Position numbers and translations under genes: made by a program. Below, in pieces: positions 1-64,000 of a stretch of 64,000 nt of DNA; position 1 is the stretch's first letter; each line of letters begins with the position of its first letter. The notes under the pieces are model-generated. The model was not told where the DNA came from. It ran no database searches and worked only from the letters and a program-made list of their open reading frames with translations. Source of the DNA: Desulfovibrio intestinalis (GTDB lineage: Bacteria > Desulfobacterota > Desulfovibrionia > Desulfovibrionales > Desulfovibrionaceae); the NCBI RefSeq assembly GCF_014202345.1, contig NZ_JACHGO010000001.1, positions 62,001 to 126,000 of the forward strand, written 5' to 3'.

Positions 1-553
1 CGCCAGTGGTGCAGATGATGTCATACCCGTGGCTCAGGGCCAGTTCCGTCAGCAGGGCACGCAACTCAACGGCTTCATCCGGCAGCATAAAACCCTGGCT
101 GTGGCACAGGGGCATGGCGGCGGCAATGGTTTCGGCTATGGCCGGGCCGCTCAAATCCTCGCGCATGCCGCGTGAACCCTTGTCTGAAAGGGTTATCCAG
201 GCCAGGCTGTGCCCGTTTTTACGGGGCGTCAGCTCCAGCGGGCCTTCGGGCAGGTCAGTAAGGGCCGTGAGCAACAGACTGTGCGCCGAATGGCGGGCAG
301 CCCCGATGCCGCAACCGTGAGCCGCGCCGCCCAGGCAGCCTTGCACAGCCAGCCATGCCCTTCCTGTCACCTTGAGCAGGGGGGTGCCACAGGCGCCGCA
401 AAGGGTGGTGCCCACAGTAAGGGCAGGCAGGGCCCACTGCTCGGGAGCCATAAGGCCGTGCCTGGCAAGATACTCGTCAACCAGAACGCCCACGGGCAAA
501 AGCGGCAGGCATTGGCCCCGCTGGCAGGCGTGTATGTGCATCAGAATATTCAT
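1..553 (-). CDS. MogA/MoaB-type molybdopterin biosynthesis protein, 5' part
   Basis: The reading frame starts at ATG 553-551 behind GGAG and runs open off the left edge, giving 184 residues. Residues 119-184 match the MoCF/MogA-MoaB fold: an LSDKGSRG stretch at 122-129, SGPAIAE at 136-142, and DIICTTG at the edge, which is the start of the TTGGTG loop. In this family the domain binds molybdopterin and adenylylates it or hands it on during Mo/W cofactor synthesis. The first ~115 residues, with Cys pairs near 52-55 and 73-81, are not a fold I recognise and make the protein longer than plain MogA. Sulfate reducers need this cofactor for formate dehydrogenases and related enzymes. The C-terminus lies outside the window. 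Confidence 0.85.
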   Translation of the reverse strand, partial: MNILMHIHACQRGQCLPLLPVGVLVDEYLARHGLMAPEQWALPALTVGTTLCGACGTPLLKVTGRAWLAVQGCLGGAAHGCGIGAARHSAHSLLLTALTDLPEGPLELTPRKNGHSLAWITLSDKGSRGMREDLSGPAIAETIAAAMPLCHSQGFMLPDEAVELRALLTELALSHGYDIICTTG

Positions 554-707
554 GGGATACTCCGAAAAAATCCGTATGGCAGGTATCGGATTCATGTGAA
601 TAATAGAATATTGTAGCCGCAAGCGCGATGGGTTACAAGTCCAATACGCGCCCGTGCCCTTCAGGTTTCGGAGGGCGCAGGGCATTATTTTCAAGGAGTT
701 TGAAGTT

Positions 708-1208
708 ATGACTACTCGCAGCCAGGATCAGACCCAAGACCTGAAAGTGCTGGGCACAGGCCGTCTTGAATCCCCGGAAGGAGGCCCAAGTGTGGCCCTG
801 CTGGAGGCCTTTCCCAACTGTTTTCCGCAGCGCCCCTATGTTATCAGCATCAGTTTTCCCGAATTCACATCGCTTTGCCCGGTGACGGGGCAGCCCGATT
901 GCGGCACCATCACCGTTGAATACATCCCGGATGAATTTTGCGTGGAATCAAAGAGTTTTAAGCTCTATATGTTCGCTTTTCGCAATCATCAGTCTTTTAT
1001 GGAAACTATCACCAATAACGTGCTGGACGACCTGCGCACGCTGCTGAACCCGTGCTGGTGCCGCGTCAAAGGTTTGTTTGCGCCTCGCGGCGGAACGCGC
1101 ATTCACGTCTTTGCAGAATCCTTCAAGGATATGCCCGAAGAGCAGAATGCCCTTGTGCGCGAAGTTGTGCGCTCGTGGAAGTCTGAGCCGGACCCGCACC
1201 TTCCGTAG
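708..1208 (+). CDS. queF: NADPH-dependent 7-cyano-7-deazaguanine reductase (QueF)
   Basis: QueF reduces preQ0 to preQ1 in queuosine tRNA modification. The 166-residue protein has the short, type I form: the catalytic Cys57 lies in TSLCPVTGQPD with the partner Asp64, followed by the substrate-binding ESKSFK stretch at 80-85 and FRNHQSF at 91-97. I place the start at 708 because AAGGAG sits 10 bases upstream. A longer frame from 654 exists, but its extra residues are not family-like. The 150 bases before the gene show no preQ1 riboswitch that I can recognise. The TAG stop is also the first three bases of a hairpin repeat (1206-1239). Confidence 0.95.
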   Translation: MTTRSQDQTQDLKVLGTGRLESPEGGPSVALLEAFPNCFPQRPYVISISFPEFTSLCPVTGQPDCGTITVEYIPDEFCVESKSFKLYMFAFRNHQSFMETITNNVLDDLRTLLNPCWCRVKGLFAPRGGTRIHVFAESFKDMPEEQNALVREVVRSWKSEPDPHLP

Positions 1209-1239
1209 AGCATGTTAATTTTTTAAACTTACTCTGCTC
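1206..1239. repeat. GAGCA hairpin repeat (copy 1)
   Basis: This is one of at least eight intergenic hairpins with GAGCA or a variant at the left end and TGCTC or a variant at the right, around a TTAA/TTTG-rich centre. Here it begins with the queF stop codon TAG. The rest of the 336-base gap to murJ (1240-1544) holds no gene I can support. Confidence 0.55.
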
Positions 1240-1544
1240 AAGATTACATTCGGGGCTGTCAGGTATGGAAATATCTGGCGGCTCCGTTGCAAATCTCTTC
1301 GCCGGGTTCCTTGCGACAACAGCAAGGCCAAGTGCGAGGGGGCATTGCAGATAAAGATTTTAGGATCGCATGGCGCGGCAAGGTGGTTTTTGCGGTGCAG
1401 AATCGCCCAGATCCATAAAATGCCTTCCGGGCGCTGTCTGAAAAGATCAACGCAGAAAAACTTTGTCGCACAAGCGGTTTTTGTCATGTGGTGTATTATA
1501 GCGAACAGCCTGAAATGACGCTCTTAATCCACGGTTTGTAAGCC

Positions 1545-3314
1545 ATGCCCATGCAAGGTCAGCAGAAAAAAACATCAAGCTCCGGTTTGGCCCGTACAGC
1601 GGCGCTTCTGGGAGGCTTTGCCCTTTTTTCCCGTCTGCTGGGTCTTGCGCGTGATATGAGCATGGCGTGGCTTTTGGGCGGCGGGGCAGCGGCTGACGCT
1701 CTGGTGGCGGCCATGCGCCTGCCGCATGTGCTGCGGCGGCTGCTTGGCGAAGGCTCCCTGTCAATGACGCTCACGGCCAGCCTTGTGCATCTGCGGCAAG
1801 GCTATGGGCTTCATGCCGGAAGGCACACTGACGCGGGCAGCGCTTCGGCCAGAGAACCCTGGGGATTCGGCTTACGCCTGTTGGGCCGCGCCTTGTCCCT
1901 CAGATTGGGCATGGTGCTTTTGCTGTTGACCCTGCTGGGGCTGGCTGCTGCCTCCTGGCTGGCCCGGTTCCTGGCCCCTGGCTTCAGCGGGCCGGAATTG
2001 GAGCACACCGTTGTGCTCCTGCGTATCTGTTTGCCCTATGTGCTGGCGGCAGGCATGGCTGCGCTGGGCATGGCCCTTTTGCACAGCATGGGCGTGTTTT
2101 GGCTGCCCGCGCTTTCTCCGGCCTTGTTTAATCTGGTGATGTTGATTGCGGCAGCCGCGGCGGCGCTGCATCTTTGCCCGCCTGCGGAAGCATTGGCCCT
2201 TGGCATGCTTTGCGGCGGTTTGGCGCAATGGCTGGCCCAGTGGCTTGCGGTGCGCCGTCTTTTACCAAGTGGAGGATCCCGCGCATCTGGCGGTCACTCC
2301 AATGGCACTTGCGTGAAATGCTCTGGTGACAGCAGTGCCGCCGTTGATGCCAAGGCGGTCAATGGCGCTGCCTGGCGCTGTTTGGCGTTGCTGCCCGGCG
2401 GCGTTCTTGGAGCCGCCGCGCCCCAGCTTGCCATGCTGGCGGCAATGGCCCTGGCTTCAGAACTGGGGCGGGGGCAGGTTGCGGCTCTTTACTATGCCGA
2501 GCGCCTGCTGGAATTGCCTCTGGGGCTGGTCGGCGTCTGCCTTGGGATGGCCAGCCTGCCGACCTTGAGCCGTCTGGCGGCGAAAAAAGATTTCGTTTTG
2601 TTTGGAACACATCTGTCCACATCACTGCGGCTGACTGTCATGCTCAGTCTACCCGCAGCGGCGGGACTGTGGGCAGTGGGGCCGCAGCTTGTTGATGGGC
2701 TGCTGGGCCACGGAGCTTTTGACAGTCAGGCGTCGCGTGAGACTGGCCTCGCCTTGTTGGCCTATGTGCCAGGATTGCCTGCCTTTGCCTGTATTCGTTC
2801 ATTGCTGGCTGCTTGTAATGCCTTGGGGCTTGTGCGGCACACGGCGCAAAGCTCGCTTTGGGCTGTTGGGGGCACAGTGGTGACAGGACTGGCTCTGGCC
2901 CGTTTTTTTGAACCGCAGTACAGTGTTATGGCCCCGGCCCTGGCCGTTAGCCTTGGCCTTTGGTTGCAGTGCGCCCTGTTATTTTGTCTGCTGCGGCGAA
3001 CCCTGCCGGAACAAAAAGACAGCGCGCCTGTGCCAGCATTGCGAGGCAAACTGTTTTTTTTGCCGTCCTGGCTGCCCGGCTGGAAGGATTTGGGGCGGCA
3101 CGCTCTGGCCGGAGCGCTCACTGGTATTGTGGCCCAGGTTCTTGTGCGCCTTGCAGCGCCGTGGGGCTTGTGGGCGTCTCTTGGTCTGGCAATTTTAGGT
3201 GGCGTATTGGTTTGGGGCTTGTGTTTGCGGATATTGCGCGATCCGGATATGGCCCTTATGACGGGCCGCTTGCGCAGGAAGCCGCGCCCTCATATAACTG
3301 ATGGCAACGCCTGA
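1545..3314 (+). CDS. murJ: Lipid II flippase MurJ (MviN family)
   Basis: MurJ moves lipid-linked peptidoglycan precursor across the inner membrane. The 589-residue protein is built of about 14 hydrophobic segments. It opens with the family N-terminus: SRLLGLARD near residue 28-36, a DAL..A.RLPHVLRRLLGEGSLS stretch near 50-70, and an LPTLSRLAA motif midway. The region around residues 235-255 is a poorly conserved Ser/Gly-rich cytoplasmic loop. Two in-frame ATGs (1545, 1551) compete and neither has a strong ribosome site. The next gene begins 21 bases downstream, so the two are probably co-transcribed. Confidence 0.93.
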   Translation: MPMQGQQKKTSSSGLARTAALLGGFALFSRLLGLARDMSMAWLLGGGAAADALVAAMRLPHVLRRLLGEGSLSMTLTASLVHLRQGYGLHAGRHTDAGSASAREPWGFGLRLLGRALSLRLGMVLLLLTLLGLAAASWLARFLAPGFSGPELEHTVVLLRICLPYVLAAGMAALGMALLHSMGVFWLPALSPALFNLVMLIAAAAAALHLCPPAEALALGMLCGGLAQWLAQWLAVRRLLPSGGSRASGGHSNGTCVKCSGDSSAAVDAKAVNGAAWRCLALLPGGVLGAAAPQLAMLAAMALASELGRGQVAALYYAERLLELPLGLVGVCLGMASLPTLSRLAAKKDFVLFGTHLSTSLRLTVMLSLPAAAGLWAVGPQLVDGLLGHGAFDSQASRETGLALLAYVPGLPAFACIRSLLAACNALGLVRHTAQSSLWAVGGTVVTGLALARFFEPQYSVMAPALAVSLGLWLQCALLFCLLRRTLPEQKDSAPVPALRGKLFFLPSWLPGWKDLGRHALAGALTGIVAQVLVRLAAPWGLWASLGLAILGGVLVWGLCLRILRDPDMALMTGRLRRKPRPHITDGNA

Positions 3315-3335
3315 TACGGCGCGAAGGCGGCTTTT

Positions 3336-4427
3336 GTGGAAAAAACACTATCGCAGCATATAAAAATTACACCTGGGCGTCTGCTGATTGCCATATGGTG
3401 CGCTGGCCTGCTGCTTTTTCTGCTGCTTGCCCTCTGGTCAGTGTGGGAAGAGCGTGAAGCCTCGCGGGAACATCTTGCCGTTGACGCGCGTAACACTGCA
3501 GTGCAGCTTTCGGCCTTGCTGGCCGTGCCTGCATGGGATGTGGACGAACTTGCGGCGCGCACCATTGTTATGGCCGCAATGGAAGACGAAAGCATTTATG
3601 GCATCAAGGTACAGACGCCAAAAGGAATGCTGGAAGGCCAGCGCCGCAATTATCAGTGGGAGCCTGTACCCTGGGACGATGAAATGGATGAAGAGGCCGT
3701 GGCTGGCCTGAGTCCTCTGCGCATGGAAGGCCGGCCTGTGGGCACTGTGGAAGTATATATGTCCCCACGGGTAAGCCAGGAAGGCAGCGCTCTCACTGCC
3801 CGGCGCGAAGTATGGCGGTTTGCGATCAGCGTTCTGTGCTGGACGGCGGCTTTGTGCTTTGTCTGGCGCGTGCGATTCAGGCGCGATGCCACGGCTGAAG
3901 GCGATGCGCAGCTTGGCAGTACGCAGGGGGAAAAAGCAGCGGCGGCATCTTCGGCAAGAGCGGCTGCGCTGACGGGCCTGCCCGTGCAATCTGGGGATGC
4001 CCAGACCGCGTCTGGTGATTCTCTTGGCGGCTCTTTGCCCAAGGGCGACGAAAGCTCCTCCGACGATGAGGCCCTTGCGTCGCTGGTAACGTCCCTGACC
4101 GCAGGGGAAGTTGTCAGCCCTGTCTTGGGCCTGGCCTTCCTGCGCCGTCATGACCATGCCTGGCAGGTGACGGCTGGCCTGTTCCGCCATAGTTTTGGCC
4201 GTGCGCCCGGTCTTATGTGCCGTTTGTATGAAGCTGGCGACAGCGCATCGCTGTGCCGTTTGGGCGACCTGCTGGAAAGAGCTGCTCCTTGTCTGGGAGC
4301 CGAGCGCCTGACCGTCGCGGCCAGAGACATGCAGACGGCCCTGCACGGCCCTGACGGGTTGCGCAGAACACTTGCGGTTGAAGAATGCATTCTGGCTCTG
4401 GACGAAGTGCTGGATTCCCTGCGCTGA
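3336..4427 (+). CDS. Membrane sensor-like protein with degenerate Hpt-type C-terminal domain
   Basis: The 363-residue protein starts at GTG 3336. It has one membrane helix at about 13-35, a periplasmic domain of about 120 residues, a second helix at 161-179, a long Ala/Ser/Asp linker (185-245), and a helical C-terminal domain (250-360). The C-terminal helices end in CLGAERL (319-325), which aligns with the N(L/I)GAERL signature of histidine phosphotransfer domains. The expected HTLKG box reads DLLER at 311-315, so the phospho-accepting His is Asp and the Lys-Gly pair is lost. The layout resembles a two-component sensor without a kinase core. The gene follows murJ closely. Function is unknown; the Hpt assignment rests on pattern only. 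Confidence 0.75.
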   Translation: MEKTLSQHIKITPGRLLIAIWCAGLLLFLLLALWSVWEEREASREHLAVDARNTAVQLSALLAVPAWDVDELAARTIVMAAMEDESIYGIKVQTPKGMLEGQRRNYQWEPVPWDDEMDEEAVAGLSPLRMEGRPVGTVEVYMSPRVSQEGSALTARREVWRFAISVLCWTAALCFVWRVRFRRDATAEGDAQLGSTQGEKAAAASSARAAALTGLPVQSGDAQTASGDSLGGSLPKGDESSSDDEALASLVTSLTAGEVVSPVLGLAFLRRHDHAWQVTAGLFRHSFGRAPGLMCRLYEAGDSASLCRLGDLLERAAPCLGAERLTVAARDMQTALHGPDGLRRTLAVEECILALDEVLDSLR

Positions 4428-4792
4428 GGATACTGGAGCCGCCTGAAATTTCGGTTGATCTGTATGTGCCGTCAGGGCTGAATTTTCACTGTGGCAACAA
4501 GGCGATGGTCTTGGCGCGCACGGCGTGCTACTTTTTGAGGTGCGCTAAACTGCGGGCATTCTTGATGGTGGAAATCGGGATGTCGGCGGCGTGCGGGGCG
4601 AGCCGCGTTTCCTGTACGGTACAACTTTTGCCGAAAATTGCATTTTTTGACAGAATGACAACGTTGAAATGTGAAGCATTTCAACGTTACCCTGTTCTAA
4701 ATTTGAAAGACTGAAAATTTCAACGTTAATCTACTCTGGATATAGCTGTTGCGTAAAGGCTTTGTGCCGAACATGAGCAACAAGGAGAAGGA
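4428..4792. other. Intergenic region between the Hpt-like gene and ftsY
   Basis: This stretch has no convincing gene; a 109-codon frame beginning at 4385 overlaps the end of the upstream gene and has no protein-like features. It contains a 12-5-12 hairpin repeat (4660-4688), a second partial copy of the same AACGTT-rich arm near 4715-4728, and then the ftsY ribosome site AAGGAGAAGG. Confidence 0.6.
4660..4688. repeat. 12-5-12 hairpin repeat (copy 1)
   Basis: The arms AACGTTGAAATG and CATTTCAACGTT are perfect reverse complements around a 5-base loop TGAAG. CAGAATGAC lies just upstream, as in the copies at 43105 and 46496. Compared with the copy at 46496, both arms changed together (AACTTTG to AACGTTG, CAAAGTT to CAACGTT), so the pairing itself is conserved. 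Confidence 0.7.
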
Positions 4793-6478
4793 ATGGGATT
4801 TTTTTCAGCCATTAAGAAGATGTTCGGCTCTGAATCAGTTGAAGGGCAAGAACCGAAGACTCCAGAACAAGGCGATGCTTCTGCGTTGCAGCAAGAGCAG
4901 ACGTCGGACCAGCCTCTCGCACAGCCTGAGAAAATGCCTGCGGGCGAAAGTTCTGAGTCTGCCCCGCCTGCCACATCTGGCGGACCTGCCGTAGCTGTCA
5001 CCAGCGCGGATGCCCCCTTGGACGTTGCGCCAGCCGCGCCCGCTACAACGCCGAACGCGCCTGCCGCGCCGGGTGGCGTGGAGCGCACGGCGGAAGAACC
5101 TGCTCCCACCGAGCTGCAAGAGTCCATCACGCAGCCAGCTTCCGAAATCGCAGTTGCCACCGCAACTACAGCCGCGCCTGTGGCAGCCCCTGCGGCTTCT
5201 GGCGCTGCCACTGAGCCAGCTGCTGCACCGTCAGCGCCTGCCTCAATCTCTCTTGTTGCTGGTTCCGAGGAAGAAGTGCTTACCCTGCGCCTGCGCGAAG
5301 CTGAGCCGCGCCTTTCTGTATGGCTTGGCATCGTGCTGGAAGGCGTGGATGAAACGGGCGACCTGCTGTGGCAGCGTTTGTCCTTTCTGCTCGGTGCGCT
5401 GGAAGCCCCGCCGCAGGAAACGCAGGCGTTTGTTGATGATTTTCGCGCCTGGACGCAGCGTATGGAATACCGCCAGGTGGAGGAATTCCGTTCAGAACTG
5501 CAGTATCGTCTGGCTCTGGCTCTTGATCTGGAAGATGAAGAGGACGAACGCAGCCGTCTGTTTATCAAGATAACCGAGGGGCTGGCCCGCACTCGCGAAC
5601 AGTTCGCGCGTGGTCTGGATTCTCTGTTCTCCAGTCACGGCGAACTTGATGACGCCTTTTGGGAAGAGCTTGAAGAGCTGTTTATTATGGCCGACCTTGG
5701 CTACGAGCCTTCAATGGAACTTGTGGAGCGCCTCAAGGAGCGCGCCCGCAAGGAAAAAGTCACTGAGGCTTCTGGCATGCGCGCTCTGCTCATGGCCGAG
5801 GTGGAAGAAATCTTCCGCGCGCCGCGTCGCATTGCCGCCATCAATCCCCCTGAAGTCGTTCTTATGATCGGCGTTAACGGCGTGGGCAAAACCACTACCA
5901 TTGCCAAGCTGGCCCATCGTGCCCGCATGCAGGGCAAAAAAGTCATGATTGCCGCCGCCGACACTTTTCGCGCTGCCGCCATCGAGCAGTTGCAGGTATG
6001 GGCCGGACGCGTTGGCGCGACCTTTCATGCCAAGGCCCCGGGGGCCGATCCGGCCTCTGTGGCTTACGAAGCTATGGACCGGGCTGTTAAAGAAGGCGTT
6101 GATGTGCTTTTTGTGGATACGGCTGGCCGCCTGCAAACCAAGGTCAATCTTATGGAAGAGCTGACCAAGATTCGTCAGGTGCTGGGCAAAAAGCATCCCG
6201 GCGCGCCACATCGCAGCATTTTGGTCATTGACGCCACTACGGGGCAGAATGCCCTGTCGCAGACCAAGCTGTTCAAAGAGGCCGCAGGGGTGGATGAACT
6301 CATTCTGACCAAGCTTGACGGCACCGCCAAAGGCGGCGTTGCCATCGCCGTTGCCATGCAGCACCACCTGCCCATTACCTTTGTGGGTCTAGGCGAAAAA
6401 CTGGAAGATCTCCGGCCTTTCAATGGCGAAGATTACGCCCGCGCTCTGCTTGGACAGAAAGAGAGCGGAGCGGCCTGA
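4793..6478 (+). CDS. ftsY: Signal recognition particle receptor FtsY
   Basis: FtsY is the SRP receptor GTPase that docks ribosome-nascent chain complexes at the Sec translocon. The 561-residue protein has an unusually long Ala/Pro/Glu-rich N-terminal region (about 20-150), then a helical N domain, then the G domain. Visible motifs are GVNGVGKTT (about 360-368), AADTFRAAA, DTAGRLQ (about 442-448) and TKLDGTAKGG (about 505-514). The start is fixed by AAGGAGAAGG four bases upstream. A strong terminator follows at 6555. Confidence 0.97.
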   Translation: MGFFSAIKKMFGSESVEGQEPKTPEQGDASALQQEQTSDQPLAQPEKMPAGESSESAPPATSGGPAVAVTSADAPLDVAPAAPATTPNAPAAPGGVERTAEEPAPTELQESITQPASEIAVATATTAAPVAAPAASGAATEPAAAPSAPASISLVAGSEEEVLTLRLREAEPRLSVWLGIVLEGVDETGDLLWQRLSFLLGALEAPPQETQAFVDDFRAWTQRMEYRQVEEFRSELQYRLALALDLEDEEDERSRLFIKITEGLARTREQFARGLDSLFSSHGELDDAFWEELEELFIMADLGYEPSMELVERLKERARKEKVTEASGMRALLMAEVEEIFRAPRRIAAINPPEVVLMIGVNGVGKTTTIAKLAHRARMQGKKVMIAAADTFRAAAIEQLQVWAGRVGATFHAKAPGADPASVAYEAMDRAVKEGVDVLFVDTAGRLQTKVNLMEELTKIRQVLGKKHPGAPHRSILVIDATTGQNALSQTKLFKEAAGVDELILTKLDGTAKGGVAIAVAMQHHLPITFVGLGEKLEDLRPFNGEDYARALLGQKESGAA

Positions 6479-6554
6479 TCGAAAGCTGTGCCGCGGGTCG
6501 AACGCGGCCTGTACAAGTATGAATCTGCCAGCGCTTTTTAGCGGCTTTGACAAA

Positions 6555-6590
6555 GGGGGCGTTTCCTGCGGAAACGCCCCCTTATTTATA
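6555..6590 (+). terminator. Rho-independent terminator after ftsY
   Basis: GGGGGCGTTTCC and GGAAACGCCCCC pair around a 3-base loop (6555-6581), followed by TTATTTATA. It ends the ftsY transcript and separates it from the convergent receiver/TPR gene. Confidence 0.9.
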
Positions 6591-6610
6591 ATGAACACTG
6601 AAAGTGAACC

Positions 6611-7972
6611 TTAAGCCATGCTGCGCTCCAGGCCCTGCCGGGCAGCCTTGTGGCTTGGATCCAGATCGAGTGTGGTCTGGAAAAACTGCGCTGCACGCTG
6701 CTTGTCGCGTGATTGAAGAAAAACCGCGCCATAGTTGAAGGCAATGGGGGCGCTGGCCTTGAACAGTTCGGCATCCAGATCCAGAGCCTTGAGCAGATTG
6801 GCCTTGGCCTGAATGAAATCCTGGCCTTCGGCAAAAGCCATGCCCATATTATAGTAGAGATTGGCGTCGTCAGGCGCAATCTTGATGGCTCGTTTGTATT
6901 CTATGATGGAATCCTGCCAGCGGCCCTGCCGGCGCAGGCTGATGCCAAGCTGGTTGAACACCACAATATCGCTTTTAGAAAGATATTTGCCTTTAACTTC
7001 AAGGCTGTTGCGCAAGAATTTCTCAGCTTTTTGCGGGTCACGCTCGGCATAAACGTCGGCAATGCGGCTCGAAAGGGCACTGAGTCCCTCGACTGCCTCA
7101 CGGTTCATCTGGGTGAGGGCTTTGTCAAAAAAGTCCTCAGCCTGGTCCACATGCCCCAGGGCCAGGTGGACTTCGCCCAGGCTGACCTTGCGGTTGACGT
7201 TGAGCGGTGAAATGTTGTCGAGCTTTTGCAGGTAGCGCAACTGGTTTTCTTTGTCGTCCATTTCGCCATACATTTCCGCCAGTCTTTGCAAAGGCGCCAG
7301 ATAGAGATCAGCCGCCGCGGCCGCCGCTTCGTAGGCTACACGGGCCTGTTCATACTCTTTGAGGCCACGGTAGGCGTCGCCCATCACCAGATAGGCCGCA
7401 GCGCTGCCGGGCTTTATTTCAAGTATTTTCTGACTGGCAGACAAGGCCTGCGCAAACTGCTTGCGGGTCAGCAAGCCTTTGGCGAAGTCGATAGCCTGCC
7501 CGAGTTTGCTTTGCGGCTTGATGGTAAAGGCCATCTTTTCAATAAGCGTGTTGATGGAAACGGGTTTGGCAATAAAATTGTCTGCACCCACCTCGTGCAG
7601 CAGCATAAGCCGGTCACGCTGCACGTCATTGGTGAGTATGACGATCTTGAGGCCGCTATATGCCTGCTTTATCTGGCCGACCAAAAAACTCAGATCCTGG
7701 CCGCCCATTATCCGCTCAAGAAAAAGTATGGGAGAAGGATGGTTGGGGAGCAGTTCACGCAACTCGCGCAGCAACTGGCGCGGGTCGGTCAGGGCAGTGA
7801 AAAGGCCGGGCGCTGTCAGTCCGAGATCCTTGGCAAGCGTGAGGCGCAGTTGCGTGCTGAAAGCCTGATCGTCCGTAAGAACTATAACGTGTCCGCCATC
7901 TTTTTTCATATAGTTGATGACGGTGTCCTGATAGGAAATGTGCTTGGCCTGCGGGGCCATATCAAATGCCAT
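6611..7972 (-). CDS. Pseudo-receiver plus TPR-repeat protein
   Basis: The 453-residue protein combines an N-terminal receiver domain (about 27-150) with a chain of tetratricopeptide repeats (about 165-450), for example GDAYRGLKEYEQARVAYEAA and YYNMGMAFAEGQDFIQAKANL. The receiver keeps the acidic pair D34-D35, T114 and K136 in AKPVS. The phosphoacceptor position in PILFLERIMGG is Glu86 rather than Asp, so phosphorylation is unlikely and the domain may be locked in an active-like state. TPRs suggest a protein-interaction output. The start is supported by GAGGAG directly upstream. No partner kinase or effector is nearby. The biological role is unknown. Confidence 0.85.
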   Translation of the reverse strand: MAFDMAPQAKHISYQDTVINYMKKDGGHVIVLTDDQAFSTQLRLTLAKDLGLTAPGLFTALTDPRQLLRELRELLPNHPSPILFLERIMGGQDLSFLVGQIKQAYSGLKIVILTNDVQRDRLMLLHEVGADNFIAKPVSINTLIEKMAFTIKPQSKLGQAIDFAKGLLTRKQFAQALSASQKILEIKPGSAAAYLVMGDAYRGLKEYEQARVAYEAAAAAADLYLAPLQRLAEMYGEMDDKENQLRYLQKLDNISPLNVNRKVSLGEVHLALGHVDQAEDFFDKALTQMNREAVEGLSALSSRIADVYAERDPQKAEKFLRNSLEVKGKYLSKSDIVVFNQLGISLRRQGRWQDSIIEYKRAIKIAPDDANLYYNMGMAFAEGQDFIQAKANLLKALDLDAELFKASAPIAFNYGAVFLQSRDKQRAAQFFQTTLDLDPSHKAARQGLERSMA

Positions 7973-8170
7973 GCATTCTCCTCTCTCGAAGAATTCGGGA
8001 AATGTGGGTGGCGCTGGGCGTCACATATTGTGGATGCCAATATAGTATAGCATCATGTGTTTTTCAAAATAAGAAATACTTTATTTCTCGATTTTTTCAT
8101 ATACTTAGTAAAATGCTATATTGTCAAGTGACGTTCTGGTGACGCAGAACAAAAAAAATCGCAAAAAGCC

Positions 8171-8199
8171 TTGACGCCGGGGCAAGTGTTAGCTAGAAC
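8171..8199 (+). promoter_or_regulatory. Likely sigma-70 promoter of the ribosomal protein cluster
   Basis: TTGACG (8171-8176) and TAGAAC (8194-8199) are separated by exactly 17 bases. It is the best promoter-like pair in the 762-base gap and points towards rpsJ. Transcription would start near 8206, leaving a leader of about 530 bases. Confidence 0.55.
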
Positions 8200-8734
8200 A
8201 TGCCTTGCCCATTGGGACAGGTGTCTTCAATGGGTGTTCCCTGGACGGCAGGGAAGGGCAGATTGAGTCTGCCCTGCTGTACCTGAAACGGCCCCAGTGT
8301 GGGTCCAACAGGTTTTGACATGTGCAGGCGTTACCAGATGCCGGACAATGTCGAGCCGTTCCAGCCCAACGACGGATCCCACCGCAGCCCCGGAGGCGCG
8401 CGTGACCCGGGGCTGTAAGGTAGGGGGGAGTATTCCCCTCATTTGGTGACCCTGCGGGACCGCCTTGCCACCTTTCTTGGTGGCCTGGCCTGGGCGACGC
8501 CGGGGAGTATCATGCGGATGATACAGGCGCGTTCAGGCGTCCAAAATCTTCCGAATTTTCCTGAATATCAGGCATGATACGCGCATTAGCGCAGCCCCTT
8601 ACGTTGCTCCGTCCGTCCCATTCCAGGGTGAGGTCGGCCTTCGGGCCATGCTTCATGGCCCGCGAATGCTGTGAAGAAGCCTGCGCAGTCGGTGGTCGAC
8701 GCGTGGGATGTTTATGCAAACGGAGTAGGCAACA
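8200..8734 (+). promoter_or_regulatory. Long structured leader of the S10 operon
   Basis: About 530 bases lie between the likely promoter and rpsJ with no good coding frame but many perfect hairpins: CCCATTG/CAATGGG (8208/8228), GGGCAGA/TCTGCCC (8256-8274), CAGCCCCGG/CCGGGGCTG (8385-8415), GCCACC/GGTGGC (8467-8484), GTATCAT/ATGATAC (8508-8525) and GGGCCAT/ATGGCCC (8643-8661). S10 operon leaders in other bacteria mediate feedback by ribosomal protein L4, but this one does not obviously look like the E. coli leader. It could also contain a separate small RNA. I looked for RNase P, tmRNA, 6S and SRP RNA signatures and saw none. Confidence 0.5.
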
Positions 8735-9052
8735 ATGACGACAGTTAGCAGCGATCGCATTCGGATCAAGCTCAAAGCCTACGATTACCGCATTCTGGAT
8801 AAAGCCGTTGCGGAAATCGTGGATACGGCGCGCAATACGGGTGCCGGTGTGGCGGGGCCCATTCCTCTGCCCACCAACATTCATAAGTATACCGTTCAGC
8901 GTTCCGTGCATGTGGACAAGAAGTCCCGTGAGCAGTTTGAGATGCGCATTCACAAGCGGCTTATGGATATTCTGGAACCCACCCAGCAGACCGTCGACGC
9001 GCTGGGCAAGCTTTCCTTGCCCGCCGGTGTGGACGTGGAAATCAAGCTCTAG
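8735..9052 (+). CDS. rpsJ: 30S ribosomal protein S10
   Basis: S10 (105 residues) belongs to the 30S head and doubles as the NusE antitermination factor. The sequence carries the family core [14 protein letters not shown] and GPIPLPT, and [18 protein letters not shown]. It is the first gene of the S10 cluster, led by the long structured leader, with GGAGTAGGCAAC just before the ATG. rplC follows after 12 bases. Confidence 0.97.
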
Positions 9053-9064
9053 CGAGAGGCAGTC

Positions 9065-9694
9065 ATGGCTGAGAAAATGGGAATTTTGGGTCGCAAACTC
9101 GGTATGACCCGCATATTTGACGGCAGCGGCGCCGCTGTGCCCGTTACGGTGATTGAGGCAGGACCTTGCCCTGTCACCCAGGTCAAGAACGCGAATTCTG
9201 ACGGCTACAATGCCGTGCAGATCGCTCTGACCGCCGCTAAGGAAAAACACGTAGGCAAGGCCATGCAGGGCCACTTTGCCAAGGCTGGCAAGGGTCTCTT
9301 CCGCCATCTGCGCGAAATCCGCCTTTCGGCTGCTCCCGAGCAGGAGTTGGGCCAGGAACTTACCGTTGAAATGTTCGCCGCCGGCGACACCGTAAAGGTG
9401 ACTGGCAAGAGCGTTGGTAAGGGCTACCAGGGCCGCATGCGCCGTTGGAACTTCGCAGGTTCTAAGGATACGCACGGCTGCGAAAAGGTGCACCGCAACA
9501 ACGGCTCCATCGGTAACAACACCTTCCCAGGCCGCGTGTTCAAGGGCCGGAAGATGGCTGGCCACTGGGGCAATGAAACCGTTACGGAAATGGGCCTGAC
9601 CATTGTTGACGTTCGTCCTGAAGACAACGTTATTCTGGTTAAAGGTTCCGTGCCCGGCCCCAAGAACGGGCTGGTGCTGATCCGCAAGCAGTAG
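9065..9694 (+). CDS. rplC: 50S ribosomal protein L3
   Basis: L3 (209 residues) is an early 50S assembly protein near the peptidyl transferase centre. It begins [12 protein letters not shown], has the [14 protein letters not shown]-type loop (here [15 protein letters not shown]) that reaches into the 23S core, and ends in [16 protein letters not shown]. It sits in the standard order between rpsJ and rplD with short spacers, consistent with a single transcript. Confidence 0.97.
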
Positions 9695-9705
9695 AGGAAG
9701 CAGCA

Positions 9706-10338
9706 ATGGCTACCGTGAAAGTATTCGATCAGAACAAGCAGGAAAGCGGTGAAATTACGCTGGCTTCCGATGTGTTCGAAATCGAGGTGAGGCCCGAAAT
9801 CCTCAACCTCGTGGCGCGCGCCCAAATGGCGGCCAAACGCGCCGGAACGCATAATGCCAAAACCCGTGCTTTTGTTTCGGGCGGCGGCGTTAAGCCTTGG
9901 AAGCAGAAGGGTACGGGCCGCGCTCGCGCCGGTTCAAACCGTTCACCCATCTGGCGTGGCGGCGCTGTCATCTTCGGACCCAGCCCCCGCGACTATAGCT
10001 TTAAAGTTAACAGCAAGGTTCGTGCTCTGGCTCTCAGGATGGCTCTGTCCAGCCGGTTGGCCGCTGAAACCTTGATGGTGGTTAAGGGCATCGAACTGCC
10101 CGAAGCCAAAACCAAACATTTTGCCAAGGTGGCCTCCACCCTGGGCCTTAACAAGGCCCTCATCGTGGCGCACGAGGAAAGTGCAGAGCTGACCCGCTCA
10201 GTTCGCAATATCCCCGGCCTCACCCTGACCACGGTGGACCGCCTGAGCGTGCTTGAAATCCTGAAGCACAAGCAGCTCGTGCTGCTTGAAGGTGCTGTGG
10301 AATCTGTGCAGGCGCGTTTCGCGAAGAAGGGAGCGTAG
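9706..10338 (+). CDS. rplD: 50S ribosomal protein L4
   Basis: L4 (210 residues) lines the polypeptide exit tunnel and in several bacteria represses its own S10 operon. The tunnel loop is visible as GGGVKPWKQKGTGRARAGS, followed by IWRGGAVIFGPSPRDY. rplW starts two bases after its stop codon, which suggests translational coupling. L4 is the natural candidate to test against the long leader at 8200-8734. Confidence 0.96.
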   Translation: MATVKVFDQNKQESGEITLASDVFEIEVRPEILNLVARAQMAAKRAGTHNAKTRAFVSGGGVKPWKQKGTGRARAGSNRSPIWRGGAVIFGPSPRDYSFKVNSKVRALALRMALSSRLAAETLMVVKGIELPEAKTKHFAKVASTLGLNKALIVAHEESAELTRSVRNIPGLTLTTVDRLSVLEILKHKQLVLLEGAVESVQARFAKKGA

Positions 10339-10340
10339 TT

Positions 10341-10631
10341 ATGGAAATCACTTCTGTTCTGCTCAAGCCCCTGCTGACCGAAAAAACGACCCTGATCAAG
10401 GACGAAGCGCAGCAGGTGGCCTTTTTGGTCCACACCCAGGCCAACAAGCTTGAAATCAAGCAGGCCGTGGAAAAGGCTTTTGATGTTAAAGTGGAAGCGG
10501 TCAACGTGATCCGCCGCGCGCCCCTCAACAGGGAGCGCCAGGGTCGTGTGGTTGGCCGTAAGCCCGGCTGGAAAAAAGCGTATGTGACGCTTCGCCAGGG
10601 CGATAAAATCGAGTTCTTCGAGGGAGTATAA
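10341..10631 (+). CDS. rplW: 50S ribosomal protein L23
   Basis: L23 (96 residues) forms part of the tunnel exit where trigger factor and SRP dock; both partners (tig at 26140, and the SRP receptor gene ftsY) are also in this window. The family core [11 protein letters not shown] and [20 protein letters not shown] is clear. It lies between rplD and rplB with 2-base spacers on both sides. Confidence 0.96.
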
Positions 10632-10633
10632 GC

Positions 10634-11482
10634 ATGGCTGTCCGCAAGCTGAAACCGACTTCCGCTGGGCGTCGTTTCCAGACGGTTTCCGATTTTGAGG
10701 AAATCACCCGGACGCGCCCTGAGAAGTCCCTTACTGTCGGTCTGACCAAAAAGGCCGGCCGCAATAACTTGGGCCGTATCACCAGCCGCCGTCGCGGTGG
10801 TGGTGTGAAGCGTCTGTACCGCATCATTGACTTCAAGCGCGACAAGACCGGTATTGAAGCCCGTGTGGCTCACATTGAGTACGATCCCAATCGTACCGCC
10901 CGTATCGCCCTGCTGCACTATTCTGATGGCGAAAAGCGTTACATTCTGGCCCCTGTGGGTCTGAAACAGGGTGATGTGGTAATGTCCGGCGTGAATGAAC
11001 GCAACGGCGTCGTGGCTGACATCATGCCCGGCAATGCTCTGCCCATGCAGCGCATTCCCGTGGGTACCGTCATCCACAACATCGAGCTGTACCCCGGTAA
11101 GGGTGGCCAGCTCTGCCGCGCCGCTGGCACCTACGCCCAGCTTGTTGCCAAGGAAGGCAAGCACGCTCTGCTGCGCTTGCCCTCCGGTGAAGTTCGTAAG
11201 GTGCTGGTCACCTGCGTGGCCACTGTTGGCCAGGTAGGCAACGTGCACCACGAAAGCATTTCTCTGGGCAAGGCTGGTCGTAACCGTTGGCTCGGTCGTC
11301 GCCCCAAGGTTCGTGGCGTGGCCATGAACCCCATCGACCATCCCTTGGGCGGTGGCGAAGGCAGAAGCTCTGGCGGCCGTCATCCTGTGTCGCCCTGGGG
11401 CATGCCCGCCAAGGGTTACAAGACCCGCGACAAGAAGAAAGCCTCTTCCAGGCTTATTGTTAAACGCCGCGGCCAGAAGTAG
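10634..11482 (+). CDS. rplB: 50S ribosomal protein L2
   Basis: L2 (282 residues) is needed for subunit joining and lies near the peptidyl transferase centre. Conserved stretches include [31 protein letters not shown] and the C-terminal [21 protein letters not shown] with the functionally important His. It is a few residues longer than most L2 proteins. rpsS begins 9 bases downstream. Confidence 0.97.
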
Positions 11483-11491
11483 GAGTAGCTC

Positions 11492-11776
11492 ATGCCGAGA
11501 TCATTGAAAAAAGGGCCGTTTGTTGACGGTCATTTGATGAAGAAGGTCGACACCGCCGCGGCTAACAGCGATCGGCGTGTGCTCAAGACCTGGTCGCGCC
11601 GCTCGACCATCCTGCCCGAAATGGTGGGACTGACCTTTGCGGTGCATAATGGCAAAAAGTTCGTGCCGGTGTTCGTCACCGAAAACATGGTTGGCCACAA
11701 GCTGGGTGAATTCTCGCCCACCCGTACCTACCATGGGCATGCCGCCGACAAAAAGGCTAAGGCCGGCAGGAAATAG
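11492..11776 (+). CDS. rpsS: 30S ribosomal protein S19
   Basis: S19 (94 residues) sits in the 30S head and contacts the A-site finger. It opens with [18 protein letters not shown] and contains the conserved [28 protein letters not shown] region. The gene follows rplB after 9 bases and precedes rplV by 9 bases. Confidence 0.97.
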
Positions 11777-11785
11777 GGTAGCGAT

Positions 11786-12124
11786 ATGGAATCTAAAGCT
11801 ATTGCGAAGTTCCAGCGCGTTTCGCCGCGCAAGACCCGTCTTGTGGCCAAAAACGTGCAGGGTCTTGGAGTGGAGGAGGCAATGAACCTTCTGCGCTTTA
11901 CGCCCAATAAGCCCGCTGGGGTTATTTACGGTGTGTTGAAAAGCGCGCTGGCGAATGCCTCTCAGCTGGGCGGCGTTGATGTGGACGCCATGGTGGTGAA
12001 GGAAGTCGTGGTCAACGAAGGCCCCACCTGGAAGCGCTTCATGCCCCGTGCTCAAGGCCGGGCAACCAAGATTCATAAGCGCACGAGCCACGTTACCGTT
12101 ATACTCGCAGAAGGGCAGGAATAG
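11786..12124 (+). CDS. rplV: 50S ribosomal protein L22
   Basis: L22 (112 residues) lines the exit tunnel; its beta hairpin is the FMPRAQGRATKIHKRTSH region near the C-terminus. The start reads MESKAIAKFQRVSPRKTRLVAKNV. rpsC begins three bases after the stop codon. Confidence 0.96.
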   Translation: MESKAIAKFQRVSPRKTRLVAKNVQGLGVEEAMNLLRFTPNKPAGVIYGVLKSALANASQLGGVDVDAMVVKEVVVNEGPTWKRFMPRAQGRATKIHKRTSHVTVILAEGQE

Positions 12125-12127
12125 GCT

Positions 12128-12769
12128 ATGGGTCAGAAAGTACATCCGTTCGGGTTCCGGCTTGGGTATAATAAGAATTGGCTGTCTCGCTGGTTCAGCA
12201 AAAAGGAATACCCCGCCTTTGTCTATGAAGATAGCAAGATCCGCGCGTTCGTGAAGAAACTCCTGTTTCATGCTGGCGTTTCCAAAATTGAAATCGAACG
12301 TGCTGGCGGCAAGGTACGGCTTATCCTGTCCACTGCCCGCCCCGGTATTGTTATTGGGCGCAAGGGTGTGGAAATTGAAAAGCTGCGCAACGATCTTCGT
12401 CAGAAGTTCGGCCGTGAGTTTTCTCTTGAAGTAAACGAAATTCGCCGTCCTGAAGTGGACGCCCAGCTTGTGGCCGAAAACATCGCCCAGCAGCTGGAGC
12501 GCCGTGTAGCCTTCCGGCGCGCTATGAAGCGCACCGTGTCTATGGCTCGCAAGTTTGGCGGCGAAGGCATCAAGGTGACATGCTCCGGACGTCTGGCCGG
12601 TGCTGAAATCGCCCGTACCGAATGGTACCGCGATGGCCGGGTGCCCTTGCAGACCCTGCGCGCCGATATCGACTACGGTTTTGCTGAAGCGCGCACCACC
12701 TACGGCATCATTGGCGTCAAGGTGTGGATATACAAGGGTGAAATCCTTGACAAAGAGGTTGATCAGTAA
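12128..12769 (+). CDS. rpsC: 30S ribosomal protein S3
   Basis: S3 (213 residues) is part of the mRNA entry channel helicase. The N-terminal [12 protein letters not shown], the KH-type motif [13 protein letters not shown], and the C-terminal [32 protein letters not shown] box are all present. Its TAA stop overlaps the rplP start by one base (TAATG), so the two genes are translationally coupled. Confidence 0.97.
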
Positions 12770-13182
12770 TGCTTGCGCCTAAAAAAGTAAAATTCCGCAA
12801 ATGGCAGAAGGGCCGCCTTCGCGGCCTTGCCACCCGCGGCGCTACCGTTGCCTTTGGCGACATTGGTTTGAAGACCGTGCAGCACGGACAGCTTACCAGC
12901 CAGCAGATTGAAGCTGCGCGTATCGCCATGATGCGCCACATCAAACGTGGTGGTAAAGTTTGGATCCGCGTGTTCCCCGACCGCCCCGTGACCGCGAAGC
13001 CTCTGGAAACCCGTCAGGGTTCCGGTAAAGGCGCTCCGGTGGGCTGGTGCGCTCCGGTGAAGCCCGGTCGTGTTCTGTATGAAATCAAGGGCGTCAGCCT
13101 TGACCTTGCCCGCGAAGCGCTCACCCGCGCCGCGCACAAGCTGCCCGTGAAGACCGTCATCGTGGTGAGGGAGGGCATCTAA
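12769..13182 (+). CDS. rplP: 50S ribosomal protein L16
   Basis: L16 (137 residues) organises the A-site side of the 50S subunit. It starts [16 protein letters not shown] and has the conserved [22 protein letters not shown] and [17 protein letters not shown] segments. It overlaps rpsC by one base, and rpmC follows immediately with no spacer. Confidence 0.97.
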
Positions 13183-13413
13183 ATGGCTGCCAAGAAGAAA
13201 ACTGACAAGAGCGTCCGGCCCGCTACCGCCGAACTTCGCGCCCTGAGCGTTGAAGAATTGCGCGGCAAACTGGTCGAGCAGCGCGAGGAATTGATGACCG
13301 TCCGGTTCAAGCACGCCGCTGCGCAGCTTGAAAAGACTTCCGAGCTGAAAGCCATGCGGAAGCAGGTGGCGCGCATCGAGACTGTACTGAACGAAAAGGA
13401 ACAGAGGGTCTAA
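13183..13413 (+). CDS. rpmC: 50S ribosomal protein L29
   Basis: L29 (76 residues) is a small helical hairpin at the tunnel exit beside L23. The core [22 protein letters not shown] is typical. About 12 extra residues at the N-terminus (Lys-rich) make it slightly longer than usual; no better internal start is visible. rpsQ follows after one base. Confidence 0.93.
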
Positions 13414-13414
13414 A

Positions 13415-13678
13415 ATGCAAGCTCTGGAAGATCGTAAGGGCAGAACGCTGACCGGCATTGTGGTGAGCGACAAGAACGACAAGACCATTGTCGTGCGCGT
13501 TGAGACCCTGGTCAAGCACCCTCTGCTCAAAAAGTATGTGAGGCGCCGCAAAAAGTTCACGGCTCATGATCCTATGAACGAATGCGGTATGGGCGATAAG
13601 GTCAAGATTGTGGAGTTCCGTCCGCTGTCGCGCAACAAGCGCTGGCACCTGGTCTCCATCATTGAAAAAGCCGTGTAG
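13415..13678 (+). CDS. rpsQ: 30S ribosomal protein S17
   Basis: S17 (87 residues) is an OB-fold primary 16S rRNA binder. [21 protein letters not shown] and [19 protein letters not shown] are diagnostic. The gene keeps the standard rpmC-rpsQ-rplN order. Confidence 0.96.
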
Positions 13679-13687
13679 GGTAGTACC

Positions 13688-14056
13688 ATGATTCAGGTAG
13701 AATCCACGCTTCAGGTCGCCGACAATTCCGGCGCCAAAAAGGTTGCCTGCATCAAGGTGCTGGGCGGTTCACACCGCCGCTACGCCTCGGTCGGTGACAT
13801 TGTAGTGGTTTCCGTCAAGGAAGCCATACCCCATAGTAAGGTGAAGAAGGGCGACGTTATGAAGGCTGTTATCGTGCGCACCGCTAAAGAAGTGCGTCGC
13901 ATGGACGGCAGCTACATCAAGTTCGACGGCAACGCCGCTGTGCTGCTTTCAAGCCAGGGCGAACCCCTCGGCACCCGCATCTTCGGCCCCGTGGCCCGTG
14001 AGCTGCGCGCCATGAACTTCATGAAAATTATTTCGCTGGCCCCGGAAGTGCTGTAG
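13688..14056 (+). CDS. rplN: 50S ribosomal protein L14
   Basis: L14 (122 residues) sits at the subunit interface. It begins [27 protein letters not shown] and contains the conserved FDGNAAVLL and [13 protein letters not shown] segments. It is the first gene of the spc part of the cluster; no promoter or terminator separates it from rpsQ. Confidence 0.97.
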
Positions 14057-14065
14057 GAGACCGTC

Positions 14066-14398
14066 ATGAAAATGTTTCGTATCCGCAAGGACGACAAGGT
14101 GATGGTAATCGCCGGCAAAGACGCGGGCAAGATTGGTAAAGTGCTCAAGATCCTGCGCAAGAAGGATCGTGTGCTGGTGGAAAAGACCAATATGGTCAAG
14201 CGCCATATGCGCCCCAACCCCTATGCCCAGCAGCCCGGTGGTATTGTGGAAAAGGAAATGCCTATCCACGTCTCCAACGTCATGGTTGTCTGCTCCGCTT
14301 GTGGCAAAGCCACCCGCGTAGGCTACAAGACCATTGAGTCCGAGGGCAAGGAAAAGAAAGTGCGCTTCTGCAAAAAGTGCAACGAAGTCATGGAATAA
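14066..14398 (+). CDS. rplX: 50S ribosomal protein L24 with C-terminal zinc ribbon
   Basis: L24 (110 residues) nucleates 50S assembly. The KOW motif [18 protein letters not shown] is clear. The C-terminal third carries CSAC (about 76-79) and CKKC (about 103-106), a four-Cys zinc ribbon. Together with S14, S4 and L36 it makes this a zinc-rich ribosome. Confidence 0.95.
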
Positions 14399-14407
14399 GG
14401 TGATACG

Positions 14408-14947
14408 ATGACACGCCTTGAAAAGATATATAGAGAGAAAGTAGTTCCGGTAATGCAGAAGGAGTTTAGCTACTCCTCTTCAATGCAACTGCCCGGGATT
14501 GAAAAGATCTCTCTGAACATCGGCCTTGGCGCCGCCAGCCAGAACAACAAGCTGATGGAAGAAGCAATGGCCGAACTTTCGGCCATCGCAGGCCAGAAGG
14601 CCGTGGTGACTCGCGCCAAAAAATCCATCGCTGCTTTCAAGCTGCGCGAAGGCATGCCCATCGGCGCCCGCGTTACCTTGCGCAAGGAACGCATGTGGGA
14701 CTTTCTTGACAAGCTCATGAACTTCGCCCTGCCCCGGGTTCGCGACTTCCGGGGTATTCCGGATCGTGGCTTTGACGGACGCGGCAACTTCACCCTGGGT
14801 ATCAAGGAACACACCATCTTCCCCGAACTTGAGGCGGATCGTGTGGAAAATCCCAAGGGCATGAACATCACCATTGTCACCACGGCGTCCACGGACAAAG
14901 AAGGCAAGTTCCTTCTTGACCAGCTGGGCATGCCGTTCCGCAAGTAG
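14408..14947 (+). CDS. rplE: 50S ribosomal protein L5
   Basis: L5 (179 residues) binds 5S rRNA and contacts P-site t[20 protein letters not shown] at the start, [13 protein letters not shown]-type stretch (here [17 protein letters not shown]), RVRDFRGI and [13 protein letters not shown] are all family hallmarks. It lies between rplX and rpsN with about 10-base spacers. Confidence 0.97.
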
Positions 14948-14957
14948 GAGTTAAGCT

Positions 14958-15143
14958 ATGTCCCGTACTTCTTTGGAAGTAAAGGCTAAGCGCAAGCCCA
15001 AATTCAGTGCTCGTGCTTACAATCGCTGCCCGCTTTGCGGTCGGCCCCGGGCCTTTCTGCGTCAGTTCGGCATCTGCCGTATCTGCTTCCGCAACATGGC
15101 CCTTCGTGGCGAGTTGCCCGGCGTTCGCAAGTCGAGCTGGTAA
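14958..15143 (+). CDS. rpsN: 30S ribosomal protein S14, zinc-binding type
   Basis: This 61-residue S14 is the short, zinc-binding form, with CPLC and CRIC pairs forming a zinc finger around [11 protein letters not shown]. It binds the 3' domain of 16S rRNA. AGGAG lies just before the ATG. The 102-base gap to rpsH is the longest inside this part of the cluster and contains a stable hairpin. Confidence 0.96.
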
Positions 15144-15147
15144 ATTT

Positions 15148-15167
15148 CCGGGCGCGAAAGCGCCCGG
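15148..15167 (+). promoter_or_regulatory. GAAA-tetraloop hairpin between rpsN and rpsH
   Basis: CCGGGCGC and GCGCCCGG form a perfect 8-base-pair stem capped by a GAAA tetraloop. TTTTT follows about 10 bases later, so it could be a weak terminator or a protein-binding mRNA element. S8, encoded next, regulates the spc operon in E. coli through an mRNA hairpin, but this hairpin does not obviously copy that site. Confidence 0.4.
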
Positions 15168-15245
15168 ATGGTGCGTTTTTGCGCACCTGTGGGAAGTGGC
15201 GGCATTGGGCCGTCAACCCCGCACCCAAACTTTCAGGAGCTTTCG

Positions 15246-15626
15246 ATGTTGACAGATCCCATTGCGGATATGCTGACCCGTATCCGCAACGCACATTTGG
15301 CCCTGCACAAGGAAGTAAATGTGCCGCGCTCGAAGATGAAGGAAGCGTTAGCCGCCATCCTCAAGCAGGAAGGTTACGTCGAGGACGTGGCCGTGGCCGA
15401 CAGTAACATCACCATCACTTTGAAGTACCAGATGGGCAAGGCCGTTATCAGCGGTCTGAAGCGTATCAGTACCCCCGGTCGCCGGGTGTACGTGGGCGCT
15501 CACAAAATCCCCAGGGTACAGAACGGCCTCGGTATTTGCATTTTGTCCACGTCCAGCGGTGTGTTGGACGGTATGACTGCCCATGAGAAGAAGGTGGGCG
15601 GCGAACTTTTGTGTGAAATCTGGTAG
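15246..15626 (+). CDS. rpsH: 30S ribosomal protein S8
   Basis: S8 (126 residues) is a primary 16S rRNA binder. The start MLTDPIADMLTRIRNA is typical and is preceded by AGGAG; a longer frame from 15168 is not family-like. The C-terminus has GLGICILSTSSGVLDGMTAHEKKVGGE, the S8 signature. In E. coli S8 also represses the spc operon. Confidence 0.96.
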   Translation: MLTDPIADMLTRIRNAHLALHKEVNVPRSKMKEALAAILKQEGYVEDVAVADSNITITLKYQMGKAVISGLKRISTPGRRVYVGAHKIPRVQNGLGICILSTSSGVLDGMTAHEKKVGGELLCEIW

Positions 15627-15637
15627 GCGGTGCGAGC

Positions 15638-16177
15638 ATGTCCAGAATAGGTAAACTGCCCATTCCCGTTCCTAATGGCGTTGAAGTCAAGATCGGAGCG
15701 GATGTTGTGGAAGTGAAAGGCCCTAAGGGCTCGCTGAGCACTCCTGTCTGCTCCCTGCTCACGTATGAACAGGCCGAGGGCCACGTGACTCTGAGCCGCA
15801 TTGAAGATGACCGCATCACCCGCGCCCAGCACGGCCTGCGTCGTACCCTGCTTTCCAACTGCATTGATGGCGTAACCAAGGGCTTTTCCAAGGCTCTGGA
15901 AGTCATCGGCGTTGGTTACCGCGTGGCGGTTAAGGGTAATATCATCGAGCTGCAGGTTGGTTATTCCCATCCTGTGCTGGTGGAATTGCCTGAGGGTCTC
16001 AAGGCTGTTGTGGAAGGTCAGATCCTGACCATCAGCGGCATTGATAAGGAACTTGTTGGCGAAATGGCTGCCAAGATCCGCCGCATCCGCAAGCCTGAGC
16101 CTTACAAAGGCAAGGGCATCAAGTACACCACCGAGACGATTCGCCGCAAGGTCGGTAAGTCCGGCGGCAAGAAGTAG
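15638..16177 (+). CDS. rplF: 50S ribosomal protein L6
   Basis: L6 (179 residues) lies near the GTPase-associated region. MSRIGKLPIPVPNGVEV opens the protein, and the C-terminal PEPYKGKGIKYTTETIRRKVGKSGGK is the family signature. rplR starts 11 bases downstream. Confidence 0.97.
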   Translation: MSRIGKLPIPVPNGVEVKIGADVVEVKGPKGSLSTPVCSLLTYEQAEGHVTLSRIEDDRITRAQHGLRRTLLSNCIDGVTKGFSKALEVIGVGYRVAVKGNIIELQVGYSHPVLVELPEGLKAVVEGQILTISGIDKELVGEMAAKIRRIRKPEPYKGKGIKYTTETIRRKVGKSGGKK

Positions 16178-16187
16178 GGGGCGCGTC

Positions 16188-16547
16188 ATGAAATACAGCA
16201 AGAATGAGTCACGGCAACGCCGTAAGATTCGCATTCGCAAAAAGATCAGCGGCACCTCTGAGCGCCCGCGTCTGGTTATTTACAGGTCCAACCTGCATGT
16301 CTACGCCCAGATTGTTAACGATCTGGACGGAGCCACTCTGGCGGCTGCTTCGACCCTTTCGCTCGCCAAGAACGAAGCGGGAATGCACTGCAACAAGAGC
16401 GGTGCCGAGAAGGTGGGCATGGAGATTGCCCGCATGGCCAAGGAAAAGAATATCGACAAGGTGGTATTTGATCGCAACGGGTATCTTTATCACGGTCGCG
16501 TCAAAGCTGTAGCCGATGGCGCCCGCGAAGGCGGCCTGGAGTTCTAA
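16188..16547 (+). CDS. rplR: 50S ribosomal protein L18
   Basis: L18 (119 residues) binds 5S rRNA with L5. I place the start at 16188 ([20 protein letters not shown]) because the longer frame from 16041 overlaps rpl[27 protein letters not shown] closes the protein as expected. The gene ends one base before rpsE starts. Confidence 0.96.
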
Positions 16548-16548
16548 T

Positions 16549-17061
16549 ATGCGTCAGGAAAATACCGAAACTCAGCAGAACGAGTTGGGCGAAATCGAAA
16601 AGATCGTTTCCCTCAACCGCGTGGCCAAGGTGGTCAAGGGTGGCCGTCGGTTCAGCTTCAGCGCCCTTGTGGTGGTAGGCGACGGCAAGGGCGGCGTGGG
16701 CTTTGGCCTGGGCAAGGCCCAGGAAGTGCCCGAAGCCCTGCGTAAGGCAACCGAGCGCGCTCGTAAGAACCGTGTTCAGGTGGCCCTTGTGGATGGCACC
16801 CTTCCTTATGAAATTCTGGGCCGCTTCGGCGCCGGACGTGTGATGCTCAAGCCGGCCTCTGAAGGTACGGGCATCATCGCTGGTGGTGCAGTGCGCGCCA
16901 TTATGGAAGCTGCTGGCGTGCGCGACGTGCTTGCCAAGGCCATCGGCACCAACAACCCGCACAACGTGCTTCGCGCCACCATGCAGGGTCTTGTCGCCCT
17001 GCGCAGCGCCGACGATGTTTCGGCCCTGCGCGGCAAGAAGCTCGAAGCTCCGAGGAAGTAG
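16549..17061 (+). CDS. rpsE: 30S ribosomal protein S5
   Basis: S5 (170 residues) is part of the mRNA entry channel and affects decoding accuracy. [22 protein letters not shown] and the [18 protein letters not shown] loop are clear. I place the start at 16549, just after the rplR stop codon, with GGAG inside the end of rplR. Confidence 0.96.
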
Positions 17062-17063
17062 TC

Positions 17064-17240
17064 ATGGCAGAAATCAAGGTTAAACTCGTGCGTTCGCGTA
17101 TCGGCTCCACGCCCGCGCAGCGCAAGCTGCTGGACTCCCTTGGCCTCAAGCGCCGCGAGATGGTCAAGACGTTCAAGGACACCCCGGCTATCCGGGGCAT
17201 CATCGCCAAAGTTCCGCATATGGTGACCGTTATCGAATAA
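17064..17240 (+). CDS. rpmD: 50S ribosomal protein L30
   Basis: This 58-residue protein reads MAEIKVKLVRSRIGSTPAQR followed by LDSLGLKRREMVKTFKDTPAIRG, the L30 pattern. It starts two bases after the rpsE stop and ends 19 bases before rplO, which is the standard rpsE-rpmD-rplO order. Confidence 0.95.
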   Translation: MAEIKVKLVRSRIGSTPAQRKLLDSLGLKRREMVKTFKDTPAIRGIIAKVPHMVTVIE

Positions 17241-17259
17241 CGGTCGGAGGACATATACC

Positions 17260-17721
17260 ATGCAACTGCACAATCTCTTTCCCTTTCCGGAAGAGCGCAA
17301 GACCCGCCGTCGGGTGGGCCGTGGCTCTGGTTCCGGCCTGGGTTGCACGGCGGGCAAAGGCCACAAAGGCCAGAATGCCCGTGCCGGTGGCGGTGTAGCC
17401 CCCGGTTTCGAAGGCGGCCAGATGCCCCTGCAGCGCCGTCTGCCCAAGCACGGCTTCAAGAATGCTCCGTTCAGGGTTACCTACAACGTGATCAATCTTG
17501 ACCGTCTGCTGGAAGCCTTTGAAGGCAAAAGCGACATCACGCTGGACGACATCTACGCCCGCGGCCTGGCCCGTATGGGCTCGCCTGTGAAAATCCTTTC
17601 ACGTGGCGAAGTCAAAAGCGCTCTCAAGGTCGAAGCTCACAAGTTCAGCCAGGCTGCTGCGGAGAAGATCCGTAACGCTGGCGGCGACGTGACCGAACTT
17701 GAAGCAGTTCCCTCGGTCTAA
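17260..17721 (+). CDS. rplO: 50S ribosomal protein L15
   Basis: L15 (153 residues) is a late 50S assembly protein. It begins MQLHNLFPFPEERKTRRRVGRGSGSGLG and carries the Gly-rich GKGHKGQNARAGGG and FEGGQMPLQRRLPKHGF segments. GGAGG precedes the ATG. A terminator-like hairpin follows, before secY. Confidence 0.96.
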   Translation: MQLHNLFPFPEERKTRRRVGRGSGSGLGCTAGKGHKGQNARAGGGVAPGFEGGQMPLQRRLPKHGFKNAPFRVTYNVINLDRLLEAFEGKSDITLDDIYARGLARMGSPVKILSRGEVKSALKVEAHKFSQAAAEKIRNAGGDVTELEAVPSV

Positions 17722-17732
17722 TAGTTGACTCA

Positions 17733-17764
17733 AAACCGGCTGGTTTAACCACCAGCCGGTTTCT
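17733..17764 (+). terminator. Terminator-like hairpin between rplO and secY
   Basis: AAACCGGCTGGT and ACCAGCCGGTTT form a perfect 12-base-pair stem around TTAACC, ending in TTTC. It sits within what is usually one transcript and is followed by a 185-base gap before secY. It may lower secY-map expression relative to ribosomal proteins, or secY may have its own promoter; I could not identify one with confidence. Confidence 0.65.
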
Positions 17765-17949
17765 TCCGCTGCCGGTGAAAGCCGGGCGGAGCGGTGAGAG
17801 CTTATGCTGTGAAGCTTCGGCTTCCAGCACGCGCTTTCAGGGCGAGATACTGTTAGTGCCAGGCATTTGCCGCACTGTTCCCGTTTTGCGGAGAACAGTG
17901 TGGCTATGCACATACTGCGCCATCGGCGCATAAACGCAAAGAGTCTTAC

Positions 17950-19263
17950 ATGGCAGTAGGAACGGCAAATACAATGGCAGGTCAGCCTTCGCTTGTTAAA
18001 AGGCTTGGCTGGACCTTCCTGATTTTGTGCTGCTACCGCATCGGTGTGCATGTGCCCATTCCGGGTGTGGACGCCGCCGCTCTCGCATCCTTTTTCCAAA
18101 GTATGCAGGGGACGCTGTTCAGCCTTTTTGACATGTTTTCCGGAGGCGGTCTGTCCAACGTTTCCGTCTTTGCTCTGGGCGTCATGCCGTATATCTCGGG
18201 TAGCATCATTATGCAGCTGCTCCAGGTTATCAGCCCTGACGTGAAGCGTATGGCCAAGGAAGAAGGACAGGCCGGGCGTCGCAAGCTCACCCAGTACACC
18301 CGCTACCTCACCGTGCTTATCGCCCTGGTGCAGGGATTGGGTATCGCTGTGGGGCTTGAAAATATGACGAGCCCTGCGGGAACTTCCATCGTGCTCAATC
18401 CCGGCTGGCAGTTCCGCATGGTCACCATGACCACGTTTACTGCTGGTTCGGTACTGGTCATGTGGCTCGGTGAACAGATTACTGAACGCGGCATTGGTAA
18501 CGGCATATCGCTCATCATTTTCTGCGGTATTGTGGTTGGTATCCCGCGTGGCATCATCCAGTCTCTGGCGCTTATCCAGGCTGGGGACATGAGCATTTTC
18601 ATGGCTGCCGTCATTGTGGTCTTCATGGCCGCTGTGCTTGTAGTCATTGTTTTTGTTGAAAGGGCGCAGCGCCGCATACCTATCAGTTATGCCAAGCGTC
18701 AGGTTGGTCGCAAAATGTACGGTGGGCAGAATTCTCACCTGCCTTTGCGTCTTAACACTGCGGGCGTTATTCCCCCCATTTTCGCATCTTCTCTGCTGCT
18801 TTTCCCGGCCACCATTGGCCAGTTCTCCAGCAATGAATATGTGAAGCATGCGGCGGAGCTCTTTTCGCCCCACGGTATTGCCTACAACGTGCTTTACGTG
18901 GGCCTCATGTTCTTCTTCTGTTACTTCTACACTGCCATTATTTTTGATCCCAAGGATATGGCGGAGAATCTCAAGAAGAACGGCGGGTTTATTCCCGGAA
19001 TTCGTCCCGGCGACAAGACGCAAGAGTACATTGATACTGTGCTCACGCGGTTGACCCTTTCGGGGGCCACCTATATTTCACTGGTTTGCCTTCTGCCCAT
19101 GCTGCTTATCAGCAACTTCAACGTTCCGTTCTTCTTTGGCGGCACGAGCTTGCTGATTCTTGTGGGTGTAGCGATGGACTTCATGAATCAGGTGGAATCT
19201 CACATGATCTCAAGTCAGTACCAGGGCCTTATGGCCAAGGCTCGTAAAAGCGGCCGACTGTAG
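17950..19263 (+). CDS. secY: Preprotein translocase subunit SecY
   Basis: SecY (437 residues) is the channel of the Sec translocon. Ten hydrophobic segments are visible. Conserved stretches include RIGVHVPIPGVD, the plug region SGGGLSNVSVFALGVMPYIS, ERGIGNGIS, and the cytoplasmic loop QRRIPISYAKRQVG. The gene normally lies next to adk; here map follows directly after 18 bases and adk is absent. Confidence 0.97.
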   Translation: MAVGTANTMAGQPSLVKRLGWTFLILCCYRIGVHVPIPGVDAAALASFFQSMQGTLFSLFDMFSGGGLSNVSVFALGVMPYISGSIIMQLLQVISPDVKRMAKEEGQAGRRKLTQYTRYLTVLIALVQGLGIAVGLENMTSPAGTSIVLNPGWQFRMVTMTTFTAGSVLVMWLGEQITERGIGNGISLIIFCGIVVGIPRGIIQSLALIQAGDMSIFMAAVIVVFMAAVLVVIVFVERAQRRIPISYAKRQVGRKMYGGQNSHLPLRLNTAGVIPPIFASSLLLFPATIGQFSSNEYVKHAAELFSPHGIAYNVLYVGLMFFFCYFYTAIIFDPKDMAENLKKNGGFIPGIRPGDKTQEYIDTVLTRLTLSGATYISLVCLLPMLLISNFNVPFFFGGTSLLILVGVAMDFMNQVESHMISSQYQGLMAKARKSGRL

Positions 19264-19281
19264 ACCGACAGGGGATTTGGT

Positions 19282-20076
19282 ATGAAGAAGTATCAAGGCG
19301 CGTACATCAAGAACGATCGTGAGATCGGCTGCCTGCGTGAAGCCAACCGTATGGTTGCCAATGTTCTTGATGCCGTGGGCGACATGGTGGCTCCGGGCCT
19401 TCCAACCATGCGCCTTGAAGAATTGGCGCGCGACATGTGCGCTGATTACAAGGTAAAACCAGCCTTTTTGGGCTACTGCGGCTATCCTTTTGCACTGTGC
19501 TGCTCGGTTAACGAGCAGGTGGTGCACGGCTTCCCCTCCACGCGGCTGCTTGAGGAAGGGGATATTGTCAGTGTGGATATGGGTGTAGTCTTTGAAGGCT
19601 TTGTGGGCGACGCCGCGCGCACCTTCCCTGTAGGCAAGGTGAGTGACGAAGCCCGCAAGCTCATGCGGATTACTGAGGAAAGCCTCTACGTCGGCATTGA
19701 GCAGGCACGGGCTGGCAATGATGTGTATAACATTGGCGCCGCTGTGCAGGATTATGTGGAAGCAGCCGGGTTCGGAGTGGTTAGGCGTTTTGTGGGGCAT
19801 GGCGTTGGCGCCAAAATGCATGAAAAGCCGGAAGTGCCAAACTTTCGGCCAGGAATGCGCGGCCTGACCCTGCAAAATGGTATGGTCATTGCGATTGAAC
19901 CTATGGTGACCATAGGCACCTACGAAGTCGACATCCTTGACGATCAGTGGACTGCGGTAACTCGAGACGGCCAATGGGCCGCGCATTTTGAGCACAGTGT
20001 GGCCATTACTCCGTCCGGACCGCAAATCCTCAGCATCTCGGACCGTGGACTCAACCGGCACACCATTGAAGGTTGA
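19282..20076 (+). CDS. map: Methionine aminopeptidase, type I
   Basis: Map (264 residues) removes the initiator Met from nascent proteins. The pita-bread fold ligands are visible: D in VSVDMGV, D in GFVGDAARTF, H in FVGHGVGAKMHEKPEVPNF, E in IAIEPMV, and E in FEHSVAIT. NEQVVHGFPS carries the substrate-site His. It is placed between secY and rpmJ; infA, which often lies here, is missing. Confidence 0.96.
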   Translation: MKKYQGAYIKNDREIGCLREANRMVANVLDAVGDMVAPGLPTMRLEELARDMCADYKVKPAFLGYCGYPFALCCSVNEQVVHGFPSTRLLEEGDIVSVDMGVVFEGFVGDAARTFPVGKVSDEARKLMRITEESLYVGIEQARAGNDVYNIGAAVQDYVEAAGFGVVRRFVGHGVGAKMHEKPEVPNFRPGMRGLTLQNGMVIAIEPMVTIGTYEVDILDDQWTAVTRDGQWAAHFEHSVAITPSGPQILSISDRGLNRHTIEG

Positions 20077-20112
20077 CAGAACACATAAAGCCAGATAATC
20101 ATCTCCGTTCAT

Positions 20113-20132
20113 GTCCTCTTTTTTAAGAGGAC
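20113..20132. terminator. Hairpin between map and rpmJ
   Basis: GTCCTCTT and AAGAGGAC pair perfectly around TTTT. No T-run follows on the plus strand, so it is a weak terminator at best or a processing or protection site. Confidence 0.35.
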
Positions 20133-20213
20133 GTCGGTCTGCCGTCTGTGCGGCATGTGCCGGTTGCCGGAGACTTTATTTGTCAAAGCTAAGGCTCTTA
20201 TTGGAGAAATGGA

Positions 20214-20327
20214 ATGAAAGTAAGACCTTCCGTCAAGAAAATATGCCCCAAGTGTAAGGTTATCCGGCGCAAGGGAGTGCTTCGAGTTATCTGCGAAAAC
20301 CCCCGGCACAAACAGCGCCAGGGCTAG
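20214..20327 (+). CDS. rpmJ: 50S ribosomal protein L36
   Basis: This 37-residue gene encodes [20 protein letters not shown] and continues to [11 protein letters not shown]. It is the zinc-binding form with C11, C14, C27 and H32. TTGGAG precedes the start. It stands just ahead of rpsM, as in most bacteria. Confidence 0.95.
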
Positions 20328-20342
20328 GGCAGGAGACGTATT

Positions 20343-20711
20343 GTGGCGAGAATAGCAGGTGTTGATTTGCCGCGAGGCAAAAGGGTGGACATTGCGCTCA
20401 CCTATATTTATGGCATTGGCCGCGCAACGGCCATGAAAATTCTGGACACCACCGGAGTCAACTGGGAGCGTGGTATTGACGACCTCTCCGCTGACGAAGT
20501 GAACGAGATCCGTAAGGAACTCGAACAGCACTACAAGGTGGAAGGCGATCTTCGCCGTGAAGTGTCCGGTAACATTAAACGTCTTATGGACATTGGCTGC
20601 TACCGCGGCCTTCGTCATCGTCGCGGCCTGCCCGTGCACGGCCAGCGCACGCACACCAATGCGCGTACCCGCAAGGGACCCCGCCGTGGTGCAGTGGGCA
20701 AGAAGAAGTAG
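20343..20711 (+). CDS. rpsM: 30S ribosomal protein S13
   Basis: S13 (122 residues) bridges the subunits and contacts P-site tRNA. The start codon is GTG, behind AGGAGACGTATT. The sequence opens [25 protein letters not shown] and ends with [24 protein letters not shown]. It begins the alpha part of the cluster. Confidence 0.96.
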
Positions 20712-20835
20712 GCGTGCGGGCTGCGCTTGTCGCAGTTTGTAAAGCGGACGCAGCATTCGTGCTGCCGTGAGGACGAACGGATTTTCCGCCGTGCGCGGAG
20801 CATAAATCTGACAAGCTCCATCCAGAGGGATAGAT

Positions 20836-21225
20836 ATGGCCAGACCCAAAAAAGCGGTCAAGAAAAAGGAAAAGAAAAACGTGCCGGTGGGCATAGCCCA
20901 TATTCAGGCTTCGTTTAATAATACCATTATTACCTTTACGGATACGCGCGGAAACGCCGTTTCCTGGGCATCTTCGGGCCAGAGCGGCTTTAAGGGCTCA
21001 CGTAAGTCCACGCCTTTCGCAGCCCAGGTTGCTGCTGAAACGGCCGCCCGCAAGGCGCAGGACAACGGCATGCGTACAGTTGGCATCTATGTGAAAGGCC
21101 CCGGCTCCGGCCGTGAAGCTGCCATGCGCGCCATTTCGGCCGCTGGCTTGAAGGTTGCCTTCATTCGTGATGTCACGCCCATTCCGCACAATGGCTGCCG
21201 GCCGCCCAAGCGCCGCCGCGTCTAG
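20836..21225 (+). CDS. rpsK: 30S ribosomal protein S11
   Basis: S11 (129 residues) lies in the 30S platform. [38 protein letters not shown], and the C-terminal [18 protein letters not shown] are diagnostic. A 124-base spacer separates it from rpsM. Confidence 0.97.
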
Positions 21226-21268
21226 TCGGCCCGCCTGGGTCGTGCCTGTAACGTAAGAGGATTAATAA

Positions 21269-21895
21269 ATGGCCAAATATACTGAAGCAAAGTGCCGCAT
21301 GTGTCGCCGCGAAGGCTGCAAGCTCTTTTTGAAGGGCGACCGCTGCTTCACCGACAAATGCGCTTATGATCGCCGCCCCTACGCTCCCGGCCAGCATGGC
21401 CGTGCCCGCAAGAAGGTGAGCGAATACGCCGTTCAGCTGCGTGAAAAGCAGAAGACGCGCCGTATTTACGGTATCCTGGAACGCCAGTTTCACGGGTACT
21501 TTGTTAAAGCCGATATGCAGAAGGGTGTCACTGGTACCAACCTGCTTGTGATTCTTGAACGCCGCCTGGATAACGTTGTTTTCCGTCTTGGCTTTGCCAA
21601 CTCGCGCAACCAGGCCCGCCAGCTCGTGCGTCACGGCGTGTTCACCCTCAACGGCCGCAAGGTGGACATTCCTTCCTTGCAGGTGCGTGTGGGCGACAGC
21701 ATTGAAGTGCCTGAAAAGAATCGCAAGATTCCCGTGCTTGCAGAAGCCCAGGAAGTTATTGCCCGCCGTGGCTGCCCCGCCTGGCTTGAAGCCGACGGCG
21801 CTGCCTTCAAAGGCACAGTCAAGGCCATGCCGCAGCGTGACGACATCCAGTTCCCCGTCAACGAGCAGCTTATCGTCGAACTTTACTCGAAATAA
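21269..21895 (+). CDS. rpsD: 30S ribosomal protein S4
   Basis: S4 (208 residues) nucleates 30S assembly and in E. coli represses the alpha operon. The N-terminus holds a Cys cluster ([12 protein letters not shown], then DRCFTDKC) that marks the zinc-binding form. [16 protein letters not shown] and [12 protein letters not shown] lead into the S4 RNA-binding domain [20 protein letters not shown]. Confidence 0.96.
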
Positions 21896-21907
21896 CCGGG
21901 GGTTCGC

Positions 21908-22951
21908 ATGCTTATTAAACAGGGCGAACGCCTTATCAATGCGCGCAACTGGTCGGAGCTTGTTAAGCCTGATCAGATCATGCGCGAAGAAGAGACCGCC
22001 AGCGGCACACACGGCAAGTTTGTCTGTGAACCTCTGGAAAGGGGCTATGGCACCACCATTGGTAATGCCATGCGCCGCGTCCTTCTGGCCTCCCTTCAGG
22101 GGGCGGCCTTTGTGTCGGTAAAAATCATCGGTGTTCAGCACGAATTCAGCAGCATTCATGGCGTTCAGGAAGACATCACTGATGTCATTCTGAACCTCAA
22201 GCAGGTGCGGCTGCGTATGGACACGGAAGAGCCCCAGCGTCTGACCCTTCGGGTTGAACGCAAGGGCGCGGTGACCGCTGCCGACATTATGGCCAATCAG
22301 CACGTTGAAGTACTTAACCCTGATTTGCACATAGCGACCCTCACCGAGGACGTCGTGCTGGAGATGGAGTTGGAGGCCCGCATGGGCAAGGGCTACGAGC
22401 CTGCGGACATGCACGAAGGTCTGACCGAAGAAATCGGTGTCATCAAGCTGGATTCCAGCTTTTCCCCTGTTCGCAAAGTTGCGTACACGGTGGAGCAGGC
22501 CCGCGTTGGCCAGATGACCAACTATGACCGTCTTCTGTTGGAAGTGTGGACTGATGGCTCCCTTACGCCTGAAGATGCCATTGCTTACAGCGCCAAGATC
22601 ATTAAGGATCAGATATCCGTATTCATCAACTTTGATGAACGTGTATCAGGCGACATGCGCAATGGCAGCGGCGAAAGCGGCGAAGTCAATGAGCATCTTT
22701 TCAAAAGCATTGACGATCTTGAGCTTTCCGTTCGTGCCACCAACTGTTTGCGTAGCGCCAATATAGCGCTTGTGGGTGAACTGGTGCAGCGTACGGAAGC
22801 TGAAATGCTCAAGACCAAGAATTTCGGCCGCAAATCGCTGGACGAAATCAAGAGTATGCTTTTGAGCATGGGCCTCGACTTCGGCATCAAGGTCGACTCT
22901 TTCGACAAGAAATATCAGGAATGGAAAAGGAAGCAGCAAAATGAGGCATAG
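21908..22951 (+). CDS. rpoA: RNA polymerase subunit alpha
   Basis: The alpha subunit (347 residues) dimerises to scaffold RNA polymerase and contacts UP elements and activators. The N-terminal domain has [27 protein letters not shown]; the C-terminal domain has [16 protein letters not shown] and GRKSLDEIK. The last 11 bases overlap the start of rplQ, so translation is coupled. Confidence 0.97.
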
Positions 22952-23444
22952 CAATTCCGGCAGGAAACTTTCGCGTACTCCTGCGCACCGTAAGGCGCTG
23001 TTGCACAATCTCGCCAAGGCGCTGCTGATCCACGGCAAAATCTGCACCACGGAAATCAAGGCTAAGGAGCTTCGCCGAGTTGTTGAGCCCCTGATCACCC
23101 TTGCCAAGCGCAACGACCTGCACGCCCGTCGTCAGGCCTACCGTGTGCTTAATGATCATGCCCTGGTCAAGCGTCTGTTTGATGAAATCGGTCCTGTTTT
23201 CGCTGGCGTGCCCGGCGGTTACACCCGTATTCTCAAATTGGCCATGCCCCGTAAGGGCGATAACGCCCCTATGGCTTTTATTGAATTGACCCGCAGCAGC
23301 GAAGCCGCTGCCACTGAAGCTCCTAAGGCTGCTCCTGCTGCCAAGGTTGCTGATGAAGCTGCGGCCAAACCCAAGCGTGCTCGCAAGCCCAAGGCAGACG
23401 AAGCTACGGCTGAATCCGCCAAGGAAGAAGGCGAAGCCAACTAG
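22941..23444 (+). CDS. rplQ: 50S ribosomal protein L17 with C-terminal extension
   Basis: L17 lies near the tunnel exit. The core [20 protein letters not shown] and [24 protein letters not shown] is standard and ends near residue 117. A further 50-residue tail rich in Ala, Lys and Glu (about 118-167) is low-complexity and probably flexible. The gene overlaps rpoA by 11 bases and closes the cluster before the terminator at 23479. Confidence 0.96.
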
Positions 23445-23478
23445 GTAAGCACTTTCTGGGTCTATAGGTATATTCGAA

Positions 23479-23506
23479 GGGGGCGCACTGCGCCCCCTTT
23501 GTTTTT
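23479..23506 (+). terminator. Terminator of the ribosomal protein cluster
   Basis: GGGGGCG and CGCCCCC pair around CACTG, followed by TTTGTTTTTT. It lies 35 bases after the rplQ stop. Confidence 0.9.
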
Positions 23507-23518
23507 TCGGAAGAGATC

Positions 23519-23547
23519 AACCTTGAAATATGAAACATTCCAAAGTT
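23519..23547. repeat. 12-5-12 hairpin repeat (copy 2)
   Basis: AACCTTGAAATA and CATTCCAAAGTT surround TGAAA. Geometry and sequence match the copies at 4660 and 46496, with a few mismatches. The rest of the gap up to 23687 shows nothing further. Confidence 0.5.
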
Positions 23548-23687
23548 GGCATTCCGCATTTGTCATTTTGTCTTGTCAGTCTATTAAGATGCAATTTTCA
23601 CTTGAATCAACGGCGTGTTCGTCGTGCTGCATTCTCGTGCGACGGTAAGCATTGAAACCTTTTTAAAGTTTAATACTTAAAACATTG

Positions 23688-24401
23688 CTAATAGTTCGCC
23701 AGTTGCCGCTCGACGTCCTTGGGGCTGGAGGCCAACTCCTTTTGAATATTTTTGGCAAATTCGTCTGGATAAATCTCATCAAGTTCTGCCTGCAAACCTG
23801 TCAGAATCTCTTCAGCCACTGACTCGGGGCTGGCCTTGGGCATAGCGACCCCGTCTGCCATGCGGGTATCAACCGGGCCAGGATAAACACCTACGACCTT
23901 AGTTTTTTGTGCGGCCAAAACGCCTCTTAGTCCCTGCGTCAGGGAATGCAGAGCCGCTTTTGAAGCACAGTATGTGCCGATGGAAGGCATATTTACAAGG
24001 CCAATGACGGAAATGATGTTTACAATGCATCCACCTCCGTTCTTGCCAAGAATCGGTGCAAAGGCGGTGCACATTGCGTGTGTACCAAAGTAGTTGACCT
24101 CCATCTCTCTTCTCGCGTTTTCCTGAGACCCCAGCAAACCGCCTCCGCCAGTGCCTGCGTTGTTTACAAGTATTGTGACATCTCCGCACAAGGCGGCAGC
24201 ATTGGCGACGCTGGCGAAATTGCAGACATCAAGTTCAACCGAGCAGACCCGATCATCTTGCAACAAGGGGCTGAGAGAATCAGTGTTTCGCGCGCAGGCA
24301 TAGATTTTTTTTGCGCCCGCTGCCAGAAACGTCTTGACCAGTGCTCTCCCAATGCCCCCATTGGCACCGGTCACCAATATCGTTTGGCTATCAATGTTCA
24401 T
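23688..24401 (-). CDS. Short-chain dehydrogenase/reductase family oxidoreductase
   Basis: This 237-residue protein has the classical SDR layout. TGANGGIGRAL near residue 12 binds the dinucleotide, NNAGTGG lies near 80, a Ser in NIISVIG precedes the catalytic YCASK near 146-150, and PGPVDT follows. A basic-residue pattern (ACARN near 36-40) hints at NADP(H). The substrate cannot be told from sequence. The gene stands alone between the ribosomal cluster and selD, on the opposite strand. No regulator is adjacent. Confidence 0.88.
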   Translation of the reverse strand: MNIDSQTILVTGANGGIGRALVKTFLAAGAKKIYACARNTDSLSPLLQDDRVCSVELDVCNFASVANAAALCGDVTILVNNAGTGGGGLLGSQENARREMEVNYFGTHAMCTAFAPILGKNGGGCIVNIISVIGLVNMPSIGTYCASKAALHSLTQGLRGVLAAQKTKVVGVYPGPVDTRMADGVAMPKASPESVAEEILTGLQAELDEIYPDEFAKNIQKELASSPKDVERQLANY

Positions 24402-24691
24402 AATTGTCCTCCTTTAAAGCGTTGCTTTAAGTGTAAAAATGTATGTAATTTCTTGCTTGTAATATTGTTCTGACTGTTAGTGTCTTGTCATATGCATACT
24501 CTTTGGATGCCTGGACTGCTATAAAGACAGATTCATTTGTCTGGATGGAATTGTCAAATACAGATATAGTAATTGTACGTTTCGTATGACAATGCTGCAT
24601 TGCTTTGAACTGACTTTTGACCTTTGGCTGACAAGAGCGCATACTATAACAAGGCCTTGGGTTCATCTAATTTTTTTGTGAGGAGACGCGC

Positions 24692-25750
24692 ATGAAGCTT
24701 TTGGAAAAAGCCCGCGCTGCTGGCTGAGCGGCAAAACTTGCTCCAGGGGCCCTGGAGCGACTTTTGCGCGGCCTGCCCTCCGACACCCGGCCTGACCTTG
24801 AATCCCGTGTGCTGGCTGGCCGTGCCCGCAACGAAGATGCTGTTGTCTTAACAGTTCCGCCTGGGTACGCTCTTGTACAGACGGTGGACATTCTTGCGCC
24901 CATTGTAAATGATGCCTTCAGCTTTGGGCGCATTGCTGCGGCCAACGCCCTTTCGGACGTATACGCCATGGGCGGTGAGCCGTGGAGCGCCATGAATGTG
25001 GCCTTTTTCCCACAGGCTCTGGCCGAGGATGATCCCCAGGGGATTCTTGCCGCCATCTTGCGTGGTGGCCTGGATGCCATGAATGAAGCAGGAGCGGTGC
25101 TGGCTGGGGGCCATACGGTTCAGGATGACGAACTCAAGTACGGTCTTGCTGTGACAGGGATTATCGATTCCTCGCATATGGCCCGAAATGACGGTCTTGA
25201 AAAAGGACAACAGCTTTTGTTGACCAAGCCCTTGGGAACGGGGGTGCTGGCCACAGGCGTAAAAGCACGCTGGGACGGAGCCGACGAAAGTGAGGCAGAG
25301 ATCACCCGGTGGTGTTCACGTTTGAACAAGGTGGGTGGCGAGGTTATTCGTACGCTAAAACTTACTGCGGCCACTGATATCACGGGCTTTGGTCTTGGGG
25401 GACATACGCTTGAAATGGCTGTTGCTTCCGGCGTTTGCGTTGTTCTTCATGCAGAAGCCTTACCGCTGTTGCCGCGCGCCCTCGAGTATGCACGCGACGG
25501 CCTCATACCAGCGGGCAGTCATCTGAACCGAAAGCACTGCGCTTGTTCAACCCTGGTAGAAGAGGGTGTGGATGAGGCCGTTGAAAGTCTGGCTTTTGAT
25601 GCGCAAACATCTGGCGGGCTGCTTCTGTCTGTTCATCCCCATCAGGTTGAAGAAGCCCGGCGAATGTTGCTGGCTGGCGGCGATTTGGCCTGTCTGGTTG
25701 GCGAAGTAGCCGAAGCCCGTTCAGACGGAAGGGCGCTGGTCTTACGATAG
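24692..25750 (+). CDS. selD: Selenide, water dikinase SelD (selenoprotein, Sec12)
   Basis: SelD makes selenophosphate from selenide and ATP for selenocysteine synthesis. The frame from ATG 24692 (behind GAGGAG) meets an in-frame TGA at 24725-24727 and then continues to 25750, 352 residues in all. The TGA falls where the family has its catalytic Cys/Sec: here KARAAG-U-AAK, with Lys15 three residues on, matching the Cys17/Lys20 spacing of E. coli. Downstream, GRARNEDA, TVDILAPIVND, GGHTVQDDELKYG and TDITGFGLGGH are typical ATP and metal-binding segments. A SECIS-like hairpin follows the TGA. Automatic callers will start at the in-frame ATG at 24764 or another downstream codon and miss the catalytic residue. 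Confidence 0.93.
24731..24767 (+). promoter_or_regulatory. SECIS-like hairpin of selD
   Basis: Directly after the Sec TGA, GCAAAA (24731) pairs with TTTTGC (24762), then an internal loop CTT/GAC, then GCTCCAGG (24740-24747) pairs with CCTGGAGC (24751-24758) around a GGC loop. Bacterial SECIS elements lie within the coding region immediately 3' of UGA with a G-containing apical loop, as here. Confidence 0.8.
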
Positions 25751-26027
25751 GCTGCCTGAAGCAATAAATTATCGGAATATACGCTGCTTGAAACTGTCCG
25801 TGCGGCAGTGGTTACGGCAGCGTGCTATTTTTGCCTGATGGCAAGGCTTGGCGGGTTTATTACTGTTTTTTTAGACTTGCTGGTTGCCATTGGCTTTTGC
25901 GGTGTTAGTTTAGAAGAGTTGCGGTTTTGTTGCCCGTTCCGTTTTTTGCCGCCGTGCTGCCAGCAGCTATGGTTGACCATGTCCTGGCTTGCGGGCCGAG
26001 CGCAAGTGTGCTATGGAAACACGCTTT

Positions 26028-26111
26028 GCGAGAGTGGCGGAATTGGTAGACGCACTGGACTTAGAATCCAGCACCATAGGTATGGGGGTTCAACTCCCCC
26101 CTCTCGCACCA
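26028..26111 (+). tRNA. tRNA-Leu (anticodon UAG)
   Basis: The sequence folds as a class II tRNA: acceptor GCGAGAG pairs with CTCTCGC, the anticodon stem CTGGA/TCCAG holds the loop CTTAGAA with anticodon TAG, and the T arm is GGGGGTTCAACTCCCCC. CCA is encoded. It lies 28 bases before tig. The 277 bases upstream contain no gene I can support. Confidence 0.96.
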
Positions 26112-26139
26112 TCACGCCCACCCAGAAAAGGAGCCCCAC

Positions 26140-27504
26140 GTGGAATATAGCGCTGAAGACATTTCGCCCGTAAGAAAAAAGGTCGTCATCACCACGGAAC
26201 CCCAGGAAGTCGAAGCCGCCATTATGGGCGCAGTCGCCCTGTACAAAACCTCCGTGCAGGTTGATGGTTTCCGTAAGGGCAAGGTTCCGGCCTCGGTTAT
26301 CGAGCAGCGCTTCCGCGACAAAATTTATGAAGAAGCCCGTCAGGACCTCATCAATGTGCATATCAATGATGTGATGCAGAAGCTTGACGTTATGCCTCTT
26401 TCCGGCCTTGATGTGGATACGCCGGACTCCTTTGAGCGCGGCAAGGGCTTTGCCTATACCATTGAGTTTGAAGTTCTGCCCGCTTTTACCCTGCCTCCTT
26501 ATGAAGGTATGGACGTGGAGCAGGAAAAGGTCGAGGTTGACCAGAAAGAAGTGCAGGAAGTGCTGGACCGCATTCTGCGCGACCGCGCCCAGCTCGTGCC
26601 TGTAGATGGCGCGGGCCCTGCTGTTGACGGCCAGATCGCCACTGTTGACTTTGCCGCGTTTGAAAACGGCGAACCTGTTGAAGGCGTAAAAGCTGAAAGC
26701 TTTGACCTGGCCCTTGGCGAGCGTCAGGCTCTGGAAGACTTTGAAGCTCTGGTCAAGACCGTGAAATACGGTGAAGAAGGCGAGGGCGAAATCCGCTTCC
26801 CTGAAGATTTTCTTGCCAAGGATCTGGCTGGTAAAACTGTGACCATGAAGGTCAAGGTTCATGCCATCAAGGAACGCAAGCTGCCCGAGCTCGACGACGA
26901 ACTTGCCAAGACCCTTGGTCTTGAAAGCGTGGAAAAGCTGAAGGAAACCATCGGCAACAGCTACACCCAGAGCCGCGGCAATCTGAACAAGAGCGTGGCG
27001 CAGAAGACACTGCTGGACGCCCTGCTGAAAATGGTGGAATTTGAATTGCCCCCCAGCCTTGTGGAAGTTCAGATGAACACGCTGCTGGGCGATATGGCTG
27101 CGCGTCTTGAACGCCAGGGCCGCAGCCTGGAAAGCCTGGGCAAGAGCATGGAAGAGCTGCGCAAAGAAATGCAGCCCCAGGCCGACGAGTTGGCCCGTTC
27201 GCAGGTTCTGCTTCTTTCCATCGCCAAGAAAGAAGGCCTGGACGTCACCGATCAGGAAGTCAACACCCAGATTTACCAGCTTGCCATGCGCACTGGAGAA
27301 GATTTCAAGTCGCTGCGCGAACAGTATGAGCGCTCCGGCATGATCTTTGTTCTGCGTGACCGCATGCTGGCTGACAAGGCCATGGATCTCATTTACGCCA
27401 AGGCCAACGTGAAGGAAGTGGAACCCAAAGCTCCCGAAGCCGGGGCTGAGGGCGAAGCCGCGCCGGGCGCCAGCGCCCAGCCCGGCGACAAGGAAGGCAA
27501 ATAA
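26140..27504 (+). CDS. tig: Trigger factor
   Basis: Trigger factor is the ribosome-bound chaperone and prolyl isomerase that meets nascent chains at L23. The 454-residue protein has the ribosome-binding GFRKGKVP signature near residue 46-53, a PPIase domain in the middle ([19 protein letters not shown]), and a helical C-terminal domain. The last ~25 residues are Ala/Gly/Glu-rich. The start codon is GTG behind AAAAGGAG. It is followed by clpP, clpX and lon, a common quality-control order. Confidence 0.96.
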
Positions 27505-27513
27505 GATTAAGGG

Positions 27514-27548
27514 AAGGCGGCCCCTAAGGCCGCCTTTTGCTTTTTTTG
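27514..27548 (+). terminator. Terminator between tig and clpP
   Basis: GGCGGCC and GGCCGCC pair around CCTAA, followed by TTTTGCTTTTTTT. It separates tig from clpP-clpX, or attenuates read-through. Confidence 0.85.
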
Positions 27549-27609
27549 CGGCCCGGATACTCTCTGGGCCGCCATATCCGGCCCATTTGGGTCATGTAGT
27601 GAGGCTCAC

Positions 27610-28218
27610 ATGTCGCTAGTTCCTATGGTTATCGAAACCACTGGCCGTTCTGAACGCGCCTATGATATTTACTCGCGCCTGCTCAAGGACCGTATCGTTC
27701 TTCTGGGTTCCGAGGTCAACGACACCGTGGCCTCGCTCATCTGCGCCCAGCTGCTTTTCCTTGAGTCTCAGGATCCTGAAAAGGAAATCTATCTTTACAT
27801 CAATTCTCCCGGCGGCTCTGTAACGGCCGGTCTTGCCATTTATGACACCATGCGCTTTATTTCCGCGCCTGTTTCCACGGTGTGCATGGGGCGGGCCGCC
27901 AGCATGGGCGCTTTCCTGCTGGCAGCGGGCAAGCCGGGTATGCGTTATGCGCTGCCCAACAGCCAGATCATGATTCACCAGCCTTCGGCAGGGTATCAGG
28001 GGCAGGCTACGGATATTGAAATTCATGCCCGCGAGGTGTTGCGCCTCAAAGAACGCCTCAACCGCATGCTTGCCGAAAACACCGGACGCCCCTTCAAGGA
28101 CATCGTCAAGGCGACCGAACGAGATAACTTTTTGACTCCTGAAGAAGCCAGAGAGCTGGGCATCATCGACCGCGTACTGACTTCGCGCCATGAAATGGCT
28201 CAGGAAAAGAGTGAATAA
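27610..28218 (+). CDS. clpP: ATP-dependent Clp protease proteolytic subunit
   Basis: ClpP forms the tetradecameric proteolytic chamber used by ClpX and ClpA. The catalytic triad is visible as Ser98 in GRAASMGAF, His123 in MIHQPS and Asp172 in TERDNF. The mature N-terminus would follow [23 protein letters not shown]. clpX starts two bases after the stop codon, so the pair is an operon. Confidence 0.98.
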
Positions 28219-28220
28219 AT

Positions 28221-29519
28221 ATGGCCAAGAACGACAAACCCACGGTCAGCGAACCTTTGGCGTGCTCCTTTTGCGGGCGCAGCGAGCTTGAGGTACGCAA
28301 CCTTATCGTGCAGGACGGTGCCAGCATCTGCGACAGGTGCGTAAAGGCCTGCAACGACATCATCGCCCGCGACCAGGTGGAAAACACCGAGGGCGACGAG
28401 CGTCTGCTTTCACCTCAAGAAATAAAAGACAGGCTTGACCAGTACGTCATTGGTCAGCACGAGGCCAAAAAAATTCTTTCAGTGGCCGTGCACAACCATT
28501 ACAAGCGTGTGTTCTACGCAAACGCTACGGGTGACGATGACGTTGAGCTTGAAAAAAGCAATATCCTGCTGGTTGGCCCTTCGGGCAGCGGCAAAACCTT
28601 GCTGGCCAAAACCCTGGCCCGCGTGCTGCGCGTGCCCTTTGCCATTGCCGACGCCACAACCCTGACGGAAGCCGGGTATGTTGGCGAAGATGTGGAAAAC
28701 ATTCTGGTTCAGCTGCTGCAAAATGCAGATTATGACCTGGAAGCCGCCAGCAAGGGCATCATCTACGTTGACGAAATCGACAAGATTTCACGCAAGGGCG
28801 ACGGCCCCTCCATCACCCGCGACGTGTCGGGCGAGGGTGTGCAGCAGGCTTTGCTGAAAATTATTGAAGGCACCGAAGCCAACATTCCTCCCAAGGGGGG
28901 CCGCAAGCACCCGCAGCAGGAATTCATCCGCATGGACACGAGTAATATTCTGTTCATCGTGGGCGGAGCTTTTGTGGGCCTGGACAAGATCGTTGAATCG
29001 CGCATGAGCGGCGGGGCCATGGGCTTTGGCGCAAAAGTGCGCGCCAGCAAAGAAATGCCCCTGAGTGAATTGCTGGACAGAATTCATCCGCAGGATCTGG
29101 TGAAGTTTGGCCTTATCCCCGAATTTGTAGGCCGCATACCCATCATCACGCATGTGGACGAACTGGACGAAGCAGATCTGGTACGTATTCTCACCGAGCC
29201 CAAGAACGCCCTGGTGCGCCAGTACCAGAAGCTTTTCGGCTTCGAAGACGTGACCCTGCGCTTTACGCCCAATGCCCTCAAGGCTATTGCGGTCAAGGCC
29301 ATTGAGCGCAAGACCGGGGCGCGGGGTTTGCGCAACGTGATGGAACGCACCATGCTGGATATCATGTTCAAGCTGCCTTCCATGCCCAATGTGCGCGAGT
29401 GCCTCATCAATCAGGCTGTTATTGATAAAGGCAAGGACCCTGTGCTGCTGTTCGGCGAAGCAGGCGAGAACTCGACCGCGAAGGGCGGGCAGGCGCAGGC
29501 GAGTGGAGATTCCGCCTAA
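28221..29519 (+). CDS. clpX: ATP-dependent Clp protease ATP-binding subunit ClpX
   Basis: ClpX is the AAA+ unfoldase that feeds ClpP. The zinc-binding domain has C15, C18, C37 and C40. The AAA+ domain shows GPSGSGKT near residue 115-122, the pore loop region, YVDEIDKI, and RLLAD-type ends. IGF-loop sequence for ClpP docking should lie near residues 270-280 ([12 protein letters not shown] region), not fully checked. It is 432 residues, normal for the family. A strong hairpin follows at 29587. Confidence 0.97.
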
Positions 29520-29586
29520 AGCCTGTCCTGGGCTTGGTGATATGTTTTAGCGGGAGTGGCGGAACAACGCTGCCCCGGCAATAAAC

Positions 29587-29618
29587 GCTCTGCGCGAATT
29601 TTTCAATTCGCGCAGAGC
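29587..29618. terminator. Hairpin after clpX
   Basis: GCTCTGCGCGAATT and AATTCGCGCAGAGC are a perfect 14-base-pair stem around TTTC. The right arm also overlaps a second hairpin (29615-29645), so the two are mutually exclusive. No long T-run follows. Confidence 0.6.
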
Positions 29619-29645
29619 AGTTTACCATTACAGATAAAACTGCTC
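29615..29645. repeat. GAGCA hairpin repeat (copy 2)
   Basis: GAGCAGTTT and AAACTGCTC form a perfect 9-base-pair stem around a 13-base loop. The ends match the GAGCA...TGCTC family. It shares bases with the preceding terminator-like hairpin. Confidence 0.5.
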
Positions 29646-29706
29646 TAATCTCCCAAGCGTATACGCCGCATCAAAGCGGCTCCATCTGGTCTTTCAGGGG
29701 AAAACT

Positions 29707-32148
29707 ATGACTGAATCCGAACGCGGTACTGTTAAATACGTGGATTTGCCCATCATGCCTCTGCGCGAGGTGGTCATGTTTCCGCGTTCCATCATGCCGC
29801 TCTTTGTGGGGCGCGAAGCCTCGATCAAGGCCATAGAAGCTGCGCAGTCCAGCTACAGCAAACAGATCTTTCTGGTAGCCCAGCGCGAACCGGAGCTGGA
29901 AAAACCCGAAGCCTCCGATCTTGCCCCCGTGGGCGTTGTGAGCAAGGTCCTTCAGATGTTGCGCCTGCCCGACGGCACCATCAAGGTGCTCTTTGAGGGC
30001 ATGTACCGCGCCAACTGGGAAGACTTGCGCGAAGATGAGCAGTGCGCCGTGGTGCGGGTAAGCCGCCGCAGTGAACACCAGAGCCGCTCTGATGAAAGGG
30101 AAGCCCTGGTGCGTGCCGTACATGAGGCTCTGGAAGATTTTTCAAAGAACAATAAAAAGCTTTCGCAGGAATCTGTGCTTTCCATGATGGCTTTGCACGA
30201 TTCCGGCCCGCTGGCCGACGCCATCATCCCCAACCTCAAGGTGGACTACCGCAAGAAGCAGGAAGCCCTTGAGATGGATGACGTGACCGAGCGCCTGGAA
30301 TTGGCCTACGAAATGCTGCACGGTGAAGTGGCGTTGGCTTCAGTAGAAAAGCGCATCAAGAACCGCGTCAAGGTTCAGATGGAGCGCAATCAGCGCGAAT
30401 ATTATCTTAATGAGCAGATCAAGGCCATCAACAAGGAAATGGGGCGCGACGACGACCCCCTGGCCGAGGTGGATGAGCTTGAACAGAAACTGAAAGCCCG
30501 CGACATGCCCGAAGAGGCACGTCAAAAGGCTCTTTCGGAAGCCAAAAAACTGCGCAGTATGCCGCCCTCGGCTGCCGAGTACACGGTTGTGCGCAACTAT
30601 GTGGACTGGATTCTTGATCTGCCCTGGAATGATCTGAAGCAGATTGATATTGATATTGAAAAAGCACGCAGTATTCTGGACGGCGACCACTATGGGCTGG
30701 AAAAGCCCAAGGAACGCATTCTTGAGTATCTGGCCGTGCAAAAACTTTCGCAGGGCCTCAAAGGGCCTATCCTTTGTTTTGTCGGGCCTCCCGGTGTTGG
30801 CAAAACTTCTTTGGCCAAATCTGTAGCCAAGGCCACCGGGCGCGATTTTGTGCGCCTGTCTTTGGGCGGTGTGCGCGACGAGGCTGAGATTCGCGGTCAT
30901 CGCCGTACCTATGTGGGCGCGTTGCCGGGCAAGATCATTCAGTCCCTCAAAAGGGTGAAGTATAACAACCCGCTGTTCTGCCTGGATGAAGTAGACAAGA
31001 TGACCTCCGACTACCGGGGGGATCCGTCCTCGGCCCTGCTGGAAGTGCTGGACCCGGAACAGAACCATACCTTTATGGACCACTATCTGGATCTGGAATA
31101 CGACCTGTCCAAGATCCTCTTCATCACCACGGCCAACTCGCTGCACAGCATTCCCGTGCCCCTGCTGGACCGCATGGAGATCATTGAACTTAACAGCTAC
31201 CTTGAGACAGAAAAACGTCACATAGCACGGCATTTTCTCTTGCCTCGCCAGATCGAGGAGCACGGTCTCAAGGAAAGCAATATCCGCGTGTCGGACAATG
31301 CCATTCTTGAAGTTATCCGCTCCTATACCCGTGAAGCCGGCGTACGCAACCTTGAGCGCGAAATTGCCGCTTTGTGCCGCAAAACTGCCATCAAGCTTGT
31401 GGAAGAGGATAATTTGGACAAGTGCGTGAATATTTCGCGCCAAAGTCTGGCTTCTACACTTGGCGTCAAAAAATACCGTCATGACGAGCGAGAAGCAGAA
31501 CCCCAGATCGGTGTGTGCGCCGGGCTTGCCTATAACCAGCGCGGTGGTGAAATCCTGCTGGTGGAAACCACCCTTATGGCCGGTTCCGGTCAGGTGGTCA
31601 CCACGGGCAAACTGGGTGAAGTCATGACAGAATCGGCCAAGGCCGCACTTTCCTACGTTCGCTCACGGGCTGAAGTGCTTGGGCTTGACCCCCGCTTCTA
31701 CCGCAAGGTGGACATTCACGTTCATGTGCCTTCAGGAGCAACGCCCAAGGACGGCCCTTCGGCTGGCATCACCCTGGCGACCTCCATTACCTCGGCGCTG
31801 CTTGGCATACCTGTGCGTAATGATGTGGCCATGACGGGTGAAATATCCCTGCGCGGGCGTGTGCTGCCCATTGGCGGCCTGCGTGAAAAATTGCTGGCGG
31901 CCCGCCGCAGCGGCATTAAAAAAGTGCTCATGCCCCGCGACAATGAAAAGGATCTCAAGGAAGTGCCCGACGAGGTATTGAAAGATCTTGAGATTGTTTT
32001 TGTGGATCATGTGGATGAGGTTCTGCCTCAGGCTCTGGACGCCACCGCAGAGGAAATATTCTCCGGCCGGGCAACAGCCCAGCCTATCTGCCGCATCTTG
32101 CGCCCGGAGAAGAATGAAGCAGAGGGTAAAAAGCAACCTGCGCAATAA
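29707..32148 (+). CDS. lon: Lon protease
   Basis: Lon (813 residues) is an ATP-dependent AAA+ protease degrading misfolded and regulatory proteins. It has the N-terminal LON substrate domain starting [23 protein letters not shown], a coiled-coil region (about 190-290), an AAA+ module with GPPGVGKTS near residue 360-368, and a C-terminal protease domain with catalytic Ser in [10 protein letters not shown] (about residue 685) and the Lys partner about 43 residues later. The length is normal for the family. GGGGAAAAC precedes the ATG. It ends at a very long perfect palindrome. Confidence 0.97.
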
Positions 32149-32161
32149 CGCCGGACAGCAG

Positions 32162-32207
32162 TATACAACAGTAAAACCCGCCAATTGGCGGGTTTTACTG
32201 TTGTATA
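32162..32207. terminator. 21-bp perfect palindrome after lon
   Basis: The two 21-base arms, reading TATACAACAGTAAAACCCGCC on the left, are perfect complements around AATT. The arms include runs of A and T beside the GC core, so a shorter hairpin plus T-tract can form in either direction. It probably terminates lon. Confidence 0.8.
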
Positions 32208-32475
32208 GAACCTCACGAAGCTGAAAGGCTTTGTTCTGCACCTTCAAGAGAGTGTGCCCGTGCCGAAAGTGTGAGGATGAGGGAACGCGTTGTGACGGAG
32301 CAGCACAAGGCTTGCCGGTTGTGCTGGTGCGGGCGTCAAGGCTTTGACCAAAAGCAGGAATATTTTTATAACATACTTGAATTATAACTAAAAAAATTAT
32401 TGGCAAGCCCTTTGCAATTGCTTGGCATATGATGGCGCTCAGCGCTGTCCATCCCTTTGCTTTTGGAGGTCAGGC

Positions 32476-32898
32476 ATGTTCTTCTTACTGGGCGGTCAGG
32501 AAAAAAAGGCTCGCAAAGCCGAAAAACAGGCACGCGTATCAGATGCCACATCTCGTGTGCGTGAGGTTTTTCTGGCTGGGCGTTTTCCCGTGGTGACTAC
32601 GCATCAGGTCGAAGGACGACGCATTGCCAAGGTCTTGGGCCTTGTCTGCTGCCGGGGTTTTGACTCTGAAGAAGCTTTTTTTGGCATGGCCGGACGTGCC
32701 ATGAATAAAGGCGCGCAAGCCATTGTTGGGTACAGCGAAAATGTGGCCTTCCATCCGGACGGCAGCAAATACTTTTCCTGCTTCGGCACCGCGGTCATGT
32801 TTGAATATGATCCGGCTGACCCCGAAGCTCTGCCTATTATGTTGCAACAGAAATTCAGGGCGCAGGAACAGCTTTCTGCCCTGAATGAAGTTATTTAG
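32476..32898 (+). CDS. YbjQ-like (UPF0145) protein
   Basis: This 140-residue protein has VVTTHQVEGRRIAKVLGLV near residue 35-53 and later AIVGYSEN and CFGTAVMFEY, which resemble the YbjQ/UPF0145 family (often annotated heavy-metal-binding, with no proven function). The basic N-terminus (KKARKAEKQAR) is an extension. GGAGG precedes the ATG at 32476; a longer frame from 32422 lacks a good site. It stands alone between lon and trpB. Confidence 0.65.
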   Translation: MFFLLGGQEKKARKAEKQARVSDATSRVREVFLAGRFPVVTTHQVEGRRIAKVLGLVCCRGFDSEEAFFGMAGRAMNKGAQAIVGYSENVAFHPDGSKYFSCFGTAVMFEYDPADPEALPIMLQQKFRAQEQLSALNEVI

Positions 32899-33066
32899 GG
32901 ATTTTGTTCTGAATCAGCGGGTACTGACCAGGAACGCCAGTTCTGATGCAGCCCGCGCCGTATGTCTGTCTTGTCAGGCGTGCTGGCGCTCACCCGCGAA
33001 AAGCATATAATAAGGCAATCTACGCCAGTTCTTGGACCTCCGGCGTGTGCCCGCCAAAAGGACCAC

Positions 33067-33098
33067 AAAGCCCCCGTCAAAAGACGGGGGCTTTTACG
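33067..33098. terminator. Bidirectional terminator between ybjQ-like gene and trpB
   Basis: AAAGCCCCCGTC and GACGGGGGCTTT pair perfectly around AAAA. TTTT follows on the plus strand. It serves the convergent YbjQ-like gene (plus) and trpB (minus). Confidence 0.9.
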
Positions 33099-33127
33099 TT
33101 TCGGCAAATATCCTTAATGGCTAGGCC

Positions 33128-34339
33128 TTATATTTCGCCTTTTTCCATCATCTCAGCCACTTGCGCCACATCTTTATCGCCACGGCCAGACAGGTTGACC
33201 AGCAGAATGGCGTCAGCGGGCATGGCAGGAGCCATTTTCATAGCATGTGCCAGCGCGTGTGAAGACTCCAGAGCCGGAATAATGCCTTCATGACGGGACA
33301 GCGCGAAGAATGCCTCCAGAGCTTCCTTGTCAGTGATGCTGACATATTCAGCACGGCCCGCGTCTTTGAGCATGGAGTGCTCAGGCCCCACAGAGGGGTA
33401 GTCCAGCCCGGCTGAAATGGAGTACACGGCTCCGGCTTCACCCTTTTCATCCTTGAGCATGTATGAATTGAAGCCGTGCAGCACGCCCGGTTCACCCAGG
33501 CAGAGAGATGCGGCGTGTTGCCCGTACTCGTTGCCATGTCCGCCCGGTTCCACGCCGATAAGGCGTACGTTGGCGTCATTCAAAAAGCCGGAAAAAATGC
33601 CTATTGCATTGGAGCCGCCGCCCACGCAGGCCAGGGTTGCATCAGGCAGGCGACCGCAGGCTTCAAGCATCTGGGCACGGGCTTCGCTGCCCACTATGGC
33701 CTGGAACTGGCGTACCATATAGGGATAGGGGTGCGGTCCCACGGCAGAGCCAAGCACATAGAACATTTCATCATCAGCCACCCACAGCCCCAGAGCTTCG
33801 TCCACGGCTTCCTTGAGGGTGCGCTGTCCCGACGTGGCGGCCACCACTTCGGCTCCAAGCATACGCATGCGAATGACGTTGAGGCGCTGGCGCTCCATGT
33901 CCACTTCACCCATGCAGATAGTGCACTTGAGGCCCATAAGAGCCGCCGTGGCCGCCGTGGCTACGCCGTGCTGCCCGGCGCCGGTTTCAGCAATGACACG
34001 GGTTTTGCCCATGCGTTTGGCCAGCAGGCATTGCCCAAGGGTGTTATTGATCTTGTGCGCGCCAAGGTGGTTGAGATCTTCACGCTTGAGCCAAATCTGC
34101 GCGCCGCCAAGTTTGCGGCTCAGGTTGGCACAGTGAAAGACCGGACTTGGCCGTCCTGTATAATGGAGAAAGAGGTCGTCCAGTTCACGCAAGAAATCGG
34201 GATCGGCCAGGGCCGCCTCCATTGCCGCAGCCAGTTCTTCCAGGCGGGCTTTAACGGATTCAGGAACAAACTGGCCGCCGTAAGCGCCGAAAAAACCGTT
34301 GCTGTCCGGCTTGTTATTGGGGGCGGAATGCTGGCTCAT
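33128..34339 (-). CDS. trpB: Tryptophan synthase beta chain
   Basis: TrpB condenses indole with serine using PLP. The 403-residue protein opens [13 protein letters not shown], and the PLP Lys96 lies in [21 protein letters not shown] binds the phosphate, and the interdomain GVEPGG and HSMLKD segments are present. It is the common TrpB1 form. trpA is not adjacent, so this copy stands alone on the minus strand with its own terminator. Confidence 0.97.
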
Positions 34340-34666
34340 ATGATCTCCTTGCTGATAAACTCAATAGGTACTTTGGGGGTGCGTCTCGCACGCCACGCTG
34401 CCGCGAATTGTGGCAGGGCCGCCGTACAGTGCCCGGTCAGATAAAGGTCAGTTGCGGGCATGGCAAACCTGAAATGCGTAGGTGCTGGAAAACGGTTCTC
34501 ACTCTGGCTTTTTGGCCCTGTTGTGTCAAGATATGGGTGGTTCGCGTATGCTTGGGCCTTTCATCCCAAAGGCATGCGGTTTGTGATTTTGGTAGCTCAT
34601 CTTGCTGCATGGCGAGGTTTCGCATATGCTGCTTAGGTCAGCGCCACTGCGCGCCAAGGAGTTGTA
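34340..34666. other. Divergent promoter region of trpB and thyX
   Basis: This 327-base stretch separates the divergent trpB and thyX genes. Its only sizeable frame (34408-34692) runs into thyX and is not protein-like. I see no T-box, Trp leader peptide or clear operator. Confidence 0.4.
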
Positions 34667-35473
34667 ATGTTGGACGAAAAATTTACAGGTAACGGCAGGG
34701 TGGTATTGCTGGCCGGCGGTGGGAAAGTCTATACGGACATAGCGGCCCGCTTTGTGCGGAGTGAGCGTGACCTTGAAGACATCGTGGCCTCGCCTTACTC
34801 GAAAAAAATAGTAGAGAACATTTTGTCTTCCGGGCACAGGGCTGCTCTGGAATTTGATTTTTTTATCTTCGGGCTTGAGGGATATTCGCGCGTTACCGAA
34901 ACGCAGCTGGTGCGCAAGCGTCTGGCTTCTTATCTGATCAAATCAGGCAGGGCAGAATTGGGCGGAAAGCGTCGCTATTCTGTAGTGTATCCGCAGAAAG
35001 CGGCGGAATTTACGGCTCAGGTGAACTTGCCTGGCGGGGGAAGCGTCAATCTGAGCGGGCGTGATCTGGCCGATCTGGGACGTCAGTGGTATGACGCGGG
35101 ACTTGATGCCGGGCTGCCTGAAGAAGATTTGCGCTATTTGAAGCCCCAGGCCACAGAATTCAAAGCCATCGTGGGCATGAACGCCCATGCGCTGCTGGAC
35201 TGGTTTTCCATACGCTGTTGCCGCAACGCGCAGTATGAGATCAGGCACCTCGCATGGCAGATGTTGCGGCTGTGCCGCAAGGCAGCTCCCGATCTTTTTG
35301 CTGGCGCGGGCCCCAACTGCGTGCAGATGGGGTACTGTCCCGAAAACGGGCTTCAGAACGCCCGCTGTAAGGGCCGCATCATCACCAAGGATGAGGCCAT
35401 GGCCCTGCTGCGCGCTAACAGAAACGCCAGCGCGGGAGCGCCGCCCGTTGCTGACGAGTTTGCCGGAGAATAG
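34667..35473 (+). CDS. thyX: Flavin-dependent thymidylate synthase ThyX
   Basis: ThyX methylates dUMP using FAD, NADPH and methylene-THF. The 268-residue protein has the ThyX order: GHRAALEF at 56-63 (usual form GHTSVLEH), the substrate loop VRKRLASYLIKSGR at 82-95, and RNAQYEIRHLAWQM at 187-199. The signature is normally RHRxxSxxxxSxR; here the middle His is Lys (R83-K84-R85). FAD and dUMP contacts otherwise look intact. CAAGGAG precedes the start. A Cys pair (CVQMGYC near 225-231) is in the C-terminal region. Confidence 0.9.
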   Translation: MLDEKFTGNGRVVLLAGGGKVYTDIAARFVRSERDLEDIVASPYSKKIVENILSSGHRAALEFDFFIFGLEGYSRVTETQLVRKRLASYLIKSGRAELGGKRRYSVVYPQKAAEFTAQVNLPGGGSVNLSGRDLADLGRQWYDAGLDAGLPEEDLRYLKPQATEFKAIVGMNAHALLDWFSIRCCRNAQYEIRHLAWQMLRLCRKAAPDLFAGAGPNCVQMGYCPENGLQNARCKGRIITKDEAMALLRANRNASAGAPPVADEFAGE

Positions 35474-35713
35474 TTTCGTCTGCTTTCTGGCAGAAATTTT
35501 CGGTATTTTTTTGAATATGGTCTGCCGTTGCGCGGCTGACAATTGCTCTTTTTTTCGTGATGTCTGTAGTGCTGGCTATGGGCTGGGTGAATCTGATACG
35601 GTGGGGCAGTTCATGTTGAAACTGCCAGCCCCTGTGAAAGTGGCAGCATGCTACCAGCCGTGCTCGTCGGTAGCAGGAGCGCTTTGGCAAGACGCCTCAA
35701 GCTGACTGAATAA
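35474..35713. other. Intergenic tail after thyX
   Basis: No gene is supported in this stretch. Frames here lack ribosome sites and family features. The region leads into the terminator at 35714. Confidence 0.4.
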
Positions 35714-35746
35714 AACAGGGCCGGAACGTTACGTTCTGGCCCTGTT
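35714..35746. terminator. Bidirectional terminator between thyX and the O-antigen ligase gene
   Basis: AACAGGGCC-GAACG and CGTTC-GGCCCTGTT pair around TTA with one G-T mismatch. Weak T-tracts are present on both sides. The genes are convergent. Confidence 0.8.
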
Positions 35747-35781
35747 ATCTCTTTTGCTACAGCGGCTCACCGCTCTTCATT

Positions 35782-37143
35782 CTAGGAAAATGGTTGCGCC
35801 CGCATGTTGTTTTCAGCTGGTCCGCAATATCCTTGAGCGGCATGCCGGGTGGCTTCATCACCTTTGGGGCCATTGACGACAGCGCCGATCATGACACCCA
35901 TGTGCGCCATGGCAAGGGCCAGCCACCAAGTACGATAGAAATCATGCCCGAAAATGCCGTTGCACAGCCATGCCACAAATCCTATCCAGAACCATGCAGT
36001 TACATGCCAGTAGATACTCGTTTTTCCAGAAGCGCGCTCGGCCAAAAGGCGCGGCCGGATGCGTTGATAGCCCCACCAGCAAAAGCCCAGTAGAAAAATC
36101 ATGCCGAAGATAAAACCAATCAGGCCGTGCGCGTACAACATATCGAGGTAGAGGTTGTGCGGATGGCTTATGGTAATGAGATCTTTTTCCGGTGTGAGGC
36201 CAAGGGAACGGAAAGCAGTGTTGTACTGGCCGGCACCGGAACCGAGCCATGGGTGTTCAAGAAAAACGCGCCAACCCAGCTTCCACAAGCTCCACCTGCC
36301 GTCATCTACCACCGCGTCCATGCGGGCGCGTCCTTGGGACAGAAGAATCAAAAGCAAGGCCACAGCAGCGAAGAGTATGCTTTTCCAGCGGGCTGAAGAA
36401 CTTGCCAGCAAAAACCACAGGCCAAAGGCGGCTGCAATGGCCAGCGCGCCACTGCGGCTGCCAGCGCCTGCAAGAAGAAAAAAAGCGGGCCATAGGGTTG
36501 CTGCACAGAGCAACAGTGAGGGCAGGCGCGAAAAACTCTGGCGCAAGATGCACCACAGACTGAAGGCGGGAATCAGAGCCAGGGCGATGTAGTTACCCAC
36601 CTCATAGGTGTCAAAGCTGCCTGTGAGGCGGCCACTGGACATCGGGTAACCCATAATAAAATCTTTGCCGGTCAGAGCCTGCCATACGCCGTCCAGGCCT
36701 TGCCAGAATACGGCCAAAATAGCGGCCCACGCCAGGCGGTGCAGGTCCTTTTCATTACGGACGCATTCCATGGCGATAAAGGGCAGAATGAAGCCCTTGT
36801 TAAGACCAGAGGCAGCGTGCAACAGTGATGAGCCGATATTGTTGGAAAAGACAACTCCAATAACAACCATAACCCCCAAGCAAACGAACAGAGGCCAGGC
36901 CCCAAGCCGCCGCAGCACGCTTTTTTGCCAGTTATGGCGGTAGTAGAGGCCAAGAAAAAGCAGACAGACCAGGGGCATTATGTCGCGAAGGGCATAGCCC
37001 ATGGGAAAAGTGGCCAGCGTCATCCAGAAGGACCAGAACAGGCAGGAATACCAGCGTTCGGCCGGAGGAGATTGCCGGAAAGCTTCACCCAATGCCCATA
37101 CGGCGATCAGACGGGTTTTTACGCATTTCAGCAGGTTGTACAC
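35782..37143 (-). CDS. O-antigen ligase/polymerase-like membrane protein
   Basis: This protein of about 453 residues has some 10-12 membrane helices and a large periplasmic loop near the C-terminus. GAGSRSGALAIAA and the loop with ISHPHNLYLDMLYAHG fit the Wzy/WaaL ligase family (HNxxL with the conserved His), which joins O-antigen to lipid A core. I choose the GTG at 37143 because GGAGG lies five bases ahead; ATG 37191 is an alternative. A longer frame to 37647 overlaps the divergent NYN gene and is not real. The last ~40 residues are hydrophilic. WaaL versus Wzy or another ligase cannot be separated from sequence. Confidence 0.8.
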   Translation of the reverse strand: MYNLLKCVKTRLIAVWALGEAFRQSPPAERWYSCLFWSFWMTLATFPMGYALRDIMPLVCLLFLGLYYRHNWQKSVLRRLGAWPLFVCLGVMVVIGVVFSNNIGSSLLHAASGLNKGFILPFIAMECVRNEKDLHRLAWAAILAVFWQGLDGVWQALTGKDFIMGYPMSSGRLTGSFDTYEVGNYIALALIPAFSLWCILRQSFSRLPSLLLCAATLWPAFFLLAGAGSRSGALAIAAAFGLWFLLASSSARWKSILFAAVALLLILLSQGRARMDAVVDDGRWSLWKLGWRVFLEHPWLGSGAGQYNTAFRSLGLTPEKDLITISHPHNLYLDMLYAHGLIGFIFGMIFLLGFCWWGYQRIRPRLLAERASGKTSIYWHVTAWFWIGFVAWLCNGIFGHDFYRTWWLALAMAHMGVMIGAVVNGPKGDEATRHAAQGYCGPAENNMRAQPFS

Positions 37144-37293
37144 TGTCCCTCCGCACCGAAAAATATGATATTTGCTTGTATGACATTGCATAATACCTTG
37201 TGAGCTATGGTAATTCAAGTAGGGCAAAAACCTTGCCATCTGAAGGCAGGCAAAATATACTAAGCTAATACGTGAGCTTACTATGAGGATAAT

Positions 37294-38010
37294 ATGGCAC
37301 GATTTACAGGTTTTGATGAGGTTTACAGCGCTCTTTACGTTGATTTCGACAATATTTTTACCCGATTTCTTGAAATTGATCCCGAGGCCGCCCGCGCCTT
37401 TGGTTCCGCACCCTACCGCTGGGTGCGCTGGATAGAAAATCATGCCTTGCGCATTCTTTATGGCGAAGGCGTACGCCGCCGCATCCTGAAGCGCATGTGT
37501 TATCTTAATCCACAGAGATATCAGGAGTTTCGTAACTTCTTCATCCGTAGCGCCTTTCAGGTTGTGGACTGCCCTCCGCTTACATCGCGTGGCAAGACCA
37601 GCACTGACATCCATCTGGTCATGGACTGTATGGATGACCTTTCGCATTCCACCAAGTTTGACGAATTTATCATCCTTTCTGGCGATGCCGATTTTACTCC
37701 CCTACTTATCCGCCTTCAGGAGCATGCCCGCCGCACCCTGGTGCTGTCGGTGGGGTATTCTTCTCCGGCGTATACCGCCGCCGCATCGTGGCGCATCCGC
37801 GAAGACTGGTTTTTGCAACAGGCTCTGCGCGATGACCGTGACGACCTGGATGGCGACGGCGTGGACACAGTAGGAAAATCGGTACCTCATATATTACCGC
37901 ATGCCCGGAAAATTGATGCTGGCGACAGTAACGGGTACGGCAATAAAACAGAGGATATCCCGTCAGACGTTCCTGATGGCAACGAACCTTCCCCCGGCAA
38001 CACCTGGTAA
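37294..38010 (+). CDS. NYN-domain (PIN-like nuclease) protein
   Basis: The 238-residue protein carries a NYN domain: YVDFDNI near 14-20, KTSTDIHLVMDCMD near 101-114, and LSGDADFTPLL near 128-138, which place the acidic metal-binding residues of a PIN-like ribonuclease fold. The tail from about residue 185 is hydrophilic and low-complexity. Larger bacterial relatives carry a C-terminal OST-HTH domain; this one lacks it. AGGATAATATG gives a modest ribosome site. It is divergent from the O-antigen ligase-like gene. Its RNA target, if any, is unknown. Confidence 0.8.
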   Translation: MARFTGFDEVYSALYVDFDNIFTRFLEIDPEAARAFGSAPYRWVRWIENHALRILYGEGVRRRILKRMCYLNPQRYQEFRNFFIRSAFQVVDCPPLTSRGKTSTDIHLVMDCMDDLSHSTKFDEFIILSGDADFTPLLIRLQEHARRTLVLSVGYSSPAYTAAASWRIREDWFLQQALRDDRDDLDGDGVDTVGKSVPHILPHARKIDAGDSNGYGNKTEDIPSDVPDGNEPSPGNTW

Positions 38011-38246
38011 ACTTGTTCTTGCAGTAGTGTGTTTGAACGGCTTCGGCGCTTGACGCGACGTGCGCTCGACGCTAAAGAAGAACACGCTCTTTTCTGGCTG
38101 CCCGCCCCGCACTGGTGGCACTGCGCAATCCGGTAAAAACGGTCCAACTGCGGTCTGTTTGCCGCTCGAGCGGCGTTGCGGAGCAGGCGTCCCCCCACAG
38201 ACGCCGTGGGCGGCGGGCTTTGAAGGAAACCATTTTAGGAGGTCCC

Positions 38247-38990
38247 ATGCTTCGCCGAATTACCCTCGCCATGATTGGTCTCGTTCTTATGTGCAGCCCG
38301 GCTTTGGCGGCTGAGAAAATTGTGGTTGCCAGCGACTGTACCTGGCCGCCAATGGAAATGCTTGACGCCAACAAAAAACCCGAAGGCTATTCCACGGACT
38401 ATCTGCGCGCCATTGGCAAGGCCGTTGGCCTGGATATGGATGTTCGCAATGTGGCCTGGGACGGCATTTTCAGCGGTATTGCCACAGGGCAGTACGATGT
38501 GGTGGCCTCTTCAGTCACCATTACGCCCGAGCGCCAGAAGCAGTTTGATTTTACTGACCCGTACTACGAAGTGGTGCAGGCCGTGGTGCTGCCCGAAGGG
38601 CAGAGCATCAAGGATCTTGCCGGCCTGAAGGGCAAAAAAGTGGGCGGCCAGATCGGCACCACCGGCATATTCGTGCTGCGCAAGGCTGATGTGGGCGCGG
38701 ACATCAAGGAATATGACGATGTGGGTCTGGCCATGCAGGATCTTGTGAATGGCCGTATTGACGCTGTCATCTGCGATGATCCCGTTGCCATGTACTATGC
38801 CAACAAGAAAGCCGATACCGCCGGCAAGCTGAACCTTTCGTACAAGACGGATGAAAAAGAATACTACGGTTTCACCGTACGCAAGGGCCGCAAGGATCTT
38901 CTTGAAAAGCTGAACAAGGGTATCAAGGAAGTGAAGGCTTCTGGAGAAGAAGCCAAAATTATTGAAAAATGGATGGGCAAATCCAATTAG
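38247..38990 (+). CDS. Periplasmic polar amino-acid-binding protein (copy 1)
   Basis: The 247-residue protein has a signal peptide (MLRRITLAMIGLVLMCSPALA) and the solute-binding family 3 fold: DCTWPPMEMLDANKKPEGY, ITPERQKQFDFTDPYY and GTTGIFVLRK. It starts at 38247 behind TAGGAGG; a longer frame from 38115 is not supported. It is followed by a close paralogue, a permease and an ATPase, so the genes form one transporter locus. Ligand is probably a polar amino acid, not determined. Confidence 0.9.
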   Translation: MLRRITLAMIGLVLMCSPALAAEKIVVASDCTWPPMEMLDANKKPEGYSTDYLRAIGKAVGLDMDVRNVAWDGIFSGIATGQYDVVASSVTITPERQKQFDFTDPYYEVVQAVVLPEGQSIKDLAGLKGKKVGGQIGTTGIFVLRKADVGADIKEYDDVGLAMQDLVNGRIDAVICDDPVAMYYANKKADTAGKLNLSYKTDEKEYYGFTVRKGRKDLLEKLNKGIKEVKASGEEAKIIEKWMGKSN

Positions 38991-39050
38991 CCCTCAAGGG
39001 AACGCTGCTGGCGTATGCCGGCGGCGTTTGCCGTTATGCAAGGAGGTTTC

Positions 39051-39794
39051 ATGATCCGTCGTCTTACTCTCACCCTGTTGGCCCTGGCTCTGCTTTGCGG
39101 TCAGGCTGTTGCCGCTGAAAAATATGTTGTGGCCACAGACTGCACCTGGCCCCCTATGGAACTTCTTGACGAAAACAAGCAGCCCGTGGGCTTTGACATT
39201 GATTTCATTACCGCAGTGGGCAAGGCCGCCGGTTTTGAAGTTGATGTTCGCAATATTGCATGGGACGGCATTTTCGGTGGTGTGGCTACCGGCCAGTACG
39301 ACATAGTTGCGTCTGCCACCACCATTACGCCTGAACGCCAGAAGCAGTTTGACTTCTCTGACCCTTACTATGAAGTGGCTCAGTCTGTGGTGCTGCCTGC
39401 GGGACAGAGCATCAAGAGTCTTGAAGACCTCAAGGGCAAGAAGGTCGGCGGTCAGATTGGCACTACCGGCGTTTTCGTCATTCGCAAGTCTGGCGTTCCC
39501 GTGGACCTCAAGGAATATGATGACGTAGGCCTGGCCATTCAGGATATGCTTGGCGGCCGTCTTGACGCTGTCATCTGCGACGATCCGGTTGCCATGTACT
39601 ATGCCAATAAAAAGGCCGATACAGCGGGCAAACTGAATCTTTCGTTCAAGACGGACGAAAAGGAATACTACGGTTTTACCGTTCGCAAGGGCCGCAAGGA
39701 TCTTGTTGAAAAGCTGAACAAGGGCATCAAGGAAGTGAAAGCTTCCGGCGTTGAAGCCAAGTTGCTCGACAAGTGGATGGGCGCGTCCAAGTAG
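39051..39794 (+). CDS. Periplasmic polar amino-acid-binding protein (copy 2)
   Basis: This tandem paralogue (247 residues) resembles copy 1 closely, with a signal peptide and the same fold. The C-terminal half is nearly identical, from GGQIGTTG onwards, while the N-terminal lobe differs (for example DENKQPVGFDIDF). The start follows AAGGAGG. Two binding proteins for one permease suggest different ligand specificities sharing one channel. Confidence 0.9.
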   Translation: MIRRLTLTLLALALLCGQAVAAEKYVVATDCTWPPMELLDENKQPVGFDIDFITAVGKAAGFEVDVRNIAWDGIFGGVATGQYDIVASATTITPERQKQFDFSDPYYEVAQSVVLPAGQSIKSLEDLKGKKVGGQIGTTGVFVIRKSGVPVDLKEYDDVGLAIQDMLGGRLDAVICDDPVAMYYANKKADTAGKLNLSFKTDEKEYYGFTVRKGRKDLVEKLNKGIKEVKASGVEAKLLDKWMGASK

Positions 39795-39872
39795 ACCCGC
39801 TTTCCTGCATGACTTTATGGGCGTCCGGGCTCTTGCCCGGACGCCGCAGCCGTACTGATCTGAAGGATTGAG

Positions 39873-40673
39873 ATGCACGATAAAAAAGACGGAAGCAAGG
39901 GCAATATCATTATGGTCACGGATGGAGCCTCCATCCCTGATCCTCGTGAATGGCGCCTGATAAACGCCTGGTCTATTGCTCTGGTCGGGGCAATTTCTGC
40001 CTTGTTTGCACTATGCCTCTTCTGGCCCGACCCTTATTTACGTATTTTGCTCTATTTGCCTGATGGCGTTTTAGTTACTTTCAAGATTACTGTTCTTTCC
40101 ATATGCTGTGCTGTACCCCTGGGGCTGCTTACTGGTCTCGGGCGCATTTCAAACAACCGCATTATCAATCTCATTGCCTCCACCTATGTGGAAGTGATTC
40201 GCGGTATTCCCCTGCTGGTGCAGATTTTTTATATCTACTATGCCCTTTCACGTTTTGTGCAGGTGGGCGGCGTCACTTCCGCTGTTGTTGCCATCAGTTT
40301 TTGTTATGGCGCGTATATGGGCGAAGTTTTTCGCGCAGGCATCACCGCCATCAACAAGGGACAAAGTGAAGCCGCACGCTCGTTGGGCTTCAATGGCTTT
40401 CAGACCATGCGCTACGTTGTTCTTCCCCAGGCCATGCGGACCATTTTGCCGCCTGTGGGCAATGAGTGCATTGCCATGCTAAAAGACACGTCGCTTGTGT
40501 CCATCATGGCTGTGCCTGATATCATGCAGCGGGCCAGAAGCTTTGTGGGTACCACCTACCTGTATTTTGAAACTTATACCGTGGTGGCTTTGATGTATCT
40601 TGTCATCACGCTTATGCTTTCCAAAACCGTGAGCATTATGGAATCCAGGCTGAATTATTATGACGGAAAGTAG
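39873..40673 (+). CDS. Polar amino-acid ABC transporter permease
   Basis: The 266-residue protein has five or so membrane helices and the EAA loop [24 protein letters not shown], which docks the ATPase. It belongs to the HisM/GlnP family. Its last 14 bases overlap the ATPase gene, consistent with coupling. An in-frame ATG at 39912 is an alternative start. Confidence 0.92.
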
Positions 40674-41409
40674 CACCACCGCCCCAATTATTACCATAAG
40701 CAATGTCTGGAAGTATTTTGGTTCGCTGCCTGCCTTGCAGGATGTGAGTCTGGATATCGCTCCCGGCGAGCGCGTGGTTATCATCGGCCCCTCGGGATCT
40801 GGCAAATCGACCCTGCTGCGTTCAATCAACCGGCTGGAAGAGATTGATCAGGGCAGTATCATAGTCAAGGGCGAGAACATCATGAGCCCGGATAATGATA
40901 TCAACCTGATTCGCCAGAATCTGGGCATGGTCTTTCAGCAGTTCAACCTGTTTCCGCACAAGACTGTGCTGGAAAATCTGACAATGGCGCCTATCACGTT
41001 GCGTAAACTCACGCGCGAAGAAGCTGAGTCCCGCGCATTGGGGCTGCTCAAAAAAGTGGGCATCAGCGAAAAGGCCAATGTCTATCCCGCCATGTTGTCA
41101 GGCGGCCAGCAGCAACGTGTGGCCATTGCCCGTGCTCTCGCCATGCAGCCCGCCATCATGCTATTTGACGAGCCGACGTCAGCCCTTGACCCCGAAATGG
41201 TGGGCGAAGTGCTGGACGTTATGGTCAAACTGGCTGAAGAAGGCATGACTATGGTGTGCGTCACCCACGAAATGGGCTTTGCCCGAACCGTGGCCGACAG
41301 GCTTATTTTTATGGATCAGGGACAGATTGTGGAGCAGGGCAGGCCAGAAACCCTGTTCACGACTCCCCGCCATCCCCGTCTGCGCCAGTTCCTTAATCAG
41401 ATATTGTAA
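40660..41409 (+). CDS. Polar amino-acid ABC transporter ATP-binding protein
   Basis: The 249-residue ATPase shows Walker [10 protein letters not shown] near 45-53, a Q-loop, the signature LSGGQQQR, Walker [17 protein letters not shown], and the switch His in CVTHEMGF. It is of the GlnQ/HisP type. The start overlaps the permease gene. A weak hairpin follows at 41431. Confidence 0.94.
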
Positions 41410-41430
41410 CTGCCGTAAGATTTTCTTTTA

Positions 41431-41474
41431 GTGGGGAAAGAAGGTTCTTGCAGGCAAGGGCGTTCTTTCCCCAC
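41431..41474 (+). terminator. Hairpin after the transporter operon
   Basis: GTGGGGAAAGAA and TTCTTTCCCCAC are a perfect 12-base-pair stem around a 20-base loop. No T-run follows, so strength is uncertain. Confidence 0.5.
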
Positions 41475-41485
41475 CCTTGTCTCAA

Positions 41486-41518
41486 GAGGATTTAAGCTTT
41501 TTTAAAATGTAAATCCTC
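41486..41518. repeat. GAGCA-type hairpin repeat (copy 3)
   Basis: GAGGATTTA and TAAATCCTC form a 9-base-pair stem around a 15-base A/T-rich loop. It matches the GAGCATTTTA...TAAAATGCTC form in reverse orientation and lies upstream of a MITE-like repeat that is also reversed. Confidence 0.5.
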
Positions 41519-41572
41519 TAGTAATCACTTCTATATTGGTGCCAAACGCCCCCCACGCCTGCGTGTGAGCGC

Positions 41573-41725
41573 TAGGGGCTGTTTCTAAATAAATAATTTG
41601 CGCCAGGGGCAAGGAAAAAGGCCTTTGTTACGGAAGAAGTGTACTCTTTCGGTACATGACTGGAGTAAAAAACGGCCTTTTGACGCAGCCAGTTGGACAA
41701 AAAAATTATTTAGAGACAGCCCCTA
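41573..41725. repeat. MITE-like palindromic repeat, copy 1 (reverse orientation)
   Basis: About 153 bp flanked by TAGGGGCTGT...ACAGCCCCTA inverted ends. Inside, AAAAAGGCCTTTGTTAC and GTAAAAAACGGCCTTTT form a second inverted repeat around GTGTACTCTTTCGGTACATGAC. Orientation is opposite to the other copies. It sits between the ABC transporter operon and mnmA. Confidence 0.8.
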
Positions 41726-41758
41726 AGGAAAATCGCGGGTTGCATTGAGGACTGCACT

Positions 41759-42949
41759 ATGACCATGAGCAAAACAACTTCTCCTTGTACAGTGGCAGTT
41801 GCCGTCAGCGGAGGGGTGGACAGTCTTTGCGCTCTTGTAATGCTGCAGCAGGCCGGGCACAACGTGCTGGCCCTGCACGGCCTTTTTTTACCAGAGGCAG
41901 AACTTGCGCCACCCCCCGGCCTTGAAGAGGCGTGCGCATCTCTTGGCATACCCTTGCATGTAGCAGACCTGCGGCCAGTTTTTCAGCGAGAAGTGCTGGC
42001 CCCGTTTGCAGCGGCCTACGCAGAGGGGCGCACTCCCAATCCCTGTGCCCTGTGCAACCGGGCCGTTAAATTTGGCGCGTTGCTTGACGCCGCGCAAGAG
42101 CTCGGCGCGCATAAACTTGCCACCGGGCATTACGCACGGCTTGTGAGCGCGCCGGAAGAAGAGGGTGCTAGGCACGAAAACGCAGCAGTGCAGACGCATG
42201 GCGCAAACACGTTCCACTTGCCGTTGCTGGCCGCGGCCCATGACACGGCCAAGGATCAGAGCTATTTTTTGAGTCTCGTGCCACGGGCGCGATTGGCGCA
42301 AGCCTGGTTTCCCCTGGCAGGCCAGGACAAAGCCCGCACTCGTGAAATTGTGGCGCAGGCTGGCCTGAATGTGCCCTTGCCACATGAGAGTCAGGACATC
42401 TGCTTTGCTCCGGCTTCAGGCGCTTCTTCTGCCCAAGATGGAGCTGGCTCCTCTGCGGAAGCGTATAGGCCATTCCTTGAACGCCATTGGCAGGCAGCGG
42501 CCATTGTTCCTCCTGGCCCTGGACCCGTTTTTTTACGCAGTGCGGATGGCGCACAGCGAGAAATCTCCCGTCACAAAGGGCTTTGGCGCTATACTGAAGG
42601 TCAGCGCAAGGGCTTGGGCATTGCGCACAGCGAGCCTCTGTATGTACTTGCCAAGGACGGCTCGGGCAATGCTCTTGTCGTGGGGCCGCGCGCGTTGTTG
42701 GGCGTCAGCCGTTGCGTTACGTCTTTGGCCAATGTTTCCCTGGCGCCGCAATACTGGCCTGAAGAAACGCTGGTGCGCCTGCGTCATCGCCAGAAGCCCG
42801 CACCCGCCAAAGTGACCCTGAATGCAGATGGCCTTCTTGAAATTGAATTCGCGATCCCGCAATTTCCATCTGCTCCTGGCCAAGTCGCCGCTGTCTATGA
42901 CGCTTCAGGCCGCGTTCTGGCCGCTGGCATTGTGGATTTTATGGAATAG
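41759..42949 (+). CDS. mnmA: tRNA-specific 2-thiouridylase MnmA
   Basis: MnmA adds sulfur to U34 of tRNAs for Lys, Glu and Gln. The PP-loop SGGVDS lies at 17-22, the catalytic Cys99 in ALCNRAVKFG, and the partner Cys214 in ESQDICFAP; KDQSYFLSLV is also present. The first in-frame ATG (41759) has GAGG upstream; 41765 is possible. The gene follows directly after a MITE-like repeat, and its TAG stop (42947) belongs to a GAGCA hairpin. Length is 396 residues; a Ser/Gly/Ala insert lies near 219-230. Confidence 0.94.
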   Translation: MTMSKTTSPCTVAVAVSGGVDSLCALVMLQQAGHNVLALHGLFLPEAELAPPPGLEEACASLGIPLHVADLRPVFQREVLAPFAAAYAEGRTPNPCALCNRAVKFGALLDAAQELGAHKLATGHYARLVSAPEEEGARHENAAVQTHGANTFHLPLLAAAHDTAKDQSYFLSLVPRARLAQAWFPLAGQDKARTREIVAQAGLNVPLPHESQDICFAPASGASSAQDGAGSSAEAYRPFLERHWQAAAIVPPGPGPVFLRSADGAQREISRHKGLWRYTEGQRKGLGIAHSEPLYVLAKDGSGNALVVGPRALLGVSRCVTSLANVSLAPQYWPEETLVRLRHRQKPAPAKVTLNADGLLEIEFAIPQFPSAPGQVAAVYDASGRVLAAGIVDFME

Positions 42950-42982
42950 AGCATTTAACCGCTGAAAAAATTTACATGCTTT
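42947..42982. repeat. GAGCA hairpin repeat (copy 4)
   Basis: TAGAGCATTTAA begins at the mnmA stop codon and pairs imperfectly with TTTACATGCTTT. It is the same layout as at queF and 46386. Confidence 0.5.
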
Positions 42983-43104
42983 CGCGCTGCGCCACAGCAT
43001 AGTCCGCGTGTATGGCCGCACATATTCGCGGCTTTTGTGGGGCAGCAAAATAGGCTGGCAATCCACCGCCGATCCTGCCGGGGAGCGTTTTTTTGCAGAA
43101 TGAC

Positions 43105-43133
43105 AACTGTGAAACGAGAAGCATTTCAGGACT
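43105..43133. repeat. 12-5-12 hairpin repeat (copy 3, degenerate)
   Basis: AACTGTGAAACG, AGAAG and CATTTCAGGACT show the same 12-5-12 layout after GCAGAATGAC, but with several mismatches. It lies within the 320-base gap between mnmA and the next (convergent) gene, which otherwise has no gene. Confidence 0.4.
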
Positions 43134-43207
43134 AGCTTTTATCTGAACAAAAGCGCTCTGCCTTCAAATCGCCAGCTTGATGCTGTTGACTGGCGTTATG
43201 TAAAAGA

Positions 43208-43243
43208 AAAGCCCCGTACAGACCAATGTTTGTACGGGGCTTT
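43208..43243 (-). terminator. Terminator of the DUF3298-like gene
   Basis: AAAGCCCCGTACA and TGTACGGGGCTTT pair perfectly around a 10-base loop. On the minus strand TTTT follows. It lies just past the end of the next gene on that strand. Confidence 0.85.
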
Positions 43244-43269
43244 AGCAATAATGAGATGAGGATGCCGGA

Positions 43270-44217
43270 TTAACGGCCCCAGAGGCGCAACAGCGGATTG
43301 GCTGGCAGCAGCTGGTCCAGAGGCATATCTACTTTTTGTGCTCCAGCCGCCCACGGCGCAACCTGATAGGGTTGAAAGTTGATGCGCACGCCCTGTGGCG
43401 TCAGGGTCAGGCTGGCAAAGTTCTCCGGCACAGGCGTAAGCCCGGTTCGCAACATCTGCTCTTGCCTCATGCCGCCCAGGCGGCGCGAAAGCTCTTTGTA
43501 TGACCATGTGGACATGAGGTTCAGGGCCATATCCGGATCTTCAAAAAGGTCCACCAGCCCGAGCCGTTGCCCGGTAAGCAGGCTGTAGTTCAAGGTCATG
43601 ACGTCAAGGTTGCCGTGAGCTCCGCCTGTGTACGTCCATACTTCAAACGTGACGCTAAGTCCTGCGGGCGAGGGCGCCGTAACGCTGTATGAACCCCACA
43701 GCTCAAAGGGGGGCCGATCTCCGTCAAGGCTGGAGCCAGCCGCGAAGCTTCCATTACTACAGCTTTGTTCAAAAGCCGTGGCAATGCCCGTGACCCATTG
43801 ACGTATATCGCTGTCAATTTCTTTGCTGCCCACAGAAGGGTAGCTGATGCTGATGACCGGATTGCCGCCTTCATCCCTGACATACTGGTGTTCTATGATG
43901 CCGGGTTTGCGTGAGCCGGAAATAATGGCGGCGGCGCTGTCCCGGGCAGACTGGTCGGCAGGAGTGGTCTGTTCTTGCTTTCCTGCATTTTCATGAGATG
44001 ACGTGTCTGGTTTTGCCGCGCCTTCCGGCTTGGCATGCTCCACAGGTTCCGCGGGCGCGTGTTCGTGGCTTGTGCCAGTTTCCGTCAGGTCAGCGGTGGC
44101 TGTAAATTCCTGCGAAAGGGCGGGAGAAAGTGTCTGCTGGTCCGGCATGCGTGCTGCTTCTGCCGCCCGTTCACCGAGCAGCAGCGCCAGCAACAGAAAG
44201 GACAAAAGGCGCGGCAT
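43270..44217 (-). CDS. Secreted DUF3298/RsiV-like protein
   Basis: The protein of about 315 residues starts at ATG 44217 with a signal peptide MPRLLSFLLLALLLG...AAEA, then a Pro/Glu/Ala linker to about residue 110. The C-terminal domain has SISYPSV, FEVWTYTGGAHGN and LTGQRLGLVDLF, which match the DUF3298 domain (as in RsiV and PdaC relatives). ATG 44469 with GAGG ahead offers a longer start; I favour 44217 because of the signal peptide. Function unknown; DUF3298 proteins often bind polysaccharide or lysozyme. Confidence 0.7.
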   Translation of the reverse strand: MPRLLSFLLLALLLGERAAEAARMPDQQTLSPALSQEFTATADLTETGTSHEHAPAEPVEHAKPEGAAKPDTSSHENAGKQEQTTPADQSARDSAAAIISGSRKPGIIEHQYVRDEGGNPVISISYPSVGSKEIDSDIRQWVTGIATAFEQSCSNGSFAAGSSLDGDRPPFELWGSYSVTAPSPAGLSVTFEVWTYTGGAHGNLDVMTLNYSLLTGQRLGLVDLFEDPDMALNLMSTWSYKELSRRLGGMRQEQMLRTGLTPVPENFASLTLTPQGVRINFQPYQVAPWAAGAQKVDMPLDQLLPANPLLRLWGR

Positions 44218-44525
44218 GGATATGATACCTTGATAACCAGTAAGGGGTGAAGGCGAAGCATCTTGCCAGAGGTACTGTTCCTTACATGCCCCCTTGGACT
44301 CAGGGGCGGAGTTGCCACACATACGCCCTGACGGCGTGGTGGCCTTGTTCAGACTGCGGGTCAGACGGCGCGGCGTTCCTGATTCACGGAGCGTACGGAT
44401 AAATGCAGAAAGCGAAAGCAACAGGGCAGAAAAGTGAAAAATTCGCAAAGCCTGAATAGGAAGCTGCATGTTTTTTCCTCTTTTAAGCCCTGTTTGCCGT
44501 TGCTTTACAGTATACACACTTTTTT

Positions 44526-44565
44526 TAGAGCAGATGAACTTTGGCAATATATATTTTCAAAGTTC
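44526..44565. repeat. GAGCA hairpin repeat (copy 5, partial)
   Basis: TAGAGCAGATGAACTTTGG is followed at 44558 by TTTCAAAGTTC; GAACTTTG and CAAAGTTC pair over a 13-base loop. The far end of the usual element is not found. The interval 44218-44670 otherwise holds only the possible longer N-terminus of the gene before it. Confidence 0.35.
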
Positions 44566-44670
44566 AAAACATGATGGCTGCGTCGTTTAACAGCGCAAAT
44601 AAACAGCGCTTACGTCTCCACGGCGGGCGTCTGCTCGCCAGCCGTTTGAGCACTTCAACTTTGAAACGCT

Positions 44671-45891
44671 TTAAACTTTGAATCCCTTGCGAAGCTCCCA
44701 GGCTTGCCGCCAGTTCTTGATAAGCAGCACAACCGCCAGTACCAGATATACCTTGGCATAGAACAAATGCAGACGCAGGGGATCGTGGGGCAGGCCCAGC
44801 ATGGTTTCCAGCTGCACGTCATACAAGGGAGAAAGCAACTGCAAGCTGAAGAGCAGAAGCAGCCATATAGCCTCACGCACATGCAGGCGCAAGTCCAGCA
44901 GCAAAGCTACGGCAAAAAGAGACTGCCCGGCTGTGAGTAATATTTCCTGAAACTGGTGTGTGTCAAGGTTTATGGGAGGCGTAAGCCCACCGGAAGACAC
45001 CGCGTAAACCCCAGGTATCATGCCAACCAGCAGTGTCCATTGATTAAGTTTGGAAGAAAGTAAACATCCAAGAGCCAATCCGGCATTGCCCCGTGAAGCG
45101 AACATGAGGGCCACGATGAACTCAGGAGCTTCCGAGGCCAGGGGGGCGATCCACTGTACCAGTAAAAACTCGTTGATATTCAGCATCTTGCCGCTGGCAA
45201 CCAGGCCTTCGCTGAAAGATTCGGCATTGCCCAATATTACCAGGGCAGAAAAAACAAAAATAGCGCCTACGCTGCGCAGGCGAATTTTTTTGGCCAGCTT
45301 GGCAAGAGTGGCGGCTGGCCCTTCAAGTTCTTCCTCTTCAACGGGGCGGCGCATGATGATGAGTATGTACCAGACGTAAATGCCCAAAAGCACCAGACCG
45401 TCTACCCATGTGAGGGAACCTTTGAGGGGAATGAACAGCGCGTAGATTGTTGCAATTGCCAGAAACAGCACGTCCGTCCGTTTGTCGCTGTTCAGGGTGA
45501 CGGCGGAGTGGAAGCGTCCGGCGAAGATAAGCACAATTGCCGACCAGCCCACGCCGATAAGGAGCCTGTTGGCTCCGGTCATGTTGGCGATGGCATAGTG
45601 TGAATAGGGGCTGTCTGGCTGCTGGCCGGCCATCCAGGTAAAGTACATATCCACTGCGTATTCGGGCAGCACAGCAATAAAGGCGACCACTGCCACAGCT
45701 ACCGCTTGTGGCATGTCCATCTGCGCCACTTCACAGGCCCAGGTGAGCAGAAACGACGCTCCCAGGATGGCCATCCCGGCAAGTGCCGTTACAAGCAGAG
45801 GAGAGATGTCAGATGGAGCAAGGTGAAGCGCCAGACCGGGAATGGTCATAAGCACAGCCAGAATATAAGGCCGCAAGGCACGAATGGTCAT
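44671..45891 (-). CDS. Sodium/calcium-exchanger family cation antiporter
   Basis: The 406-residue protein has about 10-11 membrane helices and the two inverted alpha-repeats of the Ca2+/cation antiporter superfamily: VLPEYAVDMYF with ANMTGANRLLIGVG, and SEAPEFIVALMFASRGNAGLALG with SSKLNQWTLLVG. A hydrophilic loop (about 182-205) divides the halves. The mRNA leader carries a yybP-ykoY riboswitch, which responds to Mn2+ in the family, so manganese export is a good guess, though the protein family is named for calcium. Residues that would tell Mn from Ca were not identified. Confidence 0.85.
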   Translation of the reverse strand: MTIRALRPYILAVLMTIPGLALHLAPSDISPLLVTALAGMAILGASFLLTWACEVAQMDMPQAVAVAVVAFIAVLPEYAVDMYFTWMAGQQPDSPYSHYAIANMTGANRLLIGVGWSAIVLIFAGRFHSAVTLNSDKRTDVLFLAIATIYALFIPLKGSLTWVDGLVLLGIYVWYILIIMRRPVEEEELEGPAATLAKLAKKIRLRSVGAIFVFSALVILGNAESFSEGLVASGKMLNINEFLLVQWIAPLASEAPEFIVALMFASRGNAGLALGCLLSSKLNQWTLLVGMIPGVYAVSSGGLTPPINLDTHQFQEILLTAGQSLFAVALLLDLRLHVREAIWLLLLFSLQLLSPLYDVQLETMLGLPHDPLRLHLFYAKVYLVLAVVLLIKNWRQAWELRKGFKV

Positions 45892-45904
45892 GTTGTCTCC
45901 TTAA

Positions 45905-46040
45905 AAATAAAAAAAGACCTTGGCGTTGACGCCAAGGTCTCACTAATCGGCGGAACCGACGACGGCACCAGGCCTAAGCCATGCTGTTGATGCCGCCCGG
46001 GTTTCAAGAACCCAGTTACTCCCCTTGTGCCGTCAAGGTA
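45905..46040 (-). promoter_or_regulatory. yybP-ykoY (Mn2+) riboswitch with terminator
   Basis: Reading the minus strand, the aptamer is closed by GACGGCAC (46034-46027) pairing with GTGCCGTC (45968-45961). Inside are the conserved GGGGAGTAAC (near 46024) and TCAACAGCATGG (near 45990). After it comes AGACCTTGGCG-TCAA-CGCCAAGGTCT (45940-45915) with an eight-base T-run, a strong terminator ahead of the antiporter start at 45891. This layout predicts transcription control, with metal binding favouring antitermination. Confidence 0.88.
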
Positions 46041-46233
46041 TAGTCCACCGCAGGGGATGTCAACCGTATGGGCTATGCGAACAGGAATAATAGCTGGTAG
46101 TCATTGAGGCAGAATAATTTGTTCTCGGGCCGGGGCGGCACGGCATGAAATTCTTTGTTATATCAGGAAGAACAAGCCAGTTTCACGAGGGGCGTTTTTA
46201 GGCTACGCGACAGAATAAAGGGTGATGTGCGCC
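46041..46233. other. Upstream region of the riboswitch
   Basis: The 193 bases before the riboswitch must contain its promoter (minus strand) but I see no confident pair. There is no coding frame of note. Confidence 0.3.
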
Positions 46234-46387
46234 TAGGGGCTGTCTCTAAATAATCCTTTTGTCCAACTGGCTGTGTCAGAAGGCCTTTTTTTACTCCGGT
46301 CATGTACCGTAAGAGTGCATTTCTTTCATAAAAAAGGCCTTTTTTCTTGCCCTTGGCGCAAAGTCATTTATTGGGGAACAGCCCCTA
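46234..46387. repeat. MITE-like palindromic repeat, copy 2
   Basis: TAGGGGCTGTCTCTAAATAA at the left and CAGCCCCTA at the right form inverted ends over 154 bp. The interior reads TTTTGTCCAACTGGCTG, then AAGGCCTTTTTTTAC / GTCATGTACCGTAAGAGTGC / AAAAAAGGCCTTTT, as in the other copies. A GAGCA hairpin follows directly. Confidence 0.8.
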
Positions 46388-46422
46388 GAGCATTTTAACT
46401 TTGGAGAAATTTAAATGTTCTA
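46386..46422. repeat. GAGCA hairpin repeat (copy 6)
   Basis: TAGAGCATTTTAACTTTGG pairs with ATTTAAATGTTCTA. It abuts and shares TA(G) with the right end of the MITE-like repeat. Confidence 0.55.
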
Positions 46423-46495
46423 ACGCTGCATTCTTGTGCAGCGCGACGCAATACGGCGTGGATTTCGCAGAAAATCGTATTTTTTGCAGAATGAC

Positions 46496-46524
46496 AACTT
46501 TGAAATGCCGTACATTTCAAAGTT
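46496..46524. repeat. 12-5-12 hairpin repeat (copy 4)
   Basis: AACTTTGAAATG and CATTTCAAAGTT are perfect complements around CCGTA, preceded by GCAGAATGAC. Compared with copy 1 both arms carry the matching change, which supports conserved pairing. Confidence 0.7.
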
Positions 46525-46714
46525 AGTCTGCTCCAGAGATAACTGGAAAAGCGCTTGTGGCGGCACTACGCGGGAAGCATTTGTGCGTGCGGTATTCGAG
46601 CTTGAAGGGCTATGTTGCGCCTGGCTGCACAGGTGGCTCTTGCCAGCGTTCGGGCCTGTGGATAGTATATACTGAATTTTTCGCACTGCAGATGAGCCTA
46701 CCAGGAGAATCTTT

Positions 46715-47956
46715 GTGAATATTACGTGTCCGCGTTGCGGCTTCAGCCGCCAAGTGCCCGCCAACCGCCTGCCTGCGCGTGCGGTTATCGCCACCTGCCC
46801 CCAATGCTCCTGCCGTTTCCGCTTCGCGCCAGATACTGGCGTGCAGGAAGTTCTGCCGGATGCGCCTCAGGCCGGGGATCGGGATACGGCACAGGGCCAG
46901 GCCGCGGGCCCTGCTTCTCAAGACTATACGAATGCCGACGACTCTCGGGACTCCACAGCAGAGGTTTCGCGCGATCCGGGTGAGGACGATCCCCTGCCTC
47001 CCGGTGCAATTGTGCCCGGCAGCCCTACATGGTCGCGTGACAAGGCTGCGCAAGAAGATGCCCCGCAGCACGAAAAAGAAAGCCGCGATCGGGATACGGG
47101 CAATGCCCGGCCTAGTGTTCAGGAGAAATGGCGCAGCTCTGACAGGGCCGGAATTGAAAACCCTGATGATTCCGATGAAGACCCGCGTGTAGAAGCCAGC
47201 CGCGCCTATGAGCGTGAGAAAAACCGTCGTTACGAAGACGATGACCATTCGTATGATCGCAAGCGCCGTGCCGCAGATGCGGATGACCGCAACAGCGATG
47301 ACCATCACGACGATGACGAGCATTATGACGAACATGCCGAGGGGGCTATTCCCTGGGAAACAGCCCCGGAGCCGGACGGCTGGCTTGCGGCCTTTTACCA
47401 TACCTGCATGCGCGTCATGTTTGGGGCACAACGTGTTTTCAGCCAGGTGCAGCCCGACGGCTCACAAATGCGTGCCCTGATTTTCTACCTGCTGGTGAGT
47501 GTAGTTCAGGTCATTGTTGAGCGCATATGGTCTGGGGTGTTCATGTCCCTCATCGCGCCCAGTGCGGCTTCTGACCCGCAACTGGAAAAAATGCTCATTA
47601 TGCTTTCGCCGCAAATGAGCCTGCCAATGATCCTGCTGATCAAAACGGGCATGTCCGTTATTCAGCTTTATGTGCTCAGCGCGCTTATCAACTTTACCTA
47701 TGGCTTTGTGCGTGGCAGCCGTACTGATTTCGGTCAGGTTTTTCAGGTGCTGGCCTATTCCGCTGCGCCCACCCTGCTGTGCGTGGTGCCCTTGCTGGGT
47801 TCGCTGGTGGGCTTTGTCTGGATGGTGGCTTGTGTGCTGATAGGCTGCCGTGCGGCGCTCAGGCTTACCTGGCCACAGACCCTTATGGGACTGGCCCCGG
47901 TGATTCTGTTGATTGCGCCTCTGGTTCTCCAGATTTTTCAGGCTGCGAGCATGTAA
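46715..47956 (+). CDS. Zinc-ribbon plus Yip1-type membrane protein
   Basis: The 413-residue protein starts at GTG with AGGAG upstream. Residues 1-40 hold a zinc ribbon (CPRC near 5-8, CPQC near 28-31) like the MJ0042-type domain. Residues 45-225 are a disordered, charged linker rich in Asp, Arg, Glu and His (His/Asp-dense near 180-215). The rest is a Yip1-like domain with about five helices (FMSLIAPSAASD..., VLSALINFTYGFVRG, FQVLAYSAAPTLL). Similar proteins occur in Desulfovibrio. The function is unknown; the charged linker may bind metal or nucleic acid. Confidence 0.75.
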   Translation: MNITCPRCGFSRQVPANRLPARAVIATCPQCSCRFRFAPDTGVQEVLPDAPQAGDRDTAQGQAAGPASQDYTNADDSRDSTAEVSRDPGEDDPLPPGAIVPGSPTWSRDKAAQEDAPQHEKESRDRDTGNARPSVQEKWRSSDRAGIENPDDSDEDPRVEASRAYEREKNRRYEDDDHSYDRKRRAADADDRNSDDHHDDDEHYDEHAEGAIPWETAPEPDGWLAAFYHTCMRVMFGAQRVFSQVQPDGSQMRALIFYLLVSVVQVIVERIWSGVFMSLIAPSAASDPQLEKMLIMLSPQMSLPMILLIKTGMSVIQLYVLSALINFTYGFVRGSRTDFGQVFQVLAYSAAPTLLCVVPLLGSLVGFVWMVACVLIGCRAALRLTWPQTLMGLAPVILLIAPLVLQIFQAASM

Positions 47957-48352
47957 CAGTGAGCTGACACCTGCGTTCGTTCCGCATGAACGTGTCATAG
48001 CCGTTCCAGCAACCCGCAGGGGTATGGAACGGCTATTTTGCGCTCTGGCACGTTTTTAGCAAATGCCAATATACTGGCACTGTTCCGATACACACCGGAT
48101 TCTTGGCGATATTTGTACTACACAGCGCCTGTTGATAGAATTTTTTTGAGCATTTGCTGATTGCGAAACCGTGATTGCGCCACACGCTGTTTTTTTGAAT
48201 CGTCACGAGCCAAGCGCACGTCCGCAAGCCGGGAACGCTTTATACAGCTTTATGGCGCGTTATTGAAAGGTTTGCGCTGACCGGGCGAATATTTCAATGT
48301 TGCTCTGCACTGAGGACACCCAGCTAGGCTGGCCTTAAGCCAGGAGAAAAAT
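47957..48352. other. Intergenic region before the lipoprotein gene
   Basis: It starts with a terminator (47998-48039) and then has about 300 bases of A/T-richer sequence with no coding frame I support, ending in AGGAGAAAAAT before the next ATG. Confidence 0.4.
47998..48039 (+). terminator. Terminator after the zinc-ribbon/Yip1 gene
   Basis: TAGCCGTTCCA and TGGAACGGCTA pair perfectly around a 16-base loop, followed by TTTTG. Confidence 0.75.
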
Positions 48353-49138
48353 ATGTACACCTGCCCATCTGTTTCAGGCACATGGCGCGGCCAAAACCCG
48401 GCAGATATCGCCTGGTCTTTGCTGCGCCTTTTTAGCACCGCAGCATTTTTTCTGCTGCTTTTTTTGCTCTTGGGGTGTTCCAGAGCACCGGACGACAGCC
48501 GCACATCGTATTCGCTCACGGGCGATTTAAAAACGCCCATACAGGTACAGGTGAACAATTTTGTGCGCCGTCAGCCGCCTGCCATTTATGTTCGCCCCAC
48601 GCAGCCTCTGGGCTACAGGCCCACGGCGCTTTTTGTGCCTTTGCGAACAGTGCAGCAGATGTCCAACGCCGTTACCTTCAGCAACATGTTTTCACGCCAG
48701 ATATGGCAGGTATGGCTGTCGCTTAATGCTTTTTCCACTCTTGAGTACGATGCCAATGCCGGGCCTTTTGAGCCGCAGCGTGCCCTTGCCATTGCCCGGT
48801 CGCGGGGAGCGGACATGCTGGTGGGCGGATACATAAATCATTATATGGACGGTGGTTCTGGCGGCACCAGTTCGCTTTCGCTGGCAATGGAAGTATATGA
48901 CGCCAAGACGGGCACGCTTTTGTGGTCAATGGCGCAGGGTGGCCTTATGGATGCGCGTCAGGTGCACGACTTCTACCTTTTCTCCGTAACGGAAGTGAAT
49001 CCCGAAGATCCTTCAAGCCTTATTGCCCGCGCCCTTGCCTGGGATATGGGCCGTCAGGTGCTGGGTTGGGTTGATCCCAGCCATCCGGCACCCAAGGAGT
49101 CTTCGTGGACAGACATGTTCAAGTCCAAGGCTTTCTAG
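48353..49138 (+). CDS. Predicted outer-membrane lipoprotein, function unknown
   Basis: The 261-residue protein has a signal peptide with a lipobox LLLGC (Cys near residue 42) after a 41-residue, unusually long leader. The rest is soluble, with ALAIARSRGADMLVGGYI and LSLAMEVYDAKTGTLLWSM, a pattern like the curli/flagellar assembly lipoproteins (FlgO or CsgG-related), but I cannot assign it. AGGAG lies 5 bases ahead of the ATG. It is monocistronic, with a palindrome after. Confidence 0.72.
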   Translation: MYTCPSVSGTWRGQNPADIAWSLLRLFSTAAFFLLLFLLLGCSRAPDDSRTSYSLTGDLKTPIQVQVNNFVRRQPPAIYVRPTQPLGYRPTALFVPLRTVQQMSNAVTFSNMFSRQIWQVWLSLNAFSTLEYDANAGPFEPQRALAIARSRGADMLVGGYINHYMDGGSGGTSSLSLAMEVYDAKTGTLLWSMAQGGLMDARQVHDFYLFSVTEVNPEDPSSLIARALAWDMGRQVLGWVDPSHPAPKESSWTDMFKSKAF

Positions 49139-49244
49139 GCAGTTTTTACGCCAGTGCTATCTATCAAAAAAAAACGAAAGGATGCTGCTGCCTAACTATG
49201 TGTAAGTTGCCGCAATTGTTTTTGATTGATTTGTTTTTTTCATA

Positions 49245-49288
49245 ACGCAACATGCCCCTAAAGCAAAAACTTTAGGGGCATGTTGCGT
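49245..49288. terminator. 19-bp perfect palindrome after the lipoprotein gene
   Basis: ACGCAACATGCCCCTAAAG and CTTTAGGGGCATGTTGCGT are perfect complements around CAAAAA. It lies within the 322-base gap before the convergent antiporter-like gene; no long T-run follows. Confidence 0.7.
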
Positions 49289-49460
49289 AGCTGTAGTGCA
49301 GGTTGTTTTAGGGGAACTCTGATTTATTCCGTTTGGCGGCGTTACTTCATTTTTTTTGAAACAGTTGAGGACGGAAGAGTCCACTCCTGCTCCAAAAAAG
49401 ATCGCGCCTTGTAGACGAAATAACTGCGCGTTTCCAGGAGGCTCTTTAAGCAATGTTTCC

Positions 49461-50882
49461 TTAGAAAAATAGCCAAGTGAGCAGCAAAAAGAGCGGCAGC
49501 AAAATGCAGCCAGACCACATCATATAGCCGAAAAAGCTCGGCATGCGCACTCCCTGGTTTTCGGCAATGGCGCGCACCATAAAGTTGGGCGCGTTACCGA
49601 TATAGGTATTGGCACCCATAAATACGGCCCCTGCTGATATGGCGGCCAGGGTGGCCGGCGCATTATACATGAGATTTTGAGCGTCGCCCCCGGCGGTATT
49701 GAAAAAGACCACATAGGTGGGCGCGTTATCCAGAAAACTAGAAAGCACGCCCGTGAGCCAGAAATACATGGCGTTATCGGGCTGTCCGTTTTTGGAGACA
49801 AGCTGTATGAGGCCGGAAAGTGCGCCGTCCGTACCGGATTTCAAAATGGCTATGGCCGGAATCATACTCACAAAAATGCCCAGAAAAAGCTTGGCTACTT
49901 CTTCAATGGGTGCCCAGGAAAATCCGTTGGCTTCCCGGCTGGCTTTGCTGGTAAGGCGCAAGGAAAGCCCTGCCAGGATAAGCAGCGTCAGATCACGCAA
50001 GAAATTTTGCCCTTCAACTGGCACTCCATATACCTCGGCAACAGTGCCCAGCGGGTACAGGCCGGACAACAGCACAGCCACTACAATTCCAAGCAGAAGC
50101 AGCAGATTGACTTTGCCTTCTAGCCCCAGCTTTTTCGTGTGTTCCGTGTGGGACTGAACAGGAGCGGGTTTGCCTTCCCTGGCGAACAGTATTGCATCAA
50201 GCGCCAGATAGATGAGCAGCAAAGCCGCAGAGAGCAGCAGTGTTTTTAAAAAGAGGTTGGTTGTGGTCCAGAAAAAGCTGACGCCCTTTAAAAAGCCCAG
50301 AAAGAGCGGCGGGTCGCCCAATGGCGTGAGTGATCCGCCAATGTTGGCCACAAGAAAGATAAAAAACACAACACTGTGTACTTTGTAACGGCGGTGGGCA
50401 TTGGCACGCAGCAATGGACGGATGAGCAGCATGGCCGCTCCTGTGGTGCCCATCCAGCTGGCGAGAACCGTACCCACGGCCAAAAGAGCCGTGTTGACCA
50501 GAGGCGTACCCGTTAGCGAGCCCGTCAGGCGCACGCCGCCTGCCACTGTAAAAAGAGAAAAAAGCAAAATAATGAACGGGATGTAGTCAAGAATGATAAT
50601 GTGCAAAAACTCGTACAGCGCCACTGAAGGGCCGAAAACAAGAACACAGGGTAACAGAAAAGCTAACCCCCAGAATACGGAAATCTTGCCGAAATGCTGC
50701 TCCCAGAAGTGCGGGGCCGCAAGAGGCATGATGGCTATGGATAACAGCATGCAGGCGAAAGGAATGGCCCAGCGGATGTCCAGCCCGGCTCCGGGCAGAT
50801 TAGGGTGTCCTTGAGCTGCCAGTGCGGCAGCGGGTAGGCAAAGGGCCAGCAGTAGCGCCATAAGCTGCGCTAGAATTTTCAT
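49461..50882 (-). CDS. Na+/H+ antiporter-like membrane protein
   Basis: The protein of about 473 residues has a signal-like N-terminus (MKILAQLMALLLALCLPAAALA) and about 12 helices. SLTPLGDPPLFLGFL, SSFLDNAPTYVVFF and GANTYIGNAPNFMVRAIAE match the ion-transporter superfamily containing NhaD/CitMHS. Two inverted repeats are suggested by GTTGAAMLL and SFLDNAPT. I place the start at 50882 (GGAG upstream); a longer frame to 51044 overlaps trmH. The ion is not determined. Confidence 0.82.
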   Translation of the reverse strand: MKILAQLMALLLALCLPAAALAAQGHPNLPGAGLDIRWAIPFACMLLSIAIMPLAAPHFWEQHFGKISVFWGLAFLLPCVLVFGPSVALYEFLHIIILDYIPFIILLFSLFTVAGGVRLTGSLTGTPLVNTALLAVGTVLASWMGTTGAAMLLIRPLLRANAHRRYKVHSVVFFIFLVANIGGSLTPLGDPPLFLGFLKGVSFFWTTTNLFLKTLLLSAALLLIYLALDAILFAREGKPAPVQSHTEHTKKLGLEGKVNLLLLLGIVVAVLLSGLYPLGTVAEVYGVPVEGQNFLRDLTLLILAGLSLRLTSKASREANGFSWAPIEEVAKLFLGIFVSMIPAIAILKSGTDGALSGLIQLVSKNGQPDNAMYFWLTGVLSSFLDNAPTYVVFFNTAGGDAQNLMYNAPATLAAISAGAVFMGANTYIGNAPNFMVRAIAENQGVRMPSFFGYMMWSGCILLPLFLLLTWLFF

Positions 50883-51022
50883 TATAAGGCTCCGGCATGT
50901 ATTTTGGGGATTGCAGTTTCGCGGCAGTATATATTGGACAGGCCATGTAGACAATGCGCTTGCCTGGAGCTGTTTTTTTTGAGACATAACAAGGCCAGAA
51001 CAGAACAGCAAAGGAATACCAC

Positions 51023-51613
51023 ATGCCCAAGGAACCCACGGCAAGGCGCAAGGCCCGCCTGCTTGAAGTGTTGAGCCATCGCCAGCCTGACCTGACGCTG
51101 GTTTTGGCGAATATTCATGATCCGCACAATGTGTCGGCCATCTATCGTTCGTGCGATGCCTTTGGCGTCAGCCGGGTAAACCTGTACTACACCAACACGC
51201 CCTTTCCCGTGCTTGGACGCAAAACTTCGGCTTCCGCCCGTAAATGGGTAGAAAGCGTGCGCCACAAAGACAGTGCCGCCCTTATGGAAAACTTGCGCGA
51301 CCAGGGCATGCAGGTGCTCGCCACTTCCTGCTCTCCCACGGCACGGCCCTTGAGGGAATGGGATTTTACCAAGCCCACGGCGATCATTATGGGCAACGAG
51401 CACAGCGGAGTGGAGCAGGACCTGCTTGAGCAGGCTGACGGCGAGCTTTACATCCCCATGTACGGCATGATCCAGAGTTTTAACGTTTCGGTGGCTGCGG
51501 CCATCATTCTGTCCGAGGCCGCGCGCCAGCGTGGCAATGCGGGCATGTACGACGCCCCGCATATGGAAGCGGCGGCTCTGGAAGAAAAATTACAGGAATG
51601 GCTTGAAAAATAG
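51023..51613 (+). CDS. trmH: tRNA guanosine-2'-O-methyltransferase (TrmH-like SpoU family)
   Basis: This 196-residue SPOUT methyltransferase carries LVLANIHDPHNVSAIYRSCDAFG near the N-terminus, IIMGNEHSGVEQD, and the C-terminal trefoil knot IPMYGMIQSFNVSVAAAIILSE. It resembles TrmH, which methylates G18 of tRNA. The exact substrate is inferred from resemblance. It is divergent from the antiporter-like gene. Confidence 0.88.
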   Translation: MPKEPTARRKARLLEVLSHRQPDLTLVLANIHDPHNVSAIYRSCDAFGVSRVNLYYTNTPFPVLGRKTSASARKWVESVRHKDSAALMENLRDQGMQVLATSCSPTARPLREWDFTKPTAIIMGNEHSGVEQDLLEQADGELYIPMYGMIQSFNVSVAAAIILSEAARQRGNAGMYDAPHMEAAALEEKLQEWLEK

Positions 51614-51640
51614 CCCACAGGTCCTGATATTGGTTCATAC

Positions 51641-51669
51641 GCGCCGCTTTCCATACAGGAAGGCGGCGC
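51641..51669 (+). terminator. Hairpin after trmH
   Basis: GCGCCGCTTTCC and GGAAGGCGGCGC pair over 12 bases with one G-T wobble. There is no T-run, so it is a weak terminator at best. Confidence 0.5.
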
Positions 51670-51713
51670 TTGTGCATGTGCCGTGAAATCAGGTCAGGAA
51701 CAAAAATATGTTG

Positions 51714-51729
51714 TTTTTGGACCCAAAAA
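51714..51729. promoter_or_regulatory. Possible MarR operator
   Basis: TTTTTGG-AC-CCAAAAA is a 7-2-7 perfect inverted repeat 39 bases before the marR ATG. MarR proteins usually bind such palindromes in their own promoters. Confidence 0.4.
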
Positions 51730-51768
51730 ATTTGCTACGCTTGCGCCAGGAAAAACAGGTGAAATCTC

Positions 51769-52317
51769 ATGTCAGATAAAGAGCAACTGCGGCAGCGTGT
51801 CATTGGCGGCATTTTAAGCATCGCGCAGCGTATGGAAGAGGTAAACGGGCTGTTTGACAAGGCCGGGGCCAGCCTTGGCGAGGCGGAACTTGGGAAGTTG
51901 ACTCAGCCAGAAATGGATTTTCTGACCCTTATTGCCGATGAAGGGCCGCTGAACGGCGCTACCGCAGCCAGAAAACTGGGCATGCCTCGGGGCGGAATAT
52001 CTAAAATAGCTGCCAGATTGCAGGTGGCGGGACTTGTGGAACCTCGTAAAATGCCCGGTGACAAAAAGAGCCAGCTCTATGCTCTTACGGATAAAGGGCA
52101 GCGGGCGGCGGGTTTGCGCCGCACTCTGCATGACCTGACGGAAGATATGTTGTGGGAAAGGCTGAAGGCCAGCCCGCAAGAAGATCTGGAGCGCTTTGCA
52201 CACATGCTGGCGCGCACGTCCGACGCGCTGGGCGAGGCCAACAGGCAGGTTCGCATAAATGCGACAGCCTTGCTGGCGGCACGTTCCGCCGTAACAGACG
52301 GAACAGATAAAAGCTGA
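51769..52317 (+). CDS. MarR family transcriptional regulator
   Basis: The 182-residue protein has a winged helix: GPLNGATAARKLGMPRGGISKIAARLQVAGLVEPRKMPGDKKSQLYALTDKG matches the MarR DNA-binding region at about 62-115. The N-terminal helical arm and C-terminal helices would form the dimer. AGGAAAAACAGG is upstream. The ligand is unknown. No efflux pump or redox gene is adjacent. Confidence 0.85.
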   Translation: MSDKEQLRQRVIGGILSIAQRMEEVNGLFDKAGASLGEAELGKLTQPEMDFLTLIADEGPLNGATAARKLGMPRGGISKIAARLQVAGLVEPRKMPGDKKSQLYALTDKGQRAAGLRRTLHDLTEDMLWERLKASPQEDLERFAHMLARTSDALGEANRQVRINATALLAARSAVTDGTDKS

Positions 52318-52527
52318 TGGGGTCGGCGCGTAAACCAGATCAGAGCTGGCGGGGGCAGGCGGAACAAGACAGGCATGGCAGAGGGCAGGCTGATAGAAGT
52401 CATGCCCGAACAATGCTGGTGGGCAGTATTGGCGCTTGCTCCTGCCGCTGTTCGTGCTGTCGCTGGGGCAAAAGCAGAGTTGCAGACGGTTAGGCGCAAG
52501 GCCCCAAGACCTTGCGCCGCCGCAGTT
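52318..52527. other. Intergenic segment after marR
   Basis: It has no gene with support. A 72-codon frame (52375-52593) runs into the MITE-like repeat and has no family signal. Confidence 0.4.
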
Positions 52528-52669
52528 CTAGATAATTCTTTTGTCCAACTGGCTGCGTCAAAAGGCCGTTTTTACTCCAGTCATGTACCGTGAGAGTACA
52601 CTTCTTCCGTAAAAAAGGCCTTTTTTTCTTGCCCTTGGCGCAAAATCATTTATCTGGAAACAGCCAATT
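52528..52669. repeat. MITE-like palindromic repeat, copy 3 (degenerate left end)
   Basis: The core TTTTGTCCAACTGGCTGCGTC, AAAAGGCC, GTCATGTACCGTGAGAGTAC, AAAAAAGGCCTTTTTT and GCCCTTGGCGCAAA is intact. The outer left end has decayed (CTAGATAATTC instead of TAGGGGCTGT...); the right end reads AACAGCCAATT. A GAGCA hairpin follows directly. Confidence 0.75.
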
Positions 52670-52704
52670 GAGCATTTTAACTTTGAAAAAGCTAAAATAC
52701 TCTA
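52670..52704. repeat. GAGCA hairpin repeat (copy 7)
   Basis: GAGCATTTTA and TAAAATACTC pair with one mismatch around a 13-base loop. On the minus strand its TAGAG end supplies the stop codon of the next gene (52702-52704). Confidence 0.6.
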
Positions 52705-53340
52705 TTGCGCGTCGCTGCTCGGCTGCACATGCTTTTCAAAAAGTTTGCCGTTCCACTGGTAGCCAATGTCATAGGCCACAGGCACATGGGCCATGCCAGT
52801 GCTGGTCCAGAACAGGGGCTGCGCACGCAGACCGCCAAGGCCAAGGCAGATCATAACCGTCGCCTGCACATCTGGCGGCAATTTTTGATCCTTGGCCAAA
52901 AATTCTTCAATGGCGGGTTCAGCGGGCGTATCTACAGGCACAAGGCGGCCGGAAGCGTCCATGCGCCACAGCTCCACCGTGCAGACGGTACCCCCCAGAG
53001 TGCCTATGGCAGCGTCCAGAGATTCGTCATTGCTGTGCCGGAAAAGGCGCAGGGCTACTGCCACGTCATGAAAGGGCAGATTGGCGAAAACCATGATGTC
53101 TTCGGTTTCACCGGCCACTTCCCAAAAATCGGACTGACCTTTAGCCAGCAACTTTTGTTTTTCCTGTGAACTCAGGCCTTCAGGGGTGTTTTCAAAAATG
53201 CTTTCGGGCAGGCTGGCAAAAACCTCCCGCGCATTACGTTCTTGCCCGGTAGCCCCGGATTCAGCGGGGGCGAGGGCCAGAGCCGAAATGACGGCAAGCG
53301 CCAAAACAAAAAGAAGAGTGCGTGCGCGCTGGCAAATCAT
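52702..53340 (-). CDS. Secreted protein, function unknown
   Basis: This 212-residue protein has a signal peptide (MICQRARTLLFVLALAVISALALAPA, then cleavage after an AxA-like site). It has no motif I recognise. A region GTLGGTVCTVELWRMDASGRLVPV and MICLGLGGLRAQPLFWTSTGMAH is Gly-rich but untyped. The stop codon lies in a hairpin repeat. It is divergent from uvrA with about 215 bases between. Confidence 0.65.
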   Translation of the reverse strand: MICQRARTLLFVLALAVISALALAPAESGATGQERNAREVFASLPESIFENTPEGLSSQEKQKLLAKGQSDFWEVAGETEDIMVFANLPFHDVAVALRLFRHSNDESLDAAIGTLGGTVCTVELWRMDASGRLVPVDTPAEPAIEEFLAKDQKLPPDVQATVMICLGLGGLRAQPLFWTSTGMAHVPVAYDIGYQWNGKLFEKHVQPSSDAQ

Positions 53341-53555
53341 AATATACTCCCTGCACGGGTCAGTTTGATGGGCCCGCGCTCGTAAAAATTTTTATACCGC
53401 TTTTGCCATTTATTGTCCATGCAAGGGCGGCAGGAGTTATTCAGTTTTGTTTTTCTATCAAAATCGGCGTGTTGGATCAGTCTTCATCCCACGGCCAGGG
53501 GCAAAAGAGCCGGGCCATCTTGCCAATCGGCCTCGGCACGCTTACATATGCCCTC

Positions 53556-56516
53556 ATGAACACCAGCACCAACAAGCCCTGCATTCACATCGAAAAGGCC
53601 CGCCAACACAACCTCAAAAATATCAGCCTGGACATCCCGCGTGATGAACTGGTGGTCATTTGCGGGCCTTCTGGCTCGGGAAAATCCACACTGGCTTTTG
53701 ACATTGTGTACGCTGAAGGCCAGCGACGCTATGTGGAATCCCTTTCGGCCTACGCCCGCCAGTTTTTGCCCCAGATGGACAAGCCTGATGTGGAAAAAAT
53801 TGAAGGTCTTTCGCCTGCCATTTCTCTTGAGCAGCAGAGCGTGTCGCGCAACCCGCGCTCCACAGTGGGCACGGTTACAGAAATTTACGACTTTTTGCGC
53901 GTCTTTTTTGCCCGGCTTGGCCGCATGTACTGCCCCCAGTGCGGACGCCCCATTGAAGCCCGCGCCGCAGACGAAATTATTTCTGACATCCTTGCCTTGC
54001 CGCAGGGTTCCAAATTTATGGTGCTGGCTCCGCTGGTAGAACTGCAAAAGGGCACCCATCAGGACAAGTTTAAAAAACTCAAGGCCGAAGGTTTTGCCCG
54101 GGTGCGCGTCAACGGCGTTTTTTATACGCTGGATGATGTGCCTGTTCTGGACAAAAACAAAAAGCACAGCATCGACCTTGTGGTAGACCGTCTGGTCAAT
54201 AAGGAAGGCATCCGGGGACGCCTGGCGGATTCGGTAGAGCTGGCCCTGCGCTACGGTGAAGGCCGTCTTGTGGTGCACATGCCCGACAAGGCCGCAGCGG
54301 GCGAGGATGCCGATACCGTGCACTCCACGTCTTCGGTATGCACGCACTGCCGTATTTCGCTGCCAGCGCCCAGCCCACAGCTTTTTTCCTTCAACGGGCC
54401 GCAGGGGGCCTGCCCGCGTTGCGTGGGCCTTGGCGGGGTCGATTACTTTGAGCCCCGCCTCATTGCTCCCAATGTGGGGCTTTCGCTCAATACTGGCGTG
54501 CTTCTGCCCTGGGCAACGGACAAAATGTTCAGCCGTTACGAAGACGCACTCAAGGCATTGGGCAAGCGCTTCAAGTTCACGCTGTCCACTCCGCTGGAAG
54601 ATTTTTCTGAAGACGCACTGGCCGCGCTTTTTTATGGCGAGGACGAAAAGGGAAAGCCCGCGCGGTCTTCTCTGGGACTGCGCCGTAACTGGATGGGCGG
54701 CAACGTGGCTCTCGGAGCCGGGGGCGACTATCAAAGCGAGCACTTCACCGCAGCCAGAAGCACGGGTGATGTGAGCGTTAATGACAAGCGCTGGCCGGGC
54801 GTTGTGCCCTTGCTGGAAAGCGGCATGCAGTATGGCGACGCTTGGCGCGAGGCTCTTTCGCGCTACCGCCAGACAATGGACTGCCCCGACTGCAAGGGGG
54901 CACGGCTCAATGTAAACGCGCTTTCCGTGCGTGTGGACGATCTCAACATTGCGTCCTTCTGTAGCCTGTCTGTCGAGCGTGCTCTGGAGTGGTTGGAAAA
55001 ACGTGAATTTACGGGCCGCCATGTGGTCATCGCTGAACCGCTTATGAAGGAACTGACCCACCGTCTGTCCTTCATGCGCAGTGTGGGATTGGAATATCTT
55101 TCCCTTGGGCGGTCCATGTCCACCCTTTCCGGCGGCGAAGCGCAGCGCATCCGTCTGGCAAGCCAGCTGGGTTCCGGCCTTGTGGGGGTGACCTATGTTC
55201 TGGACGAACCCTCCATCGGTCTGCATCCGCGTGACAACGAGCGCCTTTTGGGCACCTTGCGGTCGTTGCAGGCGCGCGGCAATACCGTTCTGGTGGTGGA
55301 ACACGACGAAGCCACCATCTGCGAAGCAGACACGGTTATTGAACTTGGTCCGGGTTCCGGCGCGCACGGCGGTGATATCATGTTTCAGGGCAACGTGGAC
55401 GACCTGCTGTCAAAGGCAGACACCCTCACGGCCCGCTATTTGCGCGGTGACGACACCATCGCTTTGCCCGACGCCCGGCGTGAGCCGCAGGGCGAGCTGG
55501 TGCTGCACAATGTGACCACCAACAACCTGCGAAATGTGGACTGCCGTATTCCCCTGGGCGTGCTGACTTGCGTGACCGGGGTTTCCGGTTCCGGCAAAAG
55601 CTCGCTGGTAGTGGACACGCTTTACAAGCATCTGGCCTTGAACCTTGGCCTGCGCGTGGATCAGCCCGGCACCATCGGCGGTTTGGCCTATGAGAACGGT
55701 GCTGTTCCCGTTGAGCGCATAGTGGCCATTGACCAGACGCCCATCGGGCGCACGCCGCGCTCAAACCCGGCCACCTACACCAAGATATTTGACGAAATTC
55801 GTAATATTTTCGCTATGACGCAGGACGCCCGCAAGCGCGGTTACAAGCCGGGGCGGTTCAGCTTCAACGTGCGCGGCGGCAGGTGTGAAGCCTGCGGCGG
55901 CGACGGTCAGATTCGGGTAGAAATGCATTTTTTACCTGACGTTTACGTAACCTGCGATGTGTGCAAGGGCAAACGCTACAACCACGAAACCCTTGAGGTG
56001 CGCTACAAGGGCCTGAACATCGCCGAGGTGCTCAATCTGACGGTGCGGCAGGCCAGAGAGCTGTTCGAGAATTATCCGACGCTGGAACGCCGTCTTGCCG
56101 TGCTGGAAGAAGTGGGGCTGGAGTATCTGCGGCTTGGTCAGCCCGCCACCACACTTTCGGGCGGGGAGGCGCAGCGCATCAAGATTTCGCGTGAACTGGG
56201 CAAGCGTTCACTGCCGGGCACCATGTATATTCTGGACGAACCCACAACCGGCCTGCACATGCATGAGGTGGGCAAGCTCATCAAGGTGCTGCACGCCCTG
56301 GTGGACAAGGGTGCCAGTGTGGTGGTCATTGAGCATAATACAGACATGATTCTGGCTTCTGACCATGTGCTGGATATGGGGCCGGGCGGTGGTGAGAACG
56401 GCGGGTTGATCGTCTCTGCCGGAACGCCTGAGGCCATTGTGGCCGACCCCAACTCCGTCACCGGGAGCTTTCTTATGCAGGAAAGGTTGGACCGGGTTAA
56501 ACGGCGCGTCAGCTAG
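53556..56516 (+). CDS. uvrA: Excinuclease ABC subunit UvrA
   Basis: UvrA recognises bulky DNA lesions in nucleotide excision repair. The protein (986 residues from 53556) has two ABC modules: N-terminal Walker [10 protein letters not shown] with LSGGEAQR near the first module end, and C-terminal GVSGSGKSS with [10 protein letters not shown]. Zinc-finger Cys sets are visible ([15 protein letters not shown]..., CEACGGDGQ...CDVCKGKRY). I set the start at 53556 ([16 protein letters not shown]...); a longer frame from 53403 lacks support. The TAG stop at 56514 begins the MITE-like repeat. Confidence 0.95.
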
Positions 56517-56662
56517 GGCCTGTCCCTAAATAATTCTTTTGTCCAACTGTCTGCGTCAAAAGGCCATTTTTACTCCAGTCATGTACCGTGAGAGTACACT
56601 TCTTCCGTAGAAACGACCTTTTTCCTTGCCCTTGGCACAAAGTTATTTAGAAACAGCCCCTA
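56514..56662. repeat. MITE-like palindromic repeat, copy 4
   Basis: The 149-bp element begins TAGGGCCTGTCCCTAAATAA, sharing its TAG with the uvrA stop codon, and ends AAACAGCCCCTA. The interior matches copies 2 and 3. The rest of the gap to the next terminator is unremarkable. Confidence 0.8.
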
Positions 56663-56751
56663 GGACAGATTAATTTTGCGGATATACATTCCCAAACGTC
56701 AAGCCGCGCTCGTTACGGCGTTTAACTGCGCAAGTCACTCTATGTATAAAA

Positions 56752-56781
56752 AGAGACCACCCGCCAGTGCGGGTGGTCTCT
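56752..56781 (-). terminator. Terminator of ahpC
   Basis: AGAGACCACCCGC and GCGGGTGGTCTCT pair perfectly around CAGT. On the minus strand TTTTTATA follows. It lies 60 bases past ahpC. Confidence 0.9.
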
Positions 56782-56840
56782 GTCAGAAGGTCAAGCAAGA
56801 GGAGGAGTGTACGGTTTTATGGGGCTGAGAAAAACAGGGG

Positions 56841-57407
56841 CTATAGCTTGCCCACCAGGTCCAGGCCCGGTTTCAGGGTGGCTTTGCCGGGCTTCCAGCG
56901 GGCGGGGCACACCTGGTCGCCGTGTTCTGCAACAAACTGGGCGGCTTCGAGCTTGCGCAGCAGTTCCTCGGCATTGCGGCCAATGCCCAGATCGTGCACT
57001 TCATAGGCTTTGATGACGCCTTCAGGATTAACAATAAAGCTGCCGCGCAGGGCTTGGCCCGCTTCTTCAATCAGAACATGGAACGAACGGGCAAGAGTGC
57101 CTGCGCAGTCGGCAAGCATTGGGTATTTGATTTTGGCGATACTGGGTGAAGCGTCTGCCCACGCTTTGTGTACGAAGGCGCTATCGCATGAAACAGAGTA
57201 GATTTCGCAGTTAAGCTTTTTAAAATCGTCGTACATTTCAGCAATGTCTTCGAGTTCCGTGGGGCACACAAAGGTAAAGTCCGCCGGATAGAAAAAAAAT
57301 ACAGACCAGTGTCCGAGCAGGTCGAGGTCGCAGACAGTTTTCAGATCGCCAGCCTGATAGGCCTGCACAGAAAAGGGTTCTACCTTTGTGTTGATCAGAT
57401 TGGACAT
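56841..57407 (-). CDS. ahpC: Peroxiredoxin AhpC (typical 2-Cys)
   Basis: AhpC reduces hydrogen peroxide and organic peroxides. The peroxidatic Cys48 is in FTFVCPTE, and the resolving Cys167 in CPARWKPG, so it is a typical 2-Cys peroxiredoxin (188 residues). ATG 57407 follows AAAAAAAGGAAAAC; a longer frame to 57440 has no better site. No AhpF gene is adjacent, so another reductant is expected. It is divergent from a Fur-family gene and has a Fur-like box over its promoter. Confidence 0.95.
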   Translation of the reverse strand: MSNLINTKVEPFSVQAYQAGDLKTVCDLDLLGHWSVFFFYPADFTFVCPTELEDIAEMYDDFKKLNCEIYSVSCDSAFVHKAWADASPSIAKIKYPMLADCAGTLARSFHVLIEEAGQALRGSFIVNPEGVIKAYEVHDLGIGRNAEELLRKLEAAQFVAEHGDQVCPARWKPGKATLKPGLDLVGKL

Positions 57408-57470
57408 GATGTTTTCCTTTTTTTCTGCGGACGGTTTCAATGTCCGGCAAAGGTGAGGTTTGCTCTTTTT

Positions 57471-57504
57471 TGAAAACAGTATTCAGTCTCAATATGTCTG
57501 TCAA
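57471..57504 (-). promoter_or_regulatory. ahpC promoter with Fur/PerR-like operator
   Basis: On the minus strand TTGACA (57504-57499) and TACTGT (57481-57476) are 17 bases apart. TGAAAAC-A-GTATTCA (57471-57485 on the plus strand) is a 7-1-7 inverted repeat with one mismatch pair and overlaps the -10 box; it resembles the TGATAATNATTATCA form of Fur and PerR boxes. Confidence 0.5.
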
Positions 57505-57821
57505 GTGAATCAGCAGAGTCAGGACAAATGGTATTTGAAATGCGCTCTAAATTGAAGCCCGTTATGAATCCTTTGTTTTTTCATCCCTCTGCACAGGCTA
57601 TGCGGCTCACGGCAATGGGGCAATGTGCTCACGGTGTTTGCGCTTTCGGGATATTCGGCTGAATCAGGCATTTGTAATCCATTGCTTTTTACCTGAAAGT
57701 ACGTCACAAGTAATGCTGTGTATATTGAAACTCAAGCTGAATCCGCCCCAAAAGCATCTTCTGTTTTTACATGGCGCGAGACGGAAAAATATTTTATTAT
57801 GCAACCGGGGGTAGGCAAATT
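57505..57821. other. Divergent intergenic region ahpC-fur
   Basis: This region has no coding frame with support. It must hold the promoter of the Fur-family gene; I could not identify a confident -35/-10 pair. Confidence 0.3.
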
Positions 57822-58286
57822 ATGACAGCAAAACAGCGCAACGCCTGCCTGGCGGACTTTTTGGAGTTCATGAACCATAAGGGACTGAACACCACGTCGC
57901 AACGGCGTATCATAGCCGAAGCCTTTTTTGAGCTGCCGGGCCACCATTCTCTTGAAGAGTTTTATCAGCACATTCTGCAACGCGATCCGGGTATCGGGCG
58001 GACCACGGTATACCGTACCCTGAAACTGCTTTGTGACGCCGGAATGGCTATGGAAATCCATTTCAGTGACGGCATCACCCGCTACGAAGTCGCCAAGCCG
58101 GACAGCCATCATGACCACCTTGTCTGCCTGCAGTGCGGCAAGATTGTGGAAATCTGCGATCCGCGCATTGAAAAGCTTCAGCGTGAAATGGCTGAAAAGT
58201 ATGGGTTCAAGCTTCGCGGGCACGTGCATAATCTTTATGGGCTGTGCGAATCCTGCCGGGCTGAGGCCGCCGCGGAAGATATTTAG
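57822..58286 (+). CDS. Fur family transcriptional regulator
   Basis: The 154-residue protein has a winged helix (TSQRRIIAEAFFELPGHHSLEEFYQHI, then GIGRTTVYRTLKLLCDAG), followed by the metal-binding part: HHDH 96-99, CLQC 102-105, and CESC 142-145 for structural zinc. The residue after GKIV is Glu110 (GKIVEICD), as in Fur, where PerR has Asp. It could regulate ahpC and iron genes. The start at 57822 is preferred because an earlier ATG (57771) adds residues unlike the family. It is co-directional with a small Cys-rich membrane protein gene. Confidence 0.85.
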   Translation: MTAKQRNACLADFLEFMNHKGLNTTSQRRIIAEAFFELPGHHSLEEFYQHILQRDPGIGRTTVYRTLKLLCDAGMAMEIHFSDGITRYEVAKPDSHHDHLVCLQCGKIVEICDPRIEKLQREMAEKYGFKLRGHVHNLYGLCESCRAEAAAEDI

Positions 58287-58612
58287 GTTTTCGCTTCCGT
58301 CAGGCGGGGCTGCATTACCCTTCCTGTGCTCTATGCATCAAAAACCGTAGCGGTGTGAAATTACCGTGTTTGTCTGGGGTTTACGCCAAAGACACAAACG
58401 GTTTTTGCGTTGTTCAGCCATGCGTGGGCATGTTCAGGTTTTGAGCATCTGTCTTCCCAGTTGATTTGCCGCATATGGGGCAAATCTGGATAACATTCTC
58501 CCCACTAATACACAGAAACTCGATCAACGCCCAAAGGCGTTGTCGAGTCTTTTGCTTGCGAACTTGACTTTCATTTTCGTCAAGAGCAAAATATTTTCAT
58601 GAGGTGATTCAC
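58287..58612. other. Intergenic region after the Fur-family gene
   Basis: It contains two hairpin signals: a weak one near 58362-58402 (GTTTGT/ACAAAC) with TTTTTG after it, and the stronger terminator at 58518. I see no gene. Confidence 0.45.
58518..58553 (+). terminator. Terminator before the Cys-rich small protein
   Basis: ACTCGA-CAACGCC and GGCGTTG-TCGAGT pair around CAAA with one bulged T, followed by CTTTTGC. Confidence 0.75.
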
Positions 58613-58849
58613 ATGGACACACAACTGATTGTCGTAGCACTTTGTATTGCAGGCGCGGCTTTTTTTATTATTCGACGTATGGTGCGGGCCGTAAATAAAG
58701 GCCAGTGCGGTTGCGGCTGCGACGGTGGCTGCGGAAGCCCTGACAAACCAAAAGAAATGTCTTGCTGCTGCTCGGGCAAGACTACAGACGCTGACGCTCA
58801 ACGCCTGGAAGCTTCGCGTATTGATTCAGGACGCAAGGCTGACAGCTAG
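58613..58849 (+). CDS. Small Cys-rich membrane protein (FeoB-associated-like)
   Basis: The 78-residue protein has one N-terminal membrane helix (about 4-22) followed by CGCGCDGGCGS and CCCSGK (about eight Cys). This matches FeoB-associated Cys-rich membrane proteins, which may help assemble or metal-load iron transporters. No feoB is adjacent here. GAGGTG precedes the ATG; an earlier ATG at 58604 is not better. Confidence 0.7.
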   Translation: MDTQLIVVALCIAGAAFFIIRRMVRAVNKGQCGCGCDGGCGSPDKPKEMSCCCSGKTTDADAQRLEASRIDSGRKADS

Positions 58850-59310
58850 GCTTTTAGCTTTGTTAATCTGCTCTTAAAAGAGGCAAGGAAGATTTTTGTC
58901 GGCCATGCCTTGCTTGAAACGTCTTCTGGTCTCCATCCGGCTGGTTGCTACTGTGTTTTCAAGCATATGGTTTGCTCCCGCTCCGGTAATCCGGCAAAGT
59001 TTTTTCTTTATCATCGCCCCTCCGCTCGCAGTCTGGTGTTGCCGTGCCTCACCTGACTGCGAGATAGTACGGCCCCGGAGTTTTCTCCGGGGCCGTCACT
59101 TTGGTTGCGCAAGCATTACTAGAGAAGGGCGCACATATGCTTATTTGTGTGCGGCAGGCAGGCGATATTCAGCGTAGATGTTTTTTCAGAACAGCAAGGC
59201 CAGTCACTGGCCGTTCAGCGTGGCCGCAAGGGCTGCCACAGCTGCCATTTAAAAAAAGAATCAAGGCCGCTGAAATCCCCCTTGAAAGGCATTGCGCCGG
59301 AAGAACATTA
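58850..59310. other. Intergenic region with an internal hairpin
   Basis: 461 bases without a gene I can support (short frames 58896-59177 and 59101-59319 lack features). A perfect hairpin lies at 59069-59096. Confidence 0.4.
59069..59096. terminator. Symmetric hairpin
   Basis: ACGGCCCCGGAG and CTCCGGGGCCGT pair perfectly around TTTT. No T-run follows, so the direction of termination is unclear. Confidence 0.6.
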
Positions 59311-59730
59311 TTAATCTGAAAAGGTGAGATTTCTGAACCAGTCCGGCACCGCCACAGGGCGGCCTTCCTTATTCACCAGCGCATGCTGAGTCATACCCGT
59401 GGCCAGCAGGCGCGTCTTGTCCTCGTTCCATAACTCATATACAAAGCGCAAGGAGGCACGTGTCCATTCGCTGATGCCAGCGCGCACCTGTAAAAGGTCG
59501 TCGTAATGGGCTGGCGAACGGTAGCGGCACTGCGCCTCACGAACGGGCAGAATGATGCCCTTTTTTTCCACCTCGGCGTAGCTCATGCCGCAGCGGCGGA
59601 TGTATTCGCCACGGGCGCGTTCAAAGAGGTGCAGATATTCAGCGTAATAAAGAACACCCATCGTGTCCGTTTCTCCGTAAGAAACGCGGTGGGGCATCCA
59701 GATATTAGGAATGGGGAAAGTGTCATGCAC
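59311..59730 (-). CDS. YbgC-like acyl-CoA thioesterase
   Basis: The 139-residue hotdog-fold protein has HRVSYGETDTMGVLYYAEYLHLFERARGEYIR, the YbgC pattern with the catalytic Asp in ETDTMG. It starts at GTG 59730 behind AAGGAG, 7 bases ahead. The start codon overlaps the 5' end of the divergent mltA by six bases. Such thioesterases often belong to phospholipid or Tol-Pal systems, but neither is adjacent. Confidence 0.88.
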   Translation of the reverse strand: MHDTFPIPNIWMPHRVSYGETDTMGVLYYAEYLHLFERARGEYIRRCGMSYAEVEKKGIILPVREAQCRYRSPAHYDDLLQVRAGISEWTRASLRFVYELWNEDKTRLLATGMTQHALVNKEGRPVAVPDWFRNLTFSD

Positions 59731-60897
59731 GAAAAAGCTCCTTGTTTATATGTATCTTGCAGCTCTGATTCGGCCTGGAGCCAGCGTGGCCAAAGGTCTG
59801 GCCTGGCGTTACTGCTGCTTATGTGCCTGGTGTTGGGCGCTTGCGCCAAAACAGTAACCCCGCCCGCGCCGGAGCCTGTGGGGCCGCCTGTGGGCTTTGA
59901 AAGCCCAGAATTTTTTGTGAGCTGTCTGGTACCCCGCAACCAGGATTTGACCAGTTGGAAGGACATGGCCCCTACCGTGCGAAAGTCTTTGCGCTATGTC
60001 AACAGCAAGCCCCAGGGCGCTATTGCAGTGCAAAGGCCCGGCCTTACCGTTACCTGGGGTGAACTTTCGCGCACACTTACGCGTCTGCAAGAGTTGCTGC
60101 CCCGCCTGGACAAGGAGCCGGAGCTTTTTCTTGCCAACTTTACATGGGTGCAGGTGCCTGACGGTATAAAATACTCGGGCTACTATGAACCTATGGTTCG
60201 CGCCAGTCGTACACGCAAGCCGGGTTATACCCAGGCGATTTACGGTTTGCCGCCGGATCTCAAGTCTGTGGTTGCCAAACGTGGCCGCTATCATGACCGC
60301 AGGACCATTGAAGAAAAGCAGGTGCTTGCGGGCAAGGGGCTTGAACTGGCCTGGGCCGCTGACCCTGTGGACGTGTTCTTTTTGGAGATACAGGGGTCCG
60401 GCAGGCTGGTTTTTGACGACGGCACCCAGGCATACATCAACTATGCCGGACAAAATGGGCACAAATACAAAAGTTCGGGCCGCATCATGCGCGAAAAAGG
60501 GCTGCTCAAACAGGGCGACATTTTTGAGCAGCGGCAATGGTTCAAGGACAACCCGCACCGTGTGCGCGAAATCCTTAACGATAACCCGAGCTATGTCTTT
60601 TTCAAATACGGCAGCCGTGGCCCCACGGGGGCTATGGGCCATGTGGTTGACGACTGGCTTTCCCTGGCCACAGACCGCACCTTTATTCCCCTTGGCTCCA
60701 TCGTGGCCTATGGCGTGAACATTCCTGACCAGCAGCGCGGCAAAGTGCCCCTGCGCGGTATTGGCTTTGCGCAGGACGTGGGCGGGGCCATCAAGAAAAA
60801 CCGTATCGACGTCTTTTGTGGCGGCGAAGAGCGCGGTAACTTTGTGGCCAGCCATCTGGACGCCAAGGGACCAGCCTGGGTTCTTCTGGCAAAATAG
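59725..60897 (+). CDS. mltA: Membrane-bound lytic murein transglycosylase A
   Basis: MltA cleaves peptidoglycan to anhydro-muropeptides. The protein of about 390 residues has a lipoprotein signal with LVLGAC (lipobox Cys near residue 40). The MltA domain shows GYYEPMVRASRTR, VFFLEIQGSGRLVFDDGTQAYINYAGQNGH and a C-terminal 3D barrel with IGFAQDVGGAIKKNRIDVFCGGEE, where the catalytic Asp in AQDVGGA is preserved. The only good start (59725, GGGGAAAG upstream) overlaps the ybgC-like gene by six bases. Confidence 0.9.
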   Translation: MHEKAPCLYVSCSSDSAWSQRGQRSGLALLLLMCLVLGACAKTVTPPAPEPVGPPVGFESPEFFVSCLVPRNQDLTSWKDMAPTVRKSLRYVNSKPQGAIAVQRPGLTVTWGELSRTLTRLQELLPRLDKEPELFLANFTWVQVPDGIKYSGYYEPMVRASRTRKPGYTQAIYGLPPDLKSVVAKRGRYHDRRTIEEKQVLAGKGLELAWAADPVDVFFLEIQGSGRLVFDDGTQAYINYAGQNGHKYKSSGRIMREKGLLKQGDIFEQRQWFKDNPHRVREILNDNPSYVFFKYGSRGPTGAMGHVVDDWLSLATDRTFIPLGSIVAYGVNIPDQQRGKVPLRGIGFAQDVGGAIKKNRIDVFCGGEERGNFVASHLDAKGPAWVLLAK

Positions 60898-60911
60898 GTA
60901 CAAAGCCTGAC

Positions 60912-60955
60912 TATAGAGACAGCCCCTGGAGCAGAGTAACCTTGAAAAAGGTTAC
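60912..60955. repeat. Solo MITE end plus GAGCA hairpin (copy 8)
   Basis: TATAGAGACAGCCCCTGG (60912-60929) is the right-hand end of the MITE-like repeat without the rest. GAGCAG follows directly, then GTAACCTT-GAAA-AAGGTTAC (60936-60955), a perfect 8-base-pair hairpin with a GAAA loop. Confidence 0.55.
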
Positions 60956-61047
60956 ATGATCTAATCCAGATCAGGGCCTACGGATTTTGCAATACGCAGG
61001 GCGCCATTGGCCCCGGATGTTGTCGAAGGATAATTGCGTAAAAAGAC

Positions 61048-61076
61048 AAGGCGCGCCCCCTGAGGGGCGCGCCTTT
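61048..61076 (-). terminator. Terminator of hcp
   Basis: AGGCGCGCCCC and GGGGCGCGCCT pair perfectly around CTGA. On the minus strand TTGTCTTTTT follows. It lies about 30 bases past the hcp stop. Confidence 0.88.
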
Positions 61077-61107
61077 CTGCGTGTTTGGGTATGCCGTGGT
61101 GAGCTAC

Positions 61108-62745
61108 CTAGCCGAGGAAGGCCTTGAGGTCGTCCTGCGGATTGGAGACGCCGCCGATCTTGAACTGCTCAACCAGTACCTTGACCACATTGGGCGAAAG
61201 GAAGGCAGGCAGGGTGGGTCCAAGATGGATATTCTTTACGCCAAGGCTGAGCAGGGCCAGCAGCACGATAACTGCCTTCTGTTCGTACCAGGCGATGTTG
61301 TAAACGATGGGCAGGTCGTTCACGTCCTCAAGGCCGAAAACTTCCTTGAGCTTGAGTGCGATGACGGCCAGGGAGTACGAGTCGTTGCACTGCCCGGCGT
61401 CCAGCACGCGGGGGATGCCGCCGATGTCGCCGAGGTTGAGCTTGTTGTAGCGGTATTTGGCGCAGCCAGCGGTAAGGATGACCGTATCCTTGGGCAGGCC
61501 TGCAGCGAATTCAGTGTAGTAGTCGCGGGACTTGGCGCGGCCATCGCAGCCGGCCATGACCACAAACTTCTTGATAGCGCCGGACTTCACGGCGTCAATA
61601 ACCTTGTCGGCCAGGGCCAGCACCTGATTGTGCGCGAAGCCGCCGATGATTTCGCCGGTTTCAATTTCCGTGGGCGCGGGGCAGGTCTTGGCGTGAGCGA
61701 TGATGGCGCTGAAGTCTTTGTGTTCGCCGATTTCACCGGGGATGTGCTTGCAGCCCGTGAAGCCCACGATGCCCGTGGTGTACACGCGGTCCTTGTAGCT
61801 TTCCTTGGGGGGCACAAGGCAGTTGGTGGTCAGCAGGAGGGGGCCGTTGAAGCTTTCAAATTCTTCCTTCTGCTTCCACCACGCGTTGCCGTAGTTGCCC
61901 TTGAAGTGGGCGTACTTCTTGAATGCGGGGTAGTAGTGGGCGGGCAGCATTTCAGAGTGGGTGTACACGTCAACGCCCGTGCCTTCGGTCTGCTGCAACA
62001 GCATTTCCAGGTCCCGCAGGTCGTGGCCAGAGATCAGGATGCCGGGGTTGGTGCCCACGCCAATGTTGACCTTGGTGATTTCGGGGTGGCCGTAGGTGCC
62101 GGTGTTGGCGGCATCCAGCAGGGCCATTGCAGACACGCCGAACTTGCCGGTTTCAAGGGTCAGGCCTACGAGATCGCCGACGCTCAGGCTGTCGTCCAGC
62201 GTTTTGGCAAGGGTTTCCTGCATAAAGGCGTCAAGGCTGTCTTCATGCTTGCCAAGCACGTCGGCGTGCTTGGCGTAGGCAGCCATGCCCTTGAGGCCAA
62301 AGGTGATGAGCCAGCGCAGGGAGCGCATGTCGTCGTCAGTGGTAGCCATAACGCCCACGGTTCCGGCCTTGGCGAGCATGGCGGTTTTGTCGTCGGCTTC
62401 CCACAGGGCGGCGTCGCTGAGTCCGGCCTTGTTGCCAAGAGTGGCGGCCAGTTCTTTTTTGGCGCTACAGGTCATGCGGATGCGCTGGGCCAGAATATCG
62501 TCGTCAAAGTTGGCGTTGGTGATGGTGGCAAAAAGGTTGCCCACAACCAGCTGGTCGATCTTGTGGTCAATGGCCTTGCCTTCGGCGCGAAGGCGGGTGG
62601 TGATCTGGCCAAGGCCCTTGCTCACATACACCAGCACGTCTTGAAGAGCGGCGGTTTCAGGTTTTTTGCCGCACACGCCAACCTGGGTGCAACCCTTGTT
62701 GCCTACGGTTTCCTGACACTGATAGCAGAACATGGCATTACTCAT
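61108..62745 (-). CDS. hcp: Hybrid cluster protein (hydroxylamine reductase)
   Basis: Hcp reduces nitric oxide or hydroxylamine and protects against nitrosative stress. The 545-residue protein starts [27 protein letters not shown], with C7, C10, C19 and C25 as the N-terminal [4Fe-4S] ligands of class I. Later segments [47 protein letters not shown]-like [28 protein letters not shown] and [11 protein letters not shown] hold the hybrid-cluster ligands. AGGATACTACC precedes the ATG. A cupin gene and an HcpR-type regulator lie directly upstream on the same strand. Confidence 0.97.
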
Positions 62746-62823
62746 GGTAGTATCCTTATTGCAGCTCCGTTGCGGCGGAGGCTAGGGTGAACCCGCACCT
62801 GGCGGGCACGGCAGCATTGGAAT

Positions 62824-63171
62824 CTATTGAATTTCAGTGGGAAAAACGACAACCAGCAACATCTTGAAGCGCTCCAGCGCGCTGACGGAGTGAGGCTGCC
62901 CTGCGGGCATCACGATGGCTTCGCCCGCCTTGATGGAGGTGGCCTGTCCGCTGATGTTGACCTGAGCCTGACCATCCAGGGCCAGTACAAAGGCGTCGCC
63001 CGTGGAGGTGTGGGCGCTGATTTCCTCTCCCTTGTCAAAAGCGAAGAGTGTCATTCCCACAGCAGCATTTTGAATCAGCGTCTTGCTGGCTATCTGGCCG
63101 GGCTGGTACTCCACCTGCGCTGCAAGGGGCAGAGCGGTGGCGTAATCGAGATTTCTGAGGAAGTGTTGCAT
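62824..63171 (-). CDS. Cupin-domain protein
   Basis: This 115-residue single-domain cupin has EISAHTSTGDAFVLALDGQAQVNI (motif 1-like) and AGEAIVMPAGQPHSVSA (motif 2-like). The His positions (H54-like, H96-like) suggest a metal site, though motif 1 lacks one His. It sits between hcp and the Crp/Fnr regulator, with AAGGAGG before its ATG, and probably shares the hcp promoter. Confidence 0.82.
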   Translation of the reverse strand: MQHFLRNLDYATALPLAAQVEYQPGQIASKTLIQNAAVGMTLFAFDKGEEISAHTSTGDAFVLALDGQAQVNISGQATSIKAGEAIVMPAGQPHSVSALERFKMLLVVVFPTEIQ

Positions 63172-63198
63172 GGGGTCCTCCTTGGCTTTGACGATTCC

Positions 63199-63243
63199 TG
63201 TATAGCAAGGGGGAGTATCTGCGTCCGTAACAAATGTTACGGA
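63199..63243 (-). promoter_or_regulatory. Class II activator-type promoter of cupin-hcp with HcpR-like operator
   Basis: On the minus strand a -10 box TATACA (63204-63199) has no good -35 box. TCCGTAACA-AA-TGTTACGGA (63224-63243) is a perfect 9-2-9 inverted repeat whose centre falls near -41.5 from the expected start, the classic position for Crp/Fnr activators. It overlaps the stop codon of the regulator gene. Confidence 0.65.
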
Positions 63244-63941
63244 ACAAAATAATCGTAAAATTCTTTTAGCCGTTCAGGGTGGGGCAGGGCGATGGCTTTT
63301 CCGTGTATGTCCAGCAAACCCTCGTCGCGCATGGCTGCCAGCTCGCGCGAGAGCGAGGGGCGCGTTACGCCCAGAAAGTCTGCCATCTGTTCACGGTTCA
63401 TTCCCAGAACCAGCGAACCGTCCGGGGAGCGGTGCTCAAGCAGCAGGGCGGCGATTTTGCGGCGCAGACTGCCCGATGAGAGCAGCGACACCCGGCGGGT
63501 CAAAAAAAAGGCTTTGCGCGCAAAGACAGAAAGCATGTTGCGGATGATCTGCGCGTGCATGGCACAACGCTTTTCACAGGTGGAATAAAAAAATTTGGCG
63601 GGTATGGCCAGAACGCGCACCGGGCTTTCAGCCTGCACGCTACAGCCGTAGGTGGATTGGTCCAGAAAAACATATACCTCGCCAAAGAGGTCGCCGGGCC
63701 GGTCGATGCGGGCCATGACCGCGCGCCTGCCGTCTGCGCCGTCACGTCCAACAGTGACAGACCCTTCAAGCAAGACAAACAGCCGGTTGGGGGAATCAGT
63801 TTCGCAAAAAACCATGCCGCCCTTGCCATATTTTTTTTCAACAGCTCCGCTGCATCCCAGGCATAGCCTGGCGTCATCCGAGCTCATATGGGCAAAAAGG
63901 TCACAGTTTTTCAGGGCCTGATCCATATTCCTTCCATCCAT
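63237..63941 (-). CDS. hcpR: Crp/Fnr family regulator, HcpR-like
   Basis: The 234-residue protein has an N-terminal cyclic-nucleotide-binding-type domain (FVLLEGSVTVGRDG, GDLFGEVYVF) and a C-terminal winged helix NREQMADFLGVTRPSLSRELAAMRDEGLL. Seven Cys (13, 27, 30, 46, 100, 122, 126) are available for an iron-sulfur cluster, which is known or expected in Desulfovibrio HcpR. Gene order (regulator, cupin, hcp) makes hcp the probable target. The first ATG (63941) has no site; ATG 63926 has GGAAGG three bases ahead and may be the true start. Confidence 0.85.
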   Translation of the reverse strand: MDGRNMDQALKNCDLFAHMSSDDARLCLGCSGAVEKKYGKGGMVFCETDSPNRLFVLLEGSVTVGRDGADGRRAVMARIDRPGDLFGEVYVFLDQSTYGCSVQAESPVRVLAIPAKFFYSTCEKRCAMHAQIIRNMLSVFARKAFFLTRRVSLLSSGSLRRKIAALLLEHRSPDGSLVLGMNREQMADFLGVTRPSLSRELAAMRDEGLLDIHGKAIALPHPERLKEFYDYFVP

Positions 63942-64000
63942 TATTGGAGAAAATCGACACCAAAGACCAGTGCCGATTATGACGCGTTTGAAGTCAGTAT

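Follow-up and report, generated by a model that had tools for sequence, protein, structure and literature searches.

Selenide water dikinase (SelD) is listed as a selenoprotein of Desulfovibrio vulgaris and Desulfovibrio desulfuricans (Zhang et al., 2006; PMC1794560, Table 3). The gene described here encodes a member of the same protein family in the same bacterial group but in a different species, and it is likened to those two proteins through that listing. It lies in a window of 64,000 nucleotides from Desulfovibrio intestinalis, by which we mean the whole stretch of DNA that was analyzed. As far as the listing in that paper goes, a selenocysteine (Sec)-containing SelD in Desulfovibrio is the correct reading of an already known case, in print since 2006 (PMC1794560), and the same arrangement has been known for years in Desulfovibrio and other bacteria. 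For the hairpin, the closest description is the bacterial SECIS consensus (PMC13188914), with which, in the constraints that we compared, its 3-nt apical loop beginning with GG, its upper stem of 8 to 10 bp and its 20 nt between UGA and loop agree; the limits given there are 4-16 bp for the upper stem and 16-37 nt from the Sec-UGA to the apical loop. We conclude, with a probability of about 97%, that the window gene is a functional selD of the selenoprotein form, the UGA at codon 12 of which is predicted to be decoded as selenocysteine. The identity of the gene, the codon itself, the conserved core of the hairpin behind it and the machinery genes of the genome form the basis for this reading (Table 1).

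Table 1. Features of the selD locus, in positions of the window.
Feature	Position	Strand	Basis
GAGGAG, probable Shine-Dalgarno sequence of selD, 6 bases 5' of the ATG	24680..24685	+	sequence; same in the closest relatives (L025, L026) before the homologous ATG
selD, selenide water dikinase, 352 residues, predicted Sec12 (TGA read as U), stop TAG	24692..25750	+	translation; TIGR00476, E 1.7e-94; 3u0o, E 1e-56
TGA codon 12, predicted Sec codon	24725..24727	+	opposite the first Cys of AGCGCK in the alignment with 3u0o; TGA in 66 of 70 homologues read, TGC or TGT in 4
Putative bacterial SECIS, conserved core: 8-bp upper stem GCTCCAGG (24740-24747)/CCTGGAGC (24751-24758), loop GGC (24748-24750)	24740..24758	+	upper-stem pairing 95.6% versus codon null 66.1%
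Extended hairpin with lower stem GCAAAA (24731-24736)/TTTTGC (24762-24767), the lower part not kept in the family	24731..24767	+	fold; conservation no better than codon null
Truncated frame from TTG, expected from a caller taking TGA as stop	24764..25750	+	mechanical ORF list; 328 aa

The frame opens with ATG at 24692 and closes with TAG at 25748-25750, and the TGA of codon 12 is its sole internal stop. Its product scores 316.6 bits against the SelD equivalog model TIGR00476, above the cut-off of 125, which places it in the SelD family, while a second SelD model, NF002098, gave 272.6 bits and thus stayed below its cut-off of 299. Homology to the solved SelD proteins 3u0o and 2yye begins at residue 2 of the ATG frame. 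3u0o, which we take to be E. coli SelD, belongs to the same protein family and carries Cys where the window SelD has Sec; U12 and K15 of the window protein align with the C and K of its AGCGCK motif, the Lys standing three residues after U12. We assume that the aligned Cys marks the catalytic Cys/Sec site of SelD, and that the conserved Lys shortly after it presumably has a functional role. An earlier note on this DNA had claimed a single TGA at codon 12 followed by Lys three residues on, and both the translation and the alignment to 3u0o agree with it. Pfam matches upstream of selD identify RNA polymerase alpha, ribosomal protein L17 and a short-chain dehydrogenase on the other strand. Downstream follow a tRNA-Leu and then, again by Pfam, trigger factor, a Clp protease, a ClpX-type ATPase and Lon.

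The codon was then followed through 199 genomes drawn from the family, the window's own included, 173 of which gave a SelD match. Among the 150 SelD matches listed, 146 contain exactly one in-frame TGA and four contain none (genomes G008, G183, G111 and G180). We read the site itself in 70 loci, namely 30 returned by the family search and 40 chosen for genus spread, with the four TGA-free loci included; in nine of the 70, where the BLAST match began beyond residue 12, the alignment was extended without gaps to cover the site. The residue 12 codon is TGA in 66 of these homologues, from many genera, TGC in three and TGT in one. Together with the aligned Cys in 3u0o, this corroborates the claim of the earlier note that the TGA occupies the Cys/Sec position of the family. 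Since TGA is one base change away from TGC or TGT, the codon might be a nonsense mutation or a sequencing error in a Cys gene, but the same TGA at the same residue in nearly all homologues read and the conserved hairpin core after it leave this reading a practically negligible probability. A search of a phage collection returned two records with short matches covering 10-11% of selD.

A gene caller that takes TGA as stop shortens selD to a start at 24764, as had been anticipated, and the mechanical ORF list indeed gives this frame. It could be argued that translation begins only at this TTG or at another start after the TGA, and that what lies upstream, TGA included, is leader sequence or a degenerate gene end; a GGAG within the hairpin sits 6 bases before the TTG, which would fit such a start. 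This reading is highly improbable, as homology to the solved proteins reaches back to residue 2, the homologues read preserve the surroundings of residue 12 and GAGGAG precedes the ATG at 24692. Moreover, codon 25, which is TTG in the window, is TTG in just 17 of 57 distinct homologues (among the other codons listed, CTT 13, CTG 13, CTC 7, TTA 4, CTA 2), and because of this the putative start TTG 24764 is, judged from the alignment, not a conserved one. A normal start downstream of the TGA, which the earlier note had considered in homologues, is thus not what they show. We retain the full-length frame with predicted Sec at codon 12.

Directly after the TGA the sequence can form the nested hairpin with a GGC loop that had been proposed for it, with both stems and the loop present. 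The 42 bases 3' of the TGA fold with -24.3 kcal/mol (z -4.31), and none of 200 dinucleotide shuffles was as stable. This 42-mer is the single most stable of the 1017 42-mers in selD. Counting both strands, the window has 2054 TGA sites, and 9 of them, that of selD among them, are followed by an equally or more stable fold. Measured against the constraints of the bacterial SECIS consensus that we compared (PMC13188914), the selD hairpin does not differ in loop, stem length or spacing. Its upper stem has 8-10 bp, 8 bp of them conserved, the distance from UGA to loop is 20 nt (24728-24747), and the loop carries a G at position 1 or 2 in all 57 distinct homologues in fixed register. In these three respects the hairpin agrees with a bacterial SECIS, and binding by SelB is predicted. 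No SECIS-type family came up when the whole window and 24650-24850 were scanned with Rfam at gathering scores, and a permissive scan of 24650-24850 returned six weak matches only, all with E of 1.4 or more. By family, four of these six are microRNAs, one is a viral frameshift element and one is the bacterial sRNA DsrA.

The 66 Sec-type sequences give 57 distinct 45-mers, and to allow for the constraint on the protein, pairing in these was compared with a null in which synonymous codons were redrawn 500 times according to the codon usage of the gene concerned. At the eight upper pairs, 95.6% of cells hold a standard pair, while the null has a mean of 66.1% (sd 1.6%, maximum of the 500 runs 70.4%), and the four Cys genes reach 65.6% at the same pairs. 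Pairs outside the 8-bp upper stem were standard in 50.2% of cells of the 57 sequences, compared with 46.0% in the null (sd 1.5%). Since this value lies within the null maximum of 50.9%, the lower stem GCAAAA/TTTTGC is, on this test, not a family feature. As a family element, the SECIS-like hairpin that the earlier note had described is supported in its upper stem and loop but not in its lower stem. The skew of synonymous positions points in the same direction: the third base of codon 17 is T in 55 of 57 Sec-type sequences (14% expected) and in one of the four Cys genes, that of codon 19 is G in 56 of 57 (26% expected) and likewise in one of four Cys genes, and those of codons 21 and 22 are G in all 57 (66% and 53% expected), although related sequences are not independent and these codon and pairing contrasts are therefore not probabilities. 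Within the 8-bp upper stem, four pairs are invariant across the 57 sequences, and two-sided changes that keep pairing occur mostly at the first upper pair (G-C 36, C-G 11) and at the last (G-C 38, A-T 7). Codon skew therefore carries more of the case for the putative SECIS than covariation does.

Fold energy alone was dropped as a test of Sec versus Cys genes and replaced by pairing against the codon null. Compared with their own synonymous versions, just 40 of the 66 Sec-type sequences fold better than 95% (p up to 0.05) and 25 of 66 better than 99%, and one of the four Cys genes also passes at p up to 0.05, which makes fold energy a weak marker. The Cys gene with this stable hairpin is L054 from genome G008, where a profile search gave no selA match and the best tRNA-Sec score was 47.9 bits, the size of secondary matches elsewhere (up to about 50) as against 74.5 to 85.2 bits for clear ones. 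The hairpin of L054 may be a remnant SECIS or may have arisen by chance. Remnant SECIS elements are described for two other Cys genes (PMC1794560).

The four Cys-type loci, L054 (G008), L055 (G183), L056 (G111) and L057 (G180), form one group (100/100) in a tree of 70 SelD proteins and stand beside a Sec-type gene (99/99). With a midpoint root, drawn for display only, this topology fits a single change from Sec to Cys among the 70 proteins. One of the four genomes, G183, belongs to the genus of the window and has a tRNA-Sec and a TGA-bearing fdhA. Its SelD clusters with other genera, and this grouping suggests a transfer.

The earlier note had tied its reading to selA, selB and tRNA-Sec elsewhere in the genome, and all three are present in the source genome (3.44 Mb, 16 contigs, 99.97% complete). 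selA scores 577.9 bits and selB 307.9 bits, or 339.9 bits with its neighbour in the frame, within an open frame of 665 aa; the tRNA-Sec scores 79.5 bits and is called by ARAGORN as tRNA-SeC with anticodon tca. Furthermore, two formate dehydrogenase genes lie over the cut-off (1283.9 and 917.1 bits) with one in-frame TGA each, and a third, partial match below the cut-off (156.6 bits) also contains one in-frame TGA. A hairpin with a loop beginning with GG is predicted after each of these three TGAs (L094, L095, L096), with raw energies of -13.4 to -13.9 kcal/mol, taken without a null. Taking the Sec-decoding trait as selA, selB and selC plus at least one further selenoprotein gene, the source genome possesses it. 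The third fdh-like gene (L096 to L099, G000:C2:495896-497956) is matched by the model in pieces across two open frames and is possibly a divergent enzyme or the result of a frameshift; a similar split fdh pattern is seen on C2 of the relative genome G176.

The UGA of selD could also be read through with an amino acid other than Sec, such as Trp or Cys from a near-cognate tRNA. Mixed readthrough is possible at low selenium, but we regard a reading other than Sec as extremely improbable, since the genome has the Sec machinery and the four of 70 homologues read that lack the TGA have a Cys codon instead. Sec thus remains our reading of codon 12.

In four relatives, G146, G176, G010 and G047, tRNA-Sec is clear (83.3, 74.5, 81.6 and 80.5 bits, respectively) and selA lies over its cut-off, and profile searches of these genomes found no SelD over the model cut-off. 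Three of them (G146, G176 and G010) contain fdhA over cut-off with one in-frame TGA, while G047 gave no fdhA match. The G146 contig with trigger factor and tRNA-Leu, the genes after selD in the window, is 402,500 bases long, and no selD was found in the 7 kb beyond these two (L108 1-9301). In G176 the trigger factor region is unmatched too, and an assembly gap is therefore likely behind the missing selD. Three of these assemblies are drafts (G146 with about 60 contigs, G176 with about 160 and G010 with about 330), and G047 has 4 contigs. Since tRNA-Sec was sought in 24 chosen genomes and selA in 11 chosen ones, the selD-less pattern describes cases and gives no rate. The simplest explanation of these cases is a gap in the assembly or a selD that has moved elsewhere in the genome; a Sec trait lacking selD would be odd.

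From the known bacterial pathway, we expect that SelB together with GTP and Sec-tRNA-Sec would bind the hairpin just 3' of the UGA, and that Sec would be inserted in place of termination by a release factor. The predicted product is a selenophosphate synthetase with its catalytic Sec in a flexible N-terminal loop. As SelD would make the selenium donor used by SelA to form Sec-tRNA-Sec, it would depend on its own product. One might further imagine a dual use of the hairpin, in which ribosomes halted at the UGA at low selenium start again at TTG 24764, which follows the GGAG of the 3' arm. If true, this restart would yield a short SelD without the catalytic residue and amount to a selenium switch for selD. 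We consider it very doubtful, and the retention of TTG in so few homologues speaks against a general role.

The comparative test separates the conserved part of the hairpin, upper stem and loop, from the unconserved lower stem. The case also bears on annotation, since gene calling that takes every UGA for a stop misses the N-terminus of selD together with its predicted catalytic Sec, both here and in the many relatives with the same codon. The locus is a known case in which an enzyme of selenocysteine synthesis is itself a selenoprotein.
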